Source: Prevotella sp. (GTDB lineage: Bacteria; Bacteroidota; Bacteroidia; Bacteroidales; Bacteroidaceae). Taken from it: a stretch of 64,000 nucleotides of DNA. A program made the position numbers and the translations under genes. Shown in pieces: positions 1-64,000 of this stretch (its first letter is position 1; every line of letters begins with the position of its first letter). The stretch is taken from positions 83,660-147,659 of the forward strand of contig JAFPWS010000059.1 of NCBI GenBank assembly GCA_017412705.1. The letters are read 5' to 3'. The notes under the pieces are model-generated. The model was given only the letters and a program-made list of their open reading frames with translations, did no database searches and was not told where the DNA came from.

Positions 1-939
1 ATCTTCCAGCGAGTCCTCGTCTACCTCCTGAATGCCGTTCTGCGTCAGTCGGAACGAGCTGTTCTTCAACAAGTCAGGCATAATCTCCTGCTGTATAGTC
101 GTCGTATCCTTCTCGGCATTCAGCGTATATACCAGCTGCATCTGCAGCTCTGTCAGCTCACGACAAGCCTTCTTCGACTGCAACAAGTCCATAACGAGCT
201 GCCGCTGTTCAGGATAGACGTGCAGCATGTGGTCGTCCAAGCCCAAGACCCAGCCCACCAGAGCCCGCTGTCTGACCTCCTCGTCTTGCGACGACTGGTA
301 GACATTGACCAGCAAGCGGAACTTGACCATGTCAAAGCGGTTCATCAATGATAAGGTAATGGCCGACACCAGCAACTGCTGGTCATTCGTATCTACCGTA
401 GGCGACAGCAGCAGTTCCTCCATGCCTCGCTCTATGCCCCCTGTCCAGATGTGCGACGTCAGTATGTAGTTGAACAGGGCATTCATCTGTTCCTGATGCT
501 TTTTATAGAGAGCCAGGCTCTTCTCCTTGCGCATGTGGGCAGGTTCCAGCTCCAGCATGGCCACCTCGCTGACAAAGCCCTCCATCTCCTGTCGGATGGC
601 ATCCAGCGACCAGCTGCGCCCAGACTGGCGGGTCTGGCTATACAAGCCCTGGAGATACGACGATGCTGCCCGGTGTCTGTGAATGGCAATGTTGGCACAG
701 AGCACATACGCCCGTTGCAGCAGACGCAGGTATTGCTCCTCCATCTGCGAGTCCTTGGCTCCATGCTGCCAATAGTCAGCCATCAGCTGATAGTCCGTCT
801 TCAGCGTGTCCAGCTTCTCTTTGGTCTGCGGATGGGGCCACGCTGCCAAATAGGTCTCTGCTTCAGCAATGGCTAATCCAACGTTCCCTCCCGTCAACTG
901 GGCAAAGACGCGCTCCAATGAAATATCCAGCGTTCCCAT
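1..939 (-). CDS. Conserved hypothetical protein, alpha-helical repeat type, 3' end outside the window
   Basis: The minus-strand frame is open from the ATG at 939 to base 1 without a stop (313 codons), so the C-terminus lies beyond the window. It begins MGTLDISLERVFAQLTGGNV. The visible part has no signal peptide and is rich in Leu, Gln, Glu and Ala, with Tyr/Trp spaced as in TPR-like helical hairpins. The start lies 5 bases after the stop of the upstream lipoprotein gene, so the two are probably co-transcribed and perhaps translationally coupled. I do not recognise a catalytic motif. A TPR-like scaffold is an inference from composition and helix periodicity only. The pairing with a periplasmic binding lipoprotein may be functional, but nothing in the sequence fixes its role. 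Confidence 0.7.
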   Translation of the reverse strand, partial: MGTLDISLERVFAQLTGGNVGLAIAEAETYLAAWPHPQTKEKLDTLKTDYQLMADYWQHGAKDSQMEEQYLRLLQRAYVLCANIAIHRHRAASSYLQGLYSQTRQSGRSWSLDAIRQEMEGFVSEVAMLELEPAHMRKEKSLALYKKHQEQMNALFNYILTSHIWTGGIERGMEELLLSPTVDTNDQQLLVSAITLSLMNRFDMVKFRLLVNVYQSSQDEEVRQRALVGWVLGLDDHMLHVYPEQRQLVMDLLQSKKACRELTELQMQLVYTLNAEKDTTTIQQEIMPDLLKNSSFRLTQNGIQEVDEDSLED

Positions 940-944
940 ATCGG

Positions 945-1943
945 TTACCTCTTCTTTTTGCCTTTTGCCTTTTTGGTCTTCTTGCCTTTCTCCTTCTCCT
1001 TACCGGCATCCTTTGCCTTTGTCTTCTCCGGACCCAGCCATTTCTCCACGACGGCAATATCCTCCTCTCGTGGACCCTGGGCATGTCCGAACTTCAGCTT
1101 GTCGGGTACCGAGTCAGCTACGTTGCCCTTCAGCTTGCAGTAGTCCTTGATGAGCCCCTTGTAATGGCGCACACCATGTTTGTTGATGGAGTCGCACGCC
1201 TGGTTATAAGCCTCAACAAAGAGCTTCAGCTGCAGGCTGCGGGCCTGGCGCTGCATCTCCTTCTCGCGAAAGACGAGCACACCCAAGAGCAGGTTTTCCT
1301 TCTGTGTATCATAGACGACATTATGCTTTAGCATCCTTGCCGCCGTAGCCTGAGGCTCCGACAGCCATAGGGCATCCATCTCGTTGTTCTGCAACATCAG
1401 CAGCCTGACGCTCAGGTCGTTGATCTGCACCTTGAACACACGGTCCTTATCCAACTTCACCGAGTCGATGACGCGGTCCGTCAGCAGGTCTGTGGCCGAG
1501 AAGCGCGTCATGGCCACCATCTTGTCGTCCAGCTGTTTCAGCTGGCGCACACGGGCATTGCGGTTGGCCACCAGCTGCCACTGTGTATTCGTGGCAGCCA
1601 CATAGCGAATCTTCGTGCCCCGCCGTTCCATGCGCTTGGCACGCACCAAGTCGCTGATGGAGCCCTCTACCCTGCCGCGCTCCAATGCCGTGTCACAGTC
1701 CATCTGCGCCATAAAGTGCTTCAGGCGCACTCCGCCACGCAGCGTGTCGAACAGCTGATAGTACTCGGCCACATACAGAGGCAGACAGTCCAGCGTAGGC
1801 ATGACGGCCACCTTCAGCGCAACCGAATCCTTGCGAGCCGCCTCACGACGCTGCTGCCTCGTGATGCGTTTCGTCTCTTCGTAACTCTGCCCACACGCTG
1901 CCAACAGCAACAGACAGGCTATCAACGATAGTAATTGTTTCAT
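945..1943 (-). CDS. Solute-binding-protein-like lipoprotein (NMT1/SsuA-like fold)
   Basis: 332 residues. The N-terminus MKQLLSLIACLLLLAACG is a lipoprotein signal with lipobox LAAC. The body resembles periplasmic binding proteins of the type II fold: a first strand with LKVAVMPTLDCLPLYVA, then alternating strand/helix segments, and a segment reading MLQNNEMDALWLSEPQA, which is typical of the hinge/ligand region in NMT1/SsuA-like proteins. The last 35 residues are almost entirely Lys, Glu, Gly and Ala, an unusual cationic tail. No permease or ATPase gene is adjacent, so a transport role is uncertain; such orphan SBP-like lipoproteins may act as sensors or scaffolds. It is the first gene of a two-gene transcript with the helical protein downstream. 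Transcription is probably from the TACTTTTG promoter at 1954-1985, divergent from radA. Confidence 0.75.
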   Translation of the reverse strand: MKQLLSLIACLLLLAACGQSYEETKRITRQQRREAARKDSVALKVAVMPTLDCLPLYVAEYYQLFDTLRGGVRLKHFMAQMDCDTALERGRVEGSISDLVRAKRMERRGTKIRYVAATNTQWQLVANRNARVRQLKQLDDKMVAMTRFSATDLLTDRVIDSVKLDKDRVFKVQINDLSVRLLMLQNNEMDALWLSEPQATAARMLKHNVVYDTQKENLLLGVLVFREKEMQRQARSLQLKLFVEAYNQACDSINKHGVRHYKGLIKDYCKLKGNVADSVPDKLKFGHAQGPREEDIAVVEKWLGPEKTKAKDAGKEKEKGKKTKKAKGKKKR

Positions 1944-1953
1944 ATTTCAGCTG

Positions 1954-1985
1954 CAAAAGTACAAATAAATTTTGTAACGCAGAAA
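1954..1985 (-). promoter_or_regulatory. Promoter of the lipoprotein gene (Bacteroidales type)
   Basis: On the minus strand there is a -33 element TTTC (1982-1985), 20 bases of spacer and a -7 element TACTTTTG (1954-1961), ending 10 bases before the ATG. It overlaps the divergent radA promoter almost completely, so the two genes probably compete for polymerase. Confidence 0.7.
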
Positions 1986-2001
1986 ATTATTCGTAACTTT
2001 G
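1971..2001 (+). promoter_or_regulatory. radA promoter giving a near-leaderless transcript
   Basis: TTTG (1971-1974), 19-base spacer, TAACTTTG (1994-2001). The radA ATG starts at 2010, only 8 bases after the -7 box. With the usual Bacteroidales start-site distance, the mRNA would begin within a few bases of the start codon. Confidence 0.7.
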
Positions 2002-2009
2002 TGCCTGAT

Positions 2010-3422
2010 ATGGCAAAAGACAAGACAATGTACGTCTGCGAGAACTGCGGACACGAGTCAGCGAAATGGATTGGGAAGTGCCCTGCCTGCGGGCAGTGGA
2101 ACACGTTCAAGGAGATTAAAGCCTCACCCCAACCCCTCTCCAAAAGGCGAGGGGCTCTTGGCACCAGCGACACGATATCCGGCAGAGGACGCGATGCCGC
2201 CAAGGTGCTGCGCCTGCGCGACATCTCAGCCCACGACGATCCCCGCATTGACATGCACGATGCCGAGCTGAATCGCGTCTTAGGCGGCGGACTCGTCCCT
2301 GGCAGCATCGTATTGTTAGGCGGCGAGCCGGGCATCGGCAAGTCCACCCTCACCCTCCAAACCATGCTAAACCTCACCAATGACCAGTCGTCAGCAACCA
2401 AAAAGGTGCTCTACGTCAGCGGCGAGGAGAGCGCCCACCAGCTGAAGATGCGTGCTACACGTATCTTATCTGCAGACCCGGAAAACTTTCTCATCCTCTG
2501 CGAAAACTCTCTGGAGACCATCTTCGACCACATCAAGGAAGTCCAGCCCGACTTGGTAGTCATCGACTCCATACAAACCATCTCTACCGAGGATGTAGAG
2601 TCCAGCGCAGGCTCCATTGCCCAGGTGCGCGAGTGTGCCTCTGCCCTGCTCCGCTTCGCCAAGACCTCAGGTGTGCCCGTCATCCTCATTGGCCACATCA
2701 CAAAAGAGGGCACGCTGGCCGGTCCGAAAATCTTGGAGCATATCGTCGATACCGTCATCCAGTTCGAGGGCGACCAGCACTATATGTACCGCATCCTGCG
2801 CAGCATCAAGAACCGCTTCGGCTCCACCTCCGAGCTGGGCATCTACGAGATGCAGCAGACGGGACTGCGCCAGGTGTCGAACCCCTCGGAGCTGCTGCTC
2901 ACCGAAGACCACGACGGACTCTCGGGCGTGGCCATCTCCAGCGCCATCGAGGGCGTGCGCCCCTTCCTCGTCGAGACGCAGGCCCTGGTCAGCAGCGCAG
3001 CATATGGCACTCCACAGCGCTCCGCCACAGGTTTCGACCAGCGACGGCTGAACATGCTGCTGGCTGTTCTCGAGAAGCGCGTGGGCTTCAAGCTGATGCA
3101 GAAGGACGTGTTTCTCAACATCGCCGGAGGGCTGCGCGTCACCGATATGGCCATGGACCTCAGCGTCATTGCAGCCGTGCTCAGCAGCAATGTCGACACC
3201 CCCATCGAGGAAGGCTGGTGCATGGCCGGCGAGGTAGGACTCTCCGGCGAGGTGCGCCCCATTGCCCGCATCGAGCAACGCATCTCTGAAGCTGAGAAGT
3301 TAGGTTTCCAGCACATCATCATCCCCAAGTACAACCTGTCGGGCTTGAATCGTAAGAAATTCAAGATTGAGCTTGTACCCGTCCGTAAGGTTGAAGAAGC
3401 ATTGCGTGCCCTATTTGGTTGA
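2010..3422 (+). CDS. radA: DNA repair protein RadA (Sms)
   Basis: 470 residues, normal for RadA. RadA is a RecA-like ATPase that drives branch migration of recombination intermediates. The order of parts is: C4 zinc finger (CENCG...CPACG, residues about 8-25), linker, RecA ATPase with Walker A GGEPGIGKST (about 107-116), the RadA-specific KNRFG motif, and a C-terminal Lon-protease-like domain ending near 470. The start MAKDKTMYVCENCG matches the usual Bacteroidales start, so I chose 2010 over the upstream in-frame ATG at 1935, which lies in the divergent promoter. Residues 37-50, in the linker between zinc finger and ATPase, are encoded by a copy of the G/C-rich palindromic element (2120-2157), inserted without breaking the frame. 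Confidence 0.96.
   Translation: MAKDKTMYVCENCGHESAKWIGKCPACGQWNTFKEIKASPQPLSKRRGALGTSDTISGRGRDAAKVLRLRDISAHDDPRIDMHDAELNRVLGGGLVPGSIVLLGGEPGIGKSTLTLQTMLNLTNDQSSATKKVLYVSGEESAHQLKMRATRILSADPENFLILCENSLETIFDHIKEVQPDLVVIDSIQTISTEDVESSAGSIAQVRECASALLRFAKTSGVPVILIGHITKEGTLAGPKILEHIVDTVIQFEGDQHYMYRILRSIKNRFGSTSELGIYEMQQTGLRQVSNPSELLLTEDHDGLSGVAISSAIEGVRPFLVETQALVSSAAYGTPQRSATGFDQRRLNMLLAVLEKRVGFKLMQKDVFLNIAGGLRVTDMAMDLSVIAAVLSSNVDTPIEEGWCMAGEVGLSGEVRPIARIEQRISEAEKLGFQHIIIPKYNLSGLNRKKFKIELVPVRKVEEALRALFG
2120..2157 (+). repeat. In-frame G/C-rich palindromic element in radA
   Basis: The segment has the blocks GCCTCACCCCAACCCC, CTCTCC and GGCGAGGGG, which match the left half of the longer copies in the GH31 and GH127 genes. 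It encodes about 13 residues (ASPQPLSKRRGAL) in the flexible linker after the RadA zinc finger and keeps the frame. Confidence 0.7.
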
Positions 3423-3437
3423 CAAAAAACCAGAATC

Positions 3438-3601
3438 GACCGTGCGCTCGCAGATATGAGGGCGCCCGCCAGCAAATATAAGGGCGGGCGCCCGAATTGG
3501 CGAGGGCGGCCGCCCGAATCTGGTCATCTCCCTGCAAAGTCCCTCTTTGGACGGTTCAAAGTCCCTCTTTGGACGGTTCCGAATCCCTCTTTGCTCGGAC
3601 T
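3438..3601. repeat. Degenerate 22-bp tandem array (two blocks)
   Basis: Between the convergent 3' ends of radA and queC. Four 22-bp units start at 3438, 3460, 3482 and 3504 (for example GGGCGGGCGCCCGAATTGG...). After a 10-base gap, three more 22-bp units start at 3536, 3558 and 3580 (AAAGTCCCTCTTTGGACGG...). The units at 3536 and 3558 are identical; the others share a pattern but vary. There is no convincing ORF and no spacer structure. Confidence 0.8.
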
Positions 3602-3608
3602 TCAATTT

Positions 3609-4262
3609 CTACAGACCGTACTCCGTCTTGTCGTCGATGCCCGCCTCGGCAAAGGCTTCGCGACGCTCTACGCAGGTGCCACACTTGCCACAATGCTTCT
3701 CGCCACCCTTGTAGCACGACCAAGTCTTCGCATAGTCAACGCCTAAAATCTTGCCCTTCCGGGCAATGTCTGCTTTCGTTATGTTCGTATAAGGCGAGCG
3801 CAGACACACTTTTACAAAGGTGCCTGCCTGTGCAGCCTGATTGAATGCATCTACAAACTGCGGAGTACAATCCGGATAGATGGTATGGTCGCCCCCATGA
3901 TTCGCCATCATCACATACTTCAGACCATTGCTTTCTGCTATACCTACCGCAATAGACAGCATGATGCCATTGCGGAAGGGCACCACCGTCGACTTCATAT
4001 TCTCGTCAGCATAGTGTCCCTCAGGAATCTCCTCCCCACCCTCCAGCAGAGAGCTCTTAAAGTATTTCGTCATGAAGTCCAAGGGAATTGTTATATGCTT
4101 GATACCCAGCTGTTCACAATGCAAACGCGCGAAAGGAATCTCACGCGCATTATGCTTAGAGCCATAGTCGAACGAGATGGCCAAGGCTATACGCTCCTGC
4201 TCATCATATAATAAGGTGACAGAGTCCACGCCACCGCTTAATATCAAAACCGAATCTTTCAT
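3609..4262 (-). CDS. queC: 7-cyano-7-deazaguanine synthase QueC
   Basis: 217 residues. QueC is an ATP-dependent enzyme that converts 7-carboxy-7-deazaguanine to preQ0 in queuosine synthesis, in the cytoplasm. The PP-loop motif LSGGVDSVTLL is at the N-terminus (residues 6-16). A C-terminal zinc-binding cluster with the pattern C-x(7)-CGKCGTC follows SYKGGEKHCGKCG. The start at 4262 gives MKDSVLILSGGVDS, the expected N-terminus; longer frames run back into the preceding gene. It begins 2 bases after the stop of the upstream peptidase lipoprotein gene, so the two form an operon. Other queuosine genes (queD, queE, queF) are not in the window. A truncated copy of its first 45 codons lies at 9389-9529. 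Confidence 0.96.
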   Translation of the reverse strand: MKDSVLILSGGVDSVTLLYDEQERIALAISFDYGSKHNAREIPFARLHCEQLGIKHITIPLDFMTKYFKSSLLEGGEEIPEGHYADENMKSTVVPFRNGIMLSIAVGIAESNGLKYVMMANHGGDHTIYPDCTPQFVDAFNQAAQAGTFVKVCLRSPYTNITKADIARKGKILGVDYAKTWSCYKGGEKHCGKCGTCVERREAFAEAGIDDKTEYGL

Positions 4263-4264
4263 AA

Positions 4265-5302
4265 TTACTTGTACTGTTTTAGTAGGGTGATGATGTTCCC
4301 GATGAGTGCCGGTGTTTTGTATGGCTTCGCGGGATGCATGCCACGGACTACGGCAAAGGCGAAGTTGTCGGCCAGGCACTCTTCGGGAGCAATGACATAG
4401 TCGGTATTGCGCCCTACCACATCCCAGAAGTCACTGGCATCCTCTATGGGGTATGTCCGGCTCATGTCGTCGATGGGCACGAGGAAAGTTTTCACGAAAT
4501 CGAAGAAAGAGACGTCGCCACCACGCTCTGCATGTGCCTCGGCCCACGTCTTGGTATAGAATGCTACGATTTCGCAGCGGGTCTTCTTACCGCCGATGGT
4601 GAACTCGCCATAGTTGTCCATGTGTTCCACGTCAGGATTGATGATGATTCTATTGGCGATGACTTCGGGGAACACGATGTCCTTGGGCATTACCGTAAAT
4701 CCTATCAGGTCATACATCTGCTGGCGGAATGCAGGCGAGTTGCGCGTGGTGGTGTGGAACAGCTCATGCGCTACGACCTCGGTGAATTTCATCAGCGCTG
4801 CCTGGTTCTCTTCATCAGACTTCCCGACCTGAGGCATCAGTTTGGATATATATTTCTCGCCAAAGAATATCTGGTTCTTGATGGTGTAGGCTGCAGGACC
4901 GCCCTCTTCCTCCATAGTGGTCTTGATGAACACGATTTCGGGCGGTATGGGCAGACTGCAACCAATTTGGCGCAAGCTGTCCTCGACGATGCCGATAGCT
5001 GTGGCGAAGAACTGTTTTTCGCTCTCTGTGAAGTCGCGCGTCTGCTGCCAGGCCATTGCCTGCAGTTCGCTCAGCGTGCCGCCAGTCTTCTCCAGTCGCC
5101 AGTCTATATCCAGCTGGCTCATCTTGGCATAGTGCTCCGTGTTGCCCTGCATCAGCGTCCGTGCCTCGTCAGCTGTAGCCAGGTGGTAATTGATGGTGGT
5201 GCCTGAAGGCGGTGTGGGAGGCACCACGGGTATGTCACTTTGGGAACATGCTGCAAACATAACAGCCAGCAGCAGAATCAGAAATACATTGTTTTTCTTC
5301 AT
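4265..5302 (-). CDS. Lipoprotein with a gluzincin-like HExxH zinc-peptidase motif
   Basis: 345 residues from the ATG at 5302. MKKNNVFLILLLAVMFAACS is a lipoprotein signal with lipobox FAAC, which decides the start; an in-frame ATG further upstream would cover the promoter. A zinc-binding motif VVAHELFHTTTR lies near residue 190. A later acidic segment, APEECLADNFAF, may supply the third ligand (E in EExLAD). The pattern fits a secreted or surface-anchored metallopeptidase, substrate unknown. It is the first gene of a two-gene operon with queC, with no obvious functional link. It is driven by a consensus promoter at 5328-5358. Confidence 0.75.
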   Translation of the reverse strand: MKKNNVFLILLLAVMFAACSQSDIPVVPPTPPSGTTINYHLATADEARTLMQGNTEHYAKMSQLDIDWRLEKTGGTLSELQAMAWQQTRDFTESEKQFFATAIGIVEDSLRQIGCSLPIPPEIVFIKTTMEEEGGPAAYTIKNQIFFGEKYISKLMPQVGKSDEENQAALMKFTEVVAHELFHTTTRNSPAFRQQMYDLIGFTVMPKDIVFPEVIANRIIINPDVEHMDNYGEFTIGGKKTRCEIVAFYTKTWAEAHAERGGDVSFFDFVKTFLVPIDDMSRTYPIEDASDFWDVVGRNTDYVIAPEECLADNFAFAVVRGMHPAKPYKTPALIGNIITLLKQYK

Positions 5303-5327
5303 AGTTATACAGTTTTTGTTTTGGGTA

Positions 5328-5358
5328 CAAAGGTACGAATAAGCGAGAACAATGCAAA
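5328..5358 (-). promoter_or_regulatory. Promoter of the peptidase-queC operon
   Basis: On the minus strand: TTTG (5355-5358), 19-base spacer, TACCTTTG (5328-5335), then a leader of about 20 bases. This is a perfect match to the Bacteroidales consensus. Confidence 0.8.
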
Positions 5359-5460
5359 ACAAAAAACGATTTTTGTTTTGCATTGTCGAACGCCGGTACT
5401 GGTATTGAATGGGTAGAGGTGGATGCCCTCGCCGGTGTTATAAAGAAAGGATTGCGATTT

Positions 5461-5619
5461 TGTTACTTTGTTATTTGTTACTTTGTTATTTTTTCCCATT
5501 TTTTGTTCCCGGGGAGAGGAAAAATGGAGGGGGAAGAAAGGAGAATAGGAAATCATTAGTTCCCTCTTTGCGCAAATTGAAAACAGCAAAAAGTAACAAA
5601 GTAACAAATAACAAATAAC
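5461..5619. repeat. Inverted pair of heptamer-like tracts
   Basis: 5461-5491 is built from GTTACTTTGTTATTT-type units. 5592-5619 is built from GTAACAAAGTAACAAATAAC-type units with a 7-8 base period and is roughly the reverse complement of the first tract. The two could pair as a long stem around a 100-base loop. This is part of the 758-base gene-free interval 5303-6061. Confidence 0.6.
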
Positions 5620-5708
5620 TTTTTGCTGTTCCCCTAAAAGACCGAATGGTTTATTTGCATTTTAAAGGCGAAAATTAGGTTTCAAAAGTATGGTTTTTCG
5701 GGATTTTA

Positions 5709-5740
5709 TTTGCAAGACATTTGAAAATTTCGTACCTTTG
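5709..5740 (+). promoter_or_regulatory. Consensus promoter with no adjacent ORF
   Basis: TTTG (5709-5712), 20-base spacer, TACCTTTG (5733-5740). The transcript would start near 5746 and run through the hairpin at 5769-5827 toward the lipoprotein gene 320 bases downstream. It could serve a long leader or a separate small RNA. Confidence 0.65.
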
Positions 5741-5768
5741 CATTGTCAATAGGAACGATGGATTTTGA

Positions 5769-5827
5769 GCGCAGGGCACCAAAAATTTGTTTTCAGGCCT
5801 GACAAAATTTTCTGCCTGCCCAGAGCG
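5769..5827 (+). ncRNA. Strong nested hairpin, candidate structured RNA or leader element
   Basis: Outer arms are GCGCAGGGCA (5769-5778) and TGCCCAGAGCG (5817-5827). Inner arms are AAATTTGTTTTCAGG and CCTGACAAAATTT. The element lies about 25 bases downstream of a consensus promoter and is not followed by a T-run, so it is unlikely to be a simple terminator. Class unknown; no riboswitch family is recognised. Confidence 0.35.
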
Positions 5828-5850
5828 TAAAAAAGTAGTCGCGAATGGAG

Positions 5851-5894
5851 ACAACAACCAACAAACAACAAACAATAACCAATAACCAATAACT
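5851..5894 (+). repeat. Heptamer tract (ACAACAA/CCAATAA type)
   Basis: Consecutive 7-base units ACAACAA, CCAACAA, ACAACAA, ACAATAA, CCAATAA, CCAATAA are recognisable. Intergenic, between the hairpin and the lipoprotein promoter. Confidence 0.6.
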
Positions 5895-6023
5895 AAAAAA
5901 ATTAACAAAACCAAACTAAGAGGAGACAACAAGGCGAACAGTTAGCAACTAGATTTATTAATGCAAGTTTCTTTAAAAGGTGAAATAAACGTGATTTGAC
6001 TTGCAGATTTTTAAAAAAAATTG

Positions 6024-6031
6024 TATATTTG
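6024..6031 (+). promoter_or_regulatory. -7 element of the large lipoprotein gene
   Basis: TATATTTG at 6024-6031. A weak -33 (CTTG) lies 20 bases upstream. The leader to the ATG at 6068 is about 30 bases. Confidence 0.65.
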
Positions 6032-6067
6032 CATCCGATTTGCTAAGAATCTAAAAAAGAAATGATT

Positions 6068-8107
6068 ATGAAGACAAAAAAACGTAATTACCTGTTTTCC
6101 GCAATCCTAATGATGGGGATTGCGACGATGATGACAGGCTGTGTCAAAGAAGACATAGCCAGCAATGATAACGGCGGCGGTACTAATCCTACCGATATGA
6201 ATGTGGACGAGTTGAATGTCAAGGTGACTGCCGACATGCCGACAGCCGTGCTGAGCTCGTTTGACGAGAACTCTATGGGTGCAGCCTTAGTGCGCCGTCT
6301 GAACATCAAGACCAACGAGGTGACCTCAGACACTAAGATGATACTCATCAAGGGTGAGGACATCCAAAATCGCCCAATTACTGAGTGGTTCCAGGCAGCA
6401 AAGATATACCTCCAGGGAGGATATATCGCAATAGAGAAGCCTCTTAATGCCCACATGGTAGAGGTGATGGAGCAGTTGTCGGCAAGATTTGAGCAGGCTA
6501 CCGTCGAGTTGATGACACAGAGTGGGCATGTAACAATCACTCCTCCCAAGCAGCAGTCTGGCAATGCCATCAATTCTGATGCAGCGAGGATTAACGCCCG
6601 CGTTGCCAATATCGCTGCAATAGCAGGCACACGAGGTGAGGCCAGCGGAACAGATGCTGTTGCCGAGATGGTCATCTTCTCACCCATGGGTTACTACCAG
6701 TGCGAGCCTCACCAGGGTGTCTTGGTCAGATCCTCATACACAGATAAGGATGGCAACGAGGTTGTAAAAGAAGAGATATACAATCCCGACTACACCAAGC
6801 GCAGCAGCGGTTGCCTTGCCGACGGTGCTGCCATGTGGCTTAACACCAAGAATGCTCAGACACCTACTAACAAAGTCACCACCCGCGCTGACGGTCAGGG
6901 GGCTATCAACGAACTGATGGGCGCCAGCGAAGAGCATTACTATCAGACACATTTGGCGACTCGGGATTGGAATGGCCAATCGCGCCATAAGCCTAACGGC
7001 TTTACTGAAACCATCCGCGTGTGGGGCAGCCACAATATGGAGACTAACAAGGACTATTACTTCGTGGAGCAAAAAGCGCTGTCAGCCGTTGGAGGGGAGC
7101 AAGAGGGTGATGCCCGCTTTGATGCCAACAAGACCCTTTATGCAGGTCCTTACAAAGAAGATGAATGGATAGACGCAAATTACGACTATGATGGCAGGCA
7201 TTACAGTGGATACTATGGTGCATGGTGGCAACATGGCGATTACTCATTGAACCTTGTTGGTTCGGGCACCATAAGGTTAGAGGATGCCCTTCCTACTACC
7301 GACAACAACACCACCAGCACATCTATAGCTGTAGGCGAGACGCACTCAGAGACAAGCACCGTTGGAGTCTCCATGGGCATGGTAGCTTTTAATCCTTCAG
7401 TCGGCCTCAATTACTCACACGGATGGACGAATGGCACCAGTTATACCATGACCACTACCACCAATACCAAGGAGATAGCGGTGCAGAAGAACACTGAGGC
7501 AAACAAGGTGATATGGAAATACGAGAACGGCCAGAAGACCTACGACGATTCTAATTCAGACAAGCACAAGATGGCTCCTGACGCAATCACCACTGACGTA
7601 AACATGGACAACCAGGCATGCTGGTCAGTAGAGAATCCAGAAGGGGAATACACCCTGGAGGTCACAAGCGATTCATGGATGGAGAGCATGTGGTCGGACA
7701 AAGACGACTGGATATTTGCCATGGAAACGGGAACATTCCCAGAGGATAATAAATATAAACTCATCGTGCCTAACCGTGCCGTACAGACATGGCACATGGA
7801 CGTCACCTTCCCTGAGATTGGTCAGGAGGGTCATGAGGGACAGAAGGGCCTGCTCACCCAATACTTGAAAGAACAGTTCCCAGACCTCTATCAGACAAAA
7901 CTGTCGCTTGCCGACAAGACGGCTGAGAGCGAGAACACCATCAAGATATTGGTCAACCAGGCAGATTATTTGCTCCACAACACTGATGGCGGTCAGACGC
8001 TGCGCGAGTATGCTCTCGACCTCGGCATCTCTCAATATACCATCAAGTGGTTTACCACCGATGACAAGCACAGCGTATATACAGTTGATGTTAAGGCAAA
8101 AGAATGA
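6068..8107 (+). CDS. Large secreted lipoprotein, possible leukocidin-like beta-pore-forming fold
   Basis: 679 residues from the ATG at 6068; an ATG two codons earlier (6062) is equally possible. The signal peptide has lipobox MMTGC. Residues about 420-475 form a long Ser/Thr/Gly-rich amphipathic stretch (VGETHSETSTVGVSMGM, then GWTNGTSYTMTTTTNTK), which looks like the membrane-inserting stem of beta-barrel pore-forming toxins. The region after it has the Trp-rich strand pattern (ACWSVENPEGEYTLEV) seen in the cap of leukocidin/haemolysin proteins. That family assignment is my inference from pattern, not a database match. Lipid anchoring is unusual for a classical toxin but is found among Bacteroidales antibacterial and host-directed proteins. 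No immunity gene is obvious next to it. Alternatively it may be a surface adhesin. Confidence 0.5.
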   Translation: MKTKKRNYLFSAILMMGIATMMTGCVKEDIASNDNGGGTNPTDMNVDELNVKVTADMPTAVLSSFDENSMGAALVRRLNIKTNEVTSDTKMILIKGEDIQNRPITEWFQAAKIYLQGGYIAIEKPLNAHMVEVMEQLSARFEQATVELMTQSGHVTITPPKQQSGNAINSDAARINARVANIAAIAGTRGEASGTDAVAEMVIFSPMGYYQCEPHQGVLVRSSYTDKDGNEVVKEEIYNPDYTKRSSGCLADGAAMWLNTKNAQTPTNKVTTRADGQGAINELMGASEEHYYQTHLATRDWNGQSRHKPNGFTETIRVWGSHNMETNKDYYFVEQKALSAVGGEQEGDARFDANKTLYAGPYKEDEWIDANYDYDGRHYSGYYGAWWQHGDYSLNLVGSGTIRLEDALPTTDNNTTSTSIAVGETHSETSTVGVSMGMVAFNPSVGLNYSHGWTNGTSYTMTTTTNTKEIAVQKNTEANKVIWKYENGQKTYDDSNSDKHKMAPDAITTDVNMDNQACWSVENPEGEYTLEVTSDSWMESMWSDKDDWIFAMETGTFPEDNKYKLIVPNRAVQTWHMDVTFPEIGQEGHEGQKGLLTQYLKEQFPDLYQTKLSLADKTAESENTIKILVNQADYLLHNTDGGQTLREYALDLGISQYTIKWFTTDDKHSVYTVDVKAKE

Positions 8108-8221
8108 GTAACAAGATATGTCTTAACTACTTAACTACTTTATATTTATCCATAATCGGCCATAGGGGAGCAGGAAAATGCGTAAACATAATTATTAACA
8201 ACTAAAAAAGTACATGACAAA

Positions 8222-9232
8222 ATGAAAATTATTGATTGCGAATTTCATTATTATTTACCTGAGTTGATGGACTATCTCGCTACAAGAGATAAGGCACCGA
8301 GGTATTATCCAGAGACAAAAGTTCTGGAAGTGAGAGATAAGATCTATGCCCACCTCAGTGGTGTGACGAACAGCTATCCAATTACGGACGAGTTGATGAA
8401 TTTCGGTGCGGAGAGAGTGGCTGAGATGGACCGTAACGGCGTTGACGCCGCTGTGATGTCTTCTTCGCCTGCGTTGGAGGAACTGCCTGAGAAGGAGTGC
8501 GTGTATTTCGCTAAGAAATCGAACGACGCTGTGGCAGAACTCATCAAGAAATTCCCCGGTCGTTTCTTTGGTGCTGCCGTGTTGCCGACACCATACGTCG
8601 ATGAGGCCATCAAAGAGCTGGAGCGTTGTGTCAAAGAGCTGGGATTCAAATACTGGCACACACATTCCAATTACATGCACGAGCACCTGTATGAAGAGAA
8701 ATACCTGCCGCTGCTGGCAAAAGCCGAGGAGTTGGGTTGTGCCGTCTATGTTCATCCGCAGGCTTCCGACGACAAGGATATGAAGGAGATGGGCTATGTG
8801 TATTCTTCGCCCGGTCTCGGCTTCGGACTGGATGCCATGAAGACATCGCTGAGACTGATTCTGAACGGCACCTTCGACAAGTTCCCTAAGCTGAGAATGA
8901 TTCTCGGTCATTGCGGCGAGTTCTTCCCGTTCATCATCGACAGGGTGGACAACCGCTTTGCATGGATCAAGGACGACGAGGTGAAGATGAAGCACACGGT
9001 TGCCTACTACTTCCAGAACAAGAATGTAGTGATGACCACCAGCGGCATTATGTCTAAAATCACCTTTGAGTGTACCAAGCAGGCCTTCGGCATCGACAGC
9101 ATCATCTTCGCCTCAGACTATCCCTACGAGTGTCTGGCAAACATGATGAAGTTCGTGAAGACGCTGGATCTGACGGAAGAGGAAAAAGAAAAGCTCTTCC
9201 ACTTGAATGCCGAGAAGTACATTTTAAGCTAG
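8222..9232 (+). CDS. Amidohydrolase-superfamily enzyme of the decarboxylase type (ACMSD/gamma-resorcylate-decarboxylase-like)
   Basis: 336 residues, no signal peptide. TIM-barrel metal enzyme with, in order: an E-x-H first motif (IIDCEFHYY, residues 3-11) in place of the usual HxH, YVHPQ, LGHCGE and FASDYPYE. E-x-H is the form found in the decarboxylase branch of the Amidohydro_2 family, so a C-C-cleaving decarboxylase or hydratase-like reaction is more likely than amide hydrolysis. The substrate is not predictable from sequence. It stands alone; the upstream lipoprotein ends 114 bases earlier. A TGTGCACA-ended hairpin lies just after the stop. Confidence 0.8.
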   Translation: MKIIDCEFHYYLPELMDYLATRDKAPRYYPETKVLEVRDKIYAHLSGVTNSYPITDELMNFGAERVAEMDRNGVDAAVMSSSPALEELPEKECVYFAKKSNDAVAELIKKFPGRFFGAAVLPTPYVDEAIKELERCVKELGFKYWHTHSNYMHEHLYEEKYLPLLAKAEELGCAVYVHPQASDDKDMKEMGYVYSSPGLGFGLDAMKTSLRLILNGTFDKFPKLRMILGHCGEFFPFIIDRVDNRFAWIKDDEVKMKHTVAYYFQNKNVVMTTSGIMSKITFECTKQAFGIDSIIFASDYPYECLANMMKFVKTLDLTEEEKEKLFHLNAEKYILS

Positions 9233-9237
9233 CGTGG

Positions 9238-9270
9238 TGTGCACAGCGGAACCGACCCCGTTTGTGCACA
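9238..9270 (+). terminator. Hairpin after the amidohydrolase gene
   Basis: Arms TGTGCACAGCGG and CCGTTTGTGCACA begin 5 bases after the stop codon. Only a short T-run (TTT) follows, so it may stabilise the 3' end rather than act as a strong intrinsic terminator. Confidence 0.5.
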
Positions 9271-9388
9271 TTTCACCGTTTCTTGCGCACAGGATGTTTT
9301 TCACCAAGTATCATGTAGAATGTTAGTTCTACCTCTACTAAATTATCGTATTTGTTTCAGAAAGACGCTGATTTCTCATCGAACGCCT

Positions 9389-9529
9389 TCACAAACGCAT
9401 GCGTGCAAAAGGAATCTCGCAAGCATTGTGCTTCGAACCATAGTCAAACGAGATGGCCAGCGCTATGCGCTCCTGCTCATCATATAACAGCGTGACGGAA
9501 TCTACGCCACCACTCAGAATTAAATATCT
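9389..9529 (-). pseudogene. Remnant of a second queC (N-terminal fragment)
   Basis: Reading the minus strand from 9529 gives YLILSGGVDSVTLLYDEQER and on to IPFARM, nearly identical to residues 4-45 of QueC at 3609-4262, including the PP-loop. It then reaches a TGA at 9389-9391. There is no ATG, the substitution Arg to Cys is present, and the remaining 170 codons are missing. DNA identity to the intact queC 5' end is high across about 130 bases and stops abruptly at both ends. It is a relic of a duplication or of gene replacement. Confidence 0.85.
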
Positions 9530-9552
9530 TGATTTTCTCTGGAAGTAATTTC

Positions 9553-9720
9553 AAATACTCCGAATAGAAATTAAAATACTCCGAATAGAAATTAAAATAC
9601 TCCGAAAGTAATTTTTGTTACTCCAAAAGTATTTTTATTATTTGACTACGAACGTCCTTTTTAGTCCGTAGCGTGCGAACTCGCAGTCCGACCCGAGCGG
9701 ACTCGCAGTCCGTAAGGACG
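9553..9720. repeat. Degenerate 21-22-bp tandem arrays
   Basis: The first block, 9553-9616, has three units starting AAATACTCCGAA with 21-base spacing. The second block, 9655-9720, has three 22-base units; the last two share ACTCGCAGTCCG (9679 and 9701). Both lie in the 652-base gap between the amidohydrolase and the TonB receptor. The rest of that gap holds the queC relic and the receptor promoter. Confidence 0.75.
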
Positions 9721-9769
9721 GACTAGATGCTCATCAATGGTGAGATATTTAAAATTGCTTAGTTGATTT

Positions 9770-9801
9770 CTTGCATATTTCAAAACAACTTGCTACCTTT
9801 G
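9770..9801 (+). promoter_or_regulatory. Promoter of the TonB receptor gene
   Basis: CTTG (9770-9773), 20-base spacer, TACCTTTG (9794-9801). The leader is about 80 bases. I looked for a cobalamin riboswitch in the leader and upstream and did not see one. Confidence 0.75.
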
Positions 9802-9884
9802 CATGCAAAATATGCAATGAATGAAAAATCTGCACAATAGATTCGACTAAATTGATAAGGCAAACTTTTTTTAAATAATAAATA

Positions 9885-12068
9885 ATGTATAAACCACTAT
9901 TCAACCAGCGCAAAGCCCTCCGCTTCCGACAGTTTACACGGAAGGGGTACGCCCTATTTGCCTGCTTGGGACGCGTTGTCACCATTGGTGTGCTGAGCGT
10001 AGCGACACTCAAGTCTGCTGCTGCGACTACAGCTGATGATGTCACCGTGACTGACGGTAACACCGCCAGTGTTGTCGTTTCCGACGACACCATAGACAAA
10101 GAGGCCAGGCTCGACGACGTCGAGGTGACAGGCTCGCGCGCACCGCTTGCATTAGGGCAAGCCGCGAGAATGGTCACTGTACTGAGCCGCGAGGATATTC
10201 AGGCGGCGCCAGTACAAAGTATTAACGATTTGCTGAAATACGCCGTCGGCGTAGATGTCCGTCAGCGAGGGCCCATTGGCGCGCAGACCGACATCGGCAT
10301 CCGAGGCTCCACGAGCGAGCAAATCACCATCCTGCTGAACGGCATCAACATCTGTGACCCGCAGACGGGGCACAATGCCTTCGACCTGCCCTGCGACATC
10401 TCCGACATCGAGCGCATCGAGGTGCTCGAAGGTCCTGCCGGTCGCGTCTATGGCACCTCCTCGCTCGTAGGGGCGATTAATGTCGTGACGAACGACAGGG
10501 GCAAGGAGCAAGGAGAATTCGCAACGCCACACTCTGCAGAGCAGAGAAGGGGCAAGAGGAATGTAGAAGCACGAATAGAAGGCGGTTCCTTCGGCTATCT
10601 GTCTGCCGCAGCCAACTATTCTCTGACCCGTGGTCAGAGTGTGGCGTTGCAATCTCTGACCTCTAACCCCTTACCTCTTACCTCCACCATCAGTGCCTCC
10701 TACACGCGGTCCGACGGTTACAGCCGGTCGAAGGCAGGCGCACTGAACAGCGACTACACCGGCGGCAAGGTGTTCTATCAAGGCAGCTATTCTCTGACCC
10801 GTGGTCAGAGTGTGGCGTTGCAATCTCTGACCTATAACCTCTTACCTCTTACCTCTAAAATCTCCTGGTACGCAGGCCTGAGCATGAAAGGCTTTGGCTC
10901 GAACACCTTCTATAGTGCCAAGTTCGACGAGCAGTACGAGCAGACCACGAAACTCTATACGGCCATCAAGGGCGAGACCTCCGGATGGATTAACTTCAGC
11001 CCATCCATCTACTGGAATCGCTCTTATGACCGTTTTGAACTCATCCGGGGTTCTGAGGAGAAGGTGCCCTTCAACCACCACCGCACGGATGTCTTCGGGG
11101 TGAACCTGAACAGCTGGTTCGACTGGGTGTTGGGACGTACGGCCTTCGGTGCCGAGTTCCGCAACGAGGACATTGTGAGCAGCAACCTTGGCGAGGCGTT
11201 AAACGAGCCTCATGGAAACTACAAGGTAGGGCTGAACCGCTCGAACCTCTCGTTCCACCTGGAGCATAACATCCTCTTACGGCGATTCACCCTCTCGGCA
11301 GGCTTCATCGCTGTGAAGAACACGTGGAACCAGATGCCCTTCACGGTCTATCCCGGCATCGACGCCAGCTACCGCATCGGCGACAACTTCAAAATCTACA
11401 CCTCGTACAACTCGTCGCTCCGCATGCCCTCGTTCACCGAGCTATACTACAGCGTAGGCGGCCACAAGGCCGACCGCTATCTGAAGCCCGAAGAGCTGCG
11501 AGCCGTCGAGGGTGGCGTCAAGTATCAGTCGCGCCTGCTGTCCGTCAAGGCCGGCGTGTTCCATCACCACCAGCGTAACACCATCGACTGGGTGATGGAC
11601 ACCCGCGAGGCTGACCCCGTATGGCAGAGCGTCAACCTGACCCGTGTCAACACCCTGGGCGTCGAGACAACTCTCAACTGTCAACTCTCAACTCTCAACT
11701 GTCAACTCTCCTACTGCTACCTCCACCAGTCGAAGGACATGCCCGAACACATGCAGTCGCAGTATGCGCTGGAGTACCTGCGCCACAAGCTGACCGTCCA
11801 GCTGCAGGCCCATCTGTTCGGCAAGCTTGACCTGACCCTCTGCTACCGCTTTCAGGACCGCATGGGCTCCTATACCGACACCGACGGCCAGATACAGCTC
11901 TACCACCCCTACAGTGTGGTCGACGCTCGACTGGCGTGGGATGCCGACACCTATTCTATATATATAGCAGGCAACAACCTGACCTGCCACCGCTATGTAG
12001 ACTACGGTAACGTCCGACAGCCAGGCCTGTGGCTGACTGTCGGAGCGAAATACCACATCCGGCTGTAA
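9885..12068 (+). CDS. TonB-dependent outer-membrane receptor, BtuB-like
   Basis: 727 residues. The N-terminus has a long signal region (FTRKGYALFACLG then IGVLSVATL) of the form seen in Bacteroidales BtuB-type corrinoid receptors. A plug domain follows (VEVTGSRAP, SINDLLKYAVGVDVRQRG, GIRGSTSEQITILLNG, VLEGPAGRVYGTSSLVGAINV), then a 22-strand barrel. Corrinoid uptake is therefore likely and fits the corrinoid methyltransferases further along the window. Four repeat-derived segments are embedded in frame, apparently in strand-strand turns: residues about 205-222, 244-267, 301-324 (a near-exact duplicate of the second) and 595-608 (a heptamer tract). Seven-base unit changes there would shift the frame, so the receptor might be phase-variable. 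No adjacent corrinoid-binding lipoprotein gene (BtuG/BtuH type) is seen. Confidence 0.88.
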   Translation: MYKPLFNQRKALRFRQFTRKGYALFACLGRVVTIGVLSVATLKSAAATTADDVTVTDGNTASVVVSDDTIDKEARLDDVEVTGSRAPLALGQAARMVTVLSREDIQAAPVQSINDLLKYAVGVDVRQRGPIGAQTDIGIRGSTSEQITILLNGINICDPQTGHNAFDLPCDISDIERIEVLEGPAGRVYGTSSLVGAINVVTNDRGKEQGEFATPHSAEQRRGKRNVEARIEGGSFGYLSAAANYSLTRGQSVALQSLTSNPLPLTSTISASYTRSDGYSRSKAGALNSDYTGGKVFYQGSYSLTRGQSVALQSLTYNLLPLTSKISWYAGLSMKGFGSNTFYSAKFDEQYEQTTKLYTAIKGETSGWINFSPSIYWNRSYDRFELIRGSEEKVPFNHHRTDVFGVNLNSWFDWVLGRTAFGAEFRNEDIVSSNLGEALNEPHGNYKVGLNRSNLSFHLEHNILLRRFTLSAGFIAVKNTWNQMPFTVYPGIDASYRIGDNFKIYTSYNSSLRMPSFTELYYSVGGHKADRYLKPEELRAVEGGVKYQSRLLSVKAGVFHHHQRNTIDWVMDTREADPVWQSVNLTRVNTLGVETTLNCQLSTLNCQLSYCYLHQSKDMPEHMQSQYALEYLRHKLTVQLQAHLFGKLDLTLCYRFQDRMGSYTDTDGQIQLYHPYSVVDARLAWDADTYSIYIAGNNLTCHRYVDYGNVRQPGLWLTVGAKYHIRL
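10498..10550 (-). repeat. Second in-frame element (hairpin + GTGTGGCGTTGC core + heptamers), inverted copy
   Basis: Read on the minus strand: a hairpin around CTCTGCTCTGCAGAG, the core GTGTGGCGTTGC (10521-10532), then heptamers TCCTTGC, TCCTTGC. It is the same architecture as the two plus-strand copies further into the receptor gene. Confidence 0.65.
10616..10683 (+). repeat. Second in-frame element, copy 2 in the TonB receptor
   Basis: Hairpin CTCTGACCCGTGGTCAGAG (10621-10639), core GTGTGGCGTTGC, then four heptamers TCTGACC, TCTAACC, CCTTACC, TCTTACC (10655-10682). It encodes residues about 244-267 of the receptor without a stop. Confidence 0.8.
10787..10854 (+). repeat. Second in-frame element, copy 3 in the TonB receptor
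   Basis: Almost identical to the copy 171 bases upstream: the same hairpin and GTGTGGCGTTGC core, and heptamers TCTGACC, TATAACC, TCTTACC, TCTTACC. Homologous recombination between the two direct copies would delete 57 codons in frame. Confidence 0.8.
11667..11708 (+). repeat. Heptamer tract inside the TonB receptor gene
   Basis: Six consecutive 7-base units: ACAACTC, TCAACTG, TCAACTC, TCAACTC, TCAACTG, TCAACTC. Seven is not a multiple of three, so gain or loss of one unit would put the last 120 codons out of frame. Confidence 0.8.
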
Positions 12069-12150
12069 GGGAAAGGCTTGATTTACATCTTGTAAATGTG
12101 AAAAAAATAAATAAGCCTGCCAAAGGCAACGATTTTATAGATTTTCTGCT

Positions 12151-12158
12151 TACCTTTG
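12151..12158 (+). promoter_or_regulatory. -7 element upstream of the small beta-barrel gene
   Basis: TACCTTTG at 12151-12158, 31 bases before the ATG. The -33 region is poor. Confidence 0.65.
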
Positions 12159-12189
12159 CCGTGTCAAAATTAAACAACAACAAAGAAAA

Positions 12190-12846
12190 ATGAAAAAACT
12201 TTTAACAATGCTGACACTCATGCTGCCCACACTGGCCTTTGCACAGTGGCGAGTGGGTGTCAACGGTGGTGCTGACTACAACCACTTCATCATCGACAAA
12301 CACTATCAGACGGACTACTCCTTTGAAGACCGCTGGGGCGTGACCCTCGGCGTCATGGGACAGTATGACTTCAACAACTGGTTAGGCATCCGCGCCGAGC
12401 TCGACTGGACGCAGAAGAACTACCGCCACACGCGCAAGTTGCAGAAGTCGATGTGCTACGACTACACCAACAACTACCTGCAGTTGCCCGTGATGACGAC
12501 GTTCAGCTTCGGCGGCAATAAGCTTCGCGGATTCTGCAACACCGGTATTTATTTCGGCCATTGGCTGAACAGCGGCCGCGAGGGTTTCGACACCAACAGC
12601 TTCGGCTCTCGACAGTACAACTTCAGCGAGGACATCGAGTTCAACAGCCAGCGAGACCGGCGCTTCGACTTCGGTCTGCTGGCCGGCATGGGTCTGGAGT
12701 ACCGGTTCCACCGCCATTGGGCTGCACAGGTGGAATTGCGCTACTACTACAGCTGCGTGAGCACTCAGAAGGACTATCAGCACGTCAGCGACCCGCGCTA
12801 CAATTCGACCCTGGCCGTGCAGGCTGGCGTGTGGTACTGCTTCTAA
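12190..12846 (+). CDS. Outer-membrane beta-barrel protein, PorT/OmpX-like family
   Basis: 218 residues with a cleavable signal peptide (cut likely after LAFAQ). The mature part is alternating polar/aromatic strands (WRVGVNGGADYN, LGIRAELDWTQKNY, LEYRFHRHWAAQVELRYYY), ends in an aromatic residue (WYCF) and fits an eight- to ten-stranded barrel of the PF13568 type common in Bacteroidota. It has its own -7 element. It is followed by two secreted peptidase lipoproteins on the same strand and may share readthrough with them. The precise role is unknown; proteins of this class are structural or adhesion-related. Confidence 0.85.
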   Translation: MKKLLTMLTLMLPTLAFAQWRVGVNGGADYNHFIIDKHYQTDYSFEDRWGVTLGVMGQYDFNNWLGIRAELDWTQKNYRHTRKLQKSMCYDYTNNYLQLPVMTTFSFGGNKLRGFCNTGIYFGHWLNSGREGFDTNSFGSRQYNFSEDIEFNSQRDRRFDFGLLAGMGLEYRFHRHWAAQVELRYYYSCVSTQKDYQHVSDPRYNSTLAVQAGVWYCF

Positions 12847-12855
12847 AAGGGAATA

Positions 12856-12876
12856 GTGAACAGTTAACAGTGAAAA
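12856..12876 (+). repeat. Heptamer tract GTGAACA/GTTAACA/GTGAAAA
   Basis: Three 7-base units lie between the beta-barrel gene and the S41 peptidase gene. A related tract, TTAACAG/TAAACAG/TAACAAA, lies at 14468-14491 after the S41 gene. Confidence 0.5.
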
Positions 12877-12917
12877 ATATGCTTCCGACGGAAGATACCT
12901 ATTATATATATATAACA

Positions 12918-14471
12918 ATGAAGAATAACATCAAGATAATAGGAGCGTTGCTCCTGACACTGGCCGTCAGCGCGTGCCACAAGGATGCTGACACGCTGGT
13001 GAACTATGCCTACGCCGACAATCTGTCGTTCAGTGAGGCCCAGCAAAGCTATGCCGGCAAGTTCCGTGTATTCTGGAACGCCATGAACCAAAACTACACC
13101 CTCTGGGACTATGAGGGCGAGAACGGGCTGGACTGGGATGCCGTCTACGACGAGTACCTGCCGAAGTTCGAGGCTCTCGACGAGCCCGACACCGAGGTGA
13201 CCGACTCGGCGCTCAAGGCCCTGATGACCGAGATGGTCGCCCCGCTGCACGACGGTCACATGTATGTAGAGTTTGTGAACCATCAGACCAAGAATTCTAT
13301 CATCGTGTCGCCGAGTGAAGGTCGTAACGGCAAACGCGCCGATGTCGAGGAACTCAAAGGATTCCGACCCTCTATATACGAATACTATCTGAAAAACCTG
13401 CTGAAGCGATATATGAGCTACGACGCCACCGTGGCTGGTCAGCTGCGCAACATGTTGGCGAAGCCCGGCATCGGCTTCCAATGGGTGCGCACCCGCATGG
13501 CGGAGCTTGAGGCCAAGAGCAGTCTCACCGAGAGCGAGGTCATCCAGTATGAGGGCCTCAGCAAACTCAGCAAAGCGATGGCAAAACTCGTCAGCCTGCC
13601 GATTAACGGGGAGTGGCTGGGCAACTTCAACTCGCTCGTACAGCAGTACAGCTACCTGAACGTGCCCTTCCTGGAGCAGATTGACCCCCGCTTCGCAGAC
13701 AACGGCATCAAACTCGAGTTTGCACAGACCAACGACGACATTGTCTATCTGCAAATCAGCGAGTTCGCACTCTCCGTCTACCTCGAAGACGATTTCTTCA
13801 ACGAAGAGCTGGGCGGCAACAACCGTAACAGTGAAATCCGGCAGCATGTCGTAAAGATATGGCAGGCATGGTTCGACACCATCCAGGACCTCCATAAGGG
13901 CGGACGCCTCAAAGGTGTCGTCATCGACGTGCGCAGCAATCCCGGCGGATACATGAACGATGCCAACTATGTGCTCGGCGCACTGATCCCGTCGGGCGGA
14001 CTGCAATACGGTTGGTCACGCTACAAGCGCGGTGTGGGCCGCTACGACTACTCGCCGTTAACGCCCAAGTATATGTTCACGATGGATGAGCCGCACGAAA
14101 TCATCGACGACTGCCCCATCGTCGTGCTGGCCAATGCCGCGTCTGTCAGCATGGCGGAAATGACATCGCTCAGCGCGCAACAACTTGAGAACGGCACCGT
14201 CATCGGCCGGAAGACCTTCGGCGGACTGTGCGGACTGACCGGCAACAGCAGCAACTCAGACAACTACTCAGGCCACATCGGCGTGAAAGGCACAACCCCC
14301 GTCTATGTCTACATGCCTACGGAGTGTATCCTCAACATGGACAAGAAGCCCCTCGAAGGCATCGGCGTGACACCCAACATCGAGGTGGCCTTCGACCCCG
14401 ATGAGTATGAAACCAACGGCAACGACACGCAGATAGACCGTGCCCTGCAGTTCATCCGGACGGGAAATTAA
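12918..14471 (+). CDS. S41-family serine peptidase lipoprotein
   Basis: 517 residues from the ATG at 12918, chosen because it opens a lipoprotein signal (MKNNIKIIGALLLTLAVSAC). The frame runs further upstream but crosses the previous gene. The C-terminal half is the S41 (C-terminal-processing-peptidase-like) fold: VVIDVRSNPGGYMND, then PIVVLANAASVSMAEM with the likely nucleophile Ser, and GRKTFGG, where a Lys or nearby residue completes the site. There is no clear PDZ domain. The N-terminal 200 residues are helical. It probably degrades peptides at the periplasmic or surface face of the envelope. It sits directly before an S37-like peptidase lipoprotein, making a small secreted-peptidase pair. 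Confidence 0.88.
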   Translation: MKNNIKIIGALLLTLAVSACHKDADTLVNYAYADNLSFSEAQQSYAGKFRVFWNAMNQNYTLWDYEGENGLDWDAVYDEYLPKFEALDEPDTEVTDSALKALMTEMVAPLHDGHMYVEFVNHQTKNSIIVSPSEGRNGKRADVEELKGFRPSIYEYYLKNLLKRYMSYDATVAGQLRNMLAKPGIGFQWVRTRMAELEAKSSLTESEVIQYEGLSKLSKAMAKLVSLPINGEWLGNFNSLVQQYSYLNVPFLEQIDPRFADNGIKLEFAQTNDDIVYLQISEFALSVYLEDDFFNEELGGNNRNSEIRQHVVKIWQAWFDTIQDLHKGGRLKGVVIDVRSNPGGYMNDANYVLGALIPSGGLQYGWSRYKRGVGRYDYSPLTPKYMFTMDEPHEIIDDCPIVVLANAASVSMAEMTSLSAQQLENGTVIGRKTFGGLCGLTGNSSNSDNYSGHIGVKGTTPVYVYMPTECILNMDKKPLEGIGVTPNIEVAFDPDEYETNGNDTQIDRALQFIRTGN

Positions 14472-14513
14472 CAGTAAACAGTAACAAACAGCAATTTATA
14501 CATGACATACAGT

Positions 14514-16172
14514 ATGAAAACAATAAACATACACAGCCTCATGGGAGTCTTGCTCCTGGCTGGCATCATGCTCACAGGCTGCACCAAAGACAACACCATG
14601 GACGAAATCGTCAAGCCTGCCGAGCAGGAGAAAACCACTGATGACTTCATCGAGGCCCTGAAAGCCATCGACGGAGTGCGCGACGTAGTGGCGAAGACCA
14701 CCTCGTCGGGCGAGGAAACCGTCTACTATTTCTACTTCCGCCAGCCCATCAACCACGCGAACCCCGATGCCGGCACCTTCGACCAGCAGGTGGCCATCAG
14801 CTTCAAGGGCTACGACAAGGACGTGGTGCTCCACACCCACGGCTACACTATTTACGACATCAGCAAATTCTATCGCGACGATCTCTCCACACACCTGGGA
14901 GCCAACCAGGTGAACGTGGAGCACCGCTACTTCGGCAACTCGCTGCCCGAGCCGGCCGACAACCCCAGCTACACCTACTTCAACGCCGAGCAGGAGGCCT
15001 ACGACCTGCACGCCATCGTGCAGATGCTGAAGAAAAACCTCTTCAAAACCGGCAAGTGGGCCAGCACCGGCACCAGCAAGGACGGCATCACCTCTGCCCT
15101 CTATGCCTACTACAGCGACCAGAACGGATGGAACGACATCGACCTCTTCGTGCCCTTCTGTGCGCCCTTCCTGCCTGGCAGCACCGCTGCCGACGGCACC
15201 TTCACGTGTATGGACACCCGCATAGGCAACTATCAGGACCAAGTGTGCGGCACGGGCTATGCCGCCGGATCCCCCGAGGCTATTGCCTGCCAGCGGCTGC
15301 ACGACATCCCCTATTATATATGCACCAACAAGACATTGCGCGATGCCTGCAACAAATACACTCTCGCATCAGATCCCACCAGCTATCGCAAGATATTGGA
15401 CCAGTACAACCAGCATAGCCCCATGAGCACGGGCGACCTGGAGAAAGACATCACAGCCCTGACTATTTCCACATACGTCGGCAATCTGTTCTCCAAGTTC
15501 TCCTACGTACAGTTCCCCCTGTGGGTTAAACTGGTGCCCGACCCTGCCAAGGCCATCACCGACGAGGAAGAGCGGGGTAACCTGCTCACCTTCATCACCA
15601 TGGACCACGAAATCCTCTTTGACTCGCTGAAAGTCCTGAATGGTGCTAATGTTGATGATGATACTGAGGGAACAGAGACCAGAAGCGCGCAGGACGTGCT
15701 GAGCGTGCTGAACGACAGGTACGCACGATTCTGGAAATACATCAACGACTTGCGTGGTGATAATAGCTATCCCTACCTCATTCAGGCATTCAAAGAGCTG
15801 GGAGCTTCCGAGTATGCTTTCCTGCACGTCGACGGCACATTCCTGACCCCGACTCAGGTGCGCGATGTCAACGAAATCTTCTCCGTGCAGCATCAGTTTA
15901 GCGGCATCTTCCGCCAGGACGAAGGCGCCCTCATGCGCAATTTTCGCCAGTGGGTAGCCACAGAGTCGACACAGAACATCGTCTTCGTCTATGCCTACAA
16001 CGACCCGTGGACTGGCGGACGCCCGGACGAAACAGCCATCAGTCAGAATCCGAAGACTGTGATGGTCATCGACCCCATATCCGTGCATAATGACTTCTTC
16101 CTCAACTCAAGCTATTACACCCCGCAGACCAAGAAAGTCATCGTCGATGCTGTCAACAAGTACATGAAGTAA
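14514..16172 (+). CDS. S37-like serine peptidase lipoprotein (PS-10/tripeptidyl-aminopeptidase type)
   Basis: 552 residues. The signal peptide ends in lipobox LTGC; start 14514 is preferred to the in-frame ATG at 14502, which adds four polar residues. The family is recognised from VNVEHRYFGNSLPEP and the nucleophile elbow ASTGTSKDGITSALY (Gly-Thr-Ser-Lys-Asp-Gly). An Asp in YNDPWTGG and a His in ISVHNDFF are candidates for the rest of the triad. S37-type enzymes are alpha/beta-hydrolase-fold peptidases that remove short N-terminal peptides from proteins. With the upstream S41 enzyme this suggests extracellular protein feeding. A strong terminator follows. Confidence 0.85.
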   Translation: MKTINIHSLMGVLLLAGIMLTGCTKDNTMDEIVKPAEQEKTTDDFIEALKAIDGVRDVVAKTTSSGEETVYYFYFRQPINHANPDAGTFDQQVAISFKGYDKDVVLHTHGYTIYDISKFYRDDLSTHLGANQVNVEHRYFGNSLPEPADNPSYTYFNAEQEAYDLHAIVQMLKKNLFKTGKWASTGTSKDGITSALYAYYSDQNGWNDIDLFVPFCAPFLPGSTAADGTFTCMDTRIGNYQDQVCGTGYAAGSPEAIACQRLHDIPYYICTNKTLRDACNKYTLASDPTSYRKILDQYNQHSPMSTGDLEKDITALTISTYVGNLFSKFSYVQFPLWVKLVPDPAKAITDEEERGNLLTFITMDHEILFDSLKVLNGANVDDDTEGTETRSAQDVLSVLNDRYARFWKYINDLRGDNSYPYLIQAFKELGASEYAFLHVDGTFLTPTQVRDVNEIFSVQHQFSGIFRQDEGALMRNFRQWVATESTQNIVFVYAYNDPWTGGRPDETAISQNPKTVMVIDPISVHNDFFLNSSYYTPQTKKVIVDAVNKYMK

Positions 16173-16203
16173 CATTATCGCGAGCAGCGACAATTATCAA
16201 AAG

Positions 16204-16247
16204 GAAGAGCCCTGAAAGCCAGCAACGGTTTTCAGGGCTCTTCTTTT
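16204..16247 (+). terminator. Intrinsic terminator after the peptidase genes
   Basis: 14-base arms GAAGAGCCCTGAAA and TTTCAGGGCTCTTC with a 12-base loop, followed by TTTT. It also lies at the 3' side of the convergent CobW gene, so it may serve both strands. Confidence 0.9.
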
Positions 16248-16297
16248 GAGGATTTGTCTGGAACTTTCAAGTGTTATGACACACCCGTTCTGCTTTT

Positions 16298-17518
16298 TCA
16301 GGCCAGACAGAAATCCAGGTCCTTGGTAATCTGCTCCTTGTCGAGGTGCTGTCCGATGAAGACGAGCTTCTGCATGCGGTCGCCGTACTGGTCGTCCCAG
16401 TCCTTACGCAGCTGGGGGTTCATGGCCATCATGTTGGCCAGCTCGTCATTGGGCATGGTGGCGTACCACTGGCCGGCATTGCGCAGCGACACCTGGCGGC
16501 CTGCCTGCTCGAAGACGTAGCAGACGTCCTCCTCGCCCTTGAAGTAGCAGACGCCCTTGGCACGGATGACGCTCTTGGGCCACTTGCGGGCCACGAACTC
16601 GTCGAAGAGGCTGAGGTTCAGCGGTCGGCGGGCGTAGTAGACGAAGGTGCCGATGCCATATTCCTCGGCCTCGCCCTCGTCGTGATGGTGGTGGTGATGC
16701 TCATGGTCATGGTGGTGGTGATGGTGGTCGTCGTCATCGTCGTGATGATGGTGATGGTGGTCGTCGTCATCGTCGTCATCGTCGTGGTCCCCCTCCAACT
16801 CCTGAATCCAGGCGGCAGAGGTGGCCACCTCCTCGAAGTTGAACTTCTCGGTGTTGACCAGCTTCTCCATCGGGACGTCGCAATAGTCGCACTCTATGAT
16901 GTCGGCCTTGGGCTGGATGGCACGGATAATGCGGCGCACCTCGGCCAGCTCATCCCCGGACACCTCGGAGGCCTTGTTCAGCAAGATGGTGTTGCAGAAC
17001 TCAATCTGCTGGATGACCAGGTTCTCGATGTCCTCCTCGTCGATGTCCTTGCGCAGCAGGTCGTTGCCGCCCTTGAACTCGTCGCGCATACGCAGGGCGT
17101 CGACGACGGTGACGATGCTGTCGAGCATCAGGTAGCCGTCCTTGACATACTCCGGTCCTAACGAGGGGATGCCGACGATGGTCTGTGCAATGGGGCCCGG
17201 CTCGCAGATGCCGCTGGCCTCGATGACGATGTAGTCGAAGCGGTGCATGGCGAGGATGTCCTGCAGCTGCTTGACGAGGTCCATCTTCAGCGTACAGCAG
17301 ATGCAACCGTTCTGCAGGGCCACGAGCGAGTCGTCCTGCTGGCCTACGACACCACCCTTCTCAATGAGGTCGGCGTCGATGTTCACCTCGCCGATGTCGT
17401 TGACGATGACGGCAAACTTGATGCCCTGCCGGTTCTGCAGGATACGGTTCAGCAGGGTGGTCTTACCGCTGCCTAAGTAACCCGTAAGCAGCAGGACGGG
17501 AATGTTCTTGATAGTCAT
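16298..17518 (-). CDS. CobW/COG0523-family GTPase with a His/Asp-rich metal-binding loop
   Basis: 406 residues from the ATG at 17518; the upstream extension crosses the promoter. Walker A GYLGSGKTT, the family-specific GCICC metal motif (about residue 66) and a C-terminal CobW domain (FVYYARRPLNL onward) are present. Between the GTPase and the C-terminal domain is a run of about 45 residues that is almost only Asp and His, typical of zinc or nickel storage loops in this family. Members insert or deliver metals to client proteins (zinc, cobalt or iron). No Zur box or client gene is obvious here, so the metal is inferred only from the His-rich loop. The gene has its own perfect promoter and is divergent from pgk. 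Confidence 0.92.
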   Translation of the reverse strand: MTIKNIPVLLLTGYLGSGKTTLLNRILQNRQGIKFAVIVNDIGEVNIDADLIEKGGVVGQQDDSLVALQNGCICCTLKMDLVKQLQDILAMHRFDYIVIEASGICEPGPIAQTIVGIPSLGPEYVKDGYLMLDSIVTVVDALRMRDEFKGGNDLLRKDIDEEDIENLVIQQIEFCNTILLNKASEVSGDELAEVRRIIRAIQPKADIIECDYCDVPMEKLVNTEKFNFEEVATSAAWIQELEGDHDDDDDDDDHHHHHHDDDDDHHHHHHDHEHHHHHHDEGEAEEYGIGTFVYYARRPLNLSLFDEFVARKWPKSVIRAKGVCYFKGEEDVCYVFEQAGRQVSLRNAGQWYATMPNDELANMMAMNPQLRKDWDDQYGDRMQKLVFIGQHLDKEQITKDLDFCLA

Positions 17519-17549
17519 ACCGAATGTTCTCCTTATTGTTTTTGGCGTG

Positions 17550-17581
17550 CAAAGGTACAAGTTTTCCGCGACTTTTGCAAA
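17550..17581 (-). promoter_or_regulatory. Promoter of the CobW gene
   Basis: On the minus strand: TTTG (17578-17581), 20-base spacer, TACCTTTG (17550-17557); leader about 25 bases. Confidence 0.8.
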
Positions 17582-17624
17582 CTCAGCCTTACATTATTAA
17601 ATATACTTAGCAAAAAAACGCTAA

Positions 17625-17659
17625 ATGTTCCATGTTACGTGTTCAACGTTCGATGTTTT
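17625..17659 (+). repeat. Heptamer tract ATGTTCC/ATGTTAC/GTGTTCA/ACGTTCG/ATGTTTT
   Basis: Five consecutive 7-base units lie immediately upstream of the pgk -7 box, where the -33 element would be. Confidence 0.65.
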
Positions 17660-17663
17660 TTCG

Positions 17664-17671
17664 TATCTTTG
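17664..17671 (+). promoter_or_regulatory. -7 element of pgk
   Basis: TATCTTTG at 17664-17671 with a leader of about 43 bases. The -33 region is replaced by the heptamer tract. Confidence 0.7.
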
Positions 17672-17720
17672 CACAAGCTTTGAACGAACATTTCTTTTAT
17701 CAAATAACAACAAAAGCATT

Positions 17721-18992
17721 ATGACTATCAACGAAATGAACTTTGCCGGTAAGAAGGCAATCGTACGTGTAGACTTCAACGTACCCTTAGACGAGAATGG
17801 TAAGATAACCGACGACACCCGCATCCGCGGTGCGCTGCCCACGCTGAAGAAGATTCTGGCCGACGGCGGTGCCACGATCATCATGTCGCACATGGGCAAG
17901 CCCAAAGGAAAGGTGGACATGAAGAAGTCATTAGGTCAGATTCGCGAGGCTGTCGAGAAGGCACTGGGTGTTCCCGTGGCTTTCGCTCCCGACTGCGCCA
18001 AGGCTCAGGACGCTGCCAAGGCCCTGAAGATGGGCGAGGCCCTGCTGTTGGAGAACCTGCGCTTCTATCCCGAGGAAGAGGGCAAGCCCGTAGGCGTCGA
18101 GAAGGGTACCCCCGAATACGACGAGGCCAAGAAGGCCATGAAGGCCAGCCAGAAGGAGTTCGCCAAGACATTAGCTTCTTACGCCGACTGCTACGTGATG
18201 GATGCCTTCGGTACCGCCCACCGCAAGCACGCCTCTACGGCTGTCATCGCCGACTACTTCGACGCCGACAACAAGATGCTCGGTCTGCTGATGGAGAAGG
18301 AGGTACAGGCTGTCGACAATGTCCTGTCGAACATTAAGCGCCCCTTCGTGGCCATCATGGGTGGTTCGAAGGTATCTTCTAAGATTGGCATCATCGAGAA
18401 CCTGCTCGGCAAGGTGGACAAGCTCATCCTCTGCGGTGGCATGACCTACACCTTCGCAAAGGCTCACGACGGCGAGATTGGCAACTCCATCGTCGAGATG
18501 GACAAGCTGGACGTTGCCCTGGGTGTCGAGGCTCTGGCCAAGAAGAATGGCGTAGAGCTCGTGCTTGGCTCTGACTGCACAGCAACCAACGGTCTCGACT
18601 TCGGTACCATGACTGTTAAGCCTGGCTCAGAGATTATCAACTGCCCCAGCAATAAGGTTCCCGCTGGTTTCGAGGGTGTTGATGCTGGTCCTGAGAGCCA
18701 GAAGGCATTTGCCGAGGCTATTAAGGGTGCCAAGACCATCCTGTGGAACGGTCCTGCTGGCGTCTTCGAGTGCGACGACTTCACTGCTGGTAGCCGCGCT
18801 ATCGGTGAGGCTATTGCCAAGGCTACTGCTGAGGGTGCTTTCTCACTGATCGGTGGTGGTGACTCTGTAGCTTGTGTCAACAAGTTCGGTCTGGCCGACA
18901 AGGTGAGCTACATCTCCACTGGCGGCGGTGCCCTGCTCGAGGCTATCGAAGGTAAGGTGCTGCCTGGCGTAGCAGCTATCAAAGGAGAATAA
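17721..18992 (+). CDS. pgk: Phosphoglycerate kinase
   Basis: 423 residues, normal length. This glycolytic enzyme transfers phosphate from 1,3-bisphosphoglycerate to ADP in the cytoplasm. The signature [12 protein letters not shown] is near residue 15, the [19 protein letters not shown] substrate loop ([13 protein letters not shown]) near 115, and the C-terminal nucleotide-binding motif [13 protein letters not shown] near 375. The start at 17721 follows the -7 box by 50 bases. Codon use is strongly biased toward a few codons, in keeping with high expression. Confidence 0.98.
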
Positions 18993-19033
18993 TCCTTTGT
19001 AAAGTGCATAGAATGCAACTTTAAAAGTGAATA

Positions 19034-19948
19034 ATGAAGACATTTTATATCACAATCATGGTGGCCGCAATGCTTTCAGCATGCGGCCATCGTGCTTCTC
19101 AGCAGAATGCTGAAGGCGCTGTAGAATCAGAGAACTCAGAACTCTCCAAGGGTGCTGAGTTTACTACTGACAGCATTGGACTGGAGCGCGAAGACTCCAT
19201 GGTCAGCATCAAGGTCAGCATCGACTGGCCCACAGGTAGCAACCAGCCACTGGTGAGCAATATTCGCCAATACATCTGCGAGGAGCTCGCCACTAGCATC
19301 GACCAGGAGAGCAAGCCTGAGGTAAAGCTTTTCGACGATGGCAAGACCGCTGTCGAGGCAACGGTGAAGAGGCAGTACGACGACCTGGCAGGCATGTGGA
19401 AGGAGTCGAAGGAGAACGGTATGCCTATGGACATGACCTACTCGTACTTCCTGCATGTCTTCAAGATGGAGGAGACAGAGCGTTACATCACCTATCTGAG
19501 TAAATCGGAAGGATTCCTGGGTGGCGCCCACGGCTATGCCACCGCAACGGGCATCACGTTCAGCAAAAAAGACGGCAGGCGCATTGGCTACCAGACGGAG
19601 TACAACCGCGAGAAGGATACCTTTGAGATGAAATACCAGACGCTGTTCAGCAATCCCAAGGCCGACGGGCTGGCACAGCTGATCAAGGAAGGCGTGCGCA
19701 GCTATTTCCAGGAGTTTGACACGGAGGAAACTACTGACGAGCAGCTGAAGGACATGCTTATCGGGGTAGACGACATCAACAAGATTCCCCTTCCCGTCAA
19801 TTCGCCCCTCTTCACAAAGGAAGGCCTCAGCTTCACCTATCAGCAGTACGAGATTGCCCCCTATGCAGCAGGGATGATCAACTTTGACATCCCCTACGAA
19901 AAGGTCAAGCCCTTCCTGACAGAAGAGGCCGCTGACATGATAAAATAA
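19034..19948 (+). CDS. DUF3298-domain lipoprotein (RsiV-like)
   Basis: 304 residues. The N-terminus MKTFYITIMVAAMLSACGH is a lipoprotein signal. The C-terminal 90 residues show the DUF3298 pattern (LSFTYQQYEIAPYAAGMINFDIPYE...FLTEE), preceded by a DUF4163-like segment (YLSKSEGFLGGAHGYA). This pair of domains occurs in envelope proteins, including the lysozyme-sensing anti-sigma factor RsiV; here there is no transmembrane anti-sigma part, so an envelope-located, possibly glycan- or lysozyme-binding role is only an inference. It lies 41 bases after pgk and may share its transcript. Confidence 0.8.
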   Translation: MKTFYITIMVAAMLSACGHRASQQNAEGAVESENSELSKGAEFTTDSIGLEREDSMVSIKVSIDWPTGSNQPLVSNIRQYICEELATSIDQESKPEVKLFDDGKTAVEATVKRQYDDLAGMWKESKENGMPMDMTYSYFLHVFKMEETERYITYLSKSEGFLGGAHGYATATGITFSKKDGRRIGYQTEYNREKDTFEMKYQTLFSNPKADGLAQLIKEGVRSYFQEFDTEETTDEQLKDMLIGVDDINKIPLPVNSPLFTKEGLSFTYQQYEIAPYAAGMINFDIPYEKVKPFLTEEAADMIK

Positions 19949-19949
19949 A

Positions 19950-19986
19950 TTGCAACGCCACACTCATACCTTCAGGTGTGAGAACG
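19950..19986. repeat. Copy of the GTGTGGCGTTGC-core element at a gene end
   Basis: Plus strand TTGCAACGCCACACTC followed by ATACCTTCAGGTGTGAG, that is, the core in inverse orientation with an attached hairpin. It starts right after the stop of the DUF3298 gene and may act as its terminator. Confidence 0.65.
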
Positions 19987-20036
19987 ATTACGTTTAATAT
20001 TTCATAATTCCCCGCTCACTATTCACAAATAATTCG

Positions 20037-20044
20037 TACCTTTG
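20037..20044 (+). promoter_or_regulatory. -7 element of the small orphan gene
   Basis: TACCTTTG at 20037-20044, 29 bases before the ATG at 20074. Confidence 0.65.
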
Positions 20045-20073
20045 CATCAGGAAACTATTTAAAACTAAAGAAT

Positions 20074-20322
20074 ATGAAGACATTTGTAATTGGAGACCGC
20101 ACCAAGGATGAGTACATCTCCGTATTAGACAGAGAGAACAAGAAACTCGAGTTCACCAACCACCTCGCATCAGCCAAGGAGTTCAGAGGCTTTGAAGACA
20201 CCAAGGCCGAGCTGAAGGCACTGCAGGAAGAGACGGGCTACTTCCAGGACCTGCAGGTGTACATCAAGGACGAGGACAACAAGGCCCACCGTCCTGACGA
20301 GCGCGACATGATGCCATGGTAA
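20074..20322 (+). CDS. Small conserved-looking hypothetical protein (82 aa)
   Basis: 82 residues, soluble, very acidic and lysine-rich (MKTFVIGDRTKDEYISVLDR, then FEDTKAELKALQEETGYF). It has its own -7 element, a normal start and genome-typical codon use, so it is probably real. No domain is recognised. It ends 22 bases before the aldo/keto reductase gene and could be the leading gene of that operon. Confidence 0.65.
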   Translation: MKTFVIGDRTKDEYISVLDRENKKLEFTNHLASAKEFRGFEDTKAELKALQEETGYFQDLQVYIKDEDNKAHRPDERDMMPW

Positions 20323-20344
20323 GAGACTAACCACCGTTCAGAAA

Positions 20345-21292
20345 ATGAACTATCGTCAATTAGGAAAGACAGGAATGAAGGTGTCGGAGCTGGGCTTCGG
20401 CGCCTCTTCTTTGGGTGGGGTATTCCACTCATTCAACGAGAACCGGGGCATCGACGCCGTCTTTGCCGCCGTAGATGCCGGCATCAACATCATCGACGTA
20501 TCGCCCTACTACGGCCACTACAAGGCCGAGACAGTATTAGGCAAGGCGCTGAAGGACATTCCCCGCGACAAGTTCTACCTGTCGACCAAGGTGGGTCGCT
20601 ACGGCAAGGACGGCGTGAACACGTGGGACTACTCGGCCCGTCGCGCCAAGGAGAGCGTCTACGAGAGCTTAGAGCGTCTGCACATCGACTATATCGACAT
20701 CATCAACGTGCACGACATCGAGTTCCAGGGACGCATGGAGGGCGGACTGCAGAAGGTCGTCGACGAGACCCTTCCCGCTCTGCACGAGCTGAAGAAGGAA
20801 GGCGTGGTGCGCCATGTGGGCATTACCGACCTGCAGTTAGAGAACCTGCGCTGGGTCATAGAGCATGCAGAGGTCGGCACCGTCGAGAGCGTGATGAACT
20901 TCTGCCACTACTGCCTGTGCGACGACAAGTTAGTGGACTTCATGGATTTCTTCGACGAGCGCGGCATCGGTGTGCTGTCGGCATCGCCCTTCTCCATGGG
21001 ATTGCTGACGGAGCGCGGCGTACCCGACTGGCATCCCGCTCCCAAGCCGTTGGTGGAGGCCTGTCGCCAGGCCGCCGAACACTGCAAGGCAAAGGGCTAC
21101 CCCATCGAGAAGCTGGCCATGCAGTTCGCTTGCTCCAATCCGCGTATTGCCTCGACCGTCTTCAGTACCACGCGTCCTGAAGCCATCAAGACGAACATCG
21201 CCTATATCGAGGAGCCAATGGACGAGCAGCTGGTCCGTGAAGTGCGCGACATCATCGGCGACCAGCAGCGCGTCAGCTGGGCGAACACGTGA
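20345..21292 (+). CDS. Aldo/keto reductase of the L-fucose/L-galactose dehydrogenase group
   Basis: 315 residues. Full AKR barrel with the catalytic tetrad in place: Asp and Tyr in IIDVSPYYGHY (about residues 54-63), Lys in LSTKVGRYG and His in INVHDIEF. The overall pattern (MNYRQLGKTGMKVSELGFGAS, NTWDYSARRAKESVYESLERL) fits the branch that oxidises L-fucose or L-galactose at C1 to the lactone. The next gene is a fuconolactonase-like amidohydrolase and the third is a zinc dehydrogenase, which supports an oxidative deoxyhexose/hexose pathway. The sugar itself is not fixed by sequence. Confidence 0.85.
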   Translation: MNYRQLGKTGMKVSELGFGASSLGGVFHSFNENRGIDAVFAAVDAGINIIDVSPYYGHYKAETVLGKALKDIPRDKFYLSTKVGRYGKDGVNTWDYSARRAKESVYESLERLHIDYIDIINVHDIEFQGRMEGGLQKVVDETLPALHELKKEGVVRHVGITDLQLENLRWVIEHAEVGTVESVMNFCHYCLCDDKLVDFMDFFDERGIGVLSASPFSMGLLTERGVPDWHPAPKPLVEACRQAAEHCKAKGYPIEKLAMQFACSNPRIASTVFSTTRPEAIKTNIAYIEEPMDEQLVREVRDIIGDQQRVSWANT

Positions 21293-21299
21293 TATCGAT

Positions 21300-21334
21300 A
21301 TAACGAAATATCGAAATATCGAAATATCGACACG
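21300..21334 (+). repeat. Short tandem repeat CGAAATAT
   Basis: Three or more copies of the 8-base unit CGAAATAT between the reductase and lactonase genes. A similar CGAAATATCG string is at the 3' end of the GH31 gene (35888-35897). Confidence 0.5.
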
Positions 21335-21340
21335 ACGACA

Positions 21341-22273
21341 ATGACGACAATAAAGACAATAAAGATTATCGACGCACATGCGCACCTGTGGCTCCAACAG
21401 GAGACGGTGGTGAACGGTCTGGCCATTCACCAGCACCCGTGGAACCGCAGCCGGTCGGAATTCCTGGGCAATCCCGACGTGCAGATGCTGCCACCGTTCA
21501 TGATTGACGGGAAGAACTCGGCAGAGGTGTTCCTCTCGAACATGGATTATGCGCAGGTCAGCGCGGCCGTCATCACGCAGGAGTTCATCGACGGCCTGCA
21601 GAACGAATACCTGGAAGAGGTCAGCCAGCGCTATCCCGACCGCTTCTTCTGCTTCGGCATGCCCGAATGGCGGAAGGAGGGGTATTACAACGAGGGAAGA
21701 ACCCTCATCCACAGAGGCTTTCGCGGGCTGAAGATTCCTGCAGCCCGTCTGCCGAAGGACTTCCTGGAGCAAGACGAGCTGCGGCGCCTGCTGCGGCTGA
21801 TGGAGGACAACGGCATCATCCTCGGCATCGAGCTGCACGACGGCGATGCGCAGACGGGCATGATGGAAGAGCTTGTCAGCGACTTCCCCCGCCTGAAGAT
21901 AGCCATCGGCCATTTCGGCATGGTGACACGCCCCGGCTGGCTGAGCCAGATACGACTGGCACGCCATGAGAATGTCTATGTGGAGAGTGGCGGCATCACG
22001 TGGCTCTTCAACGACGAGTTCTATCCCTTCCCCTCTGCCGTCAAGGCCATCAAGGAGGCTGCCGACGAGGTAGGCATGGAGAAGCTGATGTGGGGTTCGG
22101 ACTATCCGCGCACCATCACGGCTATCACCTACAAGATGTCGTATGACTTCGTCACCAAGTCAAAAGAACTGTCTGACGTGGAGAAGCAGCTCTTCCTTTG
22201 CGACAATGCCAAGCGGTTCTTCGGATTCGGAGAGTTGGCTGAACTGCCATACATAAAAAACATGAGCGAATAA
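21341..22273 (+). CDS. Amidohydrolase (L-fuconolactonase/COG3618-like)
   Basis: 310 residues. Amidohydro_2 fold with the H-x-H first motif (IIDAHAHLW), GIELHDGDAQ, IAIGHFGM and MWGSDYPRT. These positions match the sugar-lactone hydrolase group, unlike the E-x-H enzyme at 8222-9232. It would hydrolyse the aldonolactone made by the preceding reductase to the acid. It is 48 bases after the reductase and 11 bases before the dehydrogenase, in one operon. Confidence 0.82.
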   Translation: MTTIKTIKIIDAHAHLWLQQETVVNGLAIHQHPWNRSRSEFLGNPDVQMLPPFMIDGKNSAEVFLSNMDYAQVSAAVITQEFIDGLQNEYLEEVSQRYPDRFFCFGMPEWRKEGYYNEGRTLIHRGFRGLKIPAARLPKDFLEQDELRRLLRLMEDNGIILGIELHDGDAQTGMMEELVSDFPRLKIAIGHFGMVTRPGWLSQIRLARHENVYVESGGITWLFNDEFYPFPSAVKAIKEAADEVGMEKLMWGSDYPRTITAITYKMSYDFVTKSKELSDVEKQLFLCDNAKRFFGFGELAELPYIKNMSE

Positions 22274-22284
22274 ACAATAATGAG

Positions 22285-23301
22285 ATGAAAGCATTACAGA
22301 TTACAGAGCCACACGTGATGAAAGTGGTGGAGATGGACCATCCCAGTTGCGGTGCCAACGAAGTGTTATTGAAGATAGAATTTGTAGGATTCTGCGGTAG
22401 CGACCTGAACACCTATCGCGGCCTGAACGCGATGGCCAAGCCACACGTCATTCCCGGCCACGAGATTGGAGCCGAGATAGTAGGCATGGGTCCCGATGTG
22501 CCCACCAACCTGCGTAAGGGCATGAAGGTGACCGTCAATCCCTATACCAACTGCGGCGTATGCCCGGCCTGCCGCAGTCGCCGCTACAATGCCTGCGAGC
22601 ACAACGAGACGCTTGGTGTGCAGCGCGACGGTGCTATGCGTGAGTACATCGCCCTGCCCTGGCAGAAGATTATCCCCATCGGCGACATCACCACCGAGCA
22701 CGCAGCCCTGATAGAACCGATGAGCGTGGGCTTCCATGCTGTCAGTCGTGCCCAGGCTGTCGATACCGACGTCGTGATGATTATCGGTTGCGGCATGGTG
22801 GGCGTAGGCGCTGTCATTCGTTCGCTGCTGCGCGGCGCCAAGGTCATCGCCTGCGACGTGGACGACGAGAAGCTGGAGATTGTGAAGCGCCTCGGTGCCG
22901 ACTACACCATCAATACCGTCAAGGAGAATGTCCACGAGCGGCTGATGGAGATTACCGACTCGATGGGTCCCAACGTGGTCATCGAGGCGGTAGGCTCGCC
23001 TGCCACCTATCAGATGGCCGTCAACGAAGTCGCCTTCTGCGGACGCGTCATCTGCATCGGCTACTCGAAGAAGGACGTCGAGTTCACCACCAAGTATTTC
23101 GTACAGAAGGAACTTGACATCCGCGGCTCGCGCAACGCCCTGCCCGAGGACTTCGACGGCGTCATCCGCTACCTGAAGAAGTACAACCCGCCCTACGACG
23201 TGCTGACATCGGGCATCGTCACTCCCGAGCATGCAGAAGAAGCCATGAAGCAGTGGGATGCCAACCCCGGGAAGGTATTCAGAATCTTAGTGAAATTCTA
23301 A
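22285..23301 (+). CDS. Zinc-dependent medium-chain dehydrogenase (sugar-acid type)
   Basis: 338 residues. The catalytic zinc site GFCGSDLNTYRG and GHEIGAEIVG, the structural zinc lobe with four Cys (CGVCPACRSRRYNAC), and a Rossmann motif (IIGCGMVGVGAV) are present. It resembles the L-galactonate/idonate dehydrogenase (LgoD/RspB-like) branch, so it probably oxidises the aldonic acid made by the lactonase. It is the last gene of the three-gene operon, followed by a clear terminator. Confidence 0.85.
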   Translation: MKALQITEPHVMKVVEMDHPSCGANEVLLKIEFVGFCGSDLNTYRGLNAMAKPHVIPGHEIGAEIVGMGPDVPTNLRKGMKVTVNPYTNCGVCPACRSRRYNACEHNETLGVQRDGAMREYIALPWQKIIPIGDITTEHAALIEPMSVGFHAVSRAQAVDTDVVMIIGCGMVGVGAVIRSLLRGAKVIACDVDDEKLEIVKRLGADYTINTVKENVHERLMEITDSMGPNVVIEAVGSPATYQMAVNEVAFCGRVICIGYSKKDVEFTTKYFVQKELDIRGSRNALPEDFDGVIRYLKKYNPPYDVLTSGIVTPEHAEEAMKQWDANPGKVFRILVKF

Positions 23302-23321
23302 GGAACCAAGACTAATCAATT

Positions 23322-23354
23322 AAAAAAGCCTGCCAGAATACGGCAGGCTTTTAT
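23322..23354 (+). terminator. Terminator of the reductase-lactonase-dehydrogenase operon
   Basis: GCCTGCC (23328-23334) and GGCAGGC (23342-23348) with a 7-base loop, A-run before and T-run after. It can work in both directions. Confidence 0.85.
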
Positions 23355-23364
23355 GTTTCGCCAA

Positions 23365-23395
23365 GGAAGCCCGCCTGTTTTGCAGGCGGGCTTCC
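23365..23395 (-). terminator. Perfect 13-bp hairpin at the end of the EF-G2 gene
   Basis: GGAAGCCCGCCTG and CAGGCGGGCTTCC with loop TTTTG, just past the stop of the convergent EF-G2 gene. Confidence 0.8.
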
Positions 23396-23403
23396 TATAG
23401 GGA

Positions 23404-25563
23404 TTAGTCTTCGTCCTTCATCTCGGCTTCGTGTTCCTTGATGAGGGTCTGCTGGATGTCGTTCGGCACAAGCTCGTAAGAGGCGAACTTGGTGGTGAAC
23501 GAAGCACGGCCACCCGTCAGTGAACTGAGGGCGATAGAGTAGCTGGCCAGCTCCTTGAGAGGAATCTTGGCGGTCAGCTTCTGATAGCCTGCCTCAGAGT
23601 CCATACCCATAATGATGGCACGACGACCCTGCAGGTCTGACATCACATCACCCATATAGTCAGCGGGAACGAGCACCTCCAGATCGTAGATAGGCTCGAG
23701 CACCTTAGGACCGGCCTCCTTGAAGGCTGCGCTGAAGGCGTTACGGGCTGCCAGCATGAATGACAACTCGTTAGAGTCTACCGGATGCATCTTACCATCG
23801 TAGACAATGACGCGGACGTCACGGGCATAGGAACCTGTCAACGGGCCCTGCTCCATGCGCTCCATCACACCCTTCAGGATGGCGGGCATGAAACGCATAT
23901 CGATGGCACCACCGACAACCGAGTTGATGAAGACGAGCTTGCCGCCCCACTCCAGGTCCTTCTCTTCCTTCGACTTGATGTTCATCTTGAACTCCTGGCC
24001 GTTGATGGTGAATGAAGTAGGATCGGGCATACCGTCGGTGTAAGGCTCTACTATCAGGTGAACCTCACCGAACTGGCCGGCACCACCCGACTGCTTCTTA
24101 TGACGATAGTCGGCGCGAGCCATCTTCGTGATGGTCTCACGATAAGGAATCTTAGGCTCCTGGTATTCAATCTGAATCTTCTCATTGTTCTCCATACGCC
24201 ACTTCAAGGTACGCAGGTGGAACTCACCCTGACCATGGACGATAATCTGGCGCAACTCCTTGGACTGCTCGACAACCCATGTGGGGTCTTCCTGACGCAT
24301 CTTCTGCAGAGCGGCCATCATCTTCTCGGTCTCAGCCTCGTTGACAGCCTTGATGGCACGAGAGAACTTGGAGTTAGGATACTTGATGAAGTCGAACTTA
24401 TTCTCGACATCCTTGCCATTCAGGGTATTGCCCGTCTTGACGTCCTTCAGCTTCACGGTACAGCCAATATCACCTGCCTTCAGCTCGTCAACCTGGATAC
24501 GGTTGGCACCTGCACAGGCATAGAGTGTTCCGATGCGCTCCTTAGAGCCGCGGTCGGCATTGGTCAGGTCGTCACCACTCTTCACGACACCGCTCATCAC
24601 CTTGAAATACTGAACCTCACCGATGTGGGGCTCAACACCAGTCTTGAAGAAATAGAGCGAGGTGGGAGCAGAAGCGTCTGCGGGAACATCCTTACCTGCT
24701 GCGTTCTGGACAACAGGCATCTCGCTGACGAAGGGAACCACATTGCCGAGGAACTCCATCAGGCGGCGGACACCCATGTCGCGACCGGCGCAAACACAGA
24801 ATACAGGGAAGATAGAGCGGGTTACAAGACCCTTGCGGATACCCTCACGCATCTCGTCCTCTGTCAGGTCCTCACTCTCGAAGAACTTCTCCATCAGTGA
24901 GTCGTCACCTGCAGCTGCTGCCTCAACCAGAGCAGCCTTCATCTCCTTGGCCTTGTCGAGCTGGTCGGCGGGAATATCCTCAATGATGGGAGCGCCACCC
25001 TCGGGCTTCCAAGAGTACTTCTTCATCAGCAGCACGTCGATGACGCTGTTGAAGCCTGCACCAGTGGCAATAGGATACTGAACGGGAACGCAGTTGTTGC
25101 CATAAACCTCCTTCAACTGATTCAGGATCTGGTCGAAGTCACAGTTGTCGCGGTCCAGCTGGTTAACCAGGAAAATCACAGGCTTCTTCAGCTTCTCCGT
25201 ATTACGGAAAGCGTTCATCGTACCTACCTCAGGGCCATACTGGCCGTTGACGAGGATGACAGCCTGGTCGGTTACGTTCATGGCGGTGATAGAACCACCC
25301 ACGAAGTCGTCAGAACCCGGACAGTCGATGATGTTCAGCTTCTTGTTATTCCACTCTACATGAAAAACAGTAGAGAACACCGAGTAGCCGTATTCCTGCT
25401 CAACAGGGAAATAGTCGCTCATGGTGTTCTTACCCTCTACGCTGCCGCGGCGCTTGATGATGCCGGCTTCGTAGACCATTGCTTCGGCAAGAGTAGTCTT
25501 GCCGCTACCCGCACTGCCAATGAGTGCAATGTTCTTGATCTCGTTTGTCTGATAAACTTTCAT
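23404..25563 (-). CDS. EF-G2-type translation elongation factor (EF-G paralogue with altered GTPase motifs)
   Basis: 719 residues from the ATG at 25563. Five EF-G domains are present: P-loop GSAGSGKTT, domains II-III in the middle, a domain IV/V segment (SFMLAARNAFSAAFKEAGP, MSDLQGRRAIIMGMD). In the G3 motif the canonical DTPGHVDF reads DCPGSDDF, so the catalytic His is replaced, and the G4 motif NKxD reads NQLD. Bacteroides EF-G2 is reported, as I recall, to support translation without GTP hydrolysis and to help gut colonisation; this protein shows the same kind of substitutions. It is unlikely to be the tetracycline-protection type. It is divergent from hemW. A canonical fusA is not in the window. 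Confidence 0.9.
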   Translation of the reverse strand: MKVYQTNEIKNIALIGSAGSGKTTLAEAMVYEAGIIKRRGSVEGKNTMSDYFPVEQEYGYSVFSTVFHVEWNNKKLNIIDCPGSDDFVGGSITAMNVTDQAVILVNGQYGPEVGTMNAFRNTEKLKKPVIFLVNQLDRDNCDFDQILNQLKEVYGNNCVPVQYPIATGAGFNSVIDVLLMKKYSWKPEGGAPIIEDIPADQLDKAKEMKAALVEAAAAGDDSLMEKFFESEDLTEDEMREGIRKGLVTRSIFPVFCVCAGRDMGVRRLMEFLGNVVPFVSEMPVVQNAAGKDVPADASAPTSLYFFKTGVEPHIGEVQYFKVMSGVVKSGDDLTNADRGSKERIGTLYACAGANRIQVDELKAGDIGCTVKLKDVKTGNTLNGKDVENKFDFIKYPNSKFSRAIKAVNEAETEKMMAALQKMRQEDPTWVVEQSKELRQIIVHGQGEFHLRTLKWRMENNEKIQIEYQEPKIPYRETITKMARADYRHKKQSGGAGQFGEVHLIVEPYTDGMPDPTSFTINGQEFKMNIKSKEEKDLEWGGKLVFINSVVGGAIDMRFMPAILKGVMERMEQGPLTGSYARDVRVIVYDGKMHPVDSNELSFMLAARNAFSAAFKEAGPKVLEPIYDLEVLVPADYMGDVMSDLQGRRAIIMGMDSEAGYQKLTAKIPLKELASYSIALSSLTGGRASFTTKFASYELVPNDIQQTLIKEHEAEMKDED

Positions 25564-25603
25564 CTTACTTATTATTTTAGGTTTGTTGTATGCAAAGCGG
25601 TCG

Positions 25604-25611
25604 TAAAAGTA
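25604..25611 (-). promoter_or_regulatory. Possible -7 element of the EF-G2 gene
   Basis: TACTTTTA on the minus strand, 40 bases before the ATG. The last base departs from consensus and no good -33 is present, so activation by a regulator is plausible. Confidence 0.4.
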
Positions 25612-25664
25612 CGCAATTTCGCACAAAAAACCAACGAAAGCTTTCAAATATTAAACTTTATTAG

Positions 25665-25672
25665 TACTTTTG
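25665..25672 (+). promoter_or_regulatory. hemW promoter giving a near-leaderless transcript
   Basis: TACTTTTG at 25665-25672 with TTTC at the -33 position. The hemW ATG is at 25681, again only 8 bases after the box, the same geometry as radA. Confidence 0.65.
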
Positions 25673-25680
25673 TAATCGAT

Positions 25681-26793
25681 ATGACAGGAATCTACATACA
25701 TATACCCTTTTGCAAGAGCCGTTGTATCTATTGCGGATTCTACTCCACCACAGGGTTGGAGTTGCGCCAGCGATATGTCGATGCGGTATGTAGAGAGATG
25801 GAAATGAGAAGCCTCCCCCCACCCCCCTCCAGAAAGAGGGGGAGCATCGAAACCATCTATTTTGGTGGCGGCACGCCCAGTCAGCTAACGGGCGACCAGC
25901 TGCGCCAGCTTTTCCATTATATATACAAGGTATATGGCAACGAGGCCGAGGAAGTCACCATCGAGTGCAATCCCGACGACGTGACGGATGCGTTTGCCGC
26001 TGCGCTGTCACATTTACCCGTCAACCGAGTCTCGATGGGTGTCCAGACCTTCGATGACCAGCGCCTGCGGTTCCTACATCGCCGCCATACGGCTGCCCAA
26101 GTGCCACAGGCTATCCAAAGGCTAAGGGATGCCGGCATCCAGAACATCAGCATCGATCTGATGTATGGCTTCCCCGATGAGACGTTGGATGACTGGCGGC
26201 GCGACATCAAGGCGGCATTGGCTCTCGAAGTAGAGCATATCTCGGCCTACTGCCTGATGATTGAAGAGGGAACCCCACTCTACCAGATGGGAGTGGCTGC
26301 CGCCGACGAGGAAACGGAGCGTGCGATGTACGAACTGCTGACAGACAAGCTGACAGCAGCAGGCTATGAGCACTACGAGATTTCGAACTTCGCCCGTCCC
26401 GGTTACCGTTCGCGCCACAATAGCAGCTACTGGCACGACGTGCCATATATAGGTCTGGGGGCTGCCGCTCACTCTTACGATGGCAACAGCAGAAGCTGGA
26501 ATGTGAGCGATATTCACCAATACATCGAGGCCATTGAGCATGGCAAGCTGCCTTCTGAACGGGAGCTGTTGGATGGCGACACCCGCTATAACGACCGCAT
26601 CACTGTTGCCCTGCGCACCAGCGACGGGCTGGACCTTGCCTCACTTTCCGAGCAACATCGCTACTACTGCCTTAAGGAGGCACAACACTTCATCGACGAC
26701 GGACTGTTAAGGATGGACGACAACCATCTGGTGCTCACCCGCAAGGGCCTCTTTGTCAGCGACATGGTGATGAGCGGACTGATGCTCGTCTGA
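25681..26793 (+). CDS. hemW: Radical SAM heme chaperone HemW (coproporphyrinogen dehydrogenase-like)
   Basis: 370 residues from the ATG at 25681; the longer frame crosses the promoter and the EF-G2 start. Radical SAM motif CKSRCIYCGF (C-x3-C-x2-C) at residues 10-19, FGGGTPSQL, YGFPDET and a C-terminal HemW domain (LRTSDGLDL) are present. HemW proteins are heme chaperones rather than true HemN enzymes. Residues 44-56 (LPPPPSRKRGSIE) come from a palindromic element inserted at 25810-25847, in the loop just before the GGGTP strand. Confidence 0.93.
   Translation: MTGIYIHIPFCKSRCIYCGFYSTTGLELRQRYVDAVCREMEMRSLPPPPSRKRGSIETIYFGGGTPSQLTGDQLRQLFHYIYKVYGNEAEEVTIECNPDDVTDAFAAALSHLPVNRVSMGVQTFDDQRLRFLHRRHTAAQVPQAIQRLRDAGIQNISIDLMYGFPDETLDDWRRDIKAALALEVEHISAYCLMIEEGTPLYQMGVAAADEETERAMYELLTDKLTAAGYEHYEISNFARPGYRSRHNSSYWHDVPYIGLGAAAHSYDGNSRSWNVSDIHQYIEAIEHGKLPSERELLDGDTRYNDRITVALRTSDGLDLASLSEQHRYYCLKEAQHFIDDGLLRMDDNHLVLTRKGLFVSDMVMSGLMLV
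25810..25847 (+). repeat. In-frame G/C-rich palindromic element in hemW
   Basis: Blocks GCCTCCCCCCACCCCCCTCC and GAAAGAGGGGGAG match the left half of the long copies in GH31 and GH127 with a shorter middle. It encodes a proline/arginine-rich loop and keeps the frame. Confidence 0.8.
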
Positions 26794-26844
26794 TGACATT
26801 TAAGGTTTCCCTGCGTCTTACATTATATATAATAATACGAAGCA

Positions 26845-29712
26845 ATGAATACTTGGAAACCGAATCTCGAAGAAACCAAAGAGCGATATATCAACTGGTG
26901 GAACCATAAAGGTATCGTCCTCAATATGTGGGAGCACTTCCAAGATGGCGTCAAGCCTCATGCCGACGTGCCAGTCCCAAAGCCCTACCGCGATCTGAAC
27001 CAGCGCTGGTTCGACCCAGAATGGCGGGCAGAATACCTGGATTGGTACGTCGCCCACTCCAGCATGATGGCCGATATGCTGCCTGTCGCCAACACACAAC
27101 TTGGCCCTGGCTCATTGGCTGCCATCCTCGGCGGTGTGTTCGAAGGGGGCGAGGACACCATCTGGATTCACCCCGACCCCAACTATACGGACGACATCAA
27201 GTTCGACCCTGACCATCCCAACTACAAGTTGCATAAGGACCTGCTCCGTGCCTGCAAGAAAAAGGCGCAGGGCCACTACTACGTTGGCATGCCCGACCTG
27301 ATGGAAGGTATGGACGTACTGGCTGCCATAAAAGGTACTGACAAGGTGCTGCTCGACACGGTGATGCAGCCTGAGGTGCTGGAACGGCAGATGCAGCAGA
27401 TTAACGACATCTACTTCCGCGTGTTCGACGAGCTGTACGACATCATCCGTGAGGGCGACGAGATGGCTTTCTGCTATTTCTCGTCGTGGGCGCCAGGCAA
27501 GATGTCGAAGTTGCAGAGTGACATCTCGACGATGATTAGCATAGACGACTACCGCCGCTTCGTGCAGCCGTTTATCCGCGAACAGTGCCAGAAGATTGAC
27601 TATACGCTCTACCACCTTGACGGTGTGGGAGCCATGCACCATCTGGACGCACTGTTGGAAATCGAGGAACTGAATGCTATCCAATGGACGCCGGGAGTGG
27701 GTGAGCCGCAGGGCGGCAGTCCGAAATGGTACGACCTCTATAAAAAGATTCTCTCTCATGGCAAGAGCATCATGGCGTGCTGGGTGACATTGGACGAGCT
27801 ACGCCCACTGCTCGACAACATTGGAGGCGACGGCGTACATCTGGAGATGGACTTCCACAACGAACGTGAGGTGGAACAAGCCATGCGCATCATCGAGGAG
27901 TACCAGCAGGCCAGACAGACCAGTCCCCTACTAACCTCCCCCCACAGGGGAGGAAATCAAGACGAAGCCGACCGCGAAGTAGAGGAAATCATTCGTCGTG
28001 TGGAGAGCGATACCCTATCAAAACAAAAAGCATCCCCTTCGGGGGGACGTTTGGAGGAGGTTTCCAAGCTCCTTGTCCTCGACGGAGCAATGGGTACCAT
28101 GATACAGCAGTACGGATTGCGCGACGAGGATTTCCGGGGGGCTCGCTTTGCCAACCATCCTAAAGAGCTGAAAGGGTGCAACGATGTGCTCTCGCTGACC
28201 TGTCCTGTGGTCATTCGTGACATCCACCGCAAATACTTGGCTGCTGGTGCCGATATCATCGAGACCAACACCTTCAACGCCCAGCGTATCTCGATGGGCG
28301 ACTATGGTTTGCAAGACTATTGTAGGGAAATCAACCTCGCTGCCGCCCGCATCGCCCGCCAGTGCGCCGACGAATTCAGTTCGTCGGAAAAGCCTCGTTA
28401 TGTGGTGGGCAGCATAGGACCTACGAGTCGCACGACATCGGTAGCTACCAGTGGCGAACCGCTCGATAAGGAGCTGCTTCGTCAAGCCTACGCAGAACAG
28501 ATACAGGCCTTGGCTGACGGCGGTGTTGATGCCCTGCTGATTGAAACCATCTTTGATGTAGAGAATGCCCGCATCGCCATCGAGGTAGCACAGCAGGTGG
28601 CTCCTTCCTTGCCTGTCATGCTCAGCTTCAATGTGACAACGGCTGACGGCCACAACATGCTCGGACAGGATGTCTGCCAATTCATCAACACGCTGGGCAC
28701 CAAGCCCTACTCCGTAGGTATCAACTGCGTAGCCGATGTCGCCAAGATGACACCACTGGTTTGCCGATTGGCACAATTCGGCACCAAGGTGAGTCTCTAT
28801 CCTAATGCTGGCATGCCTGATGGCAACGGACATTATGGCAAGACACCTGAGAGTCTGTTGGCTGATGTATGGCCCCTGTTAGAGAACCATCGTCTGAACA
28901 TCATCGGAGGATGCTGTGGCACCACCGACAAGCACATCGCCCTGATAGCCAAGGCCATTGAGCCTGTGTCAGGAATACGGCTCTCGCCGCTGAACGATGA
29001 GGTGAGGGGTGAGAGGTTAGAGGTTAGAGCACACACTCAAGCGCAGACTGCTACGCAGCAAGAGGCACCAACAGGCAATGCTGAGGAACGTCTTTTCCAA
29101 GCCATTCTGAATGGCAAGAGCGACGAGGCAGCAGCAGCGACAAGGGAGGCCATTGCCCAGCAGATAGCACCACAGGATTTGATTAACGGACAGATGATTC
29201 GTGCGATGGGTGAGGTGGGTCAGCGATTCCAGGACGGTAAGGCTTTCGTGCCCCAGCTGCTGATGGCAGGGCGTGCGATGAAAGCAGCTCTCGAACTGCT
29301 GAAGCCCATGCTCGCTGGTGCCGCATCAACCTCATTAGGGAAAGTAGTCATCGGCACCGTCAAGGGTGACCTGCACGACATTGGCAAGAACCTCGTAGCC
29401 TCGATGCTCGAAGGTTGTGGATTCGAGGTCATCAACATTGGCATCGATGTCTCTGCCGACACCTTCATCGAAGAGGTCAAGAAGAACCAGCCCGACATCC
29501 TGTGCATGTCAGCCCTACTCACGACGACCATGGGTTATATGAAGGAAGTGATTGACGCCCTTGAAAAGGCTGGTATCCGCGACCAGGTTAAGGTCATGGT
29601 AGGTGGTGCTCCTGTCACCCAAGGCTTTGCCGACGAGATTGGTGCCGACGGCTATAGCGACAATGCCAACTCAGCCGTCACCGTTGCCAAGCAACTCCTT
29701 GGCAAACTATAA
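26845..29712 (+). CDS. Fusion: URO-D methyltransferase / homocysteine S-methyltransferase / corrinoid protein
   Basis: 955 residues. Residues 1-350 are a URO-D-fold domain of the MtaA/CmuA methyltransferase type. Residues about 408-700 are a MetH-like homocysteine methyltransferase barrel (starts LLVLDGAMGTMIQ; zinc Cys at 628, 690 and 691). Residues about 745-830 are the helical corrinoid cap and 835-955 the B12-binding Rossmann domain, with D842-x-H844-x-x-G847 (GDLHDIGKN) for base-off cobalamin. The pterin-binding and reactivation domains of full MetH are missing; a reactivation-like protein is encoded just downstream on the other strand. Repeat DNA sits exactly at both joints: palindromic elements at residues 360-371 and 395-407, and a heptamer tract near 719-728. 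A methyl group from an unknown donor probably goes to cobalamin and then homocysteine (inference). Confidence 0.88.
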   Translation: MNTWKPNLEETKERYINWWNHKGIVLNMWEHFQDGVKPHADVPVPKPYRDLNQRWFDPEWRAEYLDWYVAHSSMMADMLPVANTQLGPGSLAAILGGVFEGGEDTIWIHPDPNYTDDIKFDPDHPNYKLHKDLLRACKKKAQGHYYVGMPDLMEGMDVLAAIKGTDKVLLDTVMQPEVLERQMQQINDIYFRVFDELYDIIREGDEMAFCYFSSWAPGKMSKLQSDISTMISIDDYRRFVQPFIREQCQKIDYTLYHLDGVGAMHHLDALLEIEELNAIQWTPGVGEPQGGSPKWYDLYKKILSHGKSIMACWVTLDELRPLLDNIGGDGVHLEMDFHNEREVEQAMRIIEEYQQARQTSPLLTSPHRGGNQDEADREVEEIIRRVESDTLSKQKASPSGGRLEEVSKLLVLDGAMGTMIQQYGLRDEDFRGARFANHPKELKGCNDVLSLTCPVVIRDIHRKYLAAGADIIETNTFNAQRISMGDYGLQDYCREINLAAARIARQCADEFSSSEKPRYVVGSIGPTSRTTSVATSGEPLDKELLRQAYAEQIQALADGGVDALLIETIFDVENARIAIEVAQQVAPSLPVMLSFNVTTADGHNMLGQDVCQFINTLGTKPYSVGINCVADVAKMTPLVCRLAQFGTKVSLYPNAGMPDGNGHYGKTPESLLADVWPLLENHRLNIIGGCCGTTDKHIALIAKAIEPVSGIRLSPLNDEVRGERLEVRAHTQAQTATQQEAPTGNAEERLFQAILNGKSDEAAAATREAIAQQIAPQDLINGQMIRAMGEVGQRFQDGKAFVPQLLMAGRAMKAALELLKPMLAGAASTSLGKVVIGTVKGDLHDIGKNLVASMLEGCGFEVINIGIDVSADTFIEEVKKNQPDILCMSALLTTTMGYMKEVIDALEKAGIRDQVKVMVGGAPVTQGFADEIGADGYSDNANSAVTVAKQLLGKL
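27922..27956 (+). repeat. In-frame palindromic element, left-type half, in the methyltransferase fusion
   Basis: AGTCCCCTACTAACCTCCCC then CCACAGGGGAGG. It is the inverted partner of the right-type half at 28028-28064; 71 bases of ordinary coding sequence lie between them. Confidence 0.8.
28028..28064 (+). repeat. In-frame palindromic element, right-type half, in the methyltransferase fusion
   Basis: AAGCATCCCCTTCGGGGGG then ACGTTTGGAGGAGG. It ends a few codons before the first conserved residue of the homocysteine methyltransferase domain. Confidence 0.8.
28999..29026 (+). repeat. Heptamer tract GAGGTGA/GGGGTGA/GAGGTTA/GAGGTTA
   Basis: Four 7-base units lie in frame, in the linker between the homocysteine and corrinoid domains. 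On the opposite strand they resemble the TCTAACC/TCTTACC heptamers in the TonB receptor gene. Confidence 0.75.
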
Positions 29713-29730
29713 TGGAAAGAGCTTGAGATT

Positions 29731-30390
29731 TCAAGCCTTTTTCTTTCGCTTATAACACTTGTCGAAATCACAGAGTCCGCAGGTGTAATCCAATTTGCGG
29801 ACTTTTTCGCCTATGCCGATGATGCCACTGACGGACTTGATGGGTAGCATGAGTGAGGAGTCGGTGAGCTGTACACCACAGGTCTGTCCACCGAATAAGG
29901 GGAAAAGCAACTGTTGCTGTGAGACATGCCACCCGCAATAGCCTGGCGAGAAGCGGTTGGTGTGGTGCCAGCCTAACTTGTCAATGCTCTCCTGCAGGTG
30001 CTCCTCCATCCTATCGGCGCAATGCTCGGCAATGACAGAGCCCAAGGCATCAGCGATAAATACCCGCACCATGTCGCCCTGCTTCATGAGCTGCTGTTGA
30101 TAGGCCTCGTACTCCACACCACTGGTACAGATGAAGAAGGCATAGGCCTCTGAGCCTCGCAGCTGCCGGAGGATAATCTGACCCATATCGAAATCGGGCA
30201 GGTCGCGACTGACGAGGAAACAGAACTGGGGTCGTAGCCACCCACGCACCTCGTCGACGACAGCAGAAGTCTCAGCCTGCGTAGCCTGGTCGGGCAACGT
30301 GCCATGATAGCCCATCTGCTCGTAGATGTCAGCAGGGGTTATCTGAAGGTCGGCGTATGTCAGGGTCTTCTGAGTCACTGTTGGTTCCAC
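29731..30390 (-). CDS. Stand-alone MetH reactivation-domain-like protein
   Basis: 219 residues. It resembles the C-terminal S-adenosylmethionine-binding reactivation domain of cobalamin-dependent methionine synthase, with the signature NRFSPGYCGW (R-x3-GY-x-W). Such domains re-methylate oxidised cob(II)alamin using SAM and an electron donor. The C-terminus carries a short Cys cluster, TCGLCDFDKCYKRKKK, which MetH lacks and which might bind iron-sulfur or zinc. Its start overlaps the end of the upstream URO-D gene by 16 bases, so the two are translationally coupled. It probably serves the corrinoid fusion protein encoded convergently at 26845-29712. Confidence 0.85.
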   Translation of the reverse strand: MEPTVTQKTLTYADLQITPADIYEQMGYHGTLPDQATQAETSAVVDEVRGWLRPQFCFLVSRDLPDFDMGQIILRQLRGSEAYAFFICTSGVEYEAYQQQLMKQGDMVRVFIADALGSVIAEHCADRMEEHLQESIDKLGWHHTNRFSPGYCGWHVSQQQLLFPLFGGQTCGVQLTDSSLMLPIKSVSGIIGIGEKVRKLDYTCGLCDFDKCYKRKKKA

Positions 30391-31382
30391 GCTTTAAGGG
30401 CCTCGAAGAAGGCGTCGACATTGGCCAGCGAGGTATGGGGCGGCGTATCGCACCCGCTGGAAAGCACGAAATTAGGATAAGGGCGCATCTTCTCCAACAG
30501 GTCAGTTACCGTTTGACGCATCTGGAACGGCATACCGTCCTTGAAGACCGATACGGGGTCGATATTGCCCATCGCCAGAGCCGTGGGAGGAACGTCCTTG
30601 ATGACTTCCTCCATCTTACACTTATTACCAAAGTGATAGGCTGCCGCTCCTGTAGCCACCATCGCCTGCGTGCACTGACCCGTATTACCACAATTGTGCA
30701 GGATGATGATGAAGTTTTCATCCTGCACTTTATTCACAATATACCTCACATACGCTGACGAAAACGCCTGGCAGTCGTCATTCGACATCAGCCCTGCGGC
30801 AGGCTCAGCCATCATCACGCCATTGGCTCCCGTTTGCTTCAGTGCCTGACAATATTTCTCGATGAACTGTGTACACTTGGCCAGCAACGTATGAGCGGCA
30901 TCGGGGTTCTCGTAGATGAGCACCATGATGTCCGACATATCGTACAGACGACCTGCCAACGAGAAAGGACCGATACAGCCGGCAAACAGCGGGCGGTCGG
31001 TGACTTCCCTCACTGCCAACAAGTTGGCTTTCAGATACTGGGGTACACGACCAGCCGAGAGCGAAGGAACCTGAAGCCTATTGATGCTCTCGACGTCGGG
31101 CAACAGACGACCGCTGACTGCCGGCACGGCATCGTCAGAGAAAGCAATTTCGGCACCGAAGGCCTCAGCCTCGGTAGTCAGGTCCATGATGGTGGCGGCG
31201 GCCACGCTGGGATAGCGACGGGTGAGCGTCATGACTGCCTCATAGTGTACCCTTCCGTCGCTGACAGCCTGACGGACGGTATTCCCGTTCAGTTCAATGC
31301 CCGGATGCGTCATCACCGGCAGGGCCGTCACTTCTTTCTGCTGGATGATGCCAGCCACCCATTGCTTCATGTTCTGCTTCAT
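30375..31382 (-). CDS. Uroporphyrinogen decarboxylase-family corrinoid methyltransferase
   Basis: 335 residues from the ATG at 31382; MKQWVAGIIQ at 31370 is an alternative start. The URO-D fold with the zinc-binding motif HNCGNTGQC (His-x-Cys) near residue 236 and a later Cys (SSGCDTPP) marks it as an MtaA/CmuA/MtbA-type methylcobamide:thiol methyltransferase and not HemE, whose catalytic Arg/Asp N-terminus is absent. It would move methyl groups between a corrinoid protein and a thiol. It is operonic with the reactivation protein and faces the corrinoid fusion, so the three form one methyl-transfer set. The methyl donor is unknown. Confidence 0.88.
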   Translation of the reverse strand: MKQNMKQWVAGIIQQKEVTALPVMTHPGIELNGNTVRQAVSDGRVHYEAVMTLTRRYPSVAAATIMDLTTEAEAFGAEIAFSDDAVPAVSGRLLPDVESINRLQVPSLSAGRVPQYLKANLLAVREVTDRPLFAGCIGPFSLAGRLYDMSDIMVLIYENPDAAHTLLAKCTQFIEKYCQALKQTGANGVMMAEPAAGLMSNDDCQAFSSAYVRYIVNKVQDENFIIILHNCGNTGQCTQAMVATGAAAYHFGNKCKMEEVIKDVPPTALAMGNIDPVSVFKDGMPFQMRQTVTDLLEKMRPYPNFVLSSGCDTPPHTSLANVDAFFEALKAWNQQ

Positions 31383-31397
31383 ATTCTTCTTATTTTT

Positions 31398-31466
31398 ATT
31401 TAAAGACGACAACACCGCTGTTTTGTCACTAATGATGACAAAACACCATGCACAACGTCTTTAAAT
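31398..31466. promoter_or_regulatory. Nested inverted repeats between divergent genes
   Basis: Outer arms ATTTAAAGACG (31398-31408) and CGTCTTTAAAT (31456-31466); inner arms GTTTTGTCA (31420-31428) and TGACAAAAC (31436-31444), all perfect. They lie in the 101-base gap between the URO-D gene and the first GH141-like gene, where no TAnnTTTG box is visible. They could be an operator or a cruciform-forming site. Confidence 0.6.
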
Positions 31467-31483
31467 TATAATACTCATCAGAC

Positions 31484-33016
31484 ATGAAGCGACTATTAAC
31501 CACACTGCTGTTGTTTTCCACCTTATACGCCTCTGCCGCTGAAATCATCGTCAAAGAGGGCGAAAGCATCCACGATGCCCTCCGGCAGGCCCGCGAGTGG
31601 CGACGTACTGGCGACCCTCGCTGCGAGGGGGGTATCACCATCACGCTGCAAGCAGGACACTACTATATGCAGGAGCCTCTCTTCCTGCGGCCTGAGGACA
31701 GCGGAACGAAGGAGTCACCGCTCGTCATCCGTGGTGAGCAGGGGGCCGTTATCTGTGGCGACCCAATGCAGCAGCATACACAGCTTTGGCCGAAGGTAGG
31801 GATGGAGCGGATGATTGACTTCAATACAACGACACGCACCATCACCATCCCCACCCCACCCCAATCAGTGCTTCGAGATTTTGTCTCGAAGAAGACCCCG
31901 CTCGAAATGCTGGTACATCAGCGCTGGGCCATCGCCATTCTGAGAGTGAAGGACATCCGTGTGGACAACGGTTCAGCCGTCGTGTCGTTCATGGAGCCTG
32001 AGAGCCGACTTGAGTTTGAACACCCCTGGCCGCAGCCCGTCATCGGAGGCGAAAAGGGCAACAGTTCCTTCCTGCTTCGCACCACCGAACAGCGCGACGG
32101 CATTGAGCAACTCGTCATCGTCGATGGTGCCAACTACGTATCGTTCGAAGGACTGACCTTCGAGAACACTTGTTGGAACCGACCGCTGCACAAAGGCCAC
32201 GTGACGCTACAGGGCGGATTTCCGCTGATTGATGCCTACAAGCTGGCGGTCCCTGGTTTACCCTGGGACGAAAACCTCGAAAATCAGGCATGGATAGAGC
32301 GCCCTGTCAGCGCCGTCGTAATTCGTAATACCTCGCAGGTAGACTTCCGGCGCTGCATATTCAGCAACCTGGCCGGCACGGCACTCGACTACGAGAGCAT
32401 TGACGGAGGCAGCATCGACCACTGCACCTTTGAGAACATTGGCGGCACAGCAATTATGGCAGGTTCATTTGCCGAGACTCCACTGGAGGTACATCAGCCA
32501 TACAAGAATCTGGCAGAAAAGTGCCGTGGGCTCAACATAATCAAGAACACCATACGCAATGCCACCAAAGAAGACTGGGGCGCTGTCGCCATCAGCTGTG
32601 GCTATGTGCGCGACTGCACCATCGCCAGCAACAACGTATCAACTGTCAACTACAGCGGCATCTGCATCGGCTGGGGGTGGACACCACACTATACAGGGAT
32701 GGAGAACAACCACATCATCGACAACAAGGTAAGCGACTATGCCCGACAACTGTACGACGCAGGAGGTATCTACACCCTGTCGAACCAGCCTAAGTCCACC
32801 ATTCGCGACAACGAAATCAGCCAGCCCTACCCTGCCCCCTATGCCACCAACACCCGTGCTTTCTGCATCTATCTGGATGCACGTACCGACGGGTTTACGA
32901 TAGAGAACAACAAGACCAGTGTGGTCGGAGGTTCTGCCTCCGACACCCTCCGCCTCATCCGCCGCGACGAGATAGGCGACAATCACCCCGGCCCCAACCT
33001 CATATTCAAACAATGA
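31484..33016 (+). CDS. Secreted right-handed beta-helix glycosidase, GH141-like
   Basis: 510 residues with a cleavable signal peptide (cut after YASAA). The whole protein is a parallel beta-helix: repeated short strands with Asn ladders (FENTCWNRPLHKGHV, IFSNLAGTALDY, NEISQPYP). It shares a diagnostic core with the protein at 45249-47048: DWGAVAISCGYV, GICIGWGWTP and GIYTLSNQPKS. These features match GH141, which includes fucosidases and xylanases acting on pectin RG-II or xylan. The family call is from remembered pattern and is moderately sure. The stop overlaps the GH31 start (ATGA), so translation is coupled. Confidence 0.78.
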   Translation: MKRLLTTLLLFSTLYASAAEIIVKEGESIHDALRQAREWRRTGDPRCEGGITITLQAGHYYMQEPLFLRPEDSGTKESPLVIRGEQGAVICGDPMQQHTQLWPKVGMERMIDFNTTTRTITIPTPPQSVLRDFVSKKTPLEMLVHQRWAIAILRVKDIRVDNGSAVVSFMEPESRLEFEHPWPQPVIGGEKGNSSFLLRTTEQRDGIEQLVIVDGANYVSFEGLTFENTCWNRPLHKGHVTLQGGFPLIDAYKLAVPGLPWDENLENQAWIERPVSAVVIRNTSQVDFRRCIFSNLAGTALDYESIDGGSIDHCTFENIGGTAIMAGSFAETPLEVHQPYKNLAEKCRGLNIIKNTIRNATKEDWGAVAISCGYVRDCTIASNNVSTVNYSGICIGWGWTPHYTGMENNHIIDNKVSDYARQLYDAGGIYTLSNQPKSTIRDNEISQPYPAPYATNTRAFCIYLDARTDGFTIENNKTSVVGGSASDTLRLIRRDEIGDNHPGPNLIFKQ

Positions 33017-35901
33017 AACAAACCAACTATCATCTCTTCGACTTCATGGACTTTGATCTGGATTTACAGAAGGACGAAGCCCTTTGGAAGGCATACGCAC
33101 CCACGAAGATACAGGAGCGCGACGGTGACATCATCGTCACCATCCCCTACCAGAAACAACTGCACCAGGAGGACATGGCAGCTGACGAGCGTACGCCCCA
33201 ACAGAACTACAACCTCATCATCCGTGCTTACGACCCCAACATCGTCCGCCTGTTTACGACGATGGAAAGCCCCCTCCCGTCCTCCCCCCGAGGGGGAGAT
33301 TCTTTGAGCGAGGAGGATGACATGCTTCAGTTCTCGCCAGAGGTGAAGCGCCTTCCCCTAACCACTTCCACCAAAGGTGGAATCGTGGAAATCCGCAAAG
33401 CCTCCCCAACAGGAGGAGAACGGGAGGGGGTTCCCTCCCCCTCGGGGGGAGGTTCGGAGGGGGCTCTTGTAGCCGCCATCGACCTCAGCGAACCCGTCAT
33501 CGACTACTGGAGCGACCTGCAGCCGGCGCCCCAGCCGGCACCCTTTATCACTTTCTATCCCGATGGCGATACGGCAAAGGGCATCGCCCTGAGCGACGAC
33601 CACTTCTCGCCCCCCCGCTACGATGCGCTGCCCCTCGGTTTTGTCAGCCGAGGCAGTGCCTCGGACTTCGAGACGGAAAGGGCAACCATCAGCTTCAAGT
33701 GCGAGGCCGACGAGTGCTTCGTGGGTACCGGTGAGCGTTTCCGCAAGATGGATCTGAGCGGCCAGACTTTCCAATTGAAGAATCAGGACGGCCAGGGCGT
33801 CAACAACCGCCGCTGCTACAAGAACATCCCCTTTTATCTGAGCAGTCGCATGTACGGCTGTTTCTACCATACCTCCGACTACTGCAAGCTGTCGTTAGCC
33901 GACCATTCTACGCGCAGCGTGCAGTTCCTCAACGACCACGCCACGCTGGATGTTTTCCTCATCGGCGGCCAGAACCCCGAGGAAATCCTTCGCGGTTATC
34001 GCATGTTGACTGGTTTTCCGCAGATGCCACCACTTTGGTCGTTTGGCATCTGGATGAGTCGCATGACCTATTTCTCAGCTGATGAAGTGGATGACATCTG
34101 CGACCGTCTGCGTCGTGAGCACTACCCCTGCGATGTCATCCACCTGGATACGGGATGGTTCCGTACGGATTGGCTTTGCGAGTGGAAATTCAATCCTGAG
34201 CGATTCCCCGACCCAAAGGCGTTCATCCAGCGACTGGCCAAGAAGGGCTTTAAGGTAAGCCTGTGGCAGCTGCCTTACATCGCCTCCGGTGCTGAACAGA
34301 TTGACGAAGCCAAGGCCAACCACTACATCAGCCAGCCAAGCCCCCTCCAAACCTCCCCCCGTAGGGGAGGCTTACAGAAGCGTGACTACGACAATTACAA
34401 ATTGGCTCATCCAGATAGATACCAAATCCTAAAGGATTTTGCCAAGAACAACAAGAAAGAGCAAACAGAAGCAGAGAATGCTTTATGGCAACTTTTGAGA
34501 AGTCATTCGTTAGGCGAGAAATTCAGAAGGCAGCATGTTATTGGTGACTATATTGCAGACTTCGTTTGTCTGGCTTGTGAACTTGTTATTGAAATAGACG
34601 GTGGATATCATCAGGAGAAAAAGCAACAAGAAATTGATAAGATAAGAACAGAATATTTAGAATCGTTGGGATTTCGTGTCATCCGTTTTACGAACGAAGA
34701 AGTTCTTCAAGACATCGAATGCGTAAAGAAACAAATTCTCAACGCCATGTGTACCCCCTCTTCGGGAGGGGGTCAGGGGGAGGCTTCTTCTTCCAACTTC
34801 TCCGCCCTGGACTATGCAGGTACCATCGACTTTACCTACGACAAAGCCACCGACTGGTATAAGTACACGCTGCTGAAGCCCCTGTTGGAGATGGGTGTGA
34901 AGTGCATCAAGACCGACTTTGGCGAGAACATCCACATGGACCACCAGTACCACGCGATGGAGCCTGAGCGGCTGAACAACATCTACGCCCTGCTCTACCA
35001 ACGAGCCGCCTACGAGGTAACTAAAGAGGTAACAGGCGATGGCATCGTCTGGGCGCGTTCTGGCTGGGCAGGTTGTCAGCGCTATCCGCTGCACTGGGGT
35101 GGCGACAGCGAGTCGTCGTGGGCCGGCATGGCCGGTTCGCTGAAGGGCGGCCTGCACTTCGGACTCTCCGGCTTTGCCTTCTGGAGTCACGACGTGCCGG
35201 GCTTCCACTCGACGCCCAATTTCATGAACTCGCCCCTGCACGAGGATGTCTATGTCCGCTGGACGCAGTTTGGCGTCTTCTCCAGTCATATCCGCTACCA
35301 TGGCTCGTTCAAGCGCGAGCCTTGGCACTACCCTGGCATCGCCCCCATCGTCAAGCGTTGGTGGAAGCTGCGCTATCAGCTCATACCTTATATTATAGAG
35401 CAAGGCGAGCTTAGCTGCCAGAGCGGCTACCCCATGCTGCGTGCCCTCATCTTCCACCACCCGCACGACCGCCAATGCTGGCACATTGACGACGAATACT
35501 ACTTCGGCAGCGAGTTCCTCGTTTGTCCTGTCATGAACAGCGACAACCGCCGAGACATCTACCTGCCAAGCCCCAACCCAACCAGCCTCCCCCCGACCCC
35601 CTCCTGTAGAGGGGGAGAATCGACCGCGCAAAAAGCCTCCCCTACAGGGGGAGGTTTGGAGGGGGCTGGAGGTTCGGAGGGGGCAGACCTCTGGGTCAAC
35701 TTCTTCACAGGCGAGCGTCTGGAGGGTGGCCGCTGGTACTACAACGTGGAAGTTCCGCTCGACCAGATGCCTGTCTTCGTGCGTCCAGGCGCCCTCATCA
35801 AGCTGTATCCTGACGAGGTCGACTCTACCGACGATATGGACATGAATAAAGCTGTCACCATCGAAATAACTAAAGACTACAAAGGCTTCGAAATATCGTA
35901 A
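33013..35901 (+). CDS. GH31 alpha-xylosidase/glucosidase with an inserted DUF559 endonuclease domain
   Basis: 962 residues, far longer than usual GH31 enzymes because of insertions. GH31 landmarks are complete: WSFGIWMSRMTYF, LDTGWFRTDWLCEWKF, nucleophile Asp635 in KTDFGE (YicI-like, alpha-xylosidase side) and acid/base Asp698 in HWGGDSESSW. There is no signal peptide, so it probably acts in the cytoplasm on imported oligosaccharides. Insertions, all in frame: residues 87-155 (paired palindromic elements), 442-596 (palindrome, a DUF559 nuclease domain at about 455-580, palindrome) and 851-893 (one long element). The nuclease sits in the loop between the fourth barrel region and the nucleophile strand, where other GH31 enzymes have a variable loop. 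Whether the enzyme still folds is unknown. Confidence 0.9.
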   Translation: MKQTNYHLFDFMDFDLDLQKDEALWKAYAPTKIQERDGDIIVTIPYQKQLHQEDMAADERTPQQNYNLIIRAYDPNIVRLFTTMESPLPSSPRGGDSLSEEDDMLQFSPEVKRLPLTTSTKGGIVEIRKASPTGGEREGVPSPSGGGSEGALVAAIDLSEPVIDYWSDLQPAPQPAPFITFYPDGDTAKGIALSDDHFSPPRYDALPLGFVSRGSASDFETERATISFKCEADECFVGTGERFRKMDLSGQTFQLKNQDGQGVNNRRCYKNIPFYLSSRMYGCFYHTSDYCKLSLADHSTRSVQFLNDHATLDVFLIGGQNPEEILRGYRMLTGFPQMPPLWSFGIWMSRMTYFSADEVDDICDRLRREHYPCDVIHLDTGWFRTDWLCEWKFNPERFPDPKAFIQRLAKKGFKVSLWQLPYIASGAEQIDEAKANHYISQPSPLQTSPRRGGLQKRDYDNYKLAHPDRYQILKDFAKNNKKEQTEAENALWQLLRSHSLGEKFRRQHVIGDYIADFVCLACELVIEIDGGYHQEKKQQEIDKIRTEYLESLGFRVIRFTNEEVLQDIECVKKQILNAMCTPSSGGGQGEASSSNFSALDYAGTIDFTYDKATDWYKYTLLKPLLEMGVKCIKTDFGENIHMDHQYHAMEPERLNNIYALLYQRAAYEVTKEVTGDGIVWARSGWAGCQRYPLHWGGDSESSWAGMAGSLKGGLHFGLSGFAFWSHDVPGFHSTPNFMNSPLHEDVYVRWTQFGVFSSHIRYHGSFKREPWHYPGIAPIVKRWWKLRYQLIPYIIEQGELSCQSGYPMLRALIFHHPHDRQCWHIDDEYYFGSEFLVCPVMNSDNRRDIYLPSPNPTSLPPTPSCRGGESTAQKASPTGGGLEGAGGSEGADLWVNFFTGERLEGGRWYYNVEVPLDQMPVFVRPGALIKLYPDEVDSTDDMDMNKAVTIEITKDYKGFEIS
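33268..33467 (+). repeat. In-frame inverted pair of palindromic elements near the GH31 N-terminus
   Basis: The left-type half (AGCCCCCTCCCGTCCTCCCC, 33268-33300) and right-type half (AAAGCCTCCCCAACAGG... to GGAGGGGGCT, 33397-33467) flank about 95 bases of coding sequence, which include a small CACTTCCACCAAAGGTGG palindrome. They encode Ser/Pro/Gly-rich filler. Confidence 0.8.
34339..34375 (+). repeat. Left palindromic element flanking the DUF559 insert
   Basis: AGCCCCCTCCAAACCTCCCC then CCGTAGGGGAGGCTTAC. Its reverse complement matches the right-type half found in the long copies almost base for base. Confidence 0.85.
34376..34751 (+). mobile_element. DUF559 (Vsr-like) endonuclease domain embedded in the GH31 gene
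   Basis: About 125 codons, in frame with GH31 and open throughout. The protein reads YDNYKLAHPDRYQ, TEAENALWQLLRSHSLG, FRRQHVIGDYIADF and LVIEIDGGYH, then FRVIRFTNEEVL. This is the standard DUF559 core, an endonuclease fold of the Vsr/PD-(D/E)XK type, with the presumed catalytic residues (E of TEAEN, D of IADF, E and D of IEIDGGYH) all present. It has no internal ATG at its beginning, so it can only be made as part of the host protein or from a non-ATG start. The DNA is clearly AT-richer than the flanking GH31 sequence. It is bracketed by inverted palindromic elements. No intein splice motifs are present. Confidence 0.85.
34752..34788 (+). repeat. Right palindromic element flanking the DUF559 insert
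   Basis: ACCCCCTCTTCGGGAGGGGG hairpin followed by TCAGGGGGAGGCTTC. It ends just before GH31 similarity resumes (FSALDYAGTIDFT). Confidence 0.75.
35577..35684 (+). repeat. Long palindromic element near the GH31 C-terminus
   Basis: About 108 bases, nearly identical to the two 111-base copies in GH127. The left half (CCTCCCCCCGACCCCCTCC, TGTAGAGGGGGAG), a spacer (AATCGACCGCGCAAAA) and the right half (AGCCTCCCCTACAGGGGGAG, GTTTGGAGGGGGCTGG) form an inverted pair. In frame, residues about 855-890. Confidence 0.9.
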
Positions 35902-35915
35902 TAACGAAAACAGCT

Positions 35916-37499
35916 ATGGAAAGTCACTACATGCAAGGCCTCGACTGGCTGATTCTGGGCATCTATTTTGCCATCCTCATCGCCATTGGCGTATGGGCAA
36001 GTACGAAACGTAAGAAGGGGGGCGCGCTGTTCCTGGCAGAGCACTCGCTGCGCTGGCACCACATCGGCTTCTCCATGTGGGGCACCAACGTAGGGCCGTC
36101 GATGCTGATAGCCTCCGCCTCGGCAGGTTTTACGACGGGCATCGTCTCGGGCAACTACGCCTGGTATGCCTTCGTGTTCATTGCCCTACTGGCCTTTGTC
36201 TTTGCACCAAGATACTTAGGGGCGAAGGTGCACACGCTGCCTGAGTTCATGGGCTTGCGCTTCGGCCAGTCCACGCGCAACATCCTGGCGTGGTACACCA
36301 TCGTCACCATCGTCATCTCGTGGCTGGCACTGACGCTCTTTGCCGGAGGCATCCTCATCCGTCAGGTGTTCGACATCCCCATGTGGGCATCGGCGCTGGT
36401 ACTGCTCTTCATCTCGGCCTTCTTCAGCATGTTAGGCGGTCTGAAGGCGGTGGCCTACACCAATGTCTACCAGATGATTCTGCTCATCGCCGTGTCGCTC
36501 ATCCTGGTCATCGTAGGACTCGACAAGGTGGGTGGCATCCAGGTGCTGGTCGACAAGGTGCCCTCAGACTACTGGGTGATGTTCAAGCCCAACAGCGACG
36601 AGGCCTTCCCTTGGCTGCCCATCGTGCTGGGCTATCCCGTCATGGGTGTGTGGTTCTGGTGTACCGACCAGAGCATGGTACAGCCCGTGTTAGCCGCCAA
36701 GGATTTGCGTGAGGGTCAGCTGGGCACCAACTTCACCGGCTGGCTGAAGATTCTCGACGTGGTGCTCTATATCCTGCCGGGCATCATCTGCTTCGCCCTC
36801 TTCGGCGACACATTAGAGAACCCTGACGAGGCCTATCTGACCATGGTCGAGAACCTCTTCCCCGTAGGCATGGTAGGACTGGTGTTTGCCGTCCTGACGG
36901 CCTGCCTTGTGTCGACCATCGGCTCTGCGCTGAATGCGCTGTCTACCGTCTTCACGATGGATATCTACGTCAAGAAGTTAAACCCCAACGCCTCACAGCG
37001 CCGCATCAACTTCGTGGGTCGCATCGTCACCGTCATTGGTGCCACCATTGCCATCGTGCTCACCGTAGCCATCGACAGCATCAAGGGCCTCAATCTCTTC
37101 AATGTGTTCCAGAGCGTCTTGGGCTTCATCGCCCCGCCGATGGCTGCCGTCTTCGTGCTGGGCATCTTCTGGAAGCGTGCCACCACCCGTGCCGCCAACT
37201 TCGCCCTGACCGTCGGCACTGCCTTCTGTCTCGTCGTGGGCATCCTCTACCTCTGGCCGCCCGAGTGGCTGAACAGCGGTCTGGCCAGCGTCGGCATCGC
37301 CCTGCCCCACTTCATGTTGCTCTCCTTCGAGCTCTTCGTCATCCTTGTGGTGGCGATGGCCATCATCTCGCTAACCGACAGCGACAAGACGCGCTATGAG
37401 ATTCCTGCCCCGGTACGCGAAGGGTGGTCGAAGCTGGCCATTGGCCTGTGGATAGCCCTCGCTGTCGTCATGATTTCCCTGTATGTCTATTTTAATTAA
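35916..37499 (+). CDS. Sodium/solute symporter, SSS family (SglT-like)
   Basis: 527 residues with about 14 hydrophobic segments. SSS-family landmarks are present: the first helix IYFAILIAIGVWAS, then GTNVGPSMLIASASAGFTTG, FGGLKAVAYTNVYQ-like SMLGGLKAVAYTNVYQM, and GFIAPPMAAVFVLG. Members co-transport sodium with sugars. Between a cytoplasmic GH31 and a GH127 it probably imports mono- or disaccharides released from pectin or xyloglucan side chains. It begins 15 bases after the GH31 stop; ATG at 35931 is an alternative start. No repeat element is present in this gene. Confidence 0.93.
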   Translation: MESHYMQGLDWLILGIYFAILIAIGVWASTKRKKGGALFLAEHSLRWHHIGFSMWGTNVGPSMLIASASAGFTTGIVSGNYAWYAFVFIALLAFVFAPRYLGAKVHTLPEFMGLRFGQSTRNILAWYTIVTIVISWLALTLFAGGILIRQVFDIPMWASALVLLFISAFFSMLGGLKAVAYTNVYQMILLIAVSLILVIVGLDKVGGIQVLVDKVPSDYWVMFKPNSDEAFPWLPIVLGYPVMGVWFWCTDQSMVQPVLAAKDLREGQLGTNFTGWLKILDVVLYILPGIICFALFGDTLENPDEAYLTMVENLFPVGMVGLVFAVLTACLVSTIGSALNALSTVFTMDIYVKKLNPNASQRRINFVGRIVTVIGATIAIVLTVAIDSIKGLNLFNVFQSVLGFIAPPMAAVFVLGIFWKRATTRAANFALTVGTAFCLVVGILYLWPPEWLNSGLASVGIALPHFMLLSFELFVILVVAMAIISLTDSDKTRYEIPAPVREGWSKLAIGLWIALAVVMISLYVYFN

Positions 37500-37508
37500 C
37501 GTAAAGAT

Positions 37509-39773
37509 ATGAAAAGACTCCTCTTCCTATGTTTAGTCAGTTGCTGTGTCGCAGCAACAAACACAACAGCTAAAGGCCTCACCGACATGAGCCGTAGCAA
37601 GCAAGCCAAAATGCAGAACCTGCCGATGGGTGCCACCCGGTGGACGGGCGGTTTCTGGGGCGACCGCTTCCAGATGCTCTCCACAACAGGCATCTGGTCG
37701 ATGTGGGACACGTGGAACACGCCCTACGAGACCATTGACGCCCTCGGACTGCACGGCAGCCATGGCTTTGCCAATTTCCAGGTGGCAGCAGGCACGGTGA
37801 AGGGTAAGCACCACGGCCCTCCCTTCCACGACGGCGACATGTACAAGTGGCTCGAGGCCTGTGCCGCCGTCTATGCCGTGACGAAAGACCCGAAGCTCGA
37901 CGCCCTTATGGACCAGTTCATCGGGCAGGTAGCCTTGGCCCAGCGTGCCGACGGCTACATCCACACCCCCGTAAATATTGAGGAGCGGAACAGCCCCAGC
38001 CCAACCAGCCTCCCCCCGGCCCCCTCCTGTAGAGGGGGAGAATCGACCGCGCAAAAAGCCTCCCCTACAGGGGGAGGTTTGGAGGGGGCTGGAGGTTTGG
38101 AGGGGGCTGACAATGCTGCCGGCATTGAGATTGGCAAGGACCAAAAGCACGCCTTTGCCTCACGTCTGAACTTCGAGACCTACAACCTTGGCCACCTCAT
38201 GACGGCTGGCATCATCCACAAGCGTGCCACGGGCAAGACCACGCTCTTCGACTGTGGCAAGAAGGCTGCCGACTTCCTCTACAACTTCCTGACCAACGAC
38301 GCTGCCGAGTTGTCGCGCAATGCCATCTGTCCCTCGCACTACATGGGAGCTGCAGAGATGTACCGCGAGACGGGCGACGAGCGTTACCTGACGCTGGCCA
38401 AGGGTTTGATAGCCATCCGCGACAGCGTGACCAACGGCGAGGACCACAACCAGGACCGCCACAAGTTCCGCGACCAGTACGAGGCCATGGGACATGCCGT
38501 GCGTGCCAACTACCTCTACGCCGGTGTGGCCGACCTCTATGCCGAGACGGGCGAGGCACAGCTGATGAAGAACCTCGAAGCCATCTGGGACGACATCGTC
38601 AGCCATAAGATTTACATCATGGGCGGCTGCGGTGCGCTCTACGACGGCGTAAGCCCCGACGGCACCACCTACAACCAGCCCTCCATCCAGCAGATTCACC
38701 AGGCCTACGGACGCCAGTTCCAGCTGCCGCAGGAGGCTGCCCACAACGAGATATGCGCCCAGATAGGCATGCTGCTCTACTCTTGGCGCATGTTCCAGAC
38801 CACAGTAGACCCCAAGTACATCGACAACATCGAGAACGAGCTTTACAACGGCATTCTCTCGGGCATCTCGCTCGACGGCAAGGACTTCTTCTATACCGAG
38901 GCCCTGCGCCGCACCAAGGAGTTCCCCTACACCATGCGCTGGCCCAAGCACCGCCAGCGCTACATCACCTGCTTCTGCTGTCCGCCCAACACGCTGCGCA
39001 CGCTCTGCGAGGCACAGGAGTACGCCTACAGCATCAAGGGCGACACGCTGTGGGTGAACCTCTACGGACAGAACAAGCTGACGACCAAGGACCTCGAAGT
39101 GGAGCAGCAGACCGACTACCCGTGGGACGGCAAGATTACGCTCACCGTCAAGAAGGCCAAGACGCTGGCGAGCATCCGCATGCACATCCCCGGCTGGGCC
39201 ACTGACATGCAGCTGAAGCTGAACGGCCAGCCCATCCTGGCCGAAGACCTGCGCCAGCCCCGCAAGTGGAAGAAGGGCGACACCATAGAACTCGACCTGC
39301 CCATGAAGGCGCGTCTCGTCGAGGCCAACCCGCTGGTCGAGGAAGCCAAGAACCAGATTGCCGTCATGCGCGGACCTATCGTCTACTGCTTGGAAGGCCA
39401 GGACATTAGCCCAACCAGCCTCCCCCCGACCCCCTCCTGTAGAGGGGGAGAATCGACCGCGCAAAAAGCCTCCCCTACAGGGGGAGGTTTGGAGGGGGCT
39501 GGAGGTTTGGAGGGGGCTGTGCGCATCAACGACATCGCCATCCCTGCCGACGTGCAGTTCACCGAGAAGAAAATCACGATGGAAGGCCACGAGATGGTAG
39601 CCCTCGAAGCCACAGTGCCTGTCGTCAGCCAAGGCGCCTGGAGCAACAGCCAGCTCTATCGCGACCTGCGTCCCGTCACCAAGAAACAGGTGAAGATACG
39701 GCTCATCCCCTACTACGCCTGGGACAACCGGGGCATCGACGACATGTCACTCTGGCTCCCCCTGGCCCGGTAG
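37509..39773 (+). CDS. GH127 beta-L-arabinofuranosidase (DUF1680)
   Basis: 754 residues with a signal peptide (MKRLLFLCLVSCCVAATNT). The GH127 zinc-thiolate site can be read: E414 and C416 in HNEICAQIG, and C490-C491 in ITCFCCPPN; C491 corresponds to the Cys nucleophile of HypBA1. The barrel segment GGFWGDRFQML and RAKRATGKTT-like HKRATGKTTLFD also fit. It would release beta-L-arabinofuranose from arabinan or glycoprotein side chains. Two 111-base palindromic elements are inserted in frame at residues 164-200 and 634-670; they differ by one base and could recombine. Last gene of the operon from 31484; it ends 3 bases from the convergent GH43 stop. Confidence 0.92.
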   Translation: MKRLLFLCLVSCCVAATNTTAKGLTDMSRSKQAKMQNLPMGATRWTGGFWGDRFQMLSTTGIWSMWDTWNTPYETIDALGLHGSHGFANFQVAAGTVKGKHHGPPFHDGDMYKWLEACAAVYAVTKDPKLDALMDQFIGQVALAQRADGYIHTPVNIEERNSPSPTSLPPAPSCRGGESTAQKASPTGGGLEGAGGLEGADNAAGIEIGKDQKHAFASRLNFETYNLGHLMTAGIIHKRATGKTTLFDCGKKAADFLYNFLTNDAAELSRNAICPSHYMGAAEMYRETGDERYLTLAKGLIAIRDSVTNGEDHNQDRHKFRDQYEAMGHAVRANYLYAGVADLYAETGEAQLMKNLEAIWDDIVSHKIYIMGGCGALYDGVSPDGTTYNQPSIQQIHQAYGRQFQLPQEAAHNEICAQIGMLLYSWRMFQTTVDPKYIDNIENELYNGILSGISLDGKDFFYTEALRRTKEFPYTMRWPKHRQRYITCFCCPPNTLRTLCEAQEYAYSIKGDTLWVNLYGQNKLTTKDLEVEQQTDYPWDGKITLTVKKAKTLASIRMHIPGWATDMQLKLNGQPILAEDLRQPRKWKKGDTIELDLPMKARLVEANPLVEEAKNQIAVMRGPIVYCLEGQDISPTSLPPTPSCRGGESTAQKASPTGGGLEGAGGLEGAVRINDIAIPADVQFTEKKITMEGHEMVALEATVPVVSQGAWSNSQLYRDLRPVTKKQVKIRLIPYYAWDNRGIDDMSLWLPLAR
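37998..38108 (+). repeat. Long palindromic element, first copy in GH127
   Basis: 111 bases (37 codons), inverted-pair structure as at 35577-35684. It differs from the second GH127 copy by one base (CCGGCC versus CCGACC). Confidence 0.92.
39408..39518 (+). repeat. Long palindromic element, second copy in GH127
   Basis: 111 bases, in frame, same orientation as the copy at 37998. Recombination between the two would remove 1410 bases (470 codons), including the active site. Confidence 0.92.
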
Positions 39774-39776
39774 CCG

Positions 39777-41243
39777 CTATTCAGAGGCAAGCCTGCGGAA
39801 GTTCCATTTCGAGTTGTCTGAACTGAAGTCATACTCTGCCAGCGTGGGAGTACTGTCGCCGGCAGAATAGAGGACATAGCGCTTGTTCAAGCCTTCCCGT
39901 CCGGGAATCGCCTTTGGCATCAGCCGATAGGTCTGGTCTGTCAGCTGCTGGATGCACCAGAGCTGCTCCGGAGAACCCGTAAACTGCGGCACGGTAGTAA
40001 GCTCAAGATTGGCAGTAGCAGCCAGTGCACGCTGTGTGCCGGCTATGGTGATACGATAGTAGGGTCCACCCAAATAGCCTCCGGCCCCGGGCACGGCAGT
40101 GATGCACCAGTGCTGGTTAGGGCGGAACATATAATCGCTGCAACGGACGGCAATACTGTCCTTAGGCCAACCAGCGATGACATCGCCCAACTGCTGGCTG
40201 GCAATAGGCACTATTGGCTTGTCGGGATCGATGCGCCAGAAAGCCTCGCGCTCCTGGGGGATACGGACAAAGTCGGTAGCCAGTTCCAAGGCATAGCCGC
40301 GGCGCTCAGACGCTATCTCATAGACACCCTCCTTGAAAGCCTCGCCTGCCACAGGCCAGTCATTACGCCATAAGAGGGGACGAATGGCCAACACCGAGCG
40401 TCCTCCCATGTCAAAGTCTGCCTCAAAGTGACACGACATCACCTCGACACCCTCATCAATGACGGTGCGTCCGAAGTGTCCCGGCCCTGTCTTACGGTCT
40501 CCTGCGGCAATCACCAGACGTCCTCCGCCGTGGAACATGTCGCGGCCCACATTGTCGACATAAGGACCAGTAACACTGCGGGAGCGGCCCACCACGATAT
40601 TATAGGTGGAGTTGACACCGTCACAACACGTGCCGTGAGTTCCCAGCAGATAGTACCATCCGTTACGGTACAACAGGTCAGTAGCCTCACAGTCTATGGC
40701 AATGTCCTGCTCTATGTTGCCTTTAACCCGCTCACCGGTCTTAGGGTCGAGTTCTATCAGGCGTATCGCACCGAAATAGGTGCCGTAAGAAGCCCACAAC
40801 CTACCCGTCGCGGCATCGAGCAGCAGACTGGGGTCTATGGCGTCGCAGTCTTCCATGCCGTCGCTGGCCGCAACCTCAATGGGGTCGCTGAAACGGAAGT
40901 CCGCCGACCTGGGGTCCAACGACTTGTTCCACATGGTCAGGATGCGTCCGTTATGGCCGCCAAAAAGGCCGCCTCCGGTAGCTCCGTATATCACAAGGTA
41001 GCGGTCGCCAATCTTCAGCACGTCAGGTGCTGCGCCACCACCCGGACGCTCTGCCCCGCCATGCCATGACCAGCCGTCTTCAGAGACGAGCCCTCCGCCA
41101 CCGGTACCGAAGGTATAGAACCTGCCGTCACACTCCGCAATGGTTGAGGGGTCGTGGATATAGGGCTGCCCTACCTGGGCTGTCAGCTTTTCAACAAAGA
41201 GACACAAGAACACTGCAGTAATAAGGAATTCCTTTTTCATCAT
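39777..41243 (-). CDS. GH43-family glycosidase with a C-terminal ricin-like domain
   Basis: 488 residues with a signal peptide (cut after LTAQ). Five-bladed propeller with the GH43 acidic residues: Asp in IHDPSTI, Asp in DAIDPSLLL and Glu in DCEATDLLYRNGWYYLLGTH. This resembles the arabinanase/arabinofuranosidase side of GH43. The last 150 residues have repeated QxW-like motifs (NQHWCI, EQLWCIQQ, NSKWNFR), as in a beta-trefoil carbohydrate-binding domain. It is 3 bases after the previous GH43 gene on the same strand, so the two are co-translated. Likely action is on alpha-L-arabinosyl links (inference). Confidence 0.85.
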   Translation of the reverse strand: MMKKEFLITAVFLCLFVEKLTAQVGQPYIHDPSTIAECDGRFYTFGTGGGGLVSEDGWSWHGGAERPGGGAAPDVLKIGDRYLVIYGATGGGLFGGHNGRILTMWNKSLDPRSADFRFSDPIEVAASDGMEDCDAIDPSLLLDAATGRLWASYGTYFGAIRLIELDPKTGERVKGNIEQDIAIDCEATDLLYRNGWYYLLGTHGTCCDGVNSTYNIVVGRSRSVTGPYVDNVGRDMFHGGGRLVIAAGDRKTGPGHFGRTVIDEGVEVMSCHFEADFDMGGRSVLAIRPLLWRNDWPVAGEAFKEGVYEIASERRGYALELATDFVRIPQEREAFWRIDPDKPIVPIASQQLGDVIAGWPKDSIAVRCSDYMFRPNQHWCITAVPGAGGYLGGPYYRITIAGTQRALAATANLELTTVPQFTGSPEQLWCIQQLTDQTYRLMPKAIPGREGLNKRYVLYSAGDSTPTLAEYDFSSDNSKWNFRRLASE

Positions 41244-41246
41244 GCT

Positions 41247-43208
41247 TTATGGAATGAAATAGTGAGTAACTGGGTTGCCTTTCTTGTCGACGAAACGCGC
41301 GCACACGTCGCTCAGCCCAGGGCCGTTGACTAAGCAGAAACGAAGGACGTTCAGCCCAGCCTTCAGCGTCAGGCGCTGCGACATGCCGTCATCCTCCACC
41401 ATGCGCCGGTCACCGTCAAGCGTGAGCACAGGCTTGCCGTTGAGCCACCAGCACGAGGCTCCGTTGCTGCCTGCGGCAAGGCGCACATTGGCCTGTTCAA
41501 AAGGACAGACGATGGTGGTCTCGCCCCAGAACAGCGAGTTATACGGTTCGCATCCTGCCTGTTCGGCAAAGCGGAACAGACGTATGTTAAACGTATTGCT
41601 GTCCACCACGTGCCATTTGCCTTTCTTGCTGTCAGCCTTGGGCAACTCCCTGGCCACCATGTCCTTCAGGAAACTGTCAGAAAGCATGATGTTAGAGCGC
41701 ACCTCATAGGGAACGGGTTCCCGCAAAGACCATCGGCGGATGAAGCCGGCAGAGTCCGGATACAGCGGGAGTCTGCCCGAGGGAACTGTTGTGAAGTAGT
41801 CAGGACGATTGCGGAACTGTATACAGTCTATATCGACCTCCTTGTCCTCACACCTTACGGCGATGTCCGCCACACCCTTGGGCAGATACGCCAGAGGAGC
41901 AGTCAGCGTGAGCCACTGGCTGCTCTGGTCACGACGGAACTGGCCCCGTTCTGTTATCACCGTTACCGGAATACGGGCCAGCAGCTTCCTCCCGCTACGA
42001 AGACTAATCGCCGTATTGGCCTTCGCCCTCACCCGCACGACAGCATAGGCACCAGCACGCAGACCGCTGAAGTCAACATCGGCATAGCGGAGCCAGGCAT
42101 CCTTGGCAGCCAACCTGGCATGCCATCCGCGGAAAGGCTGCAACGTGTCGTTGTACGCTATCGCCACCCCACTGCCGGCCTCGCTGTAGCGGTCTGCCTC
42201 TATCAGGGCCGTAGCAGGTGTGACACCCACGCCGCGCAGCGTAGGCTTCACCTCGACAATCGTACCGTCACGACGGAACGACAGGCGGTCTATGCAGACA
42301 GAACGCAGCTTGTCGAACGAGGGGGAGTAGTCGTTGCGGTGGTAGAAGAGATACCACTGCCCCTTGTATTGCACGATGCTGTGGTGGTTCGTCCAGCACC
42401 CGTTCCCATGTTCCTCCATGATGAGCCCCTTGAAGGTCCAAGGCCCCAAGGGATTGTCCGACATGGCATAAGCCAGCGTCTCGGTGCCACCCTCTTTGCG
42501 CACCCAGGGGAACGTCAGGTAGTAGTGCCCGTCATGCCTGAAGACAAAAGGCCCCTCCTTGAATCCCTCAGGCAGTCCTTCCATGGCCTGCCCGCCTGTT
42601 TCGACGGTACCGCCCTGGGGCATTGCCTGCCTTGTCAGCGGGTCGGCCAGCTCCTTCATGTTATCCTTCAGCCGGGCGCCACGGATTCCCATGCCGCTCC
42701 AGTAGATGTACGCCCTTCCGTCGTCGTCGACCAGCACACAGGGGTCTATGCCCGTGACACCCCTGATGGGCTGCTCTTCACAACGGTAAGGACCCTCGGG
42801 ACGCTCTGCCGTAGCCACCCCTACGGCAAAGCCCCGCCCGGCACCGGCAGGAGCCGCCGGGAAATAGAAGTAGTAGGTACCATCCCTGTACACGCAGTCC
42901 GGGGCCCACATGGCATAGCTGTCAGGCTTGACCCAGGGCACCCTGTTCTGTGTCACTATGACGCCGTGGTCCGTCCAGTTCACCAGGTCGTCCGACGAGA
43001 ACACATGGTAGTCCTCCATGCAAAACCAGTCCTGGCGCTGACCCTCCGGGGCAGGGATGTCATGGGAAGGAAACACGTACATTCTGCCCTCAAACACGCG
43101 GGCAGTAGGGTCGGCAGCATACTGCCCCCCAGTAATAGGATTCTGGGCGGCAGCCCTGCCCGCCATGCCCAGAACACCTACAGACAACAACAAAAGGAAA
43201 TTTTTCAT
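41247..43208 (-). CDS. GH43-family glycosidase with carbohydrate-binding beta-sandwich domain
   Basis: 653 residues from the ATG at 43208, which opens a signal peptide (cut after AAAQ); the longer frame crosses the promoter. The GH43 acidic triad is clear: Asp in YAADPTARVF, Asp in GIDPCVLVDDDG and Glu in FKEGPFVF. After the propeller (to about 330) comes a CBM6/35-like jelly roll (EADRYSEAGSGVAIAY, CIQFRNRP), then a C-terminal beta domain of about 150 residues with SNIMLSDSFLKDMVAREL, which I do not recognise. It is probably an exo-acting arabinofuranosidase or xylosidase on the cell surface or in the periplasm. Confidence 0.88.
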   Translation of the reverse strand: MKNFLLLLSVGVLGMAGRAAAQNPITGGQYAADPTARVFEGRMYVFPSHDIPAPEGQRQDWFCMEDYHVFSSDDLVNWTDHGVIVTQNRVPWVKPDSYAMWAPDCVYRDGTYYFYFPAAPAGAGRGFAVGVATAERPEGPYRCEEQPIRGVTGIDPCVLVDDDGRAYIYWSGMGIRGARLKDNMKELADPLTRQAMPQGGTVETGGQAMEGLPEGFKEGPFVFRHDGHYYLTFPWVRKEGGTETLAYAMSDNPLGPWTFKGLIMEEHGNGCWTNHHSIVQYKGQWYLFYHRNDYSPSFDKLRSVCIDRLSFRRDGTIVEVKPTLRGVGVTPATALIEADRYSEAGSGVAIAYNDTLQPFRGWHARLAAKDAWLRYADVDFSGLRAGAYAVVRVRAKANTAISLRSGRKLLARIPVTVITERGQFRRDQSSQWLTLTAPLAYLPKGVADIAVRCEDKEVDIDCIQFRNRPDYFTTVPSGRLPLYPDSAGFIRRWSLREPVPYEVRSNIMLSDSFLKDMVARELPKADSKKGKWHVVDSNTFNIRLFRFAEQAGCEPYNSLFWGETTIVCPFEQANVRLAAGSNGASCWWLNGKPVLTLDGDRRMVEDDGMSQRLTLKAGLNVLRFCLVNGPGLSDVCARFVDKKGNPVTHYFIP

Positions 43209-43240
43209 ACCTCCATGTTCTATCCATCCGTTAACAGGGG

Positions 43241-43248
43241 CAAAGGTA
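43241..43248 (-). promoter_or_regulatory. -7 element of the GH43 pair
   Basis: TACCTTTG on the minus strand, 32 bases before the ATG at 43208. No good -33 is seen, so an activator may be needed. Confidence 0.65.
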
Positions 43249-43327
43249 ATCATTTCCTTCAAAACCCGCCGCACGTCATGTTACACAGAGTTTCTCCCAT
43301 GTAACAGGCGCAAAAAAAGGCGGGTAT

Positions 43328-43459
43328 TGGCACCCTGTGTTGATATGAACACAGTCCTGAAGGGTGTTCTGCCCCGTCCGCTGACAGTCTCTGCCCGGTC
43401 CGCTGACAGTCTGCGCCCCGTTCTCTGTCATATCGCGCCCCGTCCGCCAAGCCCTTCAC
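43328..43459. repeat. Degenerate 22-bp tandem array
   Basis: Units start at 43350, 43372, 43394, 43416 and 43438, and weakly at 43328, each exactly 22 bases (CCCCGTCCGCTGACAGTC... and CCCGGTCCGCTGACAGTC... are the clearest). They lie in the 377-base gap between the oxidoreductase and GH43 genes. The rest of the gap holds only the GH43 promoter; a 108-codon frame across it looks spurious. Confidence 0.75.
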
Positions 43460-43585
43460 TTCTTTTAGGCCGTTGACACCTGCGGGTGCATGGCGCCGTA
43501 CAGGTGCAGCTCTACTTCGCCGTGCGCGATAGGAAAGCGCAGCACCGGAAAAGATGAGCGGTAAGCCGGGGGACGTGTCATACAT

Positions 43586-44572
43586 TCAGTCCATGGGGTA
43601 GCGTACTCCCCACGCTTCCCTGAGCTGATCCATGAGTTGCATGACATAGAGCGTCTCCTGATGAGGCATCTCGCGGGGTTCCAACAATCCGTCAATCAAG
43701 GCTTGACGACAGGCGGCAAACTGGTATTCGTAGCCCGTAATCTGTTGGGGGACACGGATTTCCTCGTCGAACACACGGTCACGCTTGTTGACGGTAATCT
43801 TCTGCGGATTGTTGATGTTGTCGATGATGATGTTACCCTCGCTACCGGCGATGACACCGATGTTGTCGCCGACACAAGCCGCGCTCGACTGGACATTGGC
43901 CAGGATGCCGTCCTCAAGGACGAGGGTCATGGCGTTGGTCAGGTCCATGCCCGTATCGCTCTTCACACAGTGGCCGTCAAGGCTCTTGACGGCTGCATCG
44001 GTAAACATACGGACGAAGTTGAGGGCATAGACTCCAAGGTCGAGCAGGGCTCCGCCGCAGAGGTCCGGACGGAAGATGCGTTCCTTGCGTCCCATCGAGT
44101 AGCCTAATGTGGCGGTAATAAGACGGGGCTGGCCGATGCGCCCGTCATCTATCAGTCGGCGAACCATTGACACACATGGCTGATAGCGTGTCCAGATGGC
44201 CTCGGCTAGAAACACACGACGCTCGTGTGCCAGTCCGACCACCTCCCTGGCCTGACGGAGATTGGCCATGAAGGCTTTTTCCACCAGACAGGGCTTGCCG
44301 GCCAAGAGCCCCTGACGGGTAACATCGTAATGATGAGAGTGGGGCGTGGCCACATAGACGAGGTCGACATCAGGGTCGGCAATCAAGTCGGCATAGGAGC
44401 CGTATGCCTTGGGGATGTTCCACTTACGGGCAAAAGCCTCGGCCTTTTCCAACGAGCGTGACGCAATGGCGTAGGCTTCGCAGTCGTTCATTCCTTGAAG
44501 GGTGATGGCTGCCTTCTCGGCTATCCATCCTGCGCCGATGATGCCGACGCGCAATATACTGTCTTGTTTCAT
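43586..44572 (-). CDS. Gfo/Idh/MocA-family oxidoreductase
   Basis: 328 residues, cytoplasmic. N-terminal Rossmann domain (RVGIIGAGWIAEKAA) and ATPHSHHYDV, with CLVEKAFMAN where the usual EKP motif reads EKA. The C-terminal domain carries GGALLDLGVYALNF with the family's Asp/His-type catalytic region. It resembles the dihydrodiol-dehydrogenase subgroup, which oxidises or reduces sugars with NAD(P). Placed amid pectin-degradation genes it probably processes a released sugar. It is separated from the broken TonB receptor by 17 bases. Confidence 0.88.
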   Translation of the reverse strand: MKQDSILRVGIIGAGWIAEKAAITLQGMNDCEAYAIASRSLEKAEAFARKWNIPKAYGSYADLIADPDVDLVYVATPHSHHYDVTRQGLLAGKPCLVEKAFMANLRQAREVVGLAHERRVFLAEAIWTRYQPCVSMVRRLIDDGRIGQPRLITATLGYSMGRKERIFRPDLCGGALLDLGVYALNFVRMFTDAAVKSLDGHCVKSDTGMDLTNAMTLVLEDGILANVQSSAACVGDNIGVIAGSEGNIIIDNINNPQKITVNKRDRVFDEEIRVPQQITGYEYQFAACRQALIDGLLEPREMPHQETLYVMQLMDQLREAWGVRYPMD

Positions 44573-44589
44573 GAGTCTATCAGTTTGGA

Positions 44590-45140
44590 TTAACGATGTT
44601 CTTGAGCGACGAGCCGAAGATGACGTACTGCGTATTTCTTCACCTGTTTGCCGTTGATGGTGATGTTGCCGTCTTCGTCGACCTCTGCACCCGGTATGCG
44701 CTTGATGAGTTCCTCGATGGGCGAACCCTCTGGAGTCCGGTAGGCCTCGGGGTTATACATGATGGTATCCTTTCGCACCACCACCTGTGCGGCACGTCCT
44801 GTCACAACGGCCTCGTTCAGCATCACAGTTTCCGAAGACATCAGCAGATTGCCAACTCTTGATTCTGATTGCGGCGCAAGGTCACCTCGCGCTCAATGGT
44901 CTGATAGCCTACCGAAGAGATGCGCAGCCGATAGGTGCCACGCGAGGGTGCCTCAACAGAGAACGTTCCCGCAAGGTCGGAAACTGTGCCTCCGGCAAAT
45001 GTACTGTCGGAGGCCGTAAACAACTGGATGGTGGCCTGCGCCACCGGTTCTTTCAAATCAGCATCCAACAGCTGTCCGCTGATCTGCGGACGGCGGTCGT
45101 CGGATTGCGCCTTAATTGTCTGGCACATAACACTCACCAA
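44590..45140 (-). pseudogene. Broken N-terminal fragment of an outer-membrane TonB-type receptor
   Basis: From 45140 the minus strand encodes a signal-like start and a carboxypeptidase-regulatory-like domain (ISGQLLDADLKEPVAQATIQ ... YRLRISSVGYQ). A one-base frameshift near 44860 then moves the reading to a second frame that continues with MLNEAVVTGRAAQ, RKDTIMYNPEAYRTPEGS and IKRIPGAEVDEDG. This is the plug start of the outer-membrane beta-barrel family, which normally runs about 800 residues. Similarity ends at KQVKKYAV, and a stop follows at 44590. Both the frameshift and the missing 80 percent mark it as dead. It may be the lost transporter of this utilisation locus. Confidence 0.85.
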
Positions 45141-45248
45141 GAGTGATATAGTAAGGAATTTTGTGATTCATTACACTGATGACGCTAAAAGAGCAGGAAA
45201 GTTTAAAAGAGTAGATTACAATTCCACAAAATGTGCGTCTTTATGTAT

Positions 45249-47048
45249 ATGAGACAGGTTTTTCTTCTGGTCAGTACTTTGTTCTGCCTGTTAGTGCAGG
45301 CGGCTGACATCCGCATCACGCCCGACTCGTCGCTGACGGACGCGGTGCGCAAGGCCCGTGAGATGCGGCGGTTGGGACAGGCCGCACGAGTGACCATCCA
45401 CCTGGAGCGCGGTGTCTACCGGCTGTACGAGCCGCTGCGCCTGCGCCCCGAGGACAGCGGGCTGAGCATCGTGGGCGAGGGGGCCGTCGTCAGCGGCGGC
45501 ATGAGCATCACTGGCTGGAAGCGGCAGGGCAGGCTCTTGGTGGCCGACGTGCCCGACTTCAACGGTCGTCCTGTGGACTTCCGGCAGCTGTGGGTAGGCT
45601 CCCTCCAGACCTCCCCCGGCAGGGGTGGCTTCCAGAAAGCGGTAAGGGCGCGCGACATTCCTGTGGGCGGCGCCAATGGTGACCCCTTCGAGCAGATGGC
45701 CCGCATACGCACCTACGACAAGAAGGGGCATGTGCTGTGGGTTCCCAAGAAAGCTGTGGAGAAAATACTGAAGGCGCCCTACGCCGAGATGGTGCTGCAC
45801 GAGATGTGGTGCACAAGCAACCTGCGCATCAAGAGCATCACGCCGGAAGGCGACTCTGCCGCCGTGCGCTTCCACGACCCGGAGGCGAGGCTGCAGTTCG
45901 AGCATCCGTGGCCCTCGCCCATGACGCCCGACACGGGACACCCGTCGCCCTTCTACCTGACCAACGCCATGGAGCTGTTGGACGAGCCCGGCGAGTGGTA
46001 CCACGACTGGCGCCAGCATAAGCTCTACTACATGCCGCGGCCGGAAGAGGCCTCCCTGCTTACGGAGGGACGGGGAGAGGCCGTAGTGCCCGTTCTGGAG
46101 ACGCTGGTGGAGTGTGTCGGCACGGCGGAGCACCCCGTGCGCGACATCTGCATCAAGGGTGTCACCTTCAGCCACACCACGTGGCTGCGCCCTTCGGAGA
46201 AAGGCCATGTGCCCCTGCAGGCCGGCATGTATTTGGTGGAGGCCTACAAGCTGCGCCCGCAGACAGACCGTCCGAACAACCACAAGCTGGACAACCAGGG
46301 ATGGTTGGGACGTGCCGCCGCGGCTGTGGTGCTGCGCCACACCGAGCATATCAATTTCAAGGACTGTCGCTTTGAGCATCTGGGTGGCTCTGGGCTGGAC
46401 TACGTGGAGGGGTGTCACGGCGGAACCGTGACAAACAGTACCTTCACCGACATCGCCATGAACGGCTACGTCTGCGGCTCGTTCTCGCCCGAGGGACTGG
46501 AGACCCACCTGCCCTACCAGCCCACCGACTTCCGCGAGGTGTGCACGGGGCAGCAGGTGAGCAACTGCGAGTTCTGCGACGTGACGAACGAGGACTGGGG
46601 CTGCGTGGCCATCTGTGCCGGCTACGTCAGCGGCATCAACATAGAGCATAACACCATCCACGACGTGTCGTACACGGGCATCTCATTAGGCTGGGGATGG
46701 AACCGCGACCTGGTGTGCATGAAGGACAACAGGGTGCATGCCAACCTCATCTACAACTACGCCCAGCACATGTACGACTGTGCCGGCATCTATACCCTCG
46801 GCAATCAGCCGGGCACCGTCATTTCAGAGAATGTGGTGCACGACATTGCCAAGCCCTCTTACGTGCACGACCCTAACCACTGGTTCTACCTCTACACCGA
46901 CGAGGGATCGAGCAATATCACCCTCAAGGACAACTGGACACCAGAGGAGAAATTCCTGAAGAATGCCAATGGTCCTGGCAACATCTGGGAGAACAACGGA
47001 CCGCAAGTAAACGAAAACATCAAACACCATGCAGGCATCACCAAATAG
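45249..47048 (+). CDS. Secreted right-handed beta-helix glycosidase, GH141-like (second copy)
   Basis: 599 residues from the ATG at 45249, which opens the signal peptide MRQVFLLVSTLFCLLVQA; an ATG at 45231 adds six residues. Beta-helix throughout, with the same core as the protein at 31484: DWGCVAICAGYV, GISLGWGWNRD and GIYTLGNQPGT. It is about 90 residues longer, partly because residues 117-129 (SLQTSPGRGGFQK) are a palindromic element at 45599-45634. Likely a pectin RG-II or xylan side-chain enzyme. Its end overlaps the rhamnosidase start by 20 bases, so the pair is translationally coupled. Confidence 0.78.
   Translation: MRQVFLLVSTLFCLLVQAADIRITPDSSLTDAVRKAREMRRLGQAARVTIHLERGVYRLYEPLRLRPEDSGLSIVGEGAVVSGGMSITGWKRQGRLLVADVPDFNGRPVDFRQLWVGSLQTSPGRGGFQKAVRARDIPVGGANGDPFEQMARIRTYDKKGHVLWVPKKAVEKILKAPYAEMVLHEMWCTSNLRIKSITPEGDSAAVRFHDPEARLQFEHPWPSPMTPDTGHPSPFYLTNAMELLDEPGEWYHDWRQHKLYYMPRPEEASLLTEGRGEAVVPVLETLVECVGTAEHPVRDICIKGVTFSHTTWLRPSEKGHVPLQAGMYLVEAYKLRPQTDRPNNHKLDNQGWLGRAAAAVVLRHTEHINFKDCRFEHLGGSGLDYVEGCHGGTVTNSTFTDIAMNGYVCGSFSPEGLETHLPYQPTDFREVCTGQQVSNCEFCDVTNEDWGCVAICAGYVSGINIEHNTIHDVSYTGISLGWGWNRDLVCMKDNRVHANLIYNYAQHMYDCAGIYTLGNQPGTVISENVVHDIAKPSYVHDPNHWFYLYTDEGSSNITLKDNWTPEEKFLKNANGPGNIWENNGPQVNENIKHHAGITK
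45599..45634 (+). repeat. In-frame palindromic element, left-type, in the second GH141-like gene
   Basis: CTCCCTCCAGACCTCCCCC then GGCAGGGGTGGCTTCCAG. It is most like the left half that precedes the DUF559 insert in GH31 and is a solitary half-element. Confidence 0.8.
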
Positions 47049-49068
47049 CCAAAAGGCAACATGGATATGGTATCCGGGCGACTTCGAAGTGTGGCTCGGC
47101 AACATCTTCAACAACCGCAGAACGGAGCGAGGCGCCATGTTTCCACCGTTCTGGAAACAAGACTCACACTACGTGACGGTAGAATTCTCGAAGGCTTTTA
47201 CGCTGGAAGAGCAAGAAACCATCACCATTTCCTGCGAGGGACGGTTCAACCTCATGCTCGACGGCAAGCTGCAGTTCGGTATGCCGAAGACCTTCACCGT
47301 TCCCAAGGGCGAGCACAAGCTGAACCTGAAGGTATGGAACCAAGCCACTCCCCCAGCCCTCTTCATCGACGGCAACACCATCCGGACGGACTCCAGCTGG
47401 CTGGCCACCTACGAGGACAAACTGTGGATTGACGAGAACGGTGTGGCACATGGCTCAGGCATCTACGTGCCTGCCGCCCACTGGAACTTCGACCGCATCG
47501 ACACGCCGCCCTCGTCGTTCCACCTGGAGCGCGAGGAGCGCCGCCCCGTCAGCTGCCGCGGCACGGCAACCGGCGGGACACTCTACGACTTCGGGCGGGA
47601 GACGTTCGGCTATCTGAAAGTAAAAGGGCTGAAAGGGCGTGTGAGCATCTACTACGGAGAGAGTGCCGAGGAGGCTCTGGACAAGGAGCGGTGCGAGACG
47701 CTCGACGTGCTGTGCGAGGGAGGGAGGCTGGACAGCAAGGCTTTCCGCTATGTCAACATAGAGAAGGAGGACGGCGCCGTGTACGACGAGGTGCTGATGG
47801 ACTACGAGTACAACCCCACCACTGTTCCCGACGGCATGCCGTCGGGCTCCTTCCGCTGCTCTGACGAGGAAATCAACCGCATCTGGGAGGTGGCGGCCTA
47901 CACCATGGACCTCACCACCCGCGAGTTCTTCATGGACGGCATCAAGCGCGACCGCTGGACATGGTCGGGCGACGCCATACAGTCGTACCTCATGAACTAC
48001 TACCTGCGCTTCGACACGGCGTGCGTCAAGCGCACCGTCCGCCAGCTGCGGGGCAAGGACCCTGTGACGGCCCACGTCAACACCATCATGGACTACACGT
48101 TCTACTGGTTCAACTCCATCCTGGACTACTACAACTATACGGGCGACAAGGATTTCGTACGCGAGATGTGGCCCCGCATGGTGACGCTGATGGACTACGT
48201 CGAAGGTCGGCTGAACGCTGACGGCATGGCCGAAGGACAGCCCGACGACTGGATTTTCGTGGACTGGGTGGACTTCCCCATGCACAAGCGCGGTACGCTG
48301 TGCTTCGAACAGATTCTCTTCATGAAGGCGATGGACACGATGGCCGCGTGTGCCAAACTCCTGGGCGTCAAGAGCGACTACCGCGTCAGGAGCGAAGTGC
48401 TGCGCAATAAGATCAAGCAGACGTTCTGGAGCTACGAGCAGCGCGCCTACCTGCACGCCATCGAGGACGGCCGGATGAACCGGCAGATTACCAAGTTCCC
48501 CAACATGTTTGCCATACTCTATGGCCTGTCGTACGAGGAGGAGCGCAGGGAGATTATGCAGACCGTCATGCTGAACCCGGCCATAGACCCCATCACCACA
48601 CCCTACATGCGCTTCTACGAGTTGGAGACGCTCTGTCTGATGGGCCACCACCAAGAGGTGCTCAAAGAGATGCGCGATTATTGGGGAGGCATGCTGCGCG
48701 AGGGGGCGACGTCGTTCTGGGAGAAGTATGTACCCACAGAGACAGGTACGCAGCACCTGGCCATGTACGGACGGCCCTACGGCAAGTCGCTATGCCATGC
48801 CTGGGGAGCCTCGCCCGTCTATCTCTTAGGCAAGTATTATTTAGGCGTGAAGCCCACCAAACCCGGCTACGAGGAATACGAGGTAAGACCCGCCTTGGGC
48901 GGCCTGGAATGGATAGAGGGCACAGTGCCTACGCCCCACGGGCTCATCCATGTCTGCATGGACCGCCAGCAAGTGAAGGTGCGCGCCACCGAGGGCACGG
49001 GCTGGCTCGTCGTGGGCGACCGGCGCATACGCATCGAAAAGAATCAAGAGACAACCGTTTGCCTCTGA
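47029..49068 (+). CDS. GH78 alpha-L-rhamnosidase
   Basis: 679 residues, no signal peptide, so probably cytoplasmic. Beta-sandwich N-terminal half, then an (alpha/alpha)6 barrel with the GH78 signature DGIKRDRWTWSGDAIQSY (general-acid Glu/Asp region near residue 308) and a later WEKYVPTETG for the base. C-terminal beta domain ends in RRIRIEKNQETTVCL. It removes terminal rhamnose from pectin rhamnogalacturonan or glycosides. Cytoplasmic placement means its substrate is imported as an oligosaccharide. The gene overlaps the preceding beta-helix gene, and a strong terminator overlaps its last codons. Confidence 0.92.
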   Translation: MQASPNSQKATWIWYPGDFEVWLGNIFNNRRTERGAMFPPFWKQDSHYVTVEFSKAFTLEEQETITISCEGRFNLMLDGKLQFGMPKTFTVPKGEHKLNLKVWNQATPPALFIDGNTIRTDSSWLATYEDKLWIDENGVAHGSGIYVPAAHWNFDRIDTPPSSFHLEREERRPVSCRGTATGGTLYDFGRETFGYLKVKGLKGRVSIYYGESAEEALDKERCETLDVLCEGGRLDSKAFRYVNIEKEDGAVYDEVLMDYEYNPTTVPDGMPSGSFRCSDEEINRIWEVAAYTMDLTTREFFMDGIKRDRWTWSGDAIQSYLMNYYLRFDTACVKRTVRQLRGKDPVTAHVNTIMDYTFYWFNSILDYYNYTGDKDFVREMWPRMVTLMDYVEGRLNADGMAEGQPDDWIFVDWVDFPMHKRGTLCFEQILFMKAMDTMAACAKLLGVKSDYRVRSEVLRNKIKQTFWSYEQRAYLHAIEDGRMNRQITKFPNMFAILYGLSYEEERREIMQTVMLNPAIDPITTPYMRFYELETLCLMGHHQEVLKEMRDYWGGMLREGATSFWEKYVPTETGTQHLAMYGRPYGKSLCHAWGASPVYLLGKYYLGVKPTKPGYEEYEVRPALGGLEWIEGTVPTPHGLIHVCMDRQQVKVRATEGTGWLVVGDRRIRIEKNQETTVCL

Positions 49069-49086
49069 GTGAGGCAAACGGCTTAT
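49055..49086. terminator. Bidirectional terminator overlapping the rhamnosidase stop codon
   Basis: CCGTTTGCCTC (49055-49065) and GAGGCAAACGG (49071-49081) with loop TGAGT, followed by CTTATTTT. The TGA stop is in the loop region. It also serves the convergent S8 peptidase gene. Confidence 0.85.
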
Positions 49087-51089
49087 TTTACCATCAGCTT
49101 CCTGCCCTGATGCACATAGACGCCCTTCCGGGCAGGCTTGCCGTTGAGGAGCGTTCCCTGCATGGTGTACCACCTGTCACCGTCAGGCCGGCTGTTTTCC
49201 ACCCTTTCAATGCCCGTCGCTGTTTTCAGCACTTCCCTAAGGCCGGCATAAGCGTCTATCAGACCATAGCCATAGACATTGTTAGGCGACTGGCCGTCGA
49301 CCTCTATGCGCTTGCTTGTAGCCTTGAAGACCTCCTTAACCCTGTCGGGCGTCAGCGTGGGGTCGGCCTGCAGCCAAAGAGCGACGATGCCGGCGACACA
49401 GGGTCCCGACATGGAGGTGCCCGACATGGAGAGCCAGGGGTACTGGCGACCGTTGAAGGTGGTCGTGGCCACCATTGACTCATCAAAACTGGCAGGACAA
49501 TAGCTGTTGCCTGCAGACAGCACGTTGACGCCTGGTGCCACGATGTCGGGTTTGGGCAGTCCGTCTCTGGTGGGGCCTACGGACGAGAAGGCTGCTATGG
49601 TGCCGACCTTTGTGACCATGCCCCACGACGCTATGGTCTGGCCCAGCGTATTGACGAACGAGGGGCGACCGTTGAGTGCACCCACGGTGACTGCCGATTG
49701 CAGACATCCGGGCAGTCCGACGCTACGATTCATGACACCGCAGCGAAAGCGGGCATCGGGCAACTGTTTTTCTGTTATATTCTCAAAGGGGCTGTCGGTA
49801 GACGCATACATTTCAACCGCGCCGTCGGCACTCTCGACTGCAAGCAGGAGGGTGTCACGCTCTTGTTTCTCCGTGCGTGCCGAAAGGGTATAGAAGGAGC
49901 CCGACCGTTGCAGCAGCAGGTGATGACCGCGCATCACCAGACTGTCGGTAGGCAGATTGGCACTGTCGAAGACTACGGAGTCGGCCAGTTCGTAGGTACT
50001 GCCCTCACCCGCTTTCCGCCTGCATACAAGACACTTCAGGCGGAAAGGCTGTTCACTCTTCATGTAGGCATGTGCCAGATGCCTGCTGTTGTAAGGCAGT
50101 GCCACACCGGCTGTTGCCATGTGCTCGGACTTGTCAACATAGAAGACTTCGTCGCCCGAGTTGCCTGCCGAGGTGACCAATATGCGGCCCGGACCGACCA
50201 GGAGGTCGAGTGCCTCGCGGAACAGCTGTGTGTCGCCGGGAACGTCGTCGAAGCCAATGCTATAGGTGATGACGCAGGGCTGACGATGCTCCTCGGCATA
50301 GTCGAAGATGCGCTTCATACGAGCCGTCTGGTCGGCAGAGTTAGCCAAATAGTCATAGCCGGCATTCCTACTGCTGATGGCAAAAATATCGGCACCATAG
50401 GCAACGCCTCTGTAGGGTGTGCCATAGCCGCTACCTGCTGCCGTTCCCAGGCAGTGGGTGGCGTGGTTCGCCAAAGAGTCACCCACATACCTATTGTTCA
50501 GAATGTCCTCTTGGGTGGTATACTCACGTCCTAAGGGTGTCTTCACTCCTCGGGTTTCTTCCTTATTCGCATTCTCATCGACAAATGCCTTGATGCGATA
50601 GGTGCTGCCATCCGTAGAATAGAATGCCGGATGCGTCACATCGAAACCTAAGTCGACAATACCCAGCAACACACCCGTTCCATCATAGCCTTTACCCTCT
50701 GGCAGTCCAGTGCCAGAATAGACTGGCGTATTGTCCACCCATAGTGGGGAACGGTCGTTAGTCAGCTTGCCACTCAGGTTGGCCTCTATACGTTCCACCT
50801 GATCGGAAGCTGCCATCGCAGCGATTTGCTCAACGGGAATGTTGGCAATATAGATATCGCCTATCTGTGACACTTTCTCACAGCCATAAGCCGCCAAGAG
50901 TCCCTCACCATCTGTCGTCGTAAACCTGACAAAGGCACATACCTTCTCGCCAGTCACACCCATAGCTCGTCTGCCGTGGGCATCCTGTGTTATCAATTGC
51001 CTGATGTGATGCGACAGTTTCTCTTTCTCTTCAGCCATCAGTGCCACACAACCAAGCAACACGACAGCCAACAGCCATAATCTTCTCAT
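49083..51089 (-). CDS. Secreted S8 subtilisin-family serine peptidase
   Basis: 668 residues with a signal peptide (cut near LMAEE). Propeptide-like region to about 120, then the subtilase domain with Asp in GIVDLGFDVTHP, His in NHATHCLGTAAG and Ser in GTSMSGPCVAGI; the oxyanion Asn is in SAGNSGDE. An insert between His and Ser is probably a protease-associated beta domain. The C-terminal 50 residues (WYTMQGTLLNGKPARKGVYV to LMVK) form the tail found on many Prevotella secreted proteins and may be a surface or secretion signal. It lies 29 bases after ald on the same strand and may be co-transcribed. Confidence 0.93.
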   Translation of the reverse strand: MRRLWLLAVVLLGCVALMAEEKEKLSHHIRQLITQDAHGRRAMGVTGEKVCAFVRFTTTDGEGLLAAYGCEKVSQIGDIYIANIPVEQIAAMAASDQVERIEANLSGKLTNDRSPLWVDNTPVYSGTGLPEGKGYDGTGVLLGIVDLGFDVTHPAFYSTDGSTYRIKAFVDENANKEETRGVKTPLGREYTTQEDILNNRYVGDSLANHATHCLGTAAGSGYGTPYRGVAYGADIFAISSRNAGYDYLANSADQTARMKRIFDYAEEHRQPCVITYSIGFDDVPGDTQLFREALDLLVGPGRILVTSAGNSGDEVFYVDKSEHMATAGVALPYNSRHLAHAYMKSEQPFRLKCLVCRRKAGEGSTYELADSVVFDSANLPTDSLVMRGHHLLLQRSGSFYTLSARTEKQERDTLLLAVESADGAVEMYASTDSPFENITEKQLPDARFRCGVMNRSVGLPGCLQSAVTVGALNGRPSFVNTLGQTIASWGMVTKVGTIAAFSSVGPTRDGLPKPDIVAPGVNVLSAGNSYCPASFDESMVATTTFNGRQYPWLSMSGTSMSGPCVAGIVALWLQADPTLTPDRVKEVFKATSKRIEVDGQSPNNVYGYGLIDAYAGLREVLKTATGIERVENSRPDGDRWYTMQGTLLNGKPARKGVYVHQGRKLMVK

Positions 51090-51118
51090 TCTTACCTATT
51101 TTAATTGACACTTTATCC

Positions 51119-52225
51119 CTACAGCTCCAAAGGAGTATAGGGAAGGTTCCACACTTTGGCAACGGCCTCATAGGTACACTTGCCATCCACCATATTCACA
51201 CCACGGGCCAATGCTACGTCGTCGCGGCAAGCCTGTTGCCACCCCTTATCGGCCAAGGCTATGGCATAACGCAACGTGGCGTTGGTCAGGGCTATTGTCG
51301 ACGTGTTGGGTACTGCACCGGGAATGTTGGCTACGGCATAATGTACAATACCATCCACCATGTAGACAGGATCGCTATGGGTAGTGGGGTGCGACGTCTC
51401 GAAGCAGCCGCCCTGGTCGATGGCGACATCGACCAGCACCGTACCTTTCTCCATCAGTGCCAGCATGTCCTTCGTTATCAGCTTGGGAGCAGCATCGCCA
51501 GGAATGAGCACAGAGCCGATGACAACATCCGTGGTGGGTAGCTCCTGACAGATGTTATGCTCTGAGCTGTACAGCGTATGCACATTGGCAGGCATCTCGG
51601 CAGCAAGCTGCTTCAGACGGGGCAACGACACATCGGCAATGGTCACCTCGGCACCCATGCCAGCAGCAATACGGGCAGCAGCCTCGCCTACCGTACCTCC
51701 ACCCAGCACCAACACGCGGGCAGGCTTCACGCCGGGCACACCAGCCATCAGCTTACCCTTGCCGCCCTGGGTCTTCTGCAGGTAGTAGGCTCCATTCTGC
51801 GCAGCCATACGCCCTGCCACCTCGCTCATCGGAATCAGCAGAGGCAGCGAGCGGTCGTCCTTCTCTACCGTCTCGTAGGCTATGCACGTAGCACCACTCT
51901 TCAACATGGCGTGCGTCAGCTCTTCCTCACAAGCAAAATGGAAGTAGGTGAACACCACCTGCCCCTTCCTTACCAATGGATATTCGGGCTCAATAGGCTC
52001 CTTCACCTTGACTATCATGTCAGCCTGCGCATAGACATCCCCTATGGCAGGCAGAATCTGGGCGCCAACCTGCTGGTAAGCCTCATCGCTGAAGCCGCTG
52101 CCCTCCCCTGCAGTATGCTGCACGTAGACCTGATGCCCACGACGTACCAACTCGGCCACACCCGACGGTGTCATGCCCACACGATTCTCGTTGTTCTTAA
52201 TCTCCTTGGGAATTCCTACCTTCAT
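51119..52225 (-). CDS. ald: Alanine dehydrogenase
   Basis: 368 residues from the ATG at 52225 (MKVGIPKEIKNNENRVGMTP, the canonical start); the upstream extension crosses the operator. NAD-dependent conversion of L-alanine to pyruvate and ammonia. Substrate-binding KVKEP, nucleotide-binding VLVLGGGTVGEAAA and NIPGAVPNTST motifs are intact. The promoter is embedded in a perfect inverted repeat, which suggests control by a dedicated regulator, perhaps of the Lrp/AsnC kind (inference). The S8 peptidase gene follows on the same strand, consistent with use of amino acids from protein. Confidence 0.96.
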   Translation of the reverse strand: MKVGIPKEIKNNENRVGMTPSGVAELVRRGHQVYVQHTAGEGSGFSDEAYQQVGAQILPAIGDVYAQADMIVKVKEPIEPEYPLVRKGQVVFTYFHFACEEELTHAMLKSGATCIAYETVEKDDRSLPLLIPMSEVAGRMAAQNGAYYLQKTQGGKGKLMAGVPGVKPARVLVLGGGTVGEAAARIAAGMGAEVTIADVSLPRLKQLAAEMPANVHTLYSSEHNICQELPTTDVVIGSVLIPGDAAPKLITKDMLALMEKGTVLVDVAIDQGGCFETSHPTTHSDPVYMVDGIVHYAVANIPGAVPNTSTIALTNATLRYAIALADKGWQQACRDDVALARGVNMVDGKCTYEAVAKVWNLPYTPLEL

Positions 52226-52256
52226 ATTACACAGATTAAAACGTTGAACATAAATA

Positions 52257-52291
52257 CTATGTCGCAAATATACGAAATATCTGCGACATAG
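52257..52291 (-). promoter_or_regulatory. ald promoter and operator-like perfect palindrome
   Basis: Arms CTATGTCGCA (52257-52266) and TGCGACATAG (52282-52291), 15-base centre. The minus-strand -7 box TATATTTG (52265-52272) lies at the edge of one arm, so a bound protein would block or touch polymerase. Confidence 0.7.
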
Positions 52292-52319
52292 CAATGGGTT
52301 TGGGCGAATTATTTTTTTC

Positions 52320-53861
52320 TTACTTGGCGTAGGCTACAGAACGGGTCTCACGGATGACGGTGATCTTCACCTGTCCGGGATAGGTCATCTCGTTCTGGAT
52401 CTTCGATGCTATCTGTCCGCTCAGTGCCTCGGTCTCGGCATCGTCCATCTTATCGGCACCAACGATGACACGAAGCTCACGACCAGCCTGGATGGCATAG
52501 GTCTTGGTGACGCCAGGATAGCTCATAGCGATGGCCTCGAGATCGTTCAGACGCTTGATATAGGCCTCCACAATCTCACGGCGGGCACCAGGACGGGCAC
52601 CGGAGATGGCATCGCAAATCTGCACGATGGGAGCCAGCAGGGTCTGCATCTCCATTTCGTCGTGGTGCGCTCCAATGGCATTGCAAATATCGGGTTTCTC
52701 CTTGTACTTCTCAGCAATCTTTGCGCCATAGAGTGCGTGAGGCAGCTCGCTCTCCTCGTCGGGCACCTTGCCAATATCGTGCAACAGACCAGCACGCTTA
52801 GCCTTCTTGGGGTTCAGGCCTAGCTCAGAAGCCATGACGGCACAGAGGTTGGCTGTCTCGCGGGCATGCTGCAGCAGGTTTTGCCCGTATGAGGAACGAT
52901 ATTTCATCTTACCGATGATGCGGATGAGCTCGGGATGCAGGCCATGGATACCAAGGTCGATGGTGGTACGCTTGCCCGTCTCGATAATCTCGTTCTCAAG
53001 CTGTTTCTTTACCTTGGCCACCACTTCCTCGATACGTGCAGGATGTATACGTCCGTCGGCTACCAGCTGGTGCAGGGCCAGACGACAGGTCTCTCGACGG
53101 ATGGGGTCGAAGGCAGAGATGACGATGGCCTCAGGGGTATCGTCAACCACGATTTCCACACCGCAGGCAGCTTCCAAGGCACGGATGTTACGACCCTCAC
53201 GACCAATGACACGACCTTTGACGTCGTCGTTCTCTATGTGGAACACTGAGACAGAGTTCTCGACAGCTGTCTCAGTGGCAACACGCTGGATAGTCTGGAT
53301 GATGATTTTCTTGGCTTGCGCATTGGCGTTGAGCTTCGCCTCGTCCATGATTTCGTTGATGTAGGCGGCAGCATCGGTCTTGGCCTCGTCCTTGAGCGAC
53401 TCCACCAGACGGGACTTGGCCTCGTCGGCTGAGAGTCCGGACAGCTCTTCAAGTTTGGCACGCTCCTGCAACTGCATCTTCTCCAACTCATCCTGCTTCA
53501 GGGCCAGCACCTTCTTTTCGTTGTCGATGCGGTTCTGCTGGTTGTCGAGCTCGTTCTTGCGACGTCCCATCTCCTCCTGACGCTGATTGAGCGAAATCTC
53601 ACGCTGCTTCAGCTTGTTCTCATTCTGCTGGATGTGTTGGTTGCGCTGCTGCACCTCCTTCTCCAGCTCTGCCTTCTTGTTCAGGAACTTCTCCTTCACT
53701 TCCAGCAGTTTCTTTTCCTTAATCACCTCAGCCTCCTTCTTGGCGGCTTCTATCATCTCATTATATTTCCCTTTGATGACAAAGCGGAAAATCATAAATC
53801 CGCAGAGGCCGCCAATGATGAGGGCCGCCACGATTAGAATAATACCAACAATAATGTTCAT
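52320..53861 (-). CDS. rny: Ribonuclease Y
   Basis: 513 residues. Membrane-anchored endoribonuclease that starts mRNA decay. N-terminal transmembrane helix ([16 protein letters not shown]), a coiled coil from about 35 to 200, a KH domain ([15 protein letters not shown]) and an HD domain ([28 protein letters not shown]). Length and order are normal. Downstream of zapA on the same strand by 30 bases, so probably in its operon. Confidence 0.97.
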
Positions 53862-53891
53862 AAATGTTTTTAGTATATATGTTAATGTTCT

Positions 53892-54203
53892 CTATTTCTT
53901 CCGTTCACCGAGGGCTTCCTCGATTTCTGTCGTCAAACGGGCGAGAACATTATCATAAGGCGAAGTATCATTGCTGGCACGCTCCTTCTGACACATGAGG
54001 GCTATATCTATAAGCGTCATCAGTGCTATCGTGTGGTCCGATTTACGTCCGCTATAAGCCTGTGCATAGGCATTATAACGATCCGTAATGAGCTTGGCCG
54101 CGCTACGATAGTACTCCTCGTCATCGCGATTGATGACGACTTCTATGTCCTCGTCATAGACGTGCAGTCTGATATGTAGTCTGTCCTTGTTCTGTTCTGC
54201 CAT
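53892..54203 (-). CDS. zapA: Cell division protein ZapA
   Basis: 103 residues. ZapA is a small Z-ring-associated protein that cross-links FtsZ filaments. The N-terminal strand-rich part (IRLHVYDEDIEVVINRDDEEYYRSAA) and the C-terminal helix that forms the tetramer coiled coil are present, with the family pattern YRxAAKLIxDRYNAY. It is 12 bases after the preceding coiled-coil gene and 30 bases before rny. Confidence 0.93.
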   Translation of the reverse strand: MAEQNKDRLHIRLHVYDEDIEVVINRDDEEYYRSAAKLITDRYNAYAQAYSGRKSDHTIALMTLIDIALMCQKERASNDTSPYDNVLARLTTEIEEALGERKK

Positions 54204-54215
54204 AGCATGTACTCC

Positions 54216-54512
54216 TTATTGATTGTCGCTGAGGATTCCTATGCATTTGTTGACGTCACGAATGAGCTTCGCTAACCGGTCCTTGGCGCTCGACAGGTCG
54301 CCATCGGTAATCTCGATCATCTTAGCCATTTTCAGTGACTGGTAGTCTGATTGCTGCTGTTCCAACTTCTTGCGCATCAGGTCAAGCTCCTGCTGACCTT
54401 TCTCGACCTCCGCATACAAGTCTTCATTCTCCTTCTTCAACTGCTGAAAACGGAGAATCATCTGCCTGACGCGGGTCTCAAACGCTGCTAAAGTCTTCTC
54501 GTTAGCTGTCAT
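54216..54512 (-). CDS. Short coiled-coil protein, ZapB-like partner of ZapA
   Basis: 98 residues, almost wholly helical and heptad-patterned (QMILRFQQLKKENEDLYAEV, then LMRKKLEQQQSDY). Its position right before zapA in Bacteroidales suggests a ZapB-like or cell-division linker role; sequence alone does not prove it. First gene of the zapA-rny operon, with -7 box TACCTTTG at 54532-54539. Confidence 0.75.
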   Translation of the reverse strand: MTANEKTLAAFETRVRQMILRFQQLKKENEDLYAEVEKGQQELDLMRKKLEQQQSDYQSLKMAKMIEITDGDLSSAKDRLAKLIRDVNKCIGILSDNQ

Positions 54513-54531
54513 GCCAGTACACTTTTCCGCA

Positions 54532-54539
54532 CAAAGGTA
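54532..54539 (-). promoter_or_regulatory. -7 element of the zapA-rny operon
   Basis: TACCTTTG on the minus strand, 19 bases before the ATG at 54512. -33 weak. Confidence 0.65.
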
Positions 54540-54588
54540 AAGTAAATATTTAAAAATAGCAGCATAACTGCCTCCATTTTAATATTTT

Positions 54589-55209
54589 TTAATTCCCTTG
54601 CGGTTGCTTTTCCTTCTTGGCCAACATAACAACTTTGTAGACGAAGTTGGTTGTCCACTGCTGCGAGAAGCCCAGTTTCTGGGCATACTGGCGAATACCT
54701 ACAACGGTTTTCATGACGGCAGGGTCAGAGAAGTCGTTCTTGGTAAAGATATCGTTGACAGTCTTCTCCGTCATGGTGCGGATGGCACTCTTGAAGATGC
54801 TGGGCACACGTAGTTTGAACTTCATCAGGTTGCCCGTCAGCATCATCAAATCCTGCGTATAGCCTGAGAACTGGTACATATAGGTCTGCACATCCTGAGG
54901 CTTCTTGCAACGTTTACGAATGCTTTGGTCTATCTCCTTGGTGAAGTCGTCGTCCATGCCGTAGAGTTCTTTGAGCATCTTATTGCAGCGGGTCTTCTCG
55001 GCCAGTCCCAGACGATTGTTCTGCGTAGGCACCTTCAGCGTGGCCTTGAACACACGCAGGTCTGGCAAGGCAGCCAGATTGGTGATGCCCAGGTCTGCTG
55101 CCATGCAAGCCTGAAAATATACTCGAATCAGGGTCATGAAATCCTCCATGCCCCCAGCCTTCTGTTGTTCTTCCTCCTTCTTCCCAAATAGTTTACTGAA
55201 AAAACTCAT
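54589..55209 (-). CDS. Conserved hypothetical cytoplasmic protein
   Basis: 206 residues, no signal peptide or membrane segment. Basic and helical, with MSFFSKLFGKKEEEQQKAG at the start and a repeated pattern of Met and aromatic residues (TYMYQFSGYTQDLMMLTG). I do not recognise a domain. It lies 21 bases after the lipase gene on the same strand and 50 bases before the zapA-operon promoter. It is probably the last gene of the phosphodiesterase-lipase operon or has its own promoter. Confidence 0.75.
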   Translation of the reverse strand: MSFFSKLFGKKEEEQQKAGGMEDFMTLIRVYFQACMAADLGITNLAALPDLRVFKATLKVPTQNNRLGLAEKTRCNKMLKELYGMDDDFTKEIDQSIRKRCKKPQDVQTYMYQFSGYTQDLMMLTGNLMKFKLRVPSIFKSAIRTMTEKTVNDIFTKNDFSDPAVMKTVVGIRQYAQKLGFSQQWTTNFVYKVVMLAKKEKQPQGN

Positions 55210-55230
55210 CTTTATATTCTTTATTACAAT

Positions 55231-56907
55231 TTATTCTACTGTTCCCCAGCCCCACTTCTCGTACTCCACGTCGTAGCCTCCATACTTGTACCACTCGGCC
55301 AGCGTCTGCTCGTAAAGGCGAAGCAGATATAGGGGTTCCTCGACACGTCCCTCCAATGCCATCAGTGTGGGCGCATACTCTGCAGACTCCTGTGTTGCTG
55401 ACGGTGCACCGCCAACCAAGAAATAGGTGGCCACCTGAATGAGGTCAGCATCGGTAATGCCAGCATCGTCAACCATCTCAGACAGGTCGTCAACAGTCAG
55501 GCCAACCTTGGCCAGCGCATCAACAACATTGGGGAAAATTCTAAGAATTGGCACGATGTTCGACCTATTGGTATGCTGTGGAGCAGCAAGCTCGCCCTTC
55601 ACCATTTTGCGCAGGTCGAGGCCCAGGCTTTCCAGCAGCTTGATGACCTTCATGACGTTCAGGTCCTTCACGAAATTATGGTAGTAGCGGTTCTGCTCGT
55701 TCTCGTGATAGACCACCGGCCAGAACTGGATGGCCGCCACCGTCTGTATGAGCCAGACGACAGCAGAAAAGGTATGGTTGAGCTTGAAGACGATGGTGTT
55801 GGTCTGCAGATTGGTCTTGCCCGGGACGAGGCTGGGCGTAAAGCCCTTCTCCCTCATCCAGGGAATGATGCCACGCACACACTGAATGGGTACGAAATCA
55901 TCATGACGGCTATGCTCGATGAAGTATTTCTGCTCCAGGTCAGGCTCCCAGCCGTTCATCAGGTTAATCTTCTCCAGCGCTGCCATAAAGGCCTTGGCCT
56001 GCTCGCTCTCCAAATCCATATAGGCGGGCTGTATGAGGTTACTCAGCCTGCCCTCCATATCGATGCCTATCTCGTTGAATACAGCCTTCTCCTTACGAGC
56101 CACCAACTCCTTGCAATGTGAGGCCATAGGCTCCTTGAACAGGTCACTGTACTTGATATCGAGATGCAGGTTCTCAACGGCAGAGACCATCATCAGGATA
56201 ACGTCCTTCACGTCTTCGCAGGTATCCTTCTTGACATATTCCTTATAAGCCTGCACATAGTCGGTGGGACCACCGCCGGCAAAGGTCTTGGTGAAGGTGA
56301 CGCCCTTGTCCTTGTACTCCTGGTCGCGCAGCTTAGCCACATACAGAGCCTCAGAGCCTCCTTGCGAGAAGCCCAGGTTGAAGAGGTATTTTCCTTGTGG
56401 TATCTGCTTGTCCGTCAACAGCTGACGGGCAGCCAGCAGTCCGTCGAGCGAGTTGCGGGCATTGACGTCGCCACTATGATAGAACATCGGGTACTTGATG
56501 GACGAACCATAGCCAATGAAATCGCTCATGATGAGGATGTAGTTCGGCTTCAGCGGGTTGGCTATCAAACCGTTCAGCAGCTCGTTCTCGCCCAGCGAGG
56601 GAGCCTGGTCGGGGGAACTCAGCGTGGCTCGGTTGAAGAGCATGATGCCATCGCAGGGTGTACTACCGTCGACGATGTCAGACGGAATCATGATGACACC
56701 GCTGATGGTGGCAGGCTGTCCGTCGGCATCCTTGGAGGGATATTCATAGACATAGCGGCGTACGGCACGCGAGGACAAAGTGATGCCTCCGGCACGTGTC
56801 TTAATCGTCGTATCTGCCTCGTTCAGTATTTTATAAGATACCTCCTGCGCCTTGGTAGCCAGCACACATGCCACCAGCGCCAGGAACAATAAAGATAACT
56901 TTCTCAT
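55231..56907 (-). CDS. Secreted alpha/beta-hydrolase, secretory-lipase-like
   Basis: 558 residues with a signal peptide (cut after ATKAQ). Alpha/beta-hydrolase with the nucleophile elbow GFSQGGSEALY, an Asp/His pair later (HSRHDDFVP, and KLNHTFSAV for the His), and a large helical cap. This pattern resembles fungal-type secretory lipases and bacterial esterases of that family. Substrates may be esters in dietary polymers or lipids. It lies 8 bases after the phosphodiesterase gene, so the two form a secreted esterase/phosphodiesterase pair. Confidence 0.82.
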   Translation of the reverse strand: MRKLSLLFLALVACVLATKAQEVSYKILNEADTTIKTRAGGITLSSRAVRRYVYEYPSKDADGQPATISGVIMIPSDIVDGSTPCDGIMLFNRATLSSPDQAPSLGENELLNGLIANPLKPNYILIMSDFIGYGSSIKYPMFYHSGDVNARNSLDGLLAARQLLTDKQIPQGKYLFNLGFSQGGSEALYVAKLRDQEYKDKGVTFTKTFAGGGPTDYVQAYKEYVKKDTCEDVKDVILMMVSAVENLHLDIKYSDLFKEPMASHCKELVARKEKAVFNEIGIDMEGRLSNLIQPAYMDLESEQAKAFMAALEKINLMNGWEPDLEQKYFIEHSRHDDFVPIQCVRGIIPWMREKGFTPSLVPGKTNLQTNTIVFKLNHTFSAVVWLIQTVAAIQFWPVVYHENEQNRYYHNFVKDLNVMKVIKLLESLGLDLRKMVKGELAAPQHTNRSNIVPILRIFPNVVDALAKVGLTVDDLSEMVDDAGITDADLIQVATYFLVGGAPSATQESAEYAPTLMALEGRVEEPLYLLRLYEQTLAEWYKYGGYDVEYEKWGWGTVE

Positions 56908-56915
56908 AGCTCAGA

Positions 56916-58067
56916 CTACTTGATGATACGTTTACGGCTTTCCTTTCCCTGATTTTCGATGTAGAGTCCTTTCGTAGGCTGGCTGATACGCTGGCCATTG
57001 AGGTTGTAGTACTCAGAAGACTGCCCGGAGGTTGTCTCCAACGTTTCAATGGCTGTAGCCTTGCCGTCTGCCACCTCGAAGGTAGCCGACAGGGGATAGT
57101 GGTCACCCAGCATCTTGCCTTCATACTGATAGCCTTCTGTGTCCAGAGTGTAAGCCACAGCCTTAATCTTGGTCCCTGTCGTGGGATTGACATAGATAAT
57201 CTTGTCAAGCACCTCGCCGTCCAGCATATTGGCAGGGTCATCGGTATACACAGGACCTTCCTTTGGCTCGGGATAGGAACCTTTCTTCTCCAGCTCCACC
57301 CATACATCATAAGCCTCACCCTTACCCGAGGCTGCTATCGCATCAATGAACTTAGCCTTGATCTGGTCGCGGCAATAGTAGCTGTTCAAGTCGCCCATGA
57401 TGATGACAGGACGGGTATCCAGATGAGCCAGCACGTCGTCCTTCAGCTGCTGCCACTCAGAAAGCCTGGCAGCACGGTCCGGCGTGTCCTTGCCTTCTTT
57501 CTCGTCATCTAAGCTGCTGGCATCCATGTGCATATTATAGACCACCAGACGGACACCACTGGCCAATGTCAACTCATAGCGCCGGAAGCCCTTGGTCACC
57601 AGGGCGTCAGCGGCGTGGCTGAACTTTCCGAAGGTCTCCTTCCACGCCACACGCTCCATTGACGACAGCACAATGTCGTTTTTCCAGCAGGCTCCCAGAC
57701 CGTCTGTCTTGAACTGTGTATTCTGGGCATGTAGCAAGTCTACCTTCTCCTCGGGGTTGTCAATATAGACCCCCCCTGACCATTCGTCCAGGCGGTAGTC
57801 GTCCTCCAGCCAAGGCGACAACACCCCATGGTAGTTGAAGTCCTCCTGCATGCACACTATATCGTGACCTTTCTTCTGCAAGTACTTGCCGATACGTGAC
57901 GTACCTTCTGCACCAGGACCTTCTGCATTCACCTTGAAAACCAATATCTTCTGGGGCAGACCGTCGACGTTAAGGGTCGCCACACTGAACCGATTCGTCT
58001 GCTGAGCCATGGCCATAGTCGCCGATCCTATGAACAAAGCCGACAAACATAGTAATTGTTTCATCAT
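56916..58067 (-). CDS. Secreted endonuclease/exonuclease/phosphatase-fold phosphodiesterase
   Basis: 383 residues with a signal peptide (cut after MAMAQ). EEP fold with ATLNVDGLP, CMQEDFNYHG (metal-binding Glu), YNMHMDAS, IIMGDLNSYY (Asp-x-Asn) and MLGDHYPLSATF (catalytic His). This resembles sphingomyelinase-type enzymes as much as nucleases, so the substrate may be a phospholipid. The C-terminal 40 residues (YYNLNGQRISQPTKGLYI...) are the tail also found on the S8 peptidase. The promoter is the best in this part of the window. Confidence 0.85.
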   Translation of the reverse strand: MMKQLLCLSALFIGSATMAMAQQTNRFSVATLNVDGLPQKILVFKVNAEGPGAEGTSRIGKYLQKKGHDIVCMQEDFNYHGVLSPWLEDDYRLDEWSGGVYIDNPEEKVDLLHAQNTQFKTDGLGACWKNDIVLSSMERVAWKETFGKFSHAADALVTKGFRRYELTLASGVRLVVYNMHMDASSLDDEKEGKDTPDRAARLSEWQQLKDDVLAHLDTRPVIIMGDLNSYYCRDQIKAKFIDAIAASGKGEAYDVWVELEKKGSYPEPKEGPVYTDDPANMLDGEVLDKIIYVNPTTGTKIKAVAYTLDTEGYQYEGKMLGDHYPLSATFEVADGKATAIETLETTSGQSSEYYNLNGQRISQPTKGLYIENQGKESRKRIIK

Positions 58068-58101
58068 AAGCTATACCGTTGATTCTTAAAATATTCGCAT
58101 G

Positions 58102-58133
58102 CAAAAGTACATATTTTCAGGAAAAATACCAAA
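58102..58133 (-). promoter_or_regulatory. Promoter of the phosphodiesterase-lipase operon
   Basis: On the minus strand: TTTG (58130-58133), 20-base spacer, TACTTTTG (58102-58109). The -33 element is one half of the palindrome CCAAATGTTTGG (58129-58140), which lies between the divergent operon and rfbA. Confidence 0.8.
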
Positions 58134-58151
58134 TGTTTGGTGATTATTTCG

Positions 58152-58159
58152 TATATTTG
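58152..58159 (+). promoter_or_regulatory. -7 element of rfbA
   Basis: TATATTTG at 58152-58159; leader about 25 bases. The -33 is poor, so the shared palindrome may bind a regulator. Confidence 0.6.
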
Positions 58160-58188
58160 CAAACGAAAATCATCAAAAAGCGAACAAA

Positions 58189-59073
58189 ATGAAAGGTATA
58201 GTATTAGCCGGAGGCAGCGGAACACGCCTCTATCCCATCACCAAGGGTGTGTCAAAACAGTTAATCCCCATCTTTGACAAGCCTATGATCTACTACCCCA
58301 TCTCGACACTGATGCTGGCTGGCATCCGCGAGATACTCATTATCTCGACGCCTTATGACCTGCCAGGCTTCAAACGCCTGCTGGGTGACGGCTCAGAGCT
58401 GGGTGTACGCTTCGAGTATGCCGAGCAGCCTTCGCCAGACGGATTGGCACAGGCCTTCATCATCGGCGAAGAGTTCATTGGCGACGACTGTGCTTGTCTC
58501 GTTCTGGGCGACAACATCTTCTACGGCAGCGGTTTCACGGGCATGTTGAAGGATGCCGTCAAACGTGCGGAACAGGAAGGCGAGGCTACTGTCTTTGGCT
58601 ATTGGGTCAACGACCCTGAGCGCTATGGTGTTGCAGAGTTCGACAAGGACGGCAACTGTCTGAGCATTGAGGAAAAGCCCCAGAATCCCAAGTCGAACTA
58701 TGCCGTCGTAGGCCTTTATTTCTATCCTAACAGCGTGGTGGAGATTGCCAAGAGCATCAAGCCCTCTGCCCGTGGTGAGCTGGAGATCACCACTGTCAAC
58801 CAGGAATATCTGCAGGCTAAGAACCTGCACGTGCAAACCCTGCAACGCGGCTTCGCATGGCTCGACACCGGCACCCACGACTCGCTCTCCGAGGCCTCTA
58901 CCTTCATCGAGGTCATCGAGAAGCGCCAAGGCCTGAAGGTCGCCTGTCTGGAGGAGATAGCCTACAAGCGCGGGTGGATCAGCAAGGAACAACTGAAAAA
59001 ACTGGCCGAGCCCATGATAAAGAATGACTACGGCCAGTATCTCATGCGTCGCGCTGAGGAATACGACAGGTAA
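58189..59073 (+). CDS. rfbA: Glucose-1-phosphate thymidylyltransferase
   Basis: 294 residues, full length. It makes dTDP-glucose, the first step toward dTDP-rhamnose for surface polysaccharide. Motifs [37 protein letters not shown] and [13 protein letters not shown] are intact. rfbB-D are not adjacent, so the pathway genes are scattered or lie elsewhere. It ends 5 bases from the convergent kinase/nucleotidyltransferase fusion. Confidence 0.97.
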
Positions 59074-59078
59074 TTTGG

Positions 59079-61013
59079 TTATTTGGAGAAATAGCGCACG
59101 CAGTTGCGCAGGGCCGCGGGATTGCCCATATCGTACATGGTGCCTTTAAGCCTGACACCCATCATGCCGCTCTTCTGACGAACAGTCTCCAAGGCGGCAG
59201 TCAGCTCTATCTCACGGTTCGTGTCACCATCGGCATCAGCCTGCCGGATGTCTGCTGCCAGCTGGGTAAACACCTCCGGTGTCAGGATGTACTGACCAAA
59301 GACACTGTAATACTCCTTCTCTCCCTCTGCGTTGCGCACACCCAAGAAGTCCTCCGCATACGAGGCCTTGGGTTTCTCGTACATCGTCGAGACATTCAGG
59401 ATGGTACGCTCCTTGTCCTCCCATACACCACTCAAGATGCCATAGTGGCTCACTTCCGACAGCGGTACCGTATGGATGCTGACCATGAGCTGGCTGTAAC
59501 GCTCGTACTGTTCTATCAGCTGTAAGGCGCAGGGCTTGTTCGAACTGCTGCGATAGAGCGTGTCGCCCAGCAGCAACAGCACCGGCTCATTGTTGGCAAA
59601 CTCGGCAGCTTGATACACCGCATGGCCAAAGCCGCGTTTCTCGTGCTGATAGACGTAGTGCAGACGCTTGCCGATGTCCAGGATACGGTTCTCATACTCC
59701 TGTGCCTCCTTGTTCAGCTTGCGCAGATGCTCGTCACTCAACGGGCGCTCGAAGAACTCCGAGTATAGGATACGCTCTTCCTCCGAGCCCAGCACCAGGC
59801 AGATTTCCTCTACACCGCTCCTCACCAGCTCTTCCAGCAGAATCAGGATGACGGGGCGCACCATGCCGTCGGAACAGGGTATAGGGAAGAAGTCTTTCTT
59901 CAAGGCACGGGTGGCAGGATAGAGGCGGGTGCCAAAGCCTGCCACGGGGATGATAGCCTTGCGCACCGTATGCACAGGGCGCAAGGTCAGCGAATAGGCT
60001 TTCATGCCCCGGGCATTCAGGTAGTCCATCAGACGCTGCTGGTCTTCCGCGCTGCGTGCCAGAAACTGCACGGAACCGTCGCCATGCGAACCTACGCCCT
60101 TGCCGCCATACACCATCGGTTGTATCTGCGGGTCGTGCAGCACCTCGTGCAGCTTTGGAGCCCACAAGGCGGGTGACATGGGGGCAATGTATTTGTCGAA
60201 CATCTCCTCGGTCTCCGACATCAGCTTGCCCAGCGACTCACGGTCGCCCTCAGCCATATACTTGATGGCACGGTTCACCATATCATGGTTCCACTCGCCC
60301 AGCGCCTTATGCAGGTTCTCCTCTGCTTCGTTGGAGGCAAAGGGATAGGCCTTGTTCAGGTCAGACAGAATCTTGATGGTGTCCTTCTCGGCACACAGGT
60401 CAGCAAACACCCAGTAGAGCTGCTTCTTAACGTTGAGCGACTTCACCTCAATTTCATCACCGTCGAAGGTCATCAGGTTGGGTTTTACGCCAAAGGCACA
60501 GGCCTGGTCCAGTCGACCGCAGCGCGACGAGGTACGCAGCTCGCCCAAATAGGCGATGTTCATCTCGCCCAGCGTGTTCAAGTTCAGGTTATATAATAAG
60601 TTGAATGCGCGCGCAACAAGCACACAGATTGCTGCCGACGAGCTGAGACCACTCTTCATGGGCAGCGTCATGTCCGTGATGCGGATGCGTACACCGCCAA
60701 CCTTGTACCACTCCAGCATGTACGAGGCCACTCCGGCACAGTAGCAGAAGAAGGAGCCCGACTTAGCCACGCGCTTCAGCTCTGCTTCGTTCATGCGACA
60801 AGAGAAATCGTGCCATACGCTGTCAATCTCCGGGGCATCGCTATGCATCTCGAAGATGGACGATTTCTCCACCTCCGCATAGATGCCCTGTTCAATACCA
60901 GTCACGATAGACGCACCGGGCAGAATGTCAGCATTCATCGTGCGATAGTGGCCTGCCCAGTCAGTGTGTTCTCCAAACAGGCACAAGCGGCCTGGAACAA
61001 AAAGTTTTAGCAT
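59079..61013 (-). CDS. Bifunctional sugar kinase (GHMP) / nucleotidyltransferase fusion
   Basis: 644 residues from the ATG at 61013 (MLKLFVPGRLCLFGEHTDWA). N-terminal GHMP kinase of the galactokinase type: GEHTD near residue 15, PMKSGLSSSAAICV near 115 and GGKGVGSHGDG near 310. From about 355 a GalU/RfbA-like nucleotidyltransferase follows: VAGFGTRLYPATRALKKDFF, LLLLGDTLYRS and GTMYDMGNP. One protein would therefore phosphorylate a free sugar at C1 and then make the NDP-sugar, a salvage route like Fkp (fucokinase/GDP-fucose pyrophosphorylase) but with the domains in the opposite order. The sugar and nucleotide are unknown; galactose/UTP is the simplest guess. Confidence 0.88.
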   Translation of the reverse strand: MLKLFVPGRLCLFGEHTDWAGHYRTMNADILPGASIVTGIEQGIYAEVEKSSIFEMHSDAPEIDSVWHDFSCRMNEAELKRVAKSGSFFCYCAGVASYMLEWYKVGGVRIRITDMTLPMKSGLSSSAAICVLVARAFNLLYNLNLNTLGEMNIAYLGELRTSSRCGRLDQACAFGVKPNLMTFDGDEIEVKSLNVKKQLYWVFADLCAEKDTIKILSDLNKAYPFASNEAEENLHKALGEWNHDMVNRAIKYMAEGDRESLGKLMSETEEMFDKYIAPMSPALWAPKLHEVLHDPQIQPMVYGGKGVGSHGDGSVQFLARSAEDQQRLMDYLNARGMKAYSLTLRPVHTVRKAIIPVAGFGTRLYPATRALKKDFFPIPCSDGMVRPVILILLEELVRSGVEEICLVLGSEEERILYSEFFERPLSDEHLRKLNKEAQEYENRILDIGKRLHYVYQHEKRGFGHAVYQAAEFANNEPVLLLLGDTLYRSSSNKPCALQLIEQYERYSQLMVSIHTVPLSEVSHYGILSGVWEDKERTILNVSTMYEKPKASYAEDFLGVRNAEGEKEYYSVFGQYILTPEVFTQLAADIRQADADGDTNREIELTAALETVRQKSGMMGVRLKGTMYDMGNPAALRNCVRYFSK

Positions 61014-61044
61014 GTTATAACCTTTTTTATACAATTACTGATGG

Positions 61045-61052
61045 CAAAGATA
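61045..61052 (-). promoter_or_regulatory. -7 element of the kinase/nucleotidyltransferase gene
   Basis: TATCTTTG on the minus strand, 31 bases before the ATG. Confidence 0.6.
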
Positions 61053-61091
61053 CAACAAAAACTGCAAAAAATGCACTTTTTGGCAAAATTA

Positions 61092-61123
61092 TTTGGCTGA
61101 TTTGATAATTTTATATACTTTTG
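61092..61123 (+). promoter_or_regulatory. Promoter of the ECF sigma factor gene
   Basis: TTTG (61092-61095), 20-base spacer, TACTTTTG (61116-61123); leader about 80 bases. The housekeeping consensus indicates no autoregulation by an ECF-type promoter. Confidence 0.75.
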
Positions 61124-61211
61124 CAGGCGAAATAATAACAAAAGTTAATAACGAACATAATAATACTACTGCCTATTGAGATAAACTCTACTTCATCAAA
61201 AAACAAAACGT

Positions 61212-61811
61212 ATGAAGAATTATGATGGCTTGACCGACGAAGCGTTGGCCTTGCGTTATGTAGGAGGAGACAATAGGGCGTTCGATGAGTTATTAGCTCG
61301 CAACCAACAGAAGCTCTACAGTTATATCATGTTCGTGGTCCGCGACCCCGAGCTGGCCAACGACGTGTTCCAGGACACCTTCGTCAAGGTGATAACCCGG
61401 TTGCAGGAAGGCAAGTACACGGACAGCGGGAAATTCTCGTTCTGGCTCACCCGCATTGCCCATAACATCATTATGGACTGCTACCGCCAGCAGAAGAGCG
61501 AGCACATTGTGGAGCCTACTGCCGACAACGACCTGAGCAAGTTGAGCAGCGAGGAGCTGATGGACATCAACCGCGAGAACGAGTATGTCAACACCCAGAT
61601 TCTGAGTGATGTACGTCACATAATGGATGCCCTGCCTGCCCCGCAGCGCGAGGTGGTATATATGCGCTATTACCAGGACCTGTCGTTCAAGGAGATTGCC
61701 GCCATGACGGGTGTCAGCATCAACACTTCCTTGGGACGCATGCGCTATGCGCTCATCAACATGCGCCGTCTGGCCAAGCAGCACAACATTCAGCTTAGCA
61801 TGGAGTTTTGA
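61212..61811 (+). CDS. RNA polymerase sigma factor, ECF family
   Basis: 199 residues. Region 2 (FDELLARNQQKLYSYIMFVV ... ANDVFQDTFVKV) and region 4 (LPAPQREVVYMRYYQDLSFK, GVSINTSLGRMRYALINMR) are joined by a short linker with no region 3. No anti-sigma gene follows; the next gene, rpe, is convergent. It may therefore be controlled at expression level or by an anti-sigma factor elsewhere. Confidence 0.93.
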   Translation: MKNYDGLTDEALALRYVGGDNRAFDELLARNQQKLYSYIMFVVRDPELANDVFQDTFVKVITRLQEGKYTDSGKFSFWLTRIAHNIIMDCYRQQKSEHIVEPTADNDLSKLSSEELMDINRENEYVNTQILSDVRHIMDALPAPQREVVYMRYYQDLSFKEIAAMTGVSINTSLGRMRYALINMRRLAKQHNIQLSMEF

Positions 61812-61812
61812 G

Positions 61813-61860
61813 GGCTGTTGGCTGTTGGCAGTCAGCTAATAGCTAAAGGCTAAAGGCTAC
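61813..61860 (+). repeat. Heptamer tract GGCTGTT/GGCAGTC/AGCTAAT/AGCTAAA/GGCTAAA
   Basis: Six to seven consecutive 7-base units follow directly after the sigma-factor stop and run into the 3' end of rpe, whose last residues (HDLRSL) they encode on the minus strand. Confidence 0.75.
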
Positions 61861-62500
61861 GCAAATCATGAATGGTTTGCTCTGGTGTCTTGCTCTTGAA
61901 TACATAGCTTCCGCTTACCAGCACATCAACACCTGCCGCCACCAGTCGGGGGGCAGTCTCCCCCTGTACACCACCATCCACCTCTATCAAGGCTTTCGAG
62001 CCGTGGTCTGTTATCAGCTGACGCAGACGTTTCACCTTCTGGATGGTGTTCTCAATGAACTGCTGACCGCCAAAGCCAGGGTTGACACTCATCAGCAGCA
62101 CCATGTCCACATCGCAAATGATGTCTTCCAACAGCGACACGGGCGACGAGGGGTTCAGTGTCACGCCTGCCTTCATGCCGGCATCGTGAATTTCCTGTAC
62201 CGTTCGGTGCAGATGGGTACAAGCCTCCACGTGCACGTTCATCATCATGGCTCCCAGCTTGGCAGTCTGTTTGATGTACTGCTCCGGGTGAACAATCATG
62301 TAGTGTACGTCCAGCTGTTTCTTACACTTCCTGGCTACAGCCTCCAGCACGGGGAAGCCAAAAGAGATGTTAGGAACAAAGACACCGTCCATCACATCAA
62401 GATGAAGCCATTCGGCCTCACTGCGATTAATCATTTCCAGTTCATTGTCGAGGTGCAGAAAGTCAGCTGCAAGCAACGACGGAGAAACTATTGTAGCCAT
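61850..62500 (-). CDS. rpe: Ribulose-phosphate 3-epimerase
   Basis: 216 residues, standard size. Interconverts ribulose-5-phosphate and xylulose-5-phosphate in the pentose phosphate pathway. SPSLLAADFLHL, EWLHLDVMDGVFVPN, LLMSVNPGFGGQQF and the final VSGSYVFKS are as expected. It is 172 bases downstream of fmt on the same strand; that gap has no gene and no clear -7 box, so co-transcription with fmt is possible. Confidence 0.97.
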   Translation of the reverse strand: MATIVSPSLLAADFLHLDNELEMINRSEAEWLHLDVMDGVFVPNISFGFPVLEAVARKCKKQLDVHYMIVHPEQYIKQTAKLGAMMMNVHVEACTHLHRTVQEIHDAGMKAGVTLNPSSPVSLLEDIICDVDMVLLMSVNPGFGGQQFIENTIQKVKRLRQLITDHGSKALIEVDGGVQGETAPRLVAAGVDVLVSGSYVFKSKTPEQTIHDLRSL

Positions 62501-62672
62501 TATTCACTTGCTTGTTTGAATTACACATTCGCGCATACTGTTTCAGAAACAGGATGGTTGATGGGTTTGGCTTAAAGTCGTCTTGAGTAAAATTGTGCAT
62601 AGGCAATTCATTTTTTGAGTTATCTACTATTATAACGAGCAGCCAACCCGTTTATTTTATCGTCTCACAAAA

Positions 62673-63641
62673 TTATTTCACCCGGTACAGCTCCAGGTTC
62701 TTCATGCCGTTCAGGAAGTCACGTGCCGGCATACGCTTCTTGCCGGCAAGCTGCAGCTCCACTATCTCCAGCCATTCGTCCTGAGCCGCCATGCAAAGCG
62801 CCTTGTCCTGTATGCAGAGGGCACCACTACCCTGCCCTTGCCGTCCCGTCTTGCGGGTCTTATAGATTTTCAGTACCGTCTCGCGTCCGTCAGGAGCCAC
62901 CAGCGTGGTCCACGCACCAGGAACCGGACTCAGCCCGCGCACAAAGTCGTACACCTGCCTGGCCGTCTTCGTCCAGTCTATCTCGCACGTCTCCTTGAAA
63001 ATCTTAGGGGCAACCTTCAGTTGGCTGCTCGCTATTTCTTCTTGTGCTATCGTCTCCGGATGGCCGTCGGCGGCAATGATGGCTGCCAGCGTCTCCAGAC
63101 ACAGTTGGGCTCCTAAATGCATCAGACCGTCATATACATACTCCACATCGGCATCGTCGGGAATGACAAAGCGTTTCTTCATGATGATACGACCTGTATC
63201 TATGTCATGATCCAGGAAGAACGTTGTCACGCCCGTCTCGGTCTCGCCATTGATAACTGCCCAGTTGATGGGGGCCGCACCACGATACTGTGGCAACAGG
63301 GCAGCATGCACGTTAAACGTGCCGTACGCGGGCATAGCCCATATCACCTCCGGTAGCATGCGGAAGGCCACCACCACCTGCAGGTTCGCCTCGTACGAGC
63401 GCAGCTGTTCCACAAACGCAGGGTCCTTCATCTTCTCAGGCTGCAACACGGGCAAGCCCTGCTCCACAGCATATTGCTTCACTGCCGAGGGCTGCAAGAC
63501 TGATCCGTGCCTGCCCACAGGTTTGTCGGGCTGCGTCACCACAGCCACCACGTTATACCCGTTCTCCACCAGCGCCTGCAGCGTCTCTACCGCAAACTCC
63601 GGCGTTCCCATAAATACGATTCTTAAGTCTTCTTTCTTCAT
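62673..63641 (-). CDS. fmt: Methionyl-tRNA formyltransferase
   Basis: 322 residues. Formylates initiator Met-tRNA with 10-formyl-tetrahydrofolate. N-terminal formyltransferase fold (RIVFMGTPEFAVETLQAL), the catalytic Asn-x-His in FNVHAALLPQYRGAAPINW and Asp in FLDHDIDTG, and a C-terminal tRNA-binding OB domain. Length and start are normal. Confidence 0.97.
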   Translation of the reverse strand: MKKEDLRIVFMGTPEFAVETLQALVENGYNVVAVVTQPDKPVGRHGSVLQPSAVKQYAVEQGLPVLQPEKMKDPAFVEQLRSYEANLQVVVAFRMLPEVIWAMPAYGTFNVHAALLPQYRGAAPINWAVINGETETGVTTFFLDHDIDTGRIIMKKRFVIPDDADVEYVYDGLMHLGAQLCLETLAAIIAADGHPETIAQEEIASSQLKVAPKIFKETCEIDWTKTARQVYDFVRGLSPVPGAWTTLVAPDGRETVLKIYKTRKTGRQGQGSGALCIQDKALCMAAQDEWLEIVELQLAGKKRMPARDFLNGMKNLELYRVK

Positions 63642-63650
63642 TTCAGTGGG

Positions 63651-63658
63651 CGAAAGTA
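63651..63658 (-). promoter_or_regulatory. Possible -7 element of fmt
   Basis: TACTTTCG on the minus strand, 10 bases before the ATG, a one-base variant of the consensus. The -33 is unclear. Confidence 0.4.
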
Positions 63659-63661
63659 CGA

Positions 63662-63702
63662 AAAAAAAATGGACTGACCAAATGTCAGCCCATTTTCTTT
63701 AG
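63662..63702 (-). terminator. Terminator-like hairpin upstream of fmt
   Basis: On the minus strand TGGGCTGAC and GTCAGTCCA pair around ATTTG and are followed by nine T residues. It would end a transcript coming from the gene beyond the window edge before it reaches fmt. The remaining 300 bases to the window end hold no gene. Confidence 0.65.
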
Positions 63703-63756
63703 TTATAAGCATGGCCGGATGGGCTTGATGACAGTATGTTGGATGTTGTTGTGGTA

Positions 63757-63888
63757 GCGCCGCCTAAGGTGTCGTTTGTCGGCATGTAACTACCAGTTTC
63801 TCGGCATGTAACTACCAGTTTCTCGGCATGTAACTACCAGTTTGTCGGTAGGAAACCCTTGCTTTGTCGGTACCAAACGTCAGCTCAG
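63757..63888. repeat. 22-bp tandem array
   Basis: Three 22-bp units (TCGGCATGTAACTACCAG...) at 63779, 63801 and 63823, identical except for the last base of the third, flanked by degenerate units at 63757, 63845 and 63867, all at the same spacing. No gene is seen here. Confidence 0.9.
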
Positions 63889-64000
63889 GTCACCGCTCCC
63901 TCGTTGTCAGTGCAAAATTAATGAAAGTTCTCCAGGCACCTGCGCCTGTTAGCGCTCCTTTGCTCTCCTTGGGGAAAACTTAGGGTTCGCAGAGGTATTC

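Follow-up and report, generated by a model that had tools for sequence, protein, structure and literature searches.

How does a nuclease domain come to lie inside the open reading frame of a GH31 gene, and what are the palindromes on either side of it? The question arises from a 64,000-nucleotide stretch of Prevotella sp. DNA (hereafter the window). We examined the anatomy of this insert, its occurrence in other genes and genomes, and the descent of the nuclease relative to its hosts.

A nuclease element within a GH31 gene

The host gene (33013..35901, forward strand, as are all features described here) is a single open reading frame of 962 residues, open throughout. Pfam identified DUF559 (PF04480) at residues 473-578 of this frame (34429..34746) with 117.2 bits, against a cut-off of 20.6, and matched the GH31 barrel (PF01055) as two stretches, the better of which covers residues 595-795. 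The nuclease domain is bracketed by inverted, GC-rich palindromes at 34339..34373 on the left and about 34753..34786 on the right (palindrome 34754-34785), each of which is complementary to another palindrome in the GH31 gene (97% and 91%). The preliminary description of this locus as a DUF559 domain in frame inside GH31 and between inverted palindromes was therefore correct. From the left palindrome to the nuclease this frame contains no ATG, but it does contain a TTG codon, so the nuclease may start at an odd codon.

Aligned with 10 orthologues (nine from the window's genus and one from the same order), the window gene carries four in-frame inserts that are absent from all of them: two N-terminal palindromic inserts, the nuclease element, which occupies a variable loop, and a short C-terminal element. 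The search for GH31 genes without the nuclease, proposed together with the original observation, thus returned them in 10 of 10 cases. An uncultured member of the Prevotellaceae (RUG403; L151) has the nuclease element at the identical GH31 site, and a single DUF559 was found in the window's own genome, which is rated 86% complete.

The two N-terminal inserts are a solo palindrome encoding SPLPSSPRGG (33268..33298) and a double palindrome (33398..33465). The short C-terminal element (35568..35684) is free of nuclease sequence and recurs, as judged by likeness to this first copy, twice in frame in a GH127 gene (37509-39773), at 37993..38108 and 39408..39518. All three copies are near identical and are read in one frame (PTSLPPTPSCRGGESTAQKASPTGGGLEGAGG or nearly so). 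These data support a relationship of the short palindromic inserts to the nuclease element, a possible source of the palindromic, low-complexity inserts in the proteins of the window.

The nuclease is conserved and related to a mobile intron protein

An alignment of 16 nucleases contains 19 invariant columns. Two solved structures were matched by the nuclease profile: 3hrl (E 2.5e-29) and, at E 1.5e-7, the mobile intron protein 3r3p, which we take to be I-Bth0305I. A DUF559 protein of Caulobacter is reported to be a Vsr-like enzyme that underlies a DNA damage response (PMC12907096).

For five RecG pairs, the dN/dS of the embedded nuclease was 0.060-0.086, and that of the RecG host parts 0.032-0.098 where not saturated. 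The GH31 pair gave 0.076 for the nuclease, with synonymous sites near saturation, and pairs outside host genes ranged from 0.026 to 0.27, the highest value belonging to a near-identical pair. Saturated pairs were left out, as were L181/L198 and L121/L240 (0.79 and 0.91), which are probably misaligned (amino-acid identity 0.96-0.99). At the level of sequence, the embedded nuclease evolves under purifying selection.

Inverted palindromes are the usual termini of DUF559 elements

Of 299 genomes sampled from the window's genus, 177 contain DUF559. Compared as inverted repeats, the flanks of the nuclease exceeded the 95th percentile of in-locus controls at 53 of 60 loci (50 above the 99th; 750 controls) and, in a second sample, at 71 of 79 loci (64 above the 99th; 936 controls). 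The first sample was chosen mostly for long frames or from the top of the ranking and includes the window itself (L110); the second comprises the best 80 of 578 confirmed relatives by similarity, less one locus at a contig edge. The samples partly overlap and, because loci were picked by frame length, rank or similarity, the in-gene shares within them are not rates. The 196 loci of all kinds reduce to 194 with a nuclease and 160 unique ones. When arms were not chosen beforehand, a locus's own right flank was the best partner of its left flank in 57 of 157 cases (1 expected by chance) and lay within the best 5% of partners in 121 (about 8 expected), three of the 160 loci with short flanks being left out.

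These results bear out the proposals that the palindromes are termini and that palindrome-flanked DUF559 genes would be found elsewhere: the association holds as a class. The window copy is a weak example of this strong class, as its arms score 10.0 against each other, below the cut of 11.5 set by the 95th percentile of controls; the arms of L151 (10.5) likewise fall under the 95th percentile. Neither of the observations that had been named as evidence against the original proposal was made, since GH31 orthologues lack the insert and DUF559 genes elsewhere are palindrome-associated.

Most elements are about 430-700 bp long, with two inverted C-rich palindromes around the nuclease. Similarity of nucleases and similarity of termini are correlated overall (r 0.236) and in the window's genus (r 0.198; 0 of 999 permutations each), also for pairs at different sites, which can reflect co-adaptation, common descent, or both. 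We rejected the idea that the termini are specially built to avoid stop codons: all six frames were open in 49 of 149 arms, close to the 31% of shuffled arms, and base composition thus explains their open frames. Stand-alone DUF559 genes of Sphingomonas and Pseudanabaena also lie between C-rich palindromes of a similar kind.

The element recurs in frame in unrelated genes and between genes

Across Bacteroidota, DUF559 lies in frame in genes for GH31, RecG, IleRS, ValRS, LeuRS, MetH and UvrA, as well as an ABC-F-type ATPase, the CCA-adding enzyme, a Ham1 protein, GlcNAc-2-epimerase, MazG, an aldehyde dehydrogenase/MaoC protein, a helicase and others. Hosts were placed by Pfam scans of 16 host frames and by reading of translations; several exact names were recognized by eye on top of the Pfam families. 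In the in-gene copies that were read, the frame is open from host through nuclease to host, in agreement with the earlier proposal that the nuclease is read as part of its host protein.

Embedded copies occur in the isolates Flavobacterium difficile KDG-16, Maribacter luteus RZ05, Tamlana nanhaiensis FHC16 and Aequorivita todarodis KCTC 62141, which rules out binning errors as their general explanation. In each of two genomes rated 99% complete (G037 and G054), a single full LeuRS was found, and it contains the insert; the enzyme presumably works with it in place. At one LeuRS site, three loci carry the nuclease (L106, L108, L195), and a fourth (L103), by reading, a nuclease-free palindromic insert.

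Many copies are intergenic, between neighboring genes, and coding DNA is therefore not the sole home of the element. Among 20 loci drawn from 47 without an assigned interrupted gene, the flanks were different recognized genes in 12; in the remaining 8, one flank gave no nameable gene. Ten of the 20, taken for long forward ORFs on both sides and presumed intergenic, were scanned with Pfam, which gave different families on the two sides in eight; the other two were L205, with no match on one side, and L200, with an ETF domain on both sides, the genes being EtfB and EtfA by reading. No out-of-frame gene disruption by the element was seen in this limited sample of 20. The original claim of insertion into coding DNA with the frame left open thus stands for the recurrent copies in unrelated genes, but does not describe the many copies between genes.

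RecG alleles are filled, scarred or clean

The insertion site in RecG lies between the motifs KLWxK and PPHILVM. Of 34 RecG loci that were read, with L275 left out because its site was not found, 10 were filled (drawn partly from the best 80 of 578 relatives), 22 were clean with a 3-residue gap and 2 had short scars. In the family of F. difficile, RecG is filled in 5 of 149 genomes (query included), each time in frame. The 28 genomes of the A. todarodis genus comprise 6 with a filled RecG (query included), all in frame, 5 with a scarred and 16 with a clean one, and one without a readable site. Short gaps were counted as scars in this genus unless they began with N. Carriers and scars are interleaved there with clean RecG, requiring 6 changes, at least 3 of them forced.

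In the tree, L327 (scarred) and L321 (filled) are sisters (SH-aLRT 99), and the scars of L327 and L330 each retain a single palindrome, which implies for L327 that in-frame deletion can yield a solo palindrome. No target-site duplication was evident at the RecG site, where the filled and clean alleles available for comparison were never nearly identical to each other.

The nuclease resides long at its sites and seldom moves

In a tree of the unique nucleases (2 of 160 rows dropped), which is poorly resolved (80 of its 154 inner branches are open), the site labels require 37 changes, compared with a mean of 71.7 after shuffling (none of 200 shuffles gave so low a number). All 10 RecG nucleases fall together (SH-aLRT 90, not starred), and the RecG hosts of this single group need 8 changes, at least 4 of them forced by starred branches. 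Nucleases at the IleRS, LeuRS, ValRS, MetH and DegT sites are each split over more than one group, and the starred neighbors L100/L107 and L101/L102 sit in different genes, which implies moves to new genes.

Nuclease and RecG distances are correlated (r 0.69), with the nuclease changing about 1.4 times faster, and this co-divergence indicates much vertical descent. Beside the RecG site, no excess of co-conversion was found in the A. todarodis genus. Among 16 nuclease pairs with at least 80% nucleotide identity, which are non-independent as several come from RecG and one rnh group, 15 share locus or flanks; in the pair L159/L174 the right side was not comparable. Moves to new sites consequently look slow or rare, and the overall pattern looks like long residence with rare jumps. 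On these data, horizontal entry can be told apart from repeated loss only in part. The view of the insert as a mobile element, advanced in the preliminary description, is upheld by empty sites and unrelated hosts, but is qualified by the shared loci of nearly all close pairs. The nuclease can be called no more than a candidate for the autonomous driver, since the near-identical copies seen at different sites are all short and nuclease-free.

A phage or plasmid vector was considered and rejected: the 3 phage and 40 plasmid records all showed below 60% identity, and there were no Bacteroidota among the 10 of 18 plasmid organisms listed.

A homing-type selfish element is the probable explanation

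Sequence comparison shows the anatomy of the element, its recurrence, its empty sites, its in-frame scars, purifying selection on its nuclease and, for RecG, its site-tied lineages. The site-tied lineages, the scattered carriers, the purifying selection and the kinship of the nuclease to a mobile intron protein together favor a selfish homing-type element, and we regard it as probable that a Vsr/EDxHD-like DUF559 nuclease between inverted C-rich palindromes constitutes such an element, leaving the host frame open and remaining unspliced. The element sits either between neighboring genes or in a host protein, at a variable loop; such a protein would gain the nuclease as an additional domain, without splicing, and would retain the insert and work. 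The nuclease could cut empty alleles of the site it occupies, or else DNA that bears palindromes, and repair would copy the element in, as in homing; rare off-target repair might found new sites. Deletion of the nuclease would leave solo palindromes in frame. The palindromes would mark the ends of the element and may be bound or cut by the nuclease. The broader proposal, of a class of unspliced in-protein selfish elements in Bacteroidota and perhaps other phyla that spreads by cutting empty alleles and whose scars seed short copies, we consider about evenly balanced between true and false.

It is possible, though unlikely, that the palindromes are MITE- or REP-like units moved in trans by another enzyme, with DUF559 as cargo caught between two of them. 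Such a passenger would fit the observations that near-identical copies at different sites were seen only for the short nuclease-free element (three copies in two genes), that nuclease copies seldom change locus, and that, of 122 genomes lacking a DUF559 match, 34 contain palindromes of the pattern used. However, the two flanks of an element match each other and track its nuclease. Genomes with DUF559 also more often contain at least five palindromes (51 of 177 versus 6 of 122, kinship among genomes ignored), although a reversed control pattern was enriched about equally in them (mean 1.36 versus 0.23), making the association across genomes positive but not specific. Y1 transposases were rejected as a partner of the element: of 30 Y1 loci, 5 short ones were dropped, and 10 of the 25 measurable loci carry inverted repeats, which by eye belong to a different sequence type.

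The co-divergence of nuclease and RecG, the purifying selection on the embedded nuclease and the shared loci of near relatives could also be read as domestication, in which an old fusion useful to RecG, LeuRS and other hosts descended vertically with many losses. We judge this improbable, as the hosts are unrelated and have no common task, carriers are sparse (5 of 149 genomes in the F. difficile family), and RecG carriers and scars are interleaved with clean genes within one genus; moreover, the domain has palindromic termini, and copies also lie between genes. Removal from protein or RNA by an unusual intein or intron is very improbable: the sites are in conserved genes, like those of inteins, and the arms could form an RNA stem, but Pfam scans of 16 embedded hosts gave no intein or Hint domain (E up to 1e-4 or 1e-8), 6 loci gave no Rfam match above the gathering score, group I and II ribozymes included, the frame is open across both termini, and scars and solo palindromes stay in frame, which would be unneeded with splicing.

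Comparison with known systems

A common view is that inteins and introns survive in essential genes because they are spliced out. If the homing-type reading is true, the present element does what inteins do without any splicing, and is tolerated even in a sole leucyl-tRNA synthetase. That a homing-related nuclease remains part of the open frame in essential genes, also in isolates, and that one site is filled, scarred or clean within a single genus, opens two matters to test, namely selfish DNA in essential proteins without splicing and the entry of new domains or loops into proteins. It would also provide a likely function for part of the large uncharacterized DUF559 family.

REP/RAYT systems consist of G/C-rich palindromes in inverted pairs around a Y1 transposase gene, and their palindromes occur as solo copies too. 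The present element similarly combines G/C-rich inverted palindromes around the gene of a DNA-processing enzyme with solo copies, but it encodes DUF559 rather than Y1_Tnp, and the repeats at Y1 loci in these genomes belong to another sequence type.

Rickettsia palindromic elements resemble the inserts in the window genes in being palindromic and in frame in unrelated genes, as described in a review (PMC10969869); they differ in their size of about 150 bp and in belonging to another phylum. An endonuclease is not mentioned in that review (PMC10969869).

The ShiLan domain of phage methylases shares with the present element an open host frame with no detectable splicing, a homing-type nuclease and empty alleles (PMC11855218). 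It differs in that the nuclease is of the HNH type, lies in another frame with its own GTG start and resides in a phage gene; palindromes and inverted repeats are not mentioned in the text, which also refers to a lone LAGLIDADG nuclease insert in that methylase (PMC11855218).

The EDxHD or Vsr-like homing endonucleases, exemplified by I-Bth0305I (PMC3943268), are related to the nuclease in sequence through 3r3p and likewise form lineages tied to one site. In contrast to them, the present element showed no group I intron or intein, has palindromic termini and keeps a frame continuous with the host; its nuclease core spans about 107 residues, whereas added DNA-binding regions are described for EDxHD enzymes (PMC3943268).

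Open-access papers in PubMed Central, a collection that mostly excludes subscription papers and preprints, yielded no description of DUF559 with palindromes or of such inserts in Bacteroidota. A nuclease carried in the host frame between palindromes is thus apparently undescribed, and the nearest systems each share a part of it. Because we infer homing from sequence and the parts have precedents, we place the element among the homing-type selfish elements rather than in a wholly new kind.

Palindromic elements within genes of the window

Three almost identical copies of a nuclease-free element of ~110 bp were found across two nearby genes of the window, one in the GH31 gene (35568-35684) and two in the GH127 gene (37993-38108 and 39408-39518), with a reading frame common to all three. 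These are the sole copies at different sites in this analysis that appear to have moved recently. A radical SAM gene (25816-25844), a MetH-like gene (two positions, 27924-27952 and 28032-28060) and a GH141-like gene (45599-45627) also contain in-frame palindromes.

DUF559 elements in other hosts and lineages

Beyond Bacteroidota, the flanks of nine DUF559 loci were tested, one locus being from a phage. Five of the nine scored higher than every local control of their own, clearly so only in L362 (Sphingomonas; 1477-1887, between sufB and sufC) and L363 (Pseudanabaena), in both of which DUF559 is flanked by similar C-rich palindromes. The margin over local controls was narrow in L359, and the repeats of L357 and L360 differ in kind from C-rich palindromes.

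In the Aequorivita todarodis genome (loci L318 and L354 [G327 C46]), a 1262-codon frame combines a LeuRS match with a DUF559 domain, in addition to the RecG copy of the same genome. Several genomes of the window's genus carry DUF559 elements immediately ahead of gmk or ispF (L111-L130 and locus clusters; gene names assigned by reading), the right palindrome being read as part of the beginning of the downstream gene.

Comparison with Y1 transposase loci

Four Y1 transposase loci of the genus (L289, L291, L295 and L297) have strong inverted repeats, by eye of a sequence type unlike the DUF559 termini.
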